Below are positions 1-28,361 of a stretch of 28,361 nucleotides of DNA, piece after piece (the first letter of the stretch is position 1; each line of letters begins with the position of its first letter). Where the stretch lies: positions 1 to 28,361 of IMG/VR virus record IMGVR_UViG_3300027573_000963. One strand, written 5' to 3'. The notes beneath the pieces were generated by a model. It did no database searches, was not told the origin of the DNA, and was given only the letters and a program-made list of their open reading frames with translations. The DNA is from a virus. The position numbers were made by a program, and so were the translations under genes.

Positions 1-1404
1 TACATAATCATTCTCGCTGGCCGACTTAAGAATCTCGTCGCGCAATTCAGGCAACAACATATAAGAATAGCCAGTGCTATAGCTTACAGTTCCACTTGAG
101 GGGGTGCGAACGCTAATAGCAAAGCGCTGTAGCTTTGGAGCGCTAAAGTCTTCAATGAGGCCATCGTGAGCAAAGTAAGATGGCACTAGTGGCACATACT
201 TACCAGCTGCGACTGCCTTCATCTCAACCGGCACTTCAATTTCAACTGGACCTTTTGGAGTATTGATTTGAGCAAGATATATAATTGAATCACTGCTCTC
301 TGAACCAAATCTTACTTGAGCGTTCTTAAAACCAGCTGAAACTAATTCAGAAGTTACAAGTCTCTTACCGGCCGAAATAGCAGCAGTACCAAAAGCACTT
401 GCCGCCTCAAGCACACTATTCTCAAAATCATGTGCGAGGTGCGCTAATTCTTTTGGCATCTCAACTGTTTCAGTTGTATCAATATCAGCTCGTGGCTCTT
501 CATACTTGCGGTCTAAATACAAGTTAGGAGTATTTAACGCCATTGCGCCGCTGTCTTGGAATAAGTCAGTCATTCCACTGAATTCTTCCTGGGTGGCTTT
601 CTTTGCCTGACCGGTTAATATGCCAATCGCCGTTAAAACATCGGTTGCTTTTGGAGTGGTAAAGTCTCCGGTGTTTGCCTTTCGTGTTACGAAGGCCTGA
701 AGATTGTCAGAATTTAACTCTTCTAAGTGGTCATCAGCAACGAAGGTGCTGGGCATTAGAAGTTTACCTGAACTTAATTCAATTGGAATAGCTACAGTCA
801 CAAGTCCCTTATCTGAATCAAGGCTTGCGGCATATACTAACGCGCCCAAATTGCCGCCCATGATTTCTACACGAGACTTATTAAAACCAAGCGCCCTAAG
901 CTCGGCTTCAACATAAGTTTGCCCTTTGTTTGCTAAATTAACATCGTATGCTTTTACTTCATTTAGACTATTGCCAAATGCTGAGTTAAGAGCATTAACT
1001 AGGTTTTGATCAACGTAGTCGCTGGTGTCGAGGTTTGAGACATCGGCATCAACTCTATTCATCCTGGCATAATCAGGGTTTTGAGAACTAAAGGTCATCT
1101 TAGATTCTAACAGAAGGTGACCTAAAACATTCCTAAACTTTGAATTGCCGGATAGGCGAACGAACTCATTATATATGCGTGAGACGTCTGCTTGTGAAAT
1201 TAAGGTTCCCTTTGGAGAACGATCAAGCATACGCTCGATGGTCACTGCCACCTGACGTATAACTGGATCTTCTGGAAATTTCTCATATGCTTCGCGAGTC
1301 TGGTTATAGACGTCTTCTAGCATAAACTCCTTGCCATATGACTGCTCATCAAGGGCTTTTTGAGCAAGTCTAGCAAGGTCTTGTACATTTAAATGGTTGG
1401 ACAT
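1..1404 (-). CDS. Unknown protein with an internal domain duplication, 3' end outside window
   Basis: The reading frame is open from an ATG at 1404 to the window edge (468 codons visible, no stop reached). The start is supported by a GGAGGC Shine-Dalgarno about 7 bases upstream. I do not recognise the family. The first 150 residues look mostly helical. Two segments, about residues 163-239 and 349-432, share one pattern: an EL..GF start, a beta-rich core with Y(A/L)A, a (V/I)P(I/V)E motif, then GK, a PS.F motif and a terminal LQ.F. This indicates a duplicated domain of about 80 residues separated by a 110-residue linker. No signal peptide or membrane segment is seen. It lies 15 bases after the preceding gene, with which it forms a unit beyond the terminator that closes the replication genes. 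A structural or internal virion protein is a guess from position only. Confidence 0.85.
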   Translation of the reverse strand, partial: MSNHLNVQDLARLAQKALDEQSYGKEFMLEDVYNQTREAYEKFPEDPVIRQVAVTIERMLDRSPKGTLISQADVSRIYNEFVRLSGNSKFRNVLGHLLLESKMTFSSQNPDYARMNRVDADVSNLDTSDYVDQNLVNALNSAFGNSLNEVKAYDVNLANKGQTYVEAELRALGFNKSRVEIMGGNLGALVYAASLDSDKGLVTVAIPIELSSGKLLMPSTFVADDHLEELNSDNLQAFVTRKANTGDFTTPKATDVLTAIGILTGQAKKATQEEFSGMTDLFQDSGAMALNTPNLYLDRKYEEPRADIDTTETVEMPKELAHLAHDFENSVLEAASAFGTAAISAGKRLVTSELVSAGFKNAQVRFGSESSDSIIYLAQINTPKGPVEIEVPVEMKAVAAGKYVPLVPSYFAHDGLIEDFSAPKLQRFAISVRTPSSGTVSYSTGYSYMLLPELRDEILKSASENDYV

Positions 1405-1419
1405 AATAGTCGCCTCCGT

Positions 1420-1887
1420 TTATCTCAACTCTGGGAATTGGGCCAAGAGTTGGTTCTTCTTTTCTTCGGGCTGTGAATTAAGGAATCTCTTTAGAAACTC
1501 CTTATCTGAGCTTAGCTTACTTATAAGGGTCTTTTGAAATACATAAACATCGTCAGCATCAAAGCCGAAGTCTTTAGAGGCAAAGCGCTGAATAGGCTTG
1601 TCTTTATACAAAAGAGTCACGTTCTTAGCTTCTTTATCAGCTAAGGCGGACCACTCACTTGTTGTTTCTAGGGGTTTTTCTTGCGTCTCGTCACCGTACA
1701 TGGCTGAGAGGTATTGCTTACCATCCTCGCCATCTTCGAGCGTCCAAAGAGACTCTACTGGGGAAGTATTGAGTTGAAATACGTCAAAAGCGACCTTGGT
1801 AAAGAATTGTTTATTGGGCTCGTAAGGGATTCTTTCTTGTCTCTTGGCATACTTGTCTGCCAACACATTCCAATCTAAGGTATCCAT
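1420..1887 (-). CDS. Unknown 155-aa protein
   Basis: An ATG start at 1887 is preceded by an AGGAGTG ribosome binding site. The protein is soluble and rich in charged residues, begins MDTLDWNVLADKYAKRQE, and has no recognisable motif, signal peptide or membrane helix. The C-terminal 50 residues (from about 110) are predicted helical by eye. It is the first gene after the terminator at 1984-2020 and is followed 15 bases later by the long duplicated-domain gene, so the two are probably co-transcribed. Function unknown; a small virion or scaffold component is possible but only from position. Confidence 0.8.
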   Translation of the reverse strand: MDTLDWNVLADKYAKRQERIPYEPNKQFFTKVAFDVFQLNTSPVESLWTLEDGEDGKQYLSAMYGDETQEKPLETTSEWSALADKEAKNVTLLYKDKPIQRFASKDFGFDADDVYVFQKTLISKLSSDKEFLKRFLNSQPEEKKNQLLAQFPELR

Positions 1888-1929
1888 TAAGCACTCCTAT
1901 TGAATAAAATTTTGGTCATAGAAAACCAG

Positions 1930-1947
1930 GAGGTCCGAATAGACCTC
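1930..1947 (-). promoter_or_regulatory. Leader stem-loop before the 155-aa gene
   Basis: A perfect inverted repeat gaggtc / gacctc with a 6-base loop (1936-1941) lies about 40 bases upstream of the start at 1887. It is not followed by a strong U tract, so it looks like a 5' leader hairpin (RNA stability or translation control) rather than a terminator. Role is inference. Confidence 0.4.
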
Positions 1948-1983
1948 ACCTTACAATATAAGATTAGAATATTAATAGAAAAT

Positions 1984-2020
1984 AGGCGGTTGTGGGCCAT
2001 TTTATACGCCCAAACCGCCT
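1984..2020 (-). terminator. Rho-independent terminator after the GAPDH-like gene
   Basis: The arms 1984-1991 and 2013-2020 (AGGCGGTT / AACCGCCT) pair perfectly. After a one-base bulge, 1993-1997 pairs with 2008-2012 (TGGGC / GCCCA), leaving a 10-base loop. On the minus strand it follows the GAPDH-like stop codon by 14 bases and is followed by ATTTTCTATT. The other strand reads TTTTGT after the stem, so it could act in both directions. It marks the end of the long replication-gene transcript. Confidence 0.8.
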
Positions 2021-2034
2021 TTTGTATAAAATAT

Positions 2035-3105
2035 TTAGATTTCCTTGAAAATATAAGGACTTAGACAGGCCAAACGCTCGCCCACTGAGCCTGGATGAAG
2101 GAAATGCAGGGCTGCTGAAATAGAGGATAGCAAAGAATTGCCATCTTGAGGAGTGAATAACATTCCTCTTATAACTCTATTAGTAACATCTATATTTATA
2201 GTTGGCGCGCAAATCACAGCCTGATTCAATATACGCCCATACAAGCCATAGTCTCTACCAAAGCCAAACACTCGATTAGAGGTTGTTTTATTGGTTAAGG
2301 CAACCATTTCATTTTCTTTAAAAGCATTGAGAACGGCTTCCTTTGAAGTTAGATTGTTTATGTGATCAGTTTGTATTACGAATCTAATCACATGCATATA
2401 TTGGGTATTTGCCACTAACGAACTTGAAAATAGCTTGGTTGCAGGGAACTTATCTTTAAGCAAAGTAAAAGCATCTTTGGCATGGTGAGTGCCAAAGTCA
2501 TCGTACTTGTGCCCATCCAATTCTATGGCTGGTATAAAGTCTTCGTCCTGTGAAATATCACTGGCTCTTCGTATGCAGGTGAAATCTCCTGATATCACGC
2601 CGCCGGGATAAGCCGAAGAAAAAGGATTGTCAAAGCTCTTCAGGACAGTTGCTATGCTATGTGTATTGCAACTAACAACTTGTATGAACTGGTTGTTAGG
2701 AAAGGGAACTATATTGTGGGCGAACTTGGCACCGAAGCCATCCTCAGAGCCTTGTGCTACGAAACCCTTAACCTTATCCTTATAACGGTCATAGAAATTG
2801 CGCTTATTAGCTAAACCAATACCTTTTGGCGTACAGTCAATAACGACAGAAGCCCTCTCGATGGCTTCTTCTTCCATCAGGGAGGGCTTCAAGTTTAATG
2901 CTTCAAATTGTTTTACTTTGTCTTTATTAACAGCAAGTAGAGCACCTCTTGAGAGAAGTTGCTCTACTTTTGTTTTATCCACCTCAAGCGGACTATTTTT
3001 GTGAAATGTTACTTCGTCTATACCAAATTCTTTTTTATACAACGACAAAAGCCCTATCAAGGGCTCTCCAATCGTTCCAGTACCAACTACATGGATTATA
3101 TTCAT
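2035..3105 (-). CDS. Archaeal-type (class II) glyceraldehyde-3-phosphate dehydrogenase-like protein
   Basis: This 356-aa protein resembles the archaeal/class II GAPDH family, which oxidises glyceraldehyde-3-phosphate with NAD(P). Visible features are the N-terminal Rossmann loop GTGTIG (residues 8-13), the VIDCTPKGIG strand (88-97, family VDATPxGIG), the catalytic-cysteine motif SCNTHS (Cys146, family SCNTTG), RRASD (179-183), HHAKD (207-211) and MHV (237-239). Length matches the family. It is divergent: the second His of the family MHxHS motif is absent (MHVIR), and the usual HQES-like C-terminal motif is not seen. Start ATG has an AAGGT site overlapping the stop of infC. It is the last gene before the terminator. 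A related dehydrogenase using another aldehyde or semialdehyde is an alternative. Presence in a phage is unusual; metabolic support of the infected cell is inference. Confidence 0.8.
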   Translation of the reverse strand: MNIIHVVGTGTIGEPLIGLLSLYKKEFGIDEVTFHKNSPLEVDKTKVEQLLSRGALLAVNKDKVKQFEALNLKPSLMEEEAIERASVVIDCTPKGIGLANKRNFYDRYKDKVKGFVAQGSEDGFGAKFAHNIVPFPNNQFIQVVSCNTHSIATVLKSFDNPFSSAYPGGVISGDFTCIRRASDISQDEDFIPAIELDGHKYDDFGTHHAKDAFTLLKDKFPATKLFSSSLVANTQYMHVIRFVIQTDHINNLTSKEAVLNAFKENEMVALTNKTTSNRVFGFGRDYGLYGRILNQAVICAPTINIDVTNRVIRGMLFTPQDGNSLLSSISAALHFLHPGSVGERLACLSPYIFKEI

Positions 3106-3111
3106 TTTACC

Positions 3112-3579
3112 TTACTTGGGCGAAATAAATACTATCAAGTCCCGCCCTTCTAATTTTGGCTGACCTTCCGCTACGCCTATACCTTCCGCAACTATTTGAG
3201 CGATGACACTATTCATCTTCTCAAGGCCCAGCTCTTTAAAGGCCAATTGACGGCTCTTAAAGGTCATAGTCAATTTGGTTTTGTGGCCCTTTTGTAAAAA
3301 TTCTCTAATATGATTGACTTTAGTATCCAAATCATGTTTTTCTATTTGAGGCGTAAAGCGAATTTCTTTCATCTTTTGCGCCCTTTGTTGAGCGCGGACT
3401 TGTCTTTCTTTTTGCTTCTGCTCAAACTTAAGACGGCCCTTGTCGGCTATCCTATAGATATTACTCTTTGGATTTACTACTATTAAGTCCTGTCCTGCTT
3501 CTTTTGCTCGTCTTTTAGCATCTTCCATGCTGACGTTACCAATTACTTTCCCATCTATACCAATAAGCATTATGTTCAT
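3112..3579 (-). CDS. infC: Translation initiation factor IF3
   Basis: IF3 binds the 30S ribosomal subunit, prevents premature 50S joining and checks the initiator codon and tRNA. This 155-aa protein aligns across both domains: an N-terminal domain (1-70) with GKVIGNVSMEDAKRRAKEAG, the IYRIADKGRLKFEQ strip equivalent to CRIMDYGKF in bacterial IF3, a KMKEIRFTP linker, and a C-terminal domain with the DLDTKVNHIREFLQKG helix and a closing LEGRDLIVFISPK strand. It is slightly shorter than the E. coli protein (about 180), mainly at the N-terminus. A GGGGG site overlaps the TAG of the upstream sigma-like gene, unusually far (about 14 bases) from the ATG. It sits between a sigma-region-4 protein and the GAPDH-like gene. 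It probably biases host ribosomes toward phage messages (inference). Confidence 0.95.
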   Translation of the reverse strand: MNIMLIGIDGKVIGNVSMEDAKRRAKEAGQDLIVVNPKSNIYRIADKGRLKFEQKQKERQVRAQQRAQKMKEIRFTPQIEKHDLDTKVNHIREFLQKGHKTKLTMTFKSRQLAFKELGLEKMNSVIAQIVAEGIGVAEGQPKLEGRDLIVFISPK

Positions 3580-3597
3580 ATTGAAAATATTTACCCC

Positions 3598-4062
3598 CTA
3601 GGTTTCTATTATTTCTTCTTGTTTTTCTTTCATCTTTGAAAGAATTGTTCTAATCTTTTCGTTATTTGAGCATAACTTCCTAATTTTCTTAAGAGCGCCG
3701 CCATAACGTTTCTTCTGATTGTTATAGTCTATATTACCCTGAAGTATCTTATGAATTGTAGTCTGATGCTTTCCTAATTGAGTGGAAATTTCATTCTGCG
3801 TCATACCTTCAAAATAAGTAAGGTTTATAACTTGTCTTTGTCTTTCTGTTAAATTATTATTTATTATATTCATCACTTCTTTCATTAATTCATTTCTGAG
3901 CCTTTGAAATTCCTCAGAATTGGCATAACTATTAAAGTAGGCATTCATTCCATCTTCGTTAGCAAAATTATTGAGTAGGCTTGGGTCTATACTAATCTCT
4001 ATAAAATTGTTTGGTGGAATGTCTAAATCGCCAGAACTGCTGCAAGTAAAGTTCTTGGGCAT
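3598..4062 (-). CDS. Sigma-70 region 4-like DNA-binding protein
   Basis: Residues 71-110 carry a clear sigma region 4 helix-turn-helix: LTERQRQVINLTYFEGMTQ followed by EISTQLGKHQTTIHKIL. This is the fold that reads -35 elements and contacts the RNA polymerase beta flap. No region 2 is present, so by itself it cannot melt a promoter. The first 60 residues are acidic and Asn/Ser-rich; the C-terminal 40 are highly basic. Start ATG at 4062 has GGAGG about 9 bases upstream. It lies directly before infC and after the primase Toprim gene. It may be a transcription co-regulator working with host polymerase or with the phage sigma factor at 16852-17691 (inference). Confidence 0.8.
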   Translation of the reverse strand: MPKNFTCSSSGDLDIPPNNFIEISIDPSLLNNFANEDGMNAYFNSYANSEEFQRLRNELMKEVMNIINNNLTERQRQVINLTYFEGMTQNEISTQLGKHQTTIHKILQGNIDYNNQKKRYGGALKKIRKLCSNNEKIRTILSKMKEKQEEIIET

Positions 4063-4086
4063 CTGATAAAACCTCCATGGTTTTGT

Positions 4087-4824
4087 TTAGCTGGCGATCC
4101 GTTGTTTGTTTAGGAATATATTGAAGTCTCCACCTTTAGACAAAAACTCGTCCAAGTCCTTATGACCATCTGGTGTAAATTGACATTCTAAATTTAAACT
4201 ATCCTTATATACCAGTTTGCTCATAACTTGCTTTGAACTTAAACGTCCTGCTTCGTCATTGTCAAAAAGCAGACATATGTTTTTCGTATATCTAGAAAGT
4301 GTAATCAATTGCCGATTGGAGAATGCTGTTCCACAAGCGGCCACTATATTATATATTCCCTTTTGATGGGCGGTTATTGCATCAAAGTAGCCTTCAACCA
4401 CAAATACCTGATCGCTCTCTCTTATTGCATTAAAAGCCCTATCCAGGCCAAACAAATAAGAGGCTTTAGAATAATTGCTATTCCTATATTTAGGAATGCC
4501 TAATTCTTTTCTTTTATTCTCTTCTACCAAAGTACGACAGCCGATAGCTATGGCCCTTCCGGAGATATCTCTAATTGGAATTACAACTGGATATCTTTTG
4601 AATGGGCTAGTATCGGCGTTCCAAACTATATTCTTTGTTCTTAGTTCTTCAGGATGAACATGGTCAAATAGCTTTCTCAAATCACTGGGAAAGGCCCCTA
4701 TCTTGTAGGTCTTAATGGTCTCTTCAGTGAGACCTCTATTTAGAACATAATCCAAAATTTCTTTGTTATCAAATAACAATCTATGACAAATCTCTGTCAG
4801 TTTATCAAAAAATAAGTCGCTCAT
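4087..4824 (-). CDS. dnaG: DNA primase catalytic (Toprim) subunit, DnaG-type
   Basis: This 245-aa protein is the RNA-polymerising core of a DnaG-type primase. It has the N-terminal subdomain with LNRGLTEETIKTYKIG (28-43), the KYRNSNYSKASYLFGLDRA segment (112-130, equivalent to the KYLNSPET..LYGL region), and the Toprim metal site: VEGYFD (Glu144) and FDNDEAG (Asp188, Asp190). It lacks the N-terminal CHC2 zinc finger and the C-terminal helicase-binding domain of full-length DnaG (about 580 residues). A separate CHC2 zinc-finger protein is encoded at 24563-25180, so the primase seems split into two polypeptides. The start ATG overlaps the TGA of the preceding zinc-ribbon gene (ATGA), implying translational coupling. 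Confidence 0.92.
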   Translation of the reverse strand: MSDLFFDKLTEICHRLLFDNKEILDYVLNRGLTEETIKTYKIGAFPSDLRKLFDHVHPEELRTKNIVWNADTSPFKRYPVVIPIRDISGRAIAIGCRTLVEENKRKELGIPKYRNSNYSKASYLFGLDRAFNAIRESDQVFVVEGYFDAITAHQKGIYNIVAACGTAFSNRQLITLSRYTKNICLLFDNDEAGRLSSKQVMSKLVYKDSLNLECQFTPDGHKDLDEFLSKGGDFNIFLNKQRIAS

Positions 4825-5243
4825 ACTTCCTTTTGTGCTTTTACTTTGCGTTTGCGGGTTTTTGGCTTTGGCGCTTCTGCTACCGCTACTGTTGCTTCTA
4901 CTTCTGGTTCTACTATTTCTATATCTTTTTGTCCGAATTCTTTAATCGCTTGTCTCATAGCTGCATGAACTTTGATTGGACCTTTGCATATCTTGCAAAC
5001 AGTTTCATCCTTTGTATTCATTACAACTTCTCGATTTGCATTGCATTGGCGACAGGCCATAACAAATGCCTTCTTAAGGTCGGTCTTTAGAATTTGACCG
5101 AAGCTCTTAAGCGCTCTCTTCATCGAATCAGAGATATTATTGACTGGCTTATTGCAAGCTGTACAAATAACTTCCATGGTGTCAGCGTTCAGTAAGGCAT
5201 TTGAATGTTGCATACAGCCTCTATTATTACATGCTACTAACAT
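4821..5243 (-). CDS. Tandem zinc-ribbon protein, unknown function
   Basis: I place the start at the ATG at 5243, one base after the recA stop (TAAgATG) with an AAGGGG site about 6 bases upstream; a longer frame to 5306 would overlap recA by 62 bases. The 140-aa product has two similar modules, about 5-50 and 64-105. Each has a Cys pair (C5/C10; C64/C67), a second CxxC (C27/C30; C83/C86), Pro, then an aM..A.K.FGQ helix. The C-terminal 35 residues are an acidic then Lys/Arg-rich tail. Two zinc-binding units plus a basic tail suggest nucleic-acid or protein binding. Lying between recA and the primase subunit, a replication or recombination accessory role is plausible. No family recognised. Confidence 0.85.
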   Translation of the reverse strand: MLVACNNRGCMQHSNALLNADTMEVICTACNKPVNNISDSMKRALKSFGQILKTDLKKAFVMACRQCNANREVVMNTKDETVCKICKGPIKVHAAMRQAIKEFGQKDIEIVEPEVEATVAVAEAPKPKTRKRKVKAQKEV

Positions 5244-5244
5244 C

Positions 5245-6345
5245 TTATTCCCCTTCTTCCTGTTCATCGACAGGTTGTGATACTGAGACGTTATTAGCCT
5301 TTGCATCCTTAACTCTCAACATTACTGATTCTTGTAATGTTGGGTCTAATAGAGCATCAGCAATGGCATCTTTGCCATTATATTTAACGCCATCTAATTC
5401 ATAGGTTTTGTTGTTAGGACGAGCAATAACGCCATACCTAACGCCTAATTCTTTAACTTCTTCGTTCTTTGCCACTATGCCCTTTAGGTATTCTATAGCA
5501 AACTCTGCCTGACGATGTGGAGGAGCCTTCTTATTCTTATCAATACGAGCACGGATATGATGCCCTGTCTGCTCGCCAGCTGAATCTAGAATGGCTGAAT
5601 CCTTGGCACCAATCTTTGCGAAATTAACCATCTGTGCACAAGCAAATTTAAGTGCGGTTCCACCTGGTGAGTCTTCCGGATTACCATACATAACTCCAGG
5701 CTTCATACGAATCTGGTTAATGGCTATTAAGGTTACTCCAGTTTCACTCAAAAGTGGAGTCAAGCGTCTCAATACTTTTGGCAAGAAACGAGCCATAGGA
5801 GCCATATCCTGTTGATTTACGGCGTTGTTTTGCTCGATAGGTGGTTGTACTGCAGCTACGCTATCTAGAACGATTATGCCTAATCCTGTGCCACCCATTT
5901 CTATTTCGATATCCAATATACCTTTCTTTTGCTTGCCCTCACCATCTTTCTTTGGGAGACCTACAAGACGTTCAAATATCTTGGTGCCGTCATTCTCTTT
6001 ATAAACGAATAAGCGATCAGTATCTACACCGAGCATTCTAGCCCAGTTTTGGTCATAGGAGAACTCTGCATCGATAAACATTGCCCAATTTCTTGGGTCT
6101 TTCTTTTGCCATTCTGCTATTGTAGTTAAACTTAATAGGGTCTTACCTGACGACTGAAAGCCAGCATATTGAACTATATGGCCTCGTGGAACTCCCCAAA
6201 TACCTAGGGCATCATCTAATACGAAACTGCCAGTTGGTATAGACTCTACGGCCGCTACGCCGTCATCACTACCTACGAATAGGCCTTCATCACCGTGTTG
6301 CTTCTCTAATTGCTTCCAAATTTCTAACATTGATTTGTTTGACAT
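5245..6345 (-). CDS. recA: RecA recombinase
   Basis: RecA forms ATP-dependent filaments on single-stranded DNA and catalyses strand exchange. The 366-aa protein shows Walker A GFQSSGKT (62-69), FIDAEFSYD with the catalytic Glu94, Walker B IIVLDSVAAV (157-166), the LIAINQIR segment (206-213) and the GNPEDSPGGTALKF signature (221-234) around loop L2. It is closer to bacterial RecA than to T4 UvsX. A Lys-rich insertion sits near 131-142. The acidic C-terminus (DEQEEGE) is typical and damps DNA binding. ATG start with a GAGG site; two bases separate it from the protease stop. With RuvC, SbcCD and the SSB it forms a complete recombination-dependent replication set. Confidence 0.97.
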   Translation of the reverse strand: MSNKSMLEIWKQLEKQHGDEGLFVGSDDGVAAVESIPTGSFVLDDALGIWGVPRGHIVQYAGFQSSGKTLLSLTTIAEWQKKDPRNWAMFIDAEFSYDQNWARMLGVDTDRLFVYKENDGTKIFERLVGLPKKDGEGKQKKGILDIEIEMGGTGLGIIVLDSVAAVQPPIEQNNAVNQQDMAPMARFLPKVLRRLTPLLSETGVTLIAINQIRMKPGVMYGNPEDSPGGTALKFACAQMVNFAKIGAKDSAILDSAGEQTGHHIRARIDKNKKAPPHRQAEFAIEYLKGIVAKNEEVKELGVRYGVIARPNNKTYELDGVKYNGKDAIADALLDPTLQESVMLRVKDAKANNVSVSQPVDEQEEGE

Positions 6346-6347
6346 TC

Positions 6348-7097
6348 TTACCTCAAATAACTAAAATCTTTTGAATATTTTCCTGATAATATAAACGACC
6401 TGATTTCTTGTGGAGTTGAAATATATCCCATATAGTATATTGGGATAAAACTGCATTCCTCGTGAGACTCGCCCTTTTCGTCCTCTTCTTCCCAACAATC
6501 GGTTTTAAGAGGCTCTACTGAACGAACGACCCCGAATACTTTGCCATCCATAGTAAAGGCGCCTCCACCACTGCTACCAAATACTACTCCAGCACTTACT
6601 TCCCAAGTTAAGACACTTCCACGATATCTAACCTTTGAACTAATTATACCCTTTTTGAGTGATCTATATCTATAATTAGGATTGGCACCTATAAAAATAT
6701 CATCGCCTAATTCTGGATCACTATCTGCGTTGGCTATATCGGAGTGAAATAAAATTCTTCCAGGATGTATTTCTAAAAGAGCCAAATCATTTAACTCATC
6801 GAATATTAAGTTTTCTACTCGATATTTGTCCAAAAAAGGCACACCATTTATAACATATAGAAACATCACATAGATATCTCCATCGGGCTCTTTTTCTATA
6901 GAATCTTGGATTACATGGTAGGCGGTTAGCACCAGTGATTTATCTGAATCAGACTTTACCACTACACCAGAGGAGGTATTTACTATAACTACGGACTCCA
7001 TTATTTGAGCTGGTGATTTTACTTTCTTGCTCTCTTTGCCTAACGTTACTACTACTAAACCAAACATCAACAGTGCGGTTAAAATACTCCTGAGCAC
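6348..7097 (-). CDS. Secreted trypsin-like (HtrA-type fold) serine protease
   Basis: The 249-aa protein begins with a signal-peptide-like segment (MLRSILTALLMFGLVVVTLG, 1-20), then a chymotrypsin-fold protease domain with an apparently complete triad: His61 in LTAYHVI, Asp104 in ELNDLALLEI, Ser176 in FGSSGGGAF. A DGKVFGVV strand follows as in the family. Two Cys near 199 and 215 flank an acidic loop and could form a disulphide in the periplasm or outside the cell. There is no PDZ domain, unlike HtrA/DegP. Start is GTG, with GAGAGGT inside the end of dnaJ, two bases before. It probably acts in the cell envelope; the substrate is unknown. Its place between dnaJ and recA is surprising. A lipoprotein is unlikely because I see no lipobox Cys. 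Confidence 0.85.
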   Translation of the reverse strand: MLRSILTALLMFGLVVVTLGKESKKVKSPAQIMESVVIVNTSSGVVVKSDSDKSLVLTAYHVIQDSIEKEPDGDIYVMFLYVINGVPFLDKYRVENLIFDELNDLALLEIHPGRILFHSDIANADSDPELGDDIFIGANPNYRYRSLKKGIISSKVRYRGSVLTWEVSAGVVFGSSGGGAFTMDGKVFGVVRSVEPLKTDCWEEEDEKGESHEECSFIPIYYMGYISTPQEIRSFILSGKYSKDFSYLR

Positions 7098-7099
7098 GA

Positions 7100-8137
7100 T
7101 TACCTCTCATCTAAATTTTTTAATTTTATGAGTAACTCTCTTTCTTCGTCTGAGAGCTTTTTAGGTATTTTAACCTTAATAAACACCAAGTGATCTCCCT
7201 TTAAATTAATTCCTTTATGATTCACCTTTAATATAGAACCTGATTGGGTTCCTGCTGGGATAGCTATCTTTTCATTTCCGTGTATCGTATCTGTTATAAT
7301 TTCTTTTCCAAGTATGGCATCTAAATATGATATCTCTTCTTCAGATTGTATATTTGATCCTACTTTTTTAAACTTAGCGTGAGGAGTAACATGCATAGTA
7401 AAATATAAATCGCCTGGTCGTCCAGCATCGATATCACATGGGGCACCTTTACCATTTAATCTTAGTGACATGCCATCGTCTATTCCAGGTGGTATAGTAA
7501 GCTTTATTTGTTCTGTTTTAGCTTTTTGACCTAGACCTAAACAATCCTTACATTTTTCTAAAATCGAATATCCATTTCCAAAGCAATCTGGACAAGTTCT
7601 CACTATCTGCATAATGCCCTGACGTTGGCCCACCTTACCTTGGCCGCCGCAGCCCTTACAAACAATAAGATTAGTGCCATCCTTGGAGCCGTTGCCCTTG
7701 CAAGAAGCGCATCCTATAGGCCTATCTATTTGAATATTTTTAACACAACCTAGGGCAGCTTCCATAAAATCTATAGTGAGATTTTTGTATATATCTTCGC
7801 CCTTCAATTTTTGTCTTCGGTTGCCGCGATTAAACAGCTGATCGTAATAATCATCGCGCCCAACTGTTTGTCGTAATATCTCTTCTAGATCTTCTTGGCT
7901 TATATTTTGATTATGTTGGGGCCTTCCAGAAGTATTACCAAATTTATCGAATTGCTCTTTTTTCTTTGGGTCGCTTAATATTTCATAAGCGGCAGTTACT
8001 TCTTTGAATTTTTCTTCGGCCTTGGGGTCGGGGTTGCGATCTGGGTGGAGTTCAAGCGCTAACTTCCGGTATGCTTTCTTTATTTCGTCGGGAGTTGCGT
8101 CCTTTTTTAGTCCTAGTGTTTCGTATGGGTTTGTCAT
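7100..8137 (-). CDS. dnaJ: DnaJ (type I Hsp40) co-chaperone
   Basis: DnaJ delivers substrates to Hsp70 (DnaK) and stimulates its ATPase. All type I parts are present in 345 residues: J domain (1-68) with HPD at 31-33, a short polar linker rather than a long Gly/Phe region, four CxxCxGxG zinc repeats (C143/C146, C160/C163, C182/C185, C196/C199), and the C-terminal substrate-binding domains with [16 protein letters not shown] (231-246). Bacterial DnaJ is about 375. No dnaK or grpE is in the window, so it presumably works with host DnaK. The start overlaps the end of ruvC by 86 bases; this is required because the J-domain begins there. The ribosome binding site (AGGG) is modest. Confidence 0.96.
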
Positions 8138-8609
8138 GTCGGCCCTGTTTAATAAGTTGTTGAGCAGCTAGTCCAAGAACTATAGCATCTACAGTATCAT
8201 TATCTTCTTCGAAATCAAAAGTTAAATTATATTTTGTAACTATGGCCTCAAATGCCTGCTCTTTCTTAATACCAATTCCAAGTTCGGAACGAGCAGTTAC
8301 AGCTAACATATTGATTGGATCTTTCTTTGTTTCTTCGTATATAGTTTTAAGTGCTATACCTCTAAACATACTCAATAATTTGAAGGTATTCATATTGCGA
8401 CCTTTAAATATATCTTCTATTACAGTATAGTCTGGCTTGTGAAATTGAATTAATTTTCGAACTTCTTCTTGAAAATGAACTAATCGTTCCCCGTGAGACT
8501 TGCTTTTACAAGGTGCTATTAACCCACAATGCTTTATTGATATCTTGCCGTTGTTAATCAACGCAATGCCCGTGTAAGCTGAAGAAACATCGAAGGCTAA
8601 TATTTTCAT
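8052..8609 (-). CDS. ruvC: RuvC-like Holliday junction resolvase
   Basis: RuvC cleaves four-way DNA junctions. The 185-aa protein has the RNase H-fold acidic residues at positions matching E. coli RuvC: Asp7 in [11 protein letters not shown], Glu65 in TVIEDIFKG, and Asp138 and Asp141 in DNDTVDAI. After residue 155 there is a strongly basic tail ([17 protein letters not shown]...), encoded where the gene overlaps dnaJ in another frame. In a T4-like scheme it replaces endonuclease VII in resolving branched DNA before packaging. The start follows the ssb terminator U tract with a weak GGA site, so expression may depend on read-through or a promoter near 8661-8688. Confidence 0.93.
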
Positions 8610-8625
8610 TTTTTTCCAAATAAAA

Positions 8626-8656
8626 AAATAAGGGGCGTGTTTAGCGCCCCTTATTT
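8626..8656 (-). terminator. Rho-independent terminator after ssb
   Basis: Arms 8626-8637 and 8645-8656 form a perfect 12-bp stem (AAATAAGGGGCG / CGCCCCTTATTT) with a 7-base loop. On the minus strand it is followed by a T run (8628-8622). It lies 16 bases after the ssb stop and 17 bases before ruvC. Confidence 0.9.
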
Positions 8657-8660
8657 AGTG

Positions 8661-8688
8661 ATTAAATTTTATTATACATTAAAGTCAA
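8661..8688 (-). promoter_or_regulatory. Possible sigma-70-like promoter at the end of ssb
   Basis: On the minus strand TTGACT (8688-8683) is followed after 16 bases by TTTAAT (8666-8661); a perfect TATAAT also lies at 8676-8671. Part of the -35 match falls within the Asp-Phe repeat codons of ssb, so chance is possible. If real, transcription would begin inside the terminator stem, disabling the hairpin and serving ruvC and dnaJ. Confidence 0.3.
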
Positions 8689-9286
8689 AGTCGCTATCGT
8701 CAGTGGATGCCTCTGCTGGCTCACTTACCGCTGCGGCTACTGTCTTTTTAACCGGCGCCATACCTAGCTTCTCGCGAATGCTATCTGGAGTTGGTACTTC
8801 AACCATCTTATCCAAATCCACTGAAGTCAAGAAAGCCTTAATTACTTCCTTTTCTTCTGCTGACAAGGACTCTTTTGGTTCTGGTATAATCGTATACAAG
8901 GGCTGAGTTCCCTTTGGATTACGCTTGACATCGACATCGTAAGCTCGTGGATCGCCCCATTTCTGGTTCTTAAATAAATCCATTATCTGCTTAAATATCT
9001 GTGGGCCAATTTCAAGAATTGCAGGTTTGTTAGTGCGTCTGTTAAGAACTCCAACATACCATCTAGCCTGTGCCTGCTCACCTTGCTGGCACAACGGGCA
9101 ATCTTTAACCGCACATCTTAGCTTGCGGTTTTGTCCAGTTGTATCTTGTGACCAGTGGGTATAGAACTGATAAGGTGAAGTTAAGCAACGAACGTGGTTG
9201 CTGCCCTCTTCAAGCCTCATAAAATCATTACGACCGGTATCACCATCTGCCCAACTATCAAGTTTTCCTACTACTTTTGTACTCAT
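8672..9286 (-). CDS. Single-stranded DNA-binding protein, T4 gp32-like
   Basis: The 204-aa protein matches the layout of phage gp32-type SSBs: an N-terminal basic/aromatic region, a zinc site HWSQDTTGQNRKLRC..KDCPLC (His44, Cys58, Cys63, Cys66), an OB-like core (70-135), and an acidic C-terminal tip TDDSDFDFNV that in SSBs recruits partner proteins. It is shorter than T4 gp32 (301). It protects single strands at the fork and organises replication and recombination proteins. It has its own promoter (9353-9385), a leader of about 60 bases, an AGGAGA site and a strong terminator, consistent with high expression. It could bind RNA as well. Family assignment rests on the zinc pattern and acidic tail. 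Confidence 0.85.
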   Translation of the reverse strand: MSTKVVGKLDSWADGDTGRNDFMRLEEGSNHVRCLTSPYQFYTHWSQDTTGQNRKLRCAVKDCPLCQQGEQAQARWYVGVLNRRTNKPAILEIGPQIFKQIMDLFKNQKWGDPRAYDVDVKRNPKGTQPLYTIIPEPKESLSAEEKEVIKAFLTSVDLDKMVEVPTPDSIREKLGMAPVKKTVAAAVSEPAEASTDDSDFDFNV

Positions 9287-9352
9287 TTTTATATTTCTCC
9301 TGTTATTTTATTCGCCCTTTAGCTTTAGCACCATGCAAACGCATACGGGCAT

Positions 9353-9385
9353 AATATACTATGATCCTTTATTTAAAAAAGTCAA
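9353..9385 (-). promoter_or_regulatory. Sigma-70-like promoter for ssb
   Basis: On the minus strand TTGACT (9385-9380) precedes TAGTAT (9361-9356) with an 18-base spacer; an overlapping TATATT (9358-9353) is an alternative -10. It lies in the 105-base gap between the 180-aa gene and ssb. The predicted start near 9346 gives a leader of about 60 bases with short self-complementary runs (ATGC..GCAT). Confidence 0.65.
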
Positions 9386-9391
9386 GTATTT

Positions 9392-9934
9392 TTACCAAGC
9401 GTTAGGATCCTGCCCAACATTTGGTTCTTTATTACCTTCTTCTATAATTCCATTCCAACTAGACGCCTGCTCATGTGGATAAGCGCGCTTTAATATATGC
9501 TTGCACAAATAATGCATCTTATTAAAGCTATCATACTTACTGCTTACCCACTTGGCAAATGCCATAGCTTCGGAATATTTATTAGAAGCATTTATATAGT
9601 CATCATCCATTTCAGCAAACCAGGCCCTACTTTTATCAGTTTTGATATTGTTGGCCGCGGCTTTAACTAATGCGGCATAACTATACGCTTTCTTCTTAAG
9701 CGTATCCATTTTAGAAACGTGAGCGGTGGCAATGGCTAATAACTCTGAGCAAATATCAGCCCCTCTTAAATATTTAGTGGCTAGAATTTCTGCCATATTT
9801 ATATCTATATTACCATCTTTTGGCATAGCATCTGATAGCGTACGAATTTCGGCAGTATCCAAGTTCATAGGATCGAACTCGTTACTATCTCCACCATTTA
9901 ATATGTCTCTAACTGTTACTAATTGTTTACTCAT
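9392..9934 (-). CDS. Unknown 180-aa helical protein upstream of ssb
   Basis: I choose the ATG at 9934 because it overlaps the TGA of the preceding gene (ATGA) and has a GAGGCG site 6 bases upstream; a longer frame to 10012 would overlap that gene by 82 bases. The protein begins MSKQLVTVRDILNGGDSNEF and then is mostly helical, with an Ala-rich segment (YSYAALVKAAANNI) and a His/Cys-bearing helix KMHYLCKHILKRAYPHEQ near the C-terminus. No catalytic motif or membrane segment is seen. By position next to ssb it could be a loader or mediator (as T4 gp59 or UvsY lie near gp32), but no sequence similarity supports this. Confidence 0.8.
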   Translation of the reverse strand: MSKQLVTVRDILNGGDSNEFDPMNLDTAEIRTLSDAMPKDGNIDINMAEILATKYLRGADICSELLAIATAHVSKMDTLKKKAYSYAALVKAAANNIKTDKSRAWFAEMDDDYINASNKYSEAMAFAKWVSSKYDSFNKMHYLCKHILKRAYPHEQASSWNGIIEEGNKEPNVGQDPNAW

Positions 9935-10191
9935 TTTTTTCGCCTCATATCGTCTATTATTCTCAATCTTTGAGTTATCATTAATTGTTGAATAAAAAAT
10001 ACAATCGCCCATGGAATAGGTTTATTTGGTTTAATAAAAGTAATGAAACCCTCTTCATCACTTTCAAATAATTCCTTAAAAAACTCTTCACCTTTAGTAT
10101 CCTTATCGGTAAATTGAGCAACTAGTTCTTTATAATATTGATATTCCTGGTCAGTCATCTCTACTTTCTGATGGGCTATTGCTTTAATCAT
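9931..10191 (-). CDS. Unknown 86-aa protein
   Basis: The start ATG shares one base with the preceding stop (TAATG), with AGGAG 9 bases upstream. The protein is charged, with an acidic patch FKELFESDEEGF (38-49) followed by a hydrophobic segment PIPWAIVFFIQQLMI (58-72) and a basic end RLRIIDDMRRKK. The hydrophobic segment is short for a membrane helix and more likely packs as an amphipathic helix. No family recognised. It is translationally coupled on both sides in the dnaE to ssb block, so a replication accessory role is possible. Confidence 0.78.
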   Translation of the reverse strand: MIKAIAHQKVEMTDQEYQYYKELVAQFTDKDTKGEEFFKELFESDEEGFITFIKPNKPIPWAIVFFIQQLMITQRLRIIDDMRRKK

Positions 10192-10790
10192 TAAGTGCTT
10201 CTCCTAAAAGCTCCTCCAGAACCACTAACAACATTTTGTCGCACTCGTTCTTTTTCATACTCCATCTTGGCTCGGACGGCAGCTGAAACTGGCGTATCGT
10301 CGTCGCCCATTACTAACCCATTAGCATTACCAAGTCTTTCAGCTAATGCTTCGGTGAGTGCTTCGTCTCTTATGCTTTGCTCATCATCGCCCTCACCTAA
10401 AGCCTCTTGTTTCATTTTTCGAAGTATTTCTTTGGCCTCTTTTTTTTGCTGTTGCTTAAAGGCGGCATCGGAGGCTTCCACAGCTTCTTCTTCCTCTTCT
10501 ACTTCTTCAGAAATCATCTCACCAGCTTGCTCTACAGGTATTATACCCCGTTCGATGGCCTTTGGCTCTTCCTTAAACATCTGCCTAACCTCAAAATTAG
10601 CTACTATGAGGTTAGCTATATTTTCAGCATCCGCTGCTGGTAGGCTTTTATTTAGTAAGGTCTGCAAACTTAAATAAGATGCCAATCGTTCAGCCTGCAT
10701 TATACTTTTGCCACAGGCTGGACATTGATTATTTTTTATGGCAAATGTGAATTCAGGAGTCACATTAACCGTACAATTGTCACACTTCAT
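10191..10790 (-). CDS. Unknown protein with N-terminal zinc ribbon and acidic linker
   Basis: The start is taken as ATG at 10790, one base after the dnaE stop (TAAcATG) with GGAG about 10 bases upstream; an in-frame TTG at 10805 is less likely. The 199-aa protein starts with a compact zinc ribbon (C3/C6, C23/C26), then a helical region, a very acidic run (EEVEEEEEAVEASD, near residues 95-108), a Lys/Gln-rich helix, and a C-terminal part ending in a Gly/Ser-Arg tail. The layout suggests a nucleic-acid or polymerase-associated adaptor. Coupled directly behind the polymerase, it may act at the fork (inference). No family recognised. Confidence 0.82.
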   Translation of the reverse strand: MKCDNCTVNVTPEFTFAIKNNQCPACGKSIMQAERLASYLSLQTLLNKSLPAADAENIANLIVANFEVRQMFKEEPKAIERGIIPVEQAGEMISEEVEEEEEAVEASDAAFKQQQKKEAKEILRKMKQEALGEGDDEQSIRDEALTEALAERLGNANGLVMGDDDTPVSAAVRAKMEYEKERVRQNVVSGSGGAFRRST

Positions 10791-10791
10791 G

Positions 10792-13700
10792 TTACATCGC
10801 TCCAATATTATTATTTTCTAATCGTTCCAATACTAGAGAATTAGCACCATTATAGGAATTGATTTTGCAAACTGCTCTAACAGGTTTTCCTATATCAAGC
10901 AATTCTTTATATTTATTCCATTGTTCTGGCCAAACAGTTAGTTGAACGGCATCATTATTTAGGTCCATCAACACTACTTTAGCAAACACTCGGCCCTTAT
11001 TCTTGCCATTTTTAAGCTTCATCTCTTTAATATCAGAAACAATTGATTCTGTTCTTATTAATACACCTTCTGTCATGGTTTTAACCCGTGTTAGTGGAGT
11101 TACGCCCTTACCAGTAAAGAAACCATTATACACATCATTAATATTACCAGAAATGTATTCACCTAGGGTAACTTTTTCGCCCTCAAGCTTTTCTCTCATT
11201 GCAAATTCTTCTTCAAGTCCATCGCAAGTGAAGGTAAAACCCTTTAAGCGGTCTAACTCATCTATACCTTCTTCGGCCTTACCATTGCCATATTTGTTAG
11301 CTTTGGTTCTAATATCCTGATAAAAAGTCCAGGCGGCCTTGCGGGTTATGCCTAATTTATCAAAACACCCGGCCAATGCCAGAGCTTGAATAACGTTCTT
11401 CTTAACAACTCTAGAATTAGTTCTGTATAAGAAGTCAGCAAAGTTCTTGAATGGTGCCTTATTGCGGGCTTCCATTATACTTTGGACGGCTGAACCACCA
11501 ACGCCCTTTACAGCGTCTAGACCAGTTACGATAGTATCCTTGGTTAATACTTTGAAAGAATATCCACTGAAGTTTATGTCAGGTTGTATAATCTTCAAGC
11601 CCAAACGTTCTGCTTCTTTCTTGTAAGCTCTGATATTAGAATCACGAGCAGTTGAATTTTTATTGGTTTCGGCCTGTAAAACTGCCGCCATAAATGCTGC
11701 CGGAAAGTAGTGCTTGTAGTAAGCGGTATGATAACCATTAATACTATAAAATATTCCGTGTGCCTTATTAAATCCATAGCCAGAGAATGGTTCTATAATG
11801 CCATCCCAAATATTAGCAACTTCATGTTCTTGAAGTTTAGCATGCTTCATACCATCGGCTATAAATTCAGCTCTTAGTCTGATTGCCAAGTCTTTACCCT
11901 TTTCTTTTAGTTTGGTAAGCTTGCGCAATCCGTCAGCTTTATTTAAATCCCATCCAGCAACCGCATTTGCTAATTTTGCTAGTTGTTCCTCATATACACA
12001 TTCGCCAAGTGTTTCAGCCAAGGGTGCTCTCAAACACTCATATTTGAATGATACCTTTTCTTTACCATCTCTTCTTGCAATATAAGTTTCGCGAGATTCT
12101 TTGGCAGATGGACGACCAAGGGCATTAACCAAACTTAAATCTTCTATACTCTTTGGCTTGATTTGCTTGCACAAGGCCTTCATGTGAGACGATCCCATTT
12201 GGAATACACACATTGTTCTGCCCTTAGCAATATCATCCCAAACTGCCGGGTCGTTAAATTTAATGTCTTCTGGGCTAGGACAATCCATTCCCAACAAGCG
12301 AGCATTCTCGATAGTATTTTCAATAATACGAAGATGCTCTAAACCTAGTAAGTCCATTTTAATAAGACCCATTTCTTCGCAACGATTCTTTTCATATTGA
12401 ACTGCAATCGCGCCGTTTTTATCTATCCTTAACGGAACATAAGTTGGTAAAGCAATATCACTAATTACTATACCAGCTGCATGAGTTGCGTAGGCCTTCT
12501 CTAATCCAACTAACTTTCTTCCAAATAATTCAAGTTCAGGATATTTAACACAAAATTCAGCAAACTCTTTTGAGCTCTTGAGGGCATCATCTATTGTTTG
12601 AGCTTCTTGCGGAATAGTATCGGTAATCTTATTAGCAATTTTAAAGGCTTCGCTTTTACTACCGCCCAATTCAAGGGAGCGGGCAATGTCTTTAATAATT
12701 ACTTTCGGGGTCATTCTGCTCAAATTAGAAACGTGAGCAACCTTATCCTTACCATATTTATTGATTATATATTCTTCGACCATATCTCTGCCATTGGAAC
12801 TGAAGTCAGAATCAATATCTGGAAACGATTTCTTTTCTTTATTATGAAAACGTTCAAACAACAACCCGTATTCTAATGGATCTACTGCGTGAATACCTAG
12901 TAGATTTCCTACTAGAGAGCCACCTACAGAACCACGGCCTGGACCTACAAGGATGTTCTTGCTCTTTGCGAACTTAATGAAGTCGGACACAATCAACATA
13001 TAAGAGCAGAAATTATGCATCTCAAGAACTTTAATCTCATCCATCATTCTCTGGATATACTTCTTTTTGTCTTCACCTTTTAGATGTCCGAATTTATTCT
13101 TAAATCCTTCTACACAGCGATAGCGCATGAAAGCATGCTCTTCTGGAACAGGCTTATCAAACTTTTGAGCTGCATACCATTTTTGGAACTTGGGATAATC
13201 TGATTCACTGACGAAATCGAACTTCGGAAATCGTGCTTCTTTAACGTCTAGATAAGTAGGCTCTACACACTTATTACCTATCTCTACTGTATTGTCACAA
13301 ACTTCGGTGGCAAATTCTTTACCAAATTTTTCTACGAAGTGATTAAAGATTATAGAACGATCCTTCATATAGAATTCTTCTACTTCGTATCTATGACGAG
13401 TCTTATCGCTGACGGGCGCCTTAGAAGATATGGCCATCAATACATCGTGTGCCTTGGCATCTTCTTTGGTCAGATAATGAATATCTGCAGTAGCAACTAA
13501 TTTAACACCGAGTGACTTACCTATTTCAATAAGTTGCTTATTGATGTGATTTTGATCTACTACTATCTTTTCTTTACCATCTTTGGATAATTCAATTTCG
13601 CCAGTTCTTCTATTTCTAGCCACTATATGTAAATTATGTGGCTGAACCTCAAGATATAAATTATCTTTGAATATTTTCTTTAGGCGCTCCACTGTGCATA

Positions 13701-14208
13701 AAGCATTAGTATGACAAGAATCTTCTAGCCAACGTCCTTCATCATCATGAACGAACATTTGTCTGGACACTAATCCACTACCACAGGCCGTTAGACAAAT
13801 GATACCCTCATTGTATTTTTCGAGCATATCCCAATCAATTTTTGGAAACACTTTGCCCAATACAGCTACGTATTGAAAGTTAGTATAACCTTCATAGTTT
13901 AGCATCAACAGATTTCTATAGCCAACTTCATTGCTTGCTAGTAGAACTATATGACGTCTCTTCTGTTCTTTGTCCTTCACATCATCAACGAAATAAGCTT
14001 CCATGCCAGGAATATACTTAACTCCGTGTTTCTTGGAGGCCTTACGAGCATCAAATACCGCTGCCATAGTACCATGGTCGGTAATTGCTAGTGCTGGCTG
14101 CCCTATTTCAGCAGCCCTTTTAAACATAGCATCTACATTGGTCATAGCATCTTGCATACTGCCTATAGATGTGTGTGCATGTAAATGAACGAAATTATCT
14201 GTTGCCAT
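10792..14208 (-). CDS. dnaE: DNA polymerase III alpha subunit (DnaE-type replicative polymerase)
   Basis: This is the phage replicase (1138 aa from the ATG at 14208; ATG 14217 and GTG 14220 are in-frame alternatives, but 14208 gives the TAAgATG junction seen elsewhere here). Domains in order: PHP (about 4-260), the family C polymerase core with the catalytic metal ligands in FPDIDSDF (Asp464, Asp466) and MDLLGLEHL (Asp619), the GPGRGS loop (423-428), a helix-hairpin-helix region (about 880-960), and a C-terminal OB fold (about 1045-1130). All nine usual PHP metal ligands seem present: His8, His10, Asp20, His45, Glu70, His86, Cys142, Asp242, His244. This suggests built-in 3'-5' proofreading, and no separate DnaQ is seen. 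Sliding clamp and loader genes are not in the window. Confidence 0.97.
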   Translation of the reverse strand: MATDNFVHLHAHTSIGSMQDAMTNVDAMFKRAAEIGQPALAITDHGTMAAVFDARKASKKHGVKYIPGMEAYFVDDVKDKEQKRRHIVLLASNEVGYRNLLMLNYEGYTNFQYVAVLGKVFPKIDWDMLEKYNEGIICLTACGSGLVSRQMFVHDDEGRWLEDSCHTNALCTVERLKKIFKDNLYLEVQPHNLHIVARNRRTGEIELSKDGKEKIVVDQNHINKQLIEIGKSLGVKLVATADIHYLTKEDAKAHDVLMAISSKAPVSDKTRHRYEVEEFYMKDRSIIFNHFVEKFGKEFATEVCDNTVEIGNKCVEPTYLDVKEARFPKFDFVSESDYPKFQKWYAAQKFDKPVPEEHAFMRYRCVEGFKNKFGHLKGEDKKKYIQRMMDEIKVLEMHNFCSYMLIVSDFIKFAKSKNILVGPGRGSVGGSLVGNLLGIHAVDPLEYGLLFERFHNKEKKSFPDIDSDFSSNGRDMVEEYIINKYGKDKVAHVSNLSRMTPKVIIKDIARSLELGGSKSEAFKIANKITDTIPQEAQTIDDALKSSKEFAEFCVKYPELELFGRKLVGLEKAYATHAAGIVISDIALPTYVPLRIDKNGAIAVQYEKNRCEEMGLIKMDLLGLEHLRIIENTIENARLLGMDCPSPEDIKFNDPAVWDDIAKGRTMCVFQMGSSHMKALCKQIKPKSIEDLSLVNALGRPSAKESRETYIARRDGKEKVSFKYECLRAPLAETLGECVYEEQLAKLANAVAGWDLNKADGLRKLTKLKEKGKDLAIRLRAEFIADGMKHAKLQEHEVANIWDGIIEPFSGYGFNKAHGIFYSINGYHTAYYKHYFPAAFMAAVLQAETNKNSTARDSNIRAYKKEAERLGLKIIQPDINFSGYSFKVLTKDTIVTGLDAVKGVGGSAVQSIMEARNKAPFKNFADFLYRTNSRVVKKNVIQALALAGCFDKLGITRKAAWTFYQDIRTKANKYGNGKAEEGIDELDRLKGFTFTCDGLEEEFAMREKLEGEKVTLGEYISGNINDVYNGFFTGKGVTPLTRVKTMTEGVLIRTESIVSDIKEMKLKNGKNKGRVFAKVVLMDLNNDAVQLTVWPEQWNKYKELLDIGKPVRAVCKINSYNGANSLVLERLENNNIGAM

Positions 14209-14209
14209 C

Positions 14210-14557
14210 TTACTCATCACCTAAAACTATACTAATGTCTAACTTTGTAGTCATCCACTCGGCTAATTTTTTATCAAATTCAATCTTTCGATCGATTGTT
14301 TGCAAATCTGCTATATCCAATTCTTTTGGCATAGAGAATTTAACAATATTTTTTTCTAACTTGCCTTCGATTGTAAATCCATCAGGAGATTCTATTTTTA
14401 ATAATCTAATAGAGCCTAACGGATATTTTGGCGATCCAAAACTGGTCATATACTTTACAATATCTTTATCTATTCTACAAGGTAAGGTATATTGTAAATT
14501 TACGCAGGTTGAACATCTGGTTCTTTCTACTTTTACTACTTCAGAAAATTGGACCAT
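14210..14557 (-). CDS. Unknown 115-aa protein upstream of dnaE
   Basis: ATG start with a GGTGG site 5 bases upstream. It has three Cys near the N-terminus (C15, C18, C27 in RCSTCVNLQYTLPCR) that may bind zinc with another ligand, followed by a beta-rich middle (GSIRLLKIESPDGFTIEGKL) and an acidic end. It begins only 17 bases after the terminator at 14575-14608, so it and dnaE need read-through or an overlapping promoter. One base separates its stop from the dnaE start. No family recognised. Confidence 0.78.
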   Translation of the reverse strand: MVQFSEVVKVERTRCSTCVNLQYTLPCRIDKDIVKYMTSFGSPKYPLGSIRLLKIESPDGFTIEGKLEKNIVKFSMPKELDIADLQTIDRKIEFDKKLAEWMTTKLDISIVLGDE

Positions 14558-14574
14558 TTAGCCACCATAATAAA

Positions 14575-14608
14575 AAAGAGTATGAAGTTTTAAGGCCTCA
14601 TACTCTTT
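14575..14608 (-). terminator. Rho-independent terminator between the 72-aa gene and the dnaE operon
   Basis: Arms 14575-14585 and 14598-14608 form an 11-bp perfect stem (AAAGAGTATGA / TCATACTCTTT) with a 12-base loop. On the minus strand T-rich sequence (TTTATTAT) follows. It starts a few bases past the stop of the 72-aa gene. Confidence 0.85.
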
Positions 14609-14614
14609 CGGAAT

Positions 14615-14833
14615 TTAGGATTTCTTTGCTACAAAAAGGGAGAGACCGACTTCGGTTTCCCCGGTAGCGTGATCTAGTAATGCTTTCATTACCTGACCAA
14701 CATCGCACTCGCCGGCTGTGATTTCTGCTACGCTTGCTTCGAGAACTACGCGCAACTTTTCATCTTCCTTGCCTTTCTTTACTGAATAATTTAATACCTT
14801 AAATCCACCTACTGCTTGCTTTACATCACTCAC
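14615..14833 (-). CDS. Unknown 72-aa protein
   Basis: A GTG start overlaps the trigger factor stop (GTGA) with AGAGGT upstream. The small protein is predicted alpha/beta: a strand FKVLNYSVKKG, a strand KLRVVLEASV, a helix VGQVMKALLDH, and a closing strand VGLSLFVAKK. Last gene before the terminator at 14575-14608 and coupled to trigger factor. No family recognised. Confidence 0.75.
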   Translation of the reverse strand: MSDVKQAVGGFKVLNYSVKKGKEDEKLRVVLEASVAEITAGECDVGQVMKALLDHATGETEVGLSLFVAKKS

Positions 14834-16119
14834 TTGCTTACCTCTTCTGCGCCTTTAGAGCGCTCTATAATAAAATCAATTACCTTCTTTGCTCTTAATA
14901 CATGAACAAAGGAATCCATTTGTTTGGTGTTATACAACATACTCACAAATTCGTCTTTTGTCTTTTGATACTTAGTAGCAAACTCTTCTAACAACTTGTC
15001 TAGTTCATCTGGATTAATTTCCATACTTGGCTCTTTATCATAAACAGCATCTATTAGTATAGAGCGCTCTGCATTGTATTTAGCCAATCCCTCTATGCTT
15101 TTTAAAAGAGATTCATTAACTTGGTCAGCCTTAACCCCAGCCTGTTGAAGTATTTTACTTTGCTCAACTCTTATCATAGAGTCTGGAACATCCACTTTAT
15201 TAAGAGTCTTGAGCTTGTCTATAATTTGCTTTTCGATTTGAGCACGAAATCTGCTTTCAATCTCTTGCTTTACATCACCCCTTAATTTGGCTTCCATCTC
15301 TTCTACAGTCTGATGCCCAACCATAAGAGCCAAATCATTATCTACATTGGCTAGCTTACTTTCAATTATTGAATGAACCTTAATTTCAAAATCAGCTTCT
15401 TTCCCTGCTAAATGTTTAGCCTTGTAATCTTCTGGGAATTTAACCTTAATGGTCTTAGTTTCTTCTGCCTTCATACCAACCATTTGTTCTTCAAATCCTG
15501 GTATGAAATTAGATTGTCCTAATTTGTTAATGGCATATCCTTCTGCCGAGCCACCATTAAAAGGCATACCATCCAACATGCCTTTAAAATCTATTACCAG
15601 AGCATCACCTAATTGAGCGCCACGGTCAGTTATTTGAATTCTTTCAGCAAACTGCTCACGTTGGGTCATTAACTTGGTTTCATATTCTGCTTGTTCATCG
15701 AATGTTGGCTTTTCTAATACAAGACCGTCATATCCCGTTGGGTCTAGTTTTGGCAACACATCGACTAGTATATCTACAGTGTATGAGTTATCTTTATTAA
15801 ATACTCCGGGATATTGAGCATCATTACTTAAATTATCGAAAGTTGGATTTCCTACAGGATTAATGTTGTTGTCTCTTATTACTTTAGTATATTGTTCTGA
15901 TAACAACATCTGAGATACGGTAGATTTAGCACGATCGCCGAAATGAAGCTTTAGGGCACTAACTGGAACCTTACCCTTTCTAAATCCATTTATCTGAACG
16001 TCTTTCTGTATGCTTCTAAAAAATTCATCAAATTTCTTATCTACATTCTCGGCGGATATTGAAATAGATATTTTCTTTTTAATATTGCTTACGTCTTCTA
16101 TCTTTACTTGGTCTTCCAT
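14830..16119 (-). CDS. tig: Trigger factor (ribosome-associated chaperone and prolyl isomerase)
   Basis: Trigger factor docks at the ribosomal exit tunnel and shields nascent chains. The 429-aa product matches the cellular length (E. coli 432) and all domains: an N-terminal ribosome-binding domain with the signature GFRKGKVP (45-52), an FKBP-type prolyl isomerase domain (about 168-251) with GDALVIDFKG and NFIPGFEEQMVGMK, and a C-terminal helical substrate-binding domain (252-429). The docking signature is intact, so it should compete with host trigger factor on ribosomes. ATG start with GAGGT 12 bases upstream; it overlaps the next gene by four bases. Phage-encoded full-length trigger factor is unusual; together with IF3 and DnaJ it suggests management of phage protein synthesis and folding (inference). 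Confidence 0.96.
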   Translation of the reverse strand: MEDQVKIEDVSNIKKKISISISAENVDKKFDEFFRSIQKDVQINGFRKGKVPVSALKLHFGDRAKSTVSQMLLSEQYTKVIRDNNINPVGNPTFDNLSNDAQYPGVFNKDNSYTVDILVDVLPKLDPTGYDGLVLEKPTFDEQAEYETKLMTQREQFAERIQITDRGAQLGDALVIDFKGMLDGMPFNGGSAEGYAINKLGQSNFIPGFEEQMVGMKAEETKTIKVKFPEDYKAKHLAGKEADFEIKVHSIIESKLANVDNDLALMVGHQTVEEMEAKLRGDVKQEIESRFRAQIEKQIIDKLKTLNKVDVPDSMIRVEQSKILQQAGVKADQVNESLLKSIEGLAKYNAERSILIDAVYDKEPSMEINPDELDKLLEEFATKYQKTKDEFVSMLYNTKQMDSFVHVLRAKKVIDFIIERSKGAEEVSK

Positions 16120-16127
16120 TTGTATTC

Positions 16128-16850
16128 TTACCTCTTCATATTAAGTTGATTCATAAATTGACTTCTATAACGGTCTAGTTGTTTTTCAAAAGCACCACCG
16201 CGAGGAATGCCACGATCTGTTGATTGTTCAATCCTTTTAGGGTCTAATAGTTTCAGTCTCTTTAGTTCGTCTAGTTTAGCAATCCAGAATCTATATATTG
16301 ATTCTTTATTTGGAGCAAATTCATACTTTGTTCTTAAACTACCCACAGCATCAATTACTGGTAAAGCCGAATCTTGTGATAGGCTATTGTAATAATCAGA
16401 TACTGCCGCTTTTAAAGCCCATCTTTCCAGCCCTGTTGGGGTTGGTTTAACAGATTGGCGAGACCATTCTTCATTAGCATTATTCTCTAGTATTTCCTTT
16501 AAATGCCCTAGAGTTGGTAGTGCTATTGGCTGCTGCGGAACTGCTTGTGGTGCAACAGCCGGATCTACCAAATTTTGTTCCATCGCAGATGTCTCTATAC
16601 CAAGTTCGGCAGTGATTGTCAAGCAGTCAGAGCAATTATCTGAGCCATCGTGCCTGGTTTCATGAATAAATTCAAGGATTTCCCTTGGACTATAAATATT
16701 TAAGTCCGCGTTAATTATGGCACGTTCTAGGGCCATTCTTTTAAATATATCTATACGTCTAGCAAAGTTAGAACCCTTTAACTGCTTATCGTATTTAATT
16801 AGATTTTTTCTTGCTAAAATCTTATGTTTTTTAACAAAGTCATTTAACAT
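16128..16850 (-). CDS. Unknown 240-aa protein between sigma factor and trigger factor
   Basis: The start is taken as ATG 16850, one base after the sigma gene stop (TAAcATG); an in-frame TTG at 16862 would overlap it. The ribosome binding site is weak. Three parts can be seen: a basic helical N-terminus (1-70), a linker rich in Ala, Pro and Gln (about 100-113, VAPQAVPQQPIALP), and a helical C-terminal half with FWIAKLDELKRLKLLDPKR and an Arg-rich end. A CSDC pair is near residue 75. No catalytic motif, signal peptide or membrane helix. A virion or scaffold protein or an adaptor are equally possible; no family recognised. Confidence 0.8.
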   Translation of the reverse strand: MLNDFVKKHKILARKNLIKYDKQLKGSNFARRIDIFKRMALERAIINADLNIYSPREILEFIHETRHDGSDNCSDCLTITAELGIETSAMEQNLVDPAVAPQAVPQQPIALPTLGHLKEILENNANEEWSRQSVKPTPTGLERWALKAAVSDYYNSLSQDSALPVIDAVGSLRTKYEFAPNKESIYRFWIAKLDELKRLKLLDPKRIEQSTDRGIPRGGAFEKQLDRYRSQFMNQLNMKR

Positions 16851-16851
16851 G

Positions 16852-17691
16852 TTATAAACCAAATATTTCTTTTATTTTTTTATTCTTTCTTAGATTTTTT
16901 AATTTTATATTAGCTCCAGCATTAGATATACCAGCTTCTGCTGCCGCTTCTTTAATCGAATAATCATGAAAACAAATTAATTCAATTACCTTAATCATCC
17001 TGGGGTCTTCATCCTTAAGCCATTCTCTAAAGTCATGTCTAGATATAATGTTATCTTCGCTTAAGTCTTTTGGATCCCCGAATATATTAGTGTTTTTTAT
17101 CATATTCTCTGTAGTATGCGGATAGGACTCATCTGATATTTCCATAGCACTTTCTATAGGAAGTTCGGCATGACTAATTGCTCTTTTGGCCGCTGTGCCT
17201 AAACTAGAGCCGCATTCAGCGCATTCTCTATCTGACATATCTTCATCTGAATTTAATGTTATAGAAAAAGAACCACCACAAGAGCAAGTGACCGTATAGC
17301 TTTGGACATTCAACATAGTAGCGTTTCTATAAAATCTACTGTCATCTCTTATCTCATTTATGAGTCTTCGATTAATTCTCATCTGTAAGAAAGTGGATAG
17401 TTTGATTTCTTTTCTTGGATCAAATTTGGACATGCCCTCTATGATATGCAGAGACACATGCTGTTTGGCGTCCTCAAATGTAAAACCACTAAAATTATAT
17501 TTAGTTGCCAAATATTTAATAAGCTTGGACATCTTAACTATTATTTTATCGTATCCAGTGCCATCCCTAGTATCTACATAGATAGCCTCATTATCGACAG
17601 TAATCCATCCAGCAAAACCAAGATAATCATTTGTATTAGTATCAGTAAAGATTTCTAATTCTTTATCTTTATTTGCGTTAATAGTTTTCAT
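16852..17691 (-). CDS. Sigma-70-family factor with inserted zinc ribbon
   Basis: Sigma factors direct RNA polymerase to promoters. Residues 52-120 match sigma region 2 (a core-binding helix ending in SKFDPRKEIKLSTFLQMRINRRL, then INEIRDDSRF). Residues 215-275 match region 4, with a helix-turn-helix DYSIKEAAAEAGISNAGANI. Between them, where region 3 would be, is a zinc-ribbon-like insert: CSC at 136-138 and CAEC at 157-160. The N-terminal 50 residues are acidic and lack a classical region 1.1. Length (279 aa) is larger than T4 gp55 (185). It probably drives middle or late phage promoters. ATG start, AGGAG overlapping the stop of the upstream nuclease gene. Confidence 0.85.
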   Translation of the reverse strand: MKTINANKDKELEIFTDTNTNDYLGFAGWITVDNEAIYVDTRDGTGYDKIIVKMSKLIKYLATKYNFSGFTFEDAKQHVSLHIIEGMSKFDPRKEIKLSTFLQMRINRRLINEIRDDSRFYRNATMLNVQSYTVTCSCGGSFSITLNSDEDMSDRECAECGSSLGTAAKRAISHAELPIESAMEISDESYPHTTENMIKNTNIFGDPKDLSEDNIISRHDFREWLKDEDPRMIKVIELICFHDYSIKEAAAEAGISNAGANIKLKNLRKNKKIKEIFGL

Positions 17692-17699
17692 TCATTCTC

Positions 17700-18494
17700 C
17701 TACCATGCTGTATGGGCTGGACAAATTTCTTTAAAATCACACCAATTACAGAGCTTAGATGGAACTGGCACCCAAGTGTTTTCGGCGCCTATTTTCTCCG
17801 CATAACCTATAACTTGCTTCTCTGTTTTATCTAAATCAAAGGCATTAAATTCATATTCTTTGTATTTTGAGTTATGTCTCAATAAAACATAAGATGCCTT
17901 ATAACTGTCTATGTTTCCAAATTCTTGTCTTAACCATAAGCCGTAGATTAGCAATTGAAATGGTTCTAAATAATATTCATTCTTAGTTGTTTTATAATCA
18001 ACTATATGAAATCTTCCATCTTTAATAACATCTAAACGGTCAATGAACCCTCTTATAAGAATATCCTCTCTTATCTTGAAGGTAAAGGCACTTTCTACGC
18101 CCTTAACCATTGGCATACCTGACTTGGATACATTCTTTAAATACCCCATCAATAGATTGTAAGCCTCTTCAATCATCTTGTCTTCTAGTTTCTTTCCTAA
18201 TGAGGCGCGAGCTTCAGTGAAGGCATGTTTCATTAGCTTACTTAATGAACCCTTATTGGTACCCTCTTCCATGTATATTTTATGGAAGACCTCTAAAGCC
18301 TTGTGGCAAAGATTACCTAAATCGAAATGATCCCATTCTTTCTTTGGAGCCTTTTCAATATAAGTAAAAAAATACTTACGAGGGCATTGTTCATAGGTCT
18401 TCATGGCACTTGCTGATAACTTGATTATCTGGGGCTCTTTATCGTGCGCTTCGTCTATTATTTCTTTTTCCCCATCTACAATTTTTAATGTCAT
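17700..18494 (-). CDS. PD-(D/E)XK exonuclease of the Cas4/RecB family with Fe-S cysteines
   Basis: The 264-aa protein has the RecB-nuclease core: the ASAMKTYEQCPRKYFF start (28-43), a GNLCH motif with His64, GFIDRLD with Asp152, VDYKTTK with Asp166 and Lys168, and QLLIYG with Gln180 and Tyr184. Four cysteines in the Cas4/AddB arrangement (Cys37, Cys249, Cys252, Cys258) should bind a 4Fe-4S cluster that closes the nuclease domain. Such enzymes resect DNA ends; in phages they serve recombination or host DNA degradation. There is no CRISPR array or cas1 in the window, so an adaptation role is not supported. AAAGGA site before the ATG; two short gaps link it with the sigma and virion-like genes. 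Confidence 0.92.
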   Translation of the reverse strand: MTLKIVDGEKEIIDEAHDKEPQIIKLSASAMKTYEQCPRKYFFTYIEKAPKKEWDHFDLGNLCHKALEVFHKIYMEEGTNKGSLSKLMKHAFTEARASLGKKLEDKMIEEAYNLLMGYLKNVSKSGMPMVKGVESAFTFKIREDILIRGFIDRLDVIKDGRFHIVDYKTTKNEYYLEPFQLLIYGLWLRQEFGNIDSYKASYVLLRHNSKYKEYEFNAFDLDKTEKQVIGYAEKIGAENTWVPVPSKLCNWCDFKEICPAHTAW

Positions 18495-18502
18495 TTTTTC
18501 CT

Positions 18503-19384
18503 TTAAAAGCTAGTTTGTCTTCCGTCGCGACCCAACCATTTAAACACCAATGGTATAGTATAGAAAGAGCCGGTTAGCATGAAAATGTTACTTGGAAGGG
18601 TTTGTATATTTTTAACATATCTTCCTTCATTATGATCGAAGTAATAACCAACCATTGTATTAGTTTTTGGACTGTAGAATCGTCTAACGAAGCCGCCGCT
18701 GACATAAGTAGCTTGTGGGTCTCGTAGTCTTTTTCCGCCAAATTCTTTATAAATATTAGACAGGGAACCAAATGGTCTCGGCATTAACTTAACATCATTA
18801 TCTATTCTATTGTCTATGACTATCATTCGTGCGGTTGGATTGAAAAATTCTGCTTTTTCTGGAGTAGAGAAAGGTTGAAAATTATTATCCTCAAATGTAG
18901 GATTAGTATTTTCGTCTGGTATATTGACCTCTACAAGCAGTCCTAATTCTGTGCCATCAGCTTCGCGCTCGCTCTCTATAAAGTCATATTCAGATGGATC
19001 TACATCTAAGAAGCGAGCTGGTAAGCCATCAGCATCAAAGCCAGTTATAAGGTCAAATCCACTATTGGCCCTGTCTTGCACTATTCCCTCAGCAGATATA
19101 AACCTAGCAACATTTATACTAGTAACATCTGGCGCAAAGGTTTGTGTCAAAGTCGGACCAACTTCATCCTCACTATCAACACCAAAGGCACTTAAAGTAA
19201 TTGAATTGAATCCAGTTGGTAGTACAACACCATCTATATATATAGGAGAGTCTGGGGTAGGTGATGAGCCGTCTATAGTAAAATAAATTGTAGCAGGAAT
19301 ATTTGACTCTATAGTTACACTCTCAGGTATTCCAGAAGATATTTCTGTTTCAGACCTTATAAATGTAAGTGTAACTACGGCCAT
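18503..19384 (-). CDS. Probable virion-associated protein with chitobiase-like beta domain
   Basis: Residues 15-90 resemble the chitobiase/beta-hexosaminidase C-terminal-type domain (CHB_HEX_C), with ATIYFTIDGSSPTPDSPIY followed by a GFNSITLSAFGVD strand. Such immunoglobulin-like domains are common in surface and phage tail proteins. The remaining 200 residues are beta-rich with aromatic and Asn content, including YVSGGFVRRFYSPKTNTMVG, and show no catalytic motif. No signal peptide. A structural or receptor/baseplate role is inferred from domain type. Its location among replication genes is odd. AAGGA site 11 bases before the ATG. Confidence 0.8.
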   Translation of the reverse strand: MAVVTLTFIRSETEISSGIPESVTIESNIPATIYFTIDGSSPTPDSPIYIDGVVLPTGFNSITLSAFGVDSEDEVGPTLTQTFAPDVTSINVARFISAEGIVQDRANSGFDLITGFDADGLPARFLDVDPSEYDFIESEREADGTELGLLVEVNIPDENTNPTFEDNNFQPFSTPEKAEFFNPTARMIVIDNRIDNDVKLMPRPFGSLSNIYKEFGGKRLRDPQATYVSGGFVRRFYSPKTNTMVGYYFDHNEGRYVKNIQTLPSNIFMLTGSFYTIPLVFKWLGRDGRQTSF

Positions 19385-19387
19385 TTA

Positions 19388-19771
19388 TTATAATTCCTTG
19401 GGATGAAATGTGGCAGGTGCCTCTTTAGTGTCATGAATAACTCTTAAGAATCTTTCATCATTTCTTTCTTTACCATTTTTTATATAAACAAATTGAGATT
19501 CGTGAGCTAGACGACGCAGCATAGATGCTAATATATAATACACATCTTTAGTTTGTTTTGCTTCGTCTGAATCTTCGGCATTTATTTCTCTTCCAAATTG
19601 CAAGATAGTTTCTTGCATATCCATGAGCATTAAATCCATTTCTTCAGAAGTTACCATCATTGCTGCCACTTTACCCTTCATAAGCTCATACATATTATCT
19701 GGACCATTATGTACTAATCCAGATACTAGGGCCTCTACTTCATTATTAGCTAATACATATTTAGTTCTCAT
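19388..19771 (-). CDS. Unknown 127-aa helical protein
   Basis: Its ATG overlaps the stop of the nucleotidase gene (ATGA), so it is translationally coupled. The protein is helical and Met-rich (KVAAMMVTSEEMDLMLMDMQET, about 34-55), then ...YYILASMLRRLAHESQFVYIKNG and a His/Pro-containing end. No membrane helix or motif recognised. Being three bases before the chitobiase-domain gene, it may be a chaperone or partner of that protein (inference). Confidence 0.75.
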   Translation of the reverse strand: MRTKYVLANNEVEALVSGLVHNGPDNMYELMKGKVAAMMVTSEEMDLMLMDMQETILQFGREINAEDSDEAKQTKDVYYILASMLRRLAHESQFVYIKNGKERNDERFLRVIHDTKEAPATFHPKEL

Positions 19772-20370
19772 GTTAATTCTTTTACCTTTGTAAGAGCCTC
19801 ATCGTATGATTTAACCCTGTAAATCAAACTGGCGTCGTTTGGTTGCTGGTTCCATGCTCTATCCATTAGAACGCATTTAATTCCGTGGTCAGCGCCATAT
19901 TGGACTGTAACTAATTTATCTTCTATTAGAATAGGAATATCGAACGTTTTACAAAAATCTATTTTCTTATGCTCAAAGTATATTTTCTCTACTGGCATTC
20001 CATTTTGTTCGAACCAAGCATAAGTATCCTTTTGCACCCTATCCACTACACTTTCTGGAAAGATTTGTCTATAATCACCAACTCTGGCAGTAACTATATA
20101 TATATTGCAGTGATCTACCAAATCTAAAACGAAATCTCTAGCGCCATCGTAAATTGGAATATTCAGCATTCCACCGCTCATTATCCAATCCATACTGGCT
20201 TTATTTGTATCTACATTTGCTAGATTTGGGCCCCACTCTCTAAAGACATAACTGCTGGGCTCTACATTCATATCAAGCCCAGCGTTATAGTTTTTATTTA
20301 AAAAGTCCCCGAAACCATGATAGAAGTTTGCTAAAACTCCATCTATGTCTAACAACAGCTTTGGTTTCAT
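19768..20370 (-). CDS. HAD-family 5'(3')-deoxyribonucleotidase-like protein
   Basis: The N-terminus LLLDIDGVLANF carries the HAD motif I aspartates (Asp8 nucleophile, Asp10). Motif II threonine is in IYIVTARVGD (Thr94), a motif III lysine is near 135-136, and motif IV is ILIEDK (Glu150, Asp151). The arrangement and 200-aa length match the NT5C family, which dephosphorylates nucleoside monophosphates. With dCMP deaminase and the dNMP kinase it would shape the dNTP pool. The start cannot be further downstream because motif I begins at residue 5. It overlaps the preceding small gene by 77 bases. AAAGGA site before the ATG. Confidence 0.87.
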   Translation of the reverse strand: MKPKLLLDIDGVLANFYHGFGDFLNKNYNAGLDMNVEPSSYVFREWGPNLANVDTNKASMDWIMSGGMLNIPIYDGARDFVLDLVDHCNIYIVTARVGDYRQIFPESVVDRVQKDTYAWFEQNGMPVEKIYFEHKKIDFCKTFDIPILIEDKLVTVQYGADHGIKCVLMDRAWNQQPNDASLIYRVKSYDEALTKVKELT

Positions 20371-20563
20371 TTTTATTCTTTCCTTTATCTTCTACTTTTA
20401 AATACGGGTAGTAATGTATTGTTTTATGGTCTGGCTGTATGCGACATTTCGCTAGGAATACAGCATATTTTTCTTCACACTTATTATCATAGTAATAATC
20501 GATGGCCTTCATAACAACATCTCTTTTACTTTTGCCAACGAACTTAACAAAGTATTGAGCCAT
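20294..20563 (-). CDS. Unknown small basic protein
   Basis: A GGAGG site lies 6 bases before the ATG at 20563 (a second ATG at 20566 would be too close). The 89-aa protein begins MAQYFVKFVGKSKRDVVMKAIDYYY, is rich in Lys and Tyr, and ends with a basic, aromatic amphipathic segment (SKLLSWFRGLFK) that could touch membranes or nucleic acid. The last 26 codons overlap the nucleotidase start in another frame. No family recognised. The good ribosome binding site argues that it is real. Confidence 0.65.
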   Translation of the reverse strand: MAQYFVKFVGKSKRDVVMKAIDYYYDNKCEEKYAVFLAKCRIQPDHKTIHYYPYLKVEDKGKNKNETKAVVRHRWSFSKLLSWFRGLFK

Positions 20564-20590
20564 CATTCGCCTCCATAAGAGGCTATAGCA

Positions 20591-21259
20591 TCAGGTTCGT
20601 CTCTGCGAAACTTCGAACTGAGACAAGTATTTTGATACCATAGACCTCCGTGTAATTGAGTCACCCGTATATTCGGGTATATCCATAATATCCTCCTCTA
20701 AAAAGAAATCGTCTAAATATTTATTTAGATAGTATAAACCGCTTTCTTTATTTTGTATGAGGCTTATCTCTCTATTTTCTAAACAATACGTCATCAGTTC
20801 TATGGACAGCTTTGAGTTTAGTAGGCCGCCCTCTTCATCAAAATCATCAACCAATGGCTGATCCGACTTTGATACATAATACACTCTTCTTATGGTATGT
20901 GAATTTTCTTTATAATAACGAAAGGCATCTAGCTCTTCGGGAGTCCGTATATCAGTAATAACAACGGATTTGGTTGATTTAATAGCATCTTCCATAACCC
21001 TTCGTACGAAATATAGAGGGTCTTTTTCTCTCTTTTCTTCGCTAAAATCCCATAATTCTTGTCTAACTCGGGCAATATCACCTGATATCTTGGCTAACTC
21101 AAAGTCTTCCTTGCTGATACCAAACTCTTCTTTAATTCGGTCAGCAAAGGCAAGTGTTGCAAAATCTCTTGTTTCTTGAAGGTATTTTGCTACAGAGTCC
21201 TTACCAGCTCTAGGTACGCCTATTAGCCCAAAAATCCGTTTAATTGGAAAACCTATCAT
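20591..21259 (-). CDS. Deoxynucleoside monophosphate kinase-like protein
   Basis: The 222-aa P-loop protein has GVPRAGKDSVAKYL (14-27), a GxxxxGKD Walker A as in T4 gp1-type dNMP kinases and related phage NMP kinases. A strand VVITDIRTPEELDAFRYYK (about 98-116) is the typical second motif of this family. It would phosphorylate dNMPs to dNDPs for phage DNA synthesis. Substrate specificity cannot be read from sequence. AAAGGA site before the ATG; 26 bases after the sbcC stop. Confidence 0.8.
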   Translation of the reverse strand: MIGFPIKRIFGLIGVPRAGKDSVAKYLQETRDFATLAFADRIKEEFGISKEDFELAKISGDIARVRQELWDFSEEKREKDPLYFVRRVMEDAIKSTKSVVITDIRTPEELDAFRYYKENSHTIRRVYYVSKSDQPLVDDFDEEGGLLNSKLSIELMTYCLENREISLIQNKESGLYYLNKYLDDFFLEEDIMDIPEYTGDSITRRSMVSKYLSQFEVSQRRT

Positions 21260-21285
21260 ATATAAGTCCTTTTTATTAATAGATG

Positions 21286-23361
21286 CTACTGAATAATCTT
21301 GCTTCCATCGACAGTTTTATTCACTATTATTACATCATCAAATTGCTCTTTAAGCTTCTCATCGTGGGTAATAACAAGTATCTTCATCTCATTACCCAAT
21401 TGCTTTACTATATTAATAAACATTTCAAGACCCTTATCGTCAAGCGATGAGCTAACCTCATCCAATAACAGAAATTTCACATTTCCGCCTATTCTTTGCG
21501 ATAATATCTTGCTTAAAGCCAATCTTAAAGCCAACGAAATTCTGAATTGCTCTCCACCACTATAGGTTTCAAACTCATCAGTCCGGCCACCAGAAGCAAC
21601 TTCTATATCAAAGGTTTCCATCCAAGAGCCATTATCACCTTGTTTTTGGGTCTTAATGGCTGCTGTGGTGGGCTCGTTGCATATCTTTGATAAGATGTCA
21701 TTAGCATAGGTCTCAAGCTCTTCTATTACATTTTCTAATATAACAGCCTGAATGCCATCTTTTCCAAAATAGTGTCTTAGCTTATCATATATAGCATAGT
21801 CGCTATTTAATTTGCTCAATTCCTCTTGAAGCTCTTTTTGTTCTTTTTCTTGTTTTGTAAGGTCTTCTAGAATATTGACTTTGCTACCATAAGATACGTT
21901 TAGCTTATTGCTCTTGTCTCTTAGGTCTTTAACCAAGCGAGACATATCTTCAATTTCTTTTTCTAGCTTATTGTATTCTTCTTTATCTACTCTTGCTCTG
22001 AGGTCATTAATTTCTTTATTAAAATCTCTGCTTTGTAGGGTTTTTAGTTCTTGCCGCAATGAAGTGTTTTCATGAATACAGGCATCTACGGCAGATTTAC
22101 ATTTGGCTATCTTAAGCTCAATCTTACCTTTGTCTATTTCTGCCCTGTTAGCTTCAGACAGAGCCAATTCCATTTCCTTAGCTCTTTGGTCAGCTTTAAC
22201 CAATTTAGCTTTTATTTCATCATACTTAGCACGAATATCTACAAGCTCTTTATCGCGGGTTTCTTTAATACCCCTAATATCAGTCTTAGTTAGTTCTTTT
22301 CTGCAAGTTGGACATTCTTTATCCAAAGATACATCTTTTTCTAAATGCAAAATATGTTCTTTTAATGATTTTTCTCTTGCTTTGCCGGCTATTAGCTTTG
22401 AATTAATCTCTTGAAGGTTAATATTAGCGCCAGCCTTAATTTTCTCATTTAATACTTTTATTTTTTGTTGTATTAGAGCTATGTTATCTGTGCTCTGAGA
22501 AATTACACTATCGTTTTCTTTAACCTTTGTGGTTATATAGCTAACTCGCTTTTTAGCCTCATTGGCTTCTCTTTGAACCTTTTGTAAAAGTTCTGGGGCA
22601 TTTTGCAAGTCATTCAAAATAGTTTGATGTCTAGACTTTTTCCCCACCAATACATCATTCAGATTTGTATATTCTGTATTTACTCTTTCGAGTTCTAGTT
22701 TTATATTTTGAATATCAGACTTACAACTAACTATATTCTCCTCTATCGTTGCAAGTGAAACCACATTTTTAGTCTTATCTTGTGATTTAGCAGACAATAT
22801 CCTTGCGTGCTCTCGCGCACTTTTCTGGAACTCATCCCATTTATCCATTTTTAGAAGAGCCTTTAAAATGTCTTTCCTTTCGCTAGGCTTGGCTTCCGCA
22901 AACATCGAAATATCATTCTGTTTAAAATATACAGAATTTAAAAATACTTCGCTATTCAAATTAATTACTGTGCAAATTCTATCGTCTGTGGCCGTATTGG
23001 TGTCGCATGATATATTTTTCCAATCTGTGCCTGTCCATTGTTCAAATACAACATCTGACTCACCTACGGTCTTGTCTCGCATTCTTGTAATTCTATATTG
23101 TGTGCCATCTACATCAAAGACGAATTCTACTTTGCAGAGTTTTTTATCTTTCTTAACAACTCCATCTTTTTTCTTGTGTCTAGATTTGCCAAATAAGGCC
23201 CAAAAAATGGCCTCAAAAATAGCGCTTTTACCAGCACCATTTGATTGGTCAGAATTGTTATTAAAACTACCGAGTATTAAAGCTACGTTGAATCTTCCAA
23301 AATCTACATCTGACTTATCGTGAGACAAGAAGTTTTGGATAGAAAGTTTGACTGGAATCAT
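21286..23361 (-). CDS. sbcC: SbcC/Rad50-like ATPase, T4 gp46-type recombination nuclease subunit
   Basis: SbcC is the SMC-like ATPase that partners SbcD to process DNA ends and hairpins. In 691 residues: Walker A NGAGKS (41-46), two long coiled coils (about 175-345 and 360-525), a zinc hook CPTC (Cys350, Cys353) at the apex, ABC signature YSGGEQ (600-605) and Walker B FLLLDEVSSSLDD (630-642). It is shorter than E. coli SbcC (1048) and near T4 gp46 (560), so the coils are compact. The start ATG overlaps the sbcD stop (ATGA), giving equal expression of the two subunits. Confidence 0.96.
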   Translation of the reverse strand: MIPVKLSIQNFLSHDKSDVDFGRFNVALILGSFNNNSDQSNGAGKSAIFEAIFWALFGKSRHKKKDGVVKKDKKLCKVEFVFDVDGTQYRITRMRDKTVGESDVVFEQWTGTDWKNISCDTNTATDDRICTVINLNSEVFLNSVYFKQNDISMFAEAKPSERKDILKALLKMDKWDEFQKSAREHARILSAKSQDKTKNVVSLATIEENIVSCKSDIQNIKLELERVNTEYTNLNDVLVGKKSRHQTILNDLQNAPELLQKVQREANEAKKRVSYITTKVKENDSVISQSTDNIALIQQKIKVLNEKIKAGANINLQEINSKLIAGKAREKSLKEHILHLEKDVSLDKECPTCRKELTKTDIRGIKETRDKELVDIRAKYDEIKAKLVKADQRAKEMELALSEANRAEIDKGKIELKIAKCKSAVDACIHENTSLRQELKTLQSRDFNKEINDLRARVDKEEYNKLEKEIEDMSRLVKDLRDKSNKLNVSYGSKVNILEDLTKQEKEQKELQEELSKLNSDYAIYDKLRHYFGKDGIQAVILENVIEELETYANDILSKICNEPTTAAIKTQKQGDNGSWMETFDIEVASGGRTDEFETYSGGEQFRISLALRLALSKILSQRIGGNVKFLLLDEVSSSLDDKGLEMFINIVKQLGNEMKILVITHDEKLKEQFDDVIIVNKTVDGSKIIQ

Positions 23362-24566
23362 TTTCCCTCTATTTCCTCTATAATTTCTTCAGCATATTTA
23401 ACCAGTCTCTTTTTAACATTGTCTGGTTCAGTCAAACCCTTAATGAAAGTGAGCATCGCTTGTTTCACATCGGATCCTTCATTTATTTCGGCATTTCTTA
23501 ATTGCCTTGAAGAGACAGTTGATACGCTTATTGAGGAGAGATAATTAACATTTTTACTCAATATATGATCCTTGATTGTTTGCTGATTAAGATGAAACAC
23601 ATCTGTATCTTTAAGTTTCACTATTAGACGGATAATTGAGTCCTTAATTGGATTCTTAACATCGAAAGCATCTACATCTGATAGAATTTTATCATTGATA
23701 GCGCTTTTGAATGCTTTATCTTCTTCTGAATAATCTAAATTTATTTCTATTAAATTTCTTACATGAGTGTCGATTATTTCATAATTATTTATATCGTCGG
23801 TATCTAATATAATAGTTGCTTTCTGATGGTCCCTTTCTCCGAACGATACCTTTTCCATAGATCCAGAGTATATGATTACTGGGTCTTTCTTGGACATCAC
23901 AGAGTGCTTATGAACATGGCCCATTACAGTAGCATCTATGCCCTTAAACATATCTAGAGGCAGCATAAGCTCATTGATACTAAAGCTATCCGGATTCTCT
24001 TGTTCTAGAGTTTTCTCTAGCATAAAGTGACCAACTACTATCTTTAATCCAGATAATCCATCGGTTATTTGATTTAATTGCTTTTTAAGAATATCAATGG
24101 CTTCAGCGTTGCTTTGAGCATTTAACATTCTGCGGTCGCGATATGGCATTAATATAAGATTAACTTTCGTGCTATTGGTAGAGCCTAATACAGAGTGGCA
24201 TCCCATATCAGAATAAACCGTTGTTTTATCTAATTGAAGATGATTGAATATATCTACTGTAGTAGTTGATATTACTCTTTGTTGGTCATGGTTTCCTACA
24301 ACAACCACTAACTCAAGTCCCTTACCTAAGGCTCGTTGAACACATTTAGAAAAGGCGTTCAGTTGCGCAGATGTGGGATGCCGAGTTTCGAAGATATCAC
24401 CAGTCAATACGACCAGTTTAACATCTTTCTTAATGAAGCGATCTATAATAGAATTAAAGGTTTCTGAATAGTCTAATAGCCGCGAGTTGTGCTGCGTGAC
24501 TGGATCTATTTTACCTAAATTATATCCTGCCCCAAAATGCGTATCGCCTATTATTCCAATCTTCAT
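23358..24566 (-). CDS. sbcD: SbcD/Mre11-like nuclease, T4 gp47-type
   Basis: SbcD is a Mn-dependent nuclease acting with SbcC. The calcineurin-like phosphoesterase ligands are complete: IGDTHFG (Asp8, His10), LTGDIF (Asp57), VGNHD (Asn92, His93), VGHFM (about 180) and MGHVHKHS (about 218). The C-terminal 150 residues hold the capping and Rad50-binding region. Length (402) equals cellular SbcD. The ATG overlaps the stop of the CHC2 gene with AGGT upstream. In T4-like phages this pair resects ends to start recombination-dependent replication. Confidence 0.96.
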   Translation of the reverse strand: MKIGIIGDTHFGAGYNLGKIDPVTQHNSRLLDYSETFNSIIDRFIKKDVKLVVLTGDIFETRHPTSAQLNAFSKCVQRALGKGLELVVVVGNHDQQRVISTTTVDIFNHLQLDKTTVYSDMGCHSVLGSTNSTKVNLILMPYRDRRMLNAQSNAEAIDILKKQLNQITDGLSGLKIVVGHFMLEKTLEQENPDSFSINELMLPLDMFKGIDATVMGHVHKHSVMSKKDPVIIYSGSMEKVSFGERDHQKATIILDTDDINNYEIIDTHVRNLIEINLDYSEEDKAFKSAINDKILSDVDAFDVKNPIKDSIIRLIVKLKDTDVFHLNQQTIKDHILSKNVNYLSSISVSTVSSRQLRNAEINEGSDVKQAMLTFIKGLTEPDNVKKRLVKYAEEIIEEIEGK

Positions 24567-25180
24567 TTTTTACCTATTAATCCTTTAATTTTATCATGAA
24601 ATTCTTTTGCTTTTTCCCAATCATCATCGGACATATCATCTAAGAAGGAATCTAATTTTGGGAAAATCTTTTTATCAGCCCACAATACCTTTCTATTATA
24701 TTCAGTAGTAGAATCTAGTTTTTGTAGATATTCTCTAATCATACTTCCAGTTTTAAATACATGGAAAGCCATGGTTTTCTCTGGGTCTCGCTTTTCTCTC
24801 TTTGGAAGAGTATCAAGAATTTTTTGTATGTCTTCTTCGGATGTTATGCCTATTAGTCTTGCTATTTCTTCCATGGCTTTAAAATAAGGACAAGGTTTAT
24901 ACTTGGCATAAAAGTCTATCAGAGTGCCATTGGAATTAAAACCAAAGCAATAGAAGCTATTTGTTTCCTGTGATACATAGCAGGACGGGGTTCGCTCTGC
25001 TCCCTCAGCATGAATTTTAAAGGGACATCTTATACGATGAGTAAATTCACCTGATCTGCATTGGCCGTATTCTATATCCAGCATATCAAGGATATCTATT
25101 ATATTTACTCTACTTAATATGACATCATCGAATCCATCTATCGCAAACCAAGGCTCTATTTCGTGCCAATCTTTTACCAT
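24563..25180 (-). CDS. CHC2 zinc-finger primase subunit with altered zinc site
   Basis: The 205-aa protein (ATG 25180; an in-frame TTG at 25192 is less likely) resembles the N-terminal zinc-binding domain of DnaG, which recognises the priming site. Residues 23-95 show NIIDILDMLDI, then RCPFKIH (Cys52, His57), TPSCYVS (Cys67), and FYCFGFNSNGTLIDF (Cys78). In DnaG this last motif is CFGC; here the final Cys is Phe81. Cys67 or Cys41 might substitute. There is no Toprim domain; the C-terminal half is helical and charged. It probably works with the Toprim protein at 4087-4824. It overlaps the FtsK gene end by 7 bases and sbcD by 4. Confidence 0.87.
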   Translation of the reverse strand: MVKDWHEIEPWFAIDGFDDVILSRVNIIDILDMLDIEYGQCRSGEFTHRIRCPFKIHAEGAERTPSCYVSQETNSFYCFGFNSNGTLIDFYAKYKPCPYFKAMEEIARLIGITSEEDIQKILDTLPKREKRDPEKTMAFHVFKTGSMIREYLQKLDSTTEYNRKVLWADKKIFPKLDSFLDDMSDDDWEKAKEFHDKIKGLIGKK

Positions 25181-26223
25181 AGTTTTTTCCAAAAATCAAG
25201 TAATGTGCTACGCTTATTACTATCACACACTTTAGTGATTTCGTCAACCCCCAAATAGGCTCCTTTGAACCTTAGCATCTCAAAAGTTCCACAGTTTAGT
25301 AGAGCGTCACCAGAGCCTAATAGTCTTTCAGCACCGTTTCTATCTAATACAACTCTAGAATCGACCGCAGATGAAACCCTGCAACTTACTCTCGATGGAA
25401 AGTTTGCTTTAATCAGACCAGTGACTACATCTACTGATGGTCGTTGCGTCGCCAAAATAATATGAATTCCACAGGCTCTTGATTTTTGAGCCAAGACCGT
25501 AACCTTGCTTTGAAAATCTTTTCTAAAGCTCTGCATCAAATCAGAAAATTCATCTATTACCAATACTATGTATGGTAGATTTTTAGCTGTTTTGGCGTTA
25601 TAGTCTATGATGTTATTAACAGATTTTTTTGCCATAACAGAAAATCTGTATTCCATTTCATCTATAAGGTCATCTAAAACATCTAGCGCATTTTCTGGGT
25701 CTGATACTACTGGATACAATAATTGCTTTATATTTTTGTAGTAAGAGAATTCAACTGTCTTTGGATCTATAAGAGCTAACTTTATATTTTTATTAGATAA
25801 AATAGTGCTACAAATTAAAGAGTGCAGCATGACAGACTTACCAGAACCAGTAGCACCTGCTAATAGCAAATGAGGCATTTTGGCTAAATCTATTATAAGA
25901 TCATCTCCATCATGAGTTTTGCCTAGTATTACGGGGATTTCTTCTTTGGCATATTCAAGAGCTGGCATTATAGAGCTAAAAGCTACTTCTTTCTGTTGTT
26001 GAGTTAAAAGCTCTACTGACACTAATCCCCTTTCAGTTATGGCTTTAACTATAGGCCTGCTGAAGGCTTTAAGTCCTAAGGCTATCTCTGTAGCATATTT
26101 TTCTAATTTATCTACTTTGGTGCCGGGACTTAATCTTAAAAAATATTTAGAAATAGTTCCATTATTTTGAACTTCTACTACTTCTGCTTTGATTTTCAAT
26201 TGGTCTAGTATTTCTTGCATCAT
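25174..26223 (-). CDS. FtsK/SpoIIIE-type DNA translocase motor without membrane and gamma domains
   Basis: FtsK-family motors pump double-stranded DNA using ATP. In 349 residues it has an alpha-like domain (1-100), Walker A GATGSGKS (123-130), a DPKTVEF motif (153-159), Walker B IVLVIDEFSDLM (219-230), and the family signature QKSRACGIHIILATQRPS (246-263). The N-terminal membrane domain and the C-terminal gamma (KOPS/XerD-contacting) domain of cellular FtsK are absent. A small two-helix membrane protein is encoded just upstream, overlapping by 62 bases. ATG 26223 or 26220; no strong ribosome binding site, so coupling is likely. It may move or segregate replicating phage DNA; it is not a terminase. 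Confidence 0.94.
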   Translation of the reverse strand: MMQEILDQLKIKAEVVEVQNNGTISKYFLRLSPGTKVDKLEKYATEIALGLKAFSRPIVKAITERGLVSVELLTQQQKEVAFSSIMPALEYAKEEIPVILGKTHDGDDLIIDLAKMPHLLLAGATGSGKSVMLHSLICSTILSNKNIKLALIDPKTVEFSYYKNIKQLLYPVVSDPENALDVLDDLIDEMEYRFSVMAKKSVNNIIDYNAKTAKNLPYIVLVIDEFSDLMQSFRKDFQSKVTVLAQKSRACGIHIILATQRPSVDVVTGLIKANFPSRVSCRVSSAVDSRVVLDRNGAERLLGSGDALLNCGTFEMLRFKGAYLGVDEITKVCDSNKRSTLLDFWKKLW

Positions 26224-26386
26224 CGTATTTCACACATAGTAAAAAGGCTAGGATAGCCGCTGTTATGGTTAGGAAAAAATAAGGAGCCATAGAATACATA
26301 ATTTTTATAGCAAATTTGGCTATTCTAAAAGCAAACAACATTCCTAGAATAAATATAAAAAATGCTATTAAAAAGAATGGTATCAT
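26162..26386 (-). CDS. Small two-helix membrane protein
   Basis: The 74-aa protein has two hydrophobic segments, about 3-20 and 33-53, separated by a basic turn (FRIAKFAIKIMYS), then a hydrophilic tail rich in Ser and Arg (SRSSRSSK). The ATG overlaps the preceding stop (ATGA). The tail region overlaps the start of the FtsK-like gene. A membrane anchor or partner for the motor is plausible from position. A holin-like protein is an alternative, but no lysis genes are near. Confidence 0.75.
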   Translation of the reverse strand: MIPFFLIAFFIFILGMLFAFRIAKFAIKIMYSMAPYFFLTITAAILAFLLCVKYDDARNTRPIENQSRSSRSSK

Positions 26387-26604
26387 TGAACCTTTTGTGC
26401 TTCAGCAAATATCTTATGAAGAATATCTATTTTGGCTTTATAGACAGCGCTTAGTATTTTTAAGGTCTCTGTCCCTGCTGAAGTATTTCCTACCTCTGTG
26501 CCAATGGAATTAATTAATTTAGCGTGAGCATCATTTTCATCGTTAATAGACTGGGCTAAAAATAATTTAAACTCATCTAATGAATAATTACTTTTCCTCG
26601 ACAT
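26383..26604 (-). CDS. Unknown 73-aa helical protein
   Basis: I choose ATG 26604 (MSRKSNYSLDEFKLFLAQS); a GTG at 26613 is an alternative. A GGGTG site lies about 7 bases upstream. The product is largely helical and polar with TETLKILSAVYKAKIDILHKIF as the main helix. It overlaps the coiled-coil gene by 17 bases and the membrane-protein gene by 4. No family recognised. Confidence 0.7.
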   Translation of the reverse strand: MSRKSNYSLDEFKLFLAQSINDENDAHAKLINSIGTEVGNTSAGTETLKILSAVYKAKIDILHKIFAEAQKVQ

Positions 26605-26947
26605 CTTTAACACCCAAATCTTTTTTAAGCGTGGCTAAATCTTTTTTAGTTTTATATAACTCATACTCTAGCTCATTAACCCTATCTCTTATTTTAAGCT
26701 CTTCTCTTATAGCTATAACAGCTAATGACAGCAGGCCTTCTCCAACATTTAAATTATCAAGGGCCACGCACGCTCTTTGTAGATCATCGACAATCTTTTT
26801 TTCTACATTTTTGTGAGCCTCTGATTTAAGCTTATCTAAAACTTTATCTCCTAATAACTTATGGAATTCTTTAAAGCATTTTTCTAAATGTTGTCTTGCT
26901 TGCTTTATCTTTTCTTCTATGGTTATGGGGGCACTTGGTGTTGCCAT
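26588..26947 (-). CDS. Unknown 119-aa coiled-coil protein
   Basis: A strong AAGGAG site precedes the ATG at 26947. The sequence is almost all helix: an N-terminal helix EEKIKQARQHLEKCFKEF, a central segment with hydrophobic LNVGEGLLSLAVIAI, and a C-terminal heptad-like coil RVNELEYELYKTKKDLATL. It would likely oligomerise. Position before the membrane protein and FtsK motor allows a shared complex, but this is a guess. Confidence 0.78.
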   Translation of the reverse strand: MATPSAPITIEEKIKQARQHLEKCFKEFHKLLGDKVLDKLKSEAHKNVEKKIVDDLQRACVALDNLNVGEGLLSLAVIAIREELKIRDRVNELEYELYKTKKDLATLKKDLGVKDVEEK

Positions 26948-26948
26948 T

Positions 26949-27266
26949 TTAAGTCTCCTTCGGATTGCATTTCAATATTAATCCACATCTTTTGTGCATT
27001 TCGTAAAAATGAAATACAAATTTATATTTTTTTTCGTCTATATAGCCTAAATCGTGTATTTTATATAAAGCATTGATTATTACATTAGTTTCAAAACACG
27101 GTTCTTCAAAAATATTAGTAACCCTGTCTAAATATTTAATCAATTCTATAAAATTTACGGATGCATTAACTTTTTCTAAATCAAGCACGACATTAGTAAC
27201 TCCGCTACAAAAGCAGAAGTTATCATCAGTCCTACCATCGCATCCTAAAATTAAGACAGCCTTCAT
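26949..27266 (-). CDS. Unknown 105-aa Cys-rich protein
   Basis: The ATG overlaps the dCMP deaminase stop (ATGA); the ribosome binding site is weak. Six cysteines (C9, C18, C20, C57, C94, C100) and several aromatic residues are seen. The start MKAVLILGCDGRTDDNF resembles a nucleotide or phosphate loop only loosely. No reliable family. Stop lies one base before the next start. Confidence 0.72.
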   Translation of the reverse strand: MKAVLILGCDGRTDDNFCFCSGVTNVVLDLEKVNASVNFIELIKYLDRVTNIFEEPCFETNVIINALYKIHDLGYIDEKKYKFVFHFYEMHKRCGLILKCNPKET

Positions 27267-27763
27267 CTATCATCATTCTTTAGACTTATCGTAATTGTTT
27301 CTAGACTAAATTTAAATTCTCTGGTATTCACACCGGCGGACTCTAAAAGCTTTCTAGAAGCCACGGTCTCGTCGGAGTCATGATACTTATCAGAAAGATA
27401 CACTATTTCCTTTATACCATTTTGAATTATTCTTTTAGCACAGTTATTGCATGGAAATAGAGTAACATAAATTTTACTACCCCTAATCCTAGATTGGTCA
27501 CTATTGTCTATAGCGTTTTCTTCAGAATGTGATGTATAGGCGTATTTTGTATCTAGAAACTTTCCTTCTCTATCCCAGGGAAATTGATGGGGATCGCAGC
27601 CACGAGGCAGTCCATTGTATCCTGTGCCGACGATATGATTAAATTCATCAACTATGCAGGCTCCAACTTGAGTATTCGGGTCTCTACTGCGCATAGATGC
27701 TAATACGGCGTTAGCCATAAAATAATCATCCCAACTTATTATATTTTCTCTGGGTCCTAACAT
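27263..27763 (-). CDS. dCMP deaminase
   Basis: This zinc enzyme converts dCMP to dUMP, the precursor of dTMP. The 166-aa protein has the deaminase motifs HSEENAI (His79, Glu81) and PCNNCAKRI (Cys105, Cys108), plus the family segment SRDPNTQVGACIVD (27-39) and GTGYNGLPRGC (46-56). Length and motifs match phage and cellular dCMP deaminases (T4 cd). The start is one base after the glycosylase stop (TAAtATG). A role in AT-rich DNA synthesis is reasonable. Confidence 0.93.
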   Translation of the reverse strand: MLGPRENIISWDDYFMANAVLASMRSRDPNTQVGACIVDEFNHIVGTGYNGLPRGCDPHQFPWDREGKFLDTKYAYTSHSEENAIDNSDQSRIRGSKIYVTLFPCNNCAKRIIQNGIKEIVYLSDKYHDSDETVASRKLLESAGVNTREFKFSLETITISLKNDDR

Positions 27764-27764
27764 A

Positions 27765-28361
27765 TTATAGCTCTTTATATTTGTTAATAATTGTCTTTAA
27801 ATTTTTAACATCTTGTTTAAACTCTAATCTTTTATCGGCTGGGGCATAAGCTCCAATATAAGCAGGATGGTATAGCGGGAAAATATCAACACCATACTTT
27901 TCTGATTTACGAATCTTGCCATGATCTACGGTTATCTTGAAATTGGTCAAAAATGATAATGCGGCAAACCTACCAAAAGTTACTATTAACTTTGGGGCAA
28001 TCAATTGTATTTGCCTTTCAAGGTATGAGCTGCAATGAAAAACCTGATATGGTAGTGGATCAGCGTTATCAGGTGGCCGGCATAAAACCGTGTTAGTAGT
28101 ATATACATCATTTCTACTAAGATCTAAACTGGCTAAAACCTTTTCGTATATTATACCAGATTTTCCAGGTGATGTAAGTGGCTTACGATGAACTGTTTCT
28201 TGGAATCCGGGAGCTTCAGCTATAAACATAACTTTAGCGTCCAAATTGCCCTGCCCCATTACATGTGGGTCATGACCATCTAAAAGCATATTACACCCTA
28301 AATCACACTTTTTACAAGATAAGACCTCATCTGATATTTCTTGATATACTCTTAACTTCAT
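27765..28361 (-). CDS. Family 4 (Fe-S) uracil-DNA glycosylase
   Basis: Family 4 glycosylases remove uracil from DNA and carry a 4Fe-4S cluster. The 198-aa protein shows Cys16/Cys19 (SCKKC), motif A AEAPGFQE (48-55), Cys94 (VLCRPPDN) and Cys110 as the other cluster ligands, the IVTFGRFAA strand (126-134), and motif B YHPAY (164-168). The ATG sits exactly at the window edge, so the ribosome binding site is not seen, but the length before Cys16 fits the family. Next to dCMP deaminase it may remove uracil incorporated from an enlarged dUMP/dUTP pool. Confidence 0.92.
   Translation of the reverse strand: MKLRVYQEISDEVLSCKKCDLGCNMLLDGHDPHVMGQGNLDAKVMFIAEAPGFQETVHRKPLTSPGKSGIIYEKVLASLDLSRNDVYTTNTVLCRPPDNADPLPYQVFHCSSYLERQIQLIAPKLIVTFGRFAALSFLTNFKITVDHGKIRKSEKYGVDIFPLYHPAYIGAYAPADKRLEFKQDVKNLKTIINKYKEL

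Follow-up and report, generated by a model that had tools for sequence, protein, structure and literature searches.

A trigger factor gene in the replication block of a clade of uncultivated very large phages

Results

A complete trigger factor gene within a replication block

The window analysed here is the whole of a 28 kb IMG/VR virus record (28,361 nucleotides). All of its main ORFs lie on one strand, and the features described below are on the minus strand. Matches to Pfam and PHROG families identified ORFs for DnaE, RecA, an SSB-like protein, an FtsK-like protein, sigma factors, a uracil-DNA glycosylase and DnaJ, while RuvC-like, SbcCD and primase parts were recognised by reading the translations. 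The window is a replication block in which no structural gene was recognised, with the possible exception of the ORF at 18503..19384 (G18503). This ORF lies within the block, and its product, which has a CHB_HEX_C_1/Fn3_assoc domain, serves as a marker of the clade described below; the product had no match among 50,697 phage records. A tRNA search found none in the window and none in ten relative loci.

The trigger factor (TF) gene occupies 14830..16119 (ATG at 16119, TGA at 14832-14830) and encodes a full-length, three-domain protein of 429 aa. Upstream of it lies an ORF of 244 aa (16128..16862) that belongs to no Pfam family and adjoins TF throughout the group of relatives containing the window; a Shine-Dalgarno-like AAGAGG (16131..16136) is located within the end of this ORF, 11 nt 5' of the TF ATG. 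On the downstream side, a 72-aa ORF (14615..14833), 48-78% identical in relatives, begins with a GTG that overlaps the TF stop codon as GTGA, and through this overlap is predicted to be translationally coupled to TF. The constant neighbours further out are a DnaE-type DNA polymerase III alpha subunit downstream (10792..14220) and a PDDEXK nuclease upstream (17700..18494). A second chaperone of the block is a full-length DnaJ with J, zinc-finger and C-terminal domains (7100..8137). A trypsin-like protease ORF (6348-7097) adjoins DnaJ/RecA; it is kept in two relatives (L002 and L040) and unmatched in several others.

Pfam searches of the TF product detected Trigger_N, the predicted ribosome-binding domain, at 15697..16110 (residues 4-141; 97.9 bits against a cut-off of 22.2), an FKBP-type prolyl isomerase domain at 15376..15621 (residues 167-248; FKBP_C 54.8 bits, above the curated cut-off) and Trigger_C, the substrate-cradle domain, at 14863..15309 (residues 271-419; 66.5 bits against a cut-off of 22.7). 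The docking loop GFRKGKVP is encoded at 15964..15987 and comprises residues 45-52, equivalent to E. coli G43-P50. The NCBIfam equivalog TIGR00115 'tig' scored 310 bits against a cut-off of 180, and the top PDB relative by sequence search was E. coli trigger factor (E 4e-46, residues 4-426). An AlphaFold2 model of the protein (pLDDT 86) matched E. coli TF in Foldseek, including the ribosome-bound form, with TM 0.72-0.76, and aligned to 1w26 and 2vrh over 428 columns with the C-terminal cradle at full length. The isomerase pocket is intact, 5-6 of its 6 residues being kept in the window group. Identity is approximately 27% to E. coli TF, 29-37% to the best cellular matches and 44-57% to the TFs of seven syntenic phage contigs. 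This ORF is a genuine, complete trigger factor, chance being excluded, and the first-pass annotation, which gave no strand, was right that this phage trigger factor is full-length and that its ribosome signature is intact: the three Pfam domains and TIGR00115 pass their cut-offs and the GFRKGKVP loop is complete. By sequence, the window protein taken alone would be classed as a standard trigger factor and an ordinary member of the family.

Trigger factor occupies a conserved slot in a clade of very large phages

TF was found between the PDDEXK nuclease and dnaE in approximately 45 uncultivated phage contigs, the largest of 435 kb, all of them classed by IMG/VR as virus records. Contigs recovered by DnaE and TF searches share the order nuclease-sigma-ORF-TF-ORF-ORF-DnaE, and a profile search reached contigs whose TF is only 21-29% identical and still located between the nuclease and DnaE. 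In a non-circular search the PDDEXK nuclease and DnaE were used as queries instead of TF, and 24 of the contigs found solely by these probes have TF at this position. Whole-length searches of 14 contigs of 105-435 kb recovered a single TF from every one, and six of these 14 have Terminase_6N matches, mostly under the curated cut-off, 26-35 kb from TF. Whole-contig searches of six deeper relatives (L151-L155 and L174) found no TF; fragmentary contigs could account for such absences, but two of the six are at least 147 kb. These data indicate that TF is a long-standing single-copy core gene of a clade of uncultivated very large phages, and they bear out a distribution in large phages.

An assembly chimera or chromosomal contamination has precedents, as some public 'phage' records do carry a chromosomal TF (for example an Acinetobacter record with tig-clpP-clpX) and other TF matches are short, unverified gut scaffolds. 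The contigs described here, however, share a phage context, none has a TF near those of cells, and the neighbours of TF are same-strand phage genes whose ORFs overlap or almost abut. Synteny in approximately 45 contigs and the absence of a tig-clpP-clpX context exclude contamination for practical purposes, leaving it a negligible probability. The first-pass annotation was sound as to a full-length TF and its occurrence in large phages, and the chimera that it named as a possible refutation is rejected. Its further proposal, that TF serves large virion proteins, finds no support; TF lies in a replication/recombination block beside dnaE and not among structural genes.

Among named phages with TF, the INPHARED match examined in context was a chromosomal Acinetobacter record and the rest were unannotated or unverified scaffolds, so no named phage was counted as a cultured TF example. 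This Acinetobacter record, the 220 kb 'Acinetobacter phage' CAKLQH020000005.1 (L305), has tig-clpP-clpX and leuA aboard and is at least partly bacterial chromosome. The PHROG family phrog_26774, of unknown function, matches the window TF at full length with 218 bits but scores cellular TFs far higher (E. coli 407 bits, Geobacillus 396 bits); it was rejected as a known phage family, as it models a cellular-type TF and not the present phage clade. A fold search of BFVD returned nothing at E 0.001 or better.

Four further viral contigs (L026, L027, L029 and L158) have a TF outside the clade synteny and on long branches; that of L026 groups with a gut TF and the others are poorly placed. The neighbouring DnaE shows variation of its own. 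An in-frame insert in DnaE of two contigs (L005:9974-14755 and L016:10163-15067) matches Intein_splicing and LAGLIDADG_3 and is an apparent intein, with Intein_splicing above cut-off in L005 only. The DnaE reading frame appears truncated or split in L017, L020, L023, L025, L140 and L218, and several of these frames are interrupted near residue 820-830. The parts in L023 are abutting ORFs, and the interruptions could represent introns, split genes or frameshifts.

Distances between phage trigger factors track those between core genes

Pairwise distances between TFs tracked those between core genes over 42 contigs (Mantel r 0.96, 0 of 2000 permutations), and the correlation was 0.90 within the 33 distant members. 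In a tree of the 18503 protein and the nuclease, a single branch with support of 100 separated contigs with TF from those lacking it, such that one change is needed. A careful TF tree placed all cellular TFs on one side of a single branch (91/71; 92% of bootstrap trees), and the window group joined L013 and L150 at 99/89. The cellular sample consisted of the nearest hits, E. coli and gut contigs, with some phyla absent. Cellular TFs thus lie beyond one branch, and at 29-37% even the best match among them is distant from the window protein. Taken together, conserved synteny, the tracking of distances, the single change and the one-branch position of cellular TFs indicate that these phages have had the gene for a long time and passed it on mostly by vertical descent, and that it is not a recent capture.

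If related phages had each acquired tig separately at one genomic position, this would account for the low identity (21-29%) between the two main phage TF groups and for the moderate support (91/71) of the branch joining all phage TFs against those of cells. Such captures would have had to insert into the same slot between the same genes, whereas a single change suffices on the core tree, TF distances follow those of core genes and the careful tree puts no clade TF within any cellular group; we regard repeated capture as distinctly unlikely. The simplest reading is that the gene was acquired once, long ago, and inherited vertically thereafter, given a separating branch of moderate support and incomplete cellular sampling.

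The docking loop is kept where the isomerase pocket has eroded

The patterns of the first TF search included GFRKG, which would have biased motif counts, and docking-loop residues were therefore recounted on the contigs found via neighbouring genes. Gly43 and Arg45 (E. coli numbering) are invariant in all 45 clade TFs, of which 42 have Phe44 and 44 have Gly47. Among the 24 contigs recovered independently of TF patterns the corresponding counts are 21 and 23. The isomerase pocket presents a different picture. Of 37 distant members, 33 have a gap in the column of E. coli Pro196 and 33 have one in that of Tyr221. At the pocket columns the fraction of cells with the E. coli residue is 0.29, compared with 0.88 in cellular TFs and with 0.70 at the docking-loop columns. 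FKBP_C is above cut-off in L016 and L013, below it in L022 and absent in L024 and L028; Trigger_N and Trigger_C pass in L022, L024 and L028, and Trigger_C passes in all six members scanned with Pfam. The length of clade TFs is near-cellular in all members (401-433 aa), and a model of the L022 TF matched E. coli TF with TM 0.54-0.67. What has been retained is thus the docking loop together with the three-domain body as a whole, and not the isomerase site. Such a pattern argues for, but does not prove, work at the ribosome.

Two other functions may be weighed against this pattern. TF might act off the ribosome, as a chaperone or isomerase that mainly folds or assembles replication and recombination proteins (DnaE, SbcCD, RecA, SSB) after their synthesis, with the loop kept for some other reason. 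Its constant position within the replication block, next to dnaE and the PDDEXK nuclease, and the intact pocket of the window group would fit such a role. A chaperone of this kind has no evident need of GFRxGK, however, and the loop with its invariant Arg45 is kept across the clade while the pocket decays, so that an off-ribosome function seems unlikely. The second possibility is a decoy or competitor with little folding activity of its own, which would fill exit-tunnel sites so as to displace host TF, SRP or processing enzymes, and in this way slow the biogenesis of host proteins or weaken a host response. The docking loop is indeed the best-kept functional stretch, and since host TF has a functional link to ClpXP (PMC7804408), its displacement could have wider effects. 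Against this, an N-terminal domain alone would suffice for a decoy, whereas the C-terminal cradle is full length in all members and Trigger_C was recovered in each of those scanned; we consider a decoy function improbable.

Chaperone and translation genes accompany trigger factor

The 14 contigs of 105-435 kb frequently encode other proteins acting in translation and folding. DnaJ is present in all 14, ribosomal protein S21 in 13, peptide deformylase in 12, methionine aminopeptidase (Peptidase_M24) in five and GroEL in one; DnaK was found in none of them. Two large relatives without TF also have peptide deformylase, together with two GroEL each, and DnaJ and S21 are absent from both. Huge phages in general commonly carry S21 and peptide deformylase (PMC7162821). 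For this reason, and because deformylase also occurs in both large TF-less relatives, these two genes are supportive but not TF-specific. GroEL is thus present in the TF-less G017 and G018 (the contigs of L153 and L154) and lacking from 13 of the 14 TF contigs. This contrast between GroEL and TF/DnaJ points to a possible swap of folding strategy, on small numbers.

Discussion

The identity and domains of the protein, its docking loop, single copy number, synteny and co-diversification with core genes, and the persistence of the loop where the pocket has decayed, are best explained by an old transfer of tig from a bacterium to a huge-phage ancestor, after which it was kept as a core gene whose product would be a ribosome-docked chaperone acting on the nascent chains of the phage. 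We consider this account probable. E. coli trigger factor docks at ribosomal protein L23 through its GFRxGK loop. The phage protein would dock in the same way, via the loop and its Arg45, at L23 beside the exit tunnel, and during infection may take over some of the host ribosomes. There it would hold and fold phage nascent chains, which might then be passed to host DnaK through phage DnaJ, alongside phage peptide deformylase and S21. The ancestor of the clade would thus have taken up the gene long ago and its descendants kept it in single copy in the replication block. Isomerase activity would be an optional extra, retained, to judge by pocket residues, in the window's own group. The ribosome mechanism of the first-pass annotation, in which the phage copy would replace or compete with host trigger factor, is plausible in outline. 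That the conserved neighbours of TF are replication genes is also compatible with an off-ribosome role and counts against the ribosomal one.

A tentative extension, which we think possible but would not favour, is that S21, deformylase, sometimes methionine aminopeptidase, TF and DnaJ form a phage-specific nascent-chain system in which TF, without isomerase activity in most lineages, is a dedicated ribosome-docked holdase. If this were true, infected cells would hold two ribosome populations differing in their exit-tunnel factors.

Accounts of how phages take over translation usually concern initiation and elongation, through S21, tRNAs and factors. TF as a core gene of a broad huge-phage clade would extend such takeover to the exit tunnel, the site at which folding of nascent chains begins. 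The clade would also constitute a natural experiment, in which docking residues survive while the pocket decays, bearing on the purpose of the isomerase domain of TF.

No report of a phage-encoded trigger factor was found in the open-access papers searched, a scope that leaves out subscription papers, preprints and supplements. The term does not occur in the main text of PMC7162821 or in PMC12619734, nor do FKBP or peptidyl-prolyl terms in PMC7824862. For viral proteins of the Southern Ocean, a 2021 survey (PMC8407431) states explicitly that an analogue of trigger factor was not detected, and the trigger factor gene mentioned in PMC6811365 is a host gene flanking a prophage and not a phage gene. 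What is unusual in the present data is that huge phages have kept TF by vertical descent as a core gene, with pocket-eroded relatives; priority is not claimed.

Compared with bacterial TF (E. coli, PDB 1w26/2vrh), the window protein has the same three domains, the GFRKGKVP loop and a similar length (429 against 432 aa), but the bacterial gene lies in a tig-clpP-clpX context and the phage gene in a replication block with dnaE, and the distant phage relatives differ further in their degenerate isomerase pocket. The translation proteins of huge phages (S21, L7/L12, elongation factors and peptide deformylase; Al-Shayeb 2020, PMC7162821; Mizuno 2019, PMC6375957) are likewise viral copies of ribosome-associated host factors. 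They are thought to redirect host translation, and two of them, S21 and deformylase, are also encoded by TF contigs; they act in initiation or elongation, however, whereas trigger factor acts on nascent chains. Known phage chaperones, namely the GroEL, DnaJ/DnaK and Hsp20 of jumbo phages (PMC7824862) and those of moraphages (PMC12619734), are similarly phage-carried folding helpers and include DnaJ, but are ATP-dependent chaperones, co-chaperones or small heat shock proteins. Chloroplast Tig2 (PMC11731035) is a truncated TF derivative which, like the distant phage TFs, lacks part of the standard three-domain function; it has dropped whole domains, whereas the distant phage TFs lose pocket residues only and keep three domains in length.
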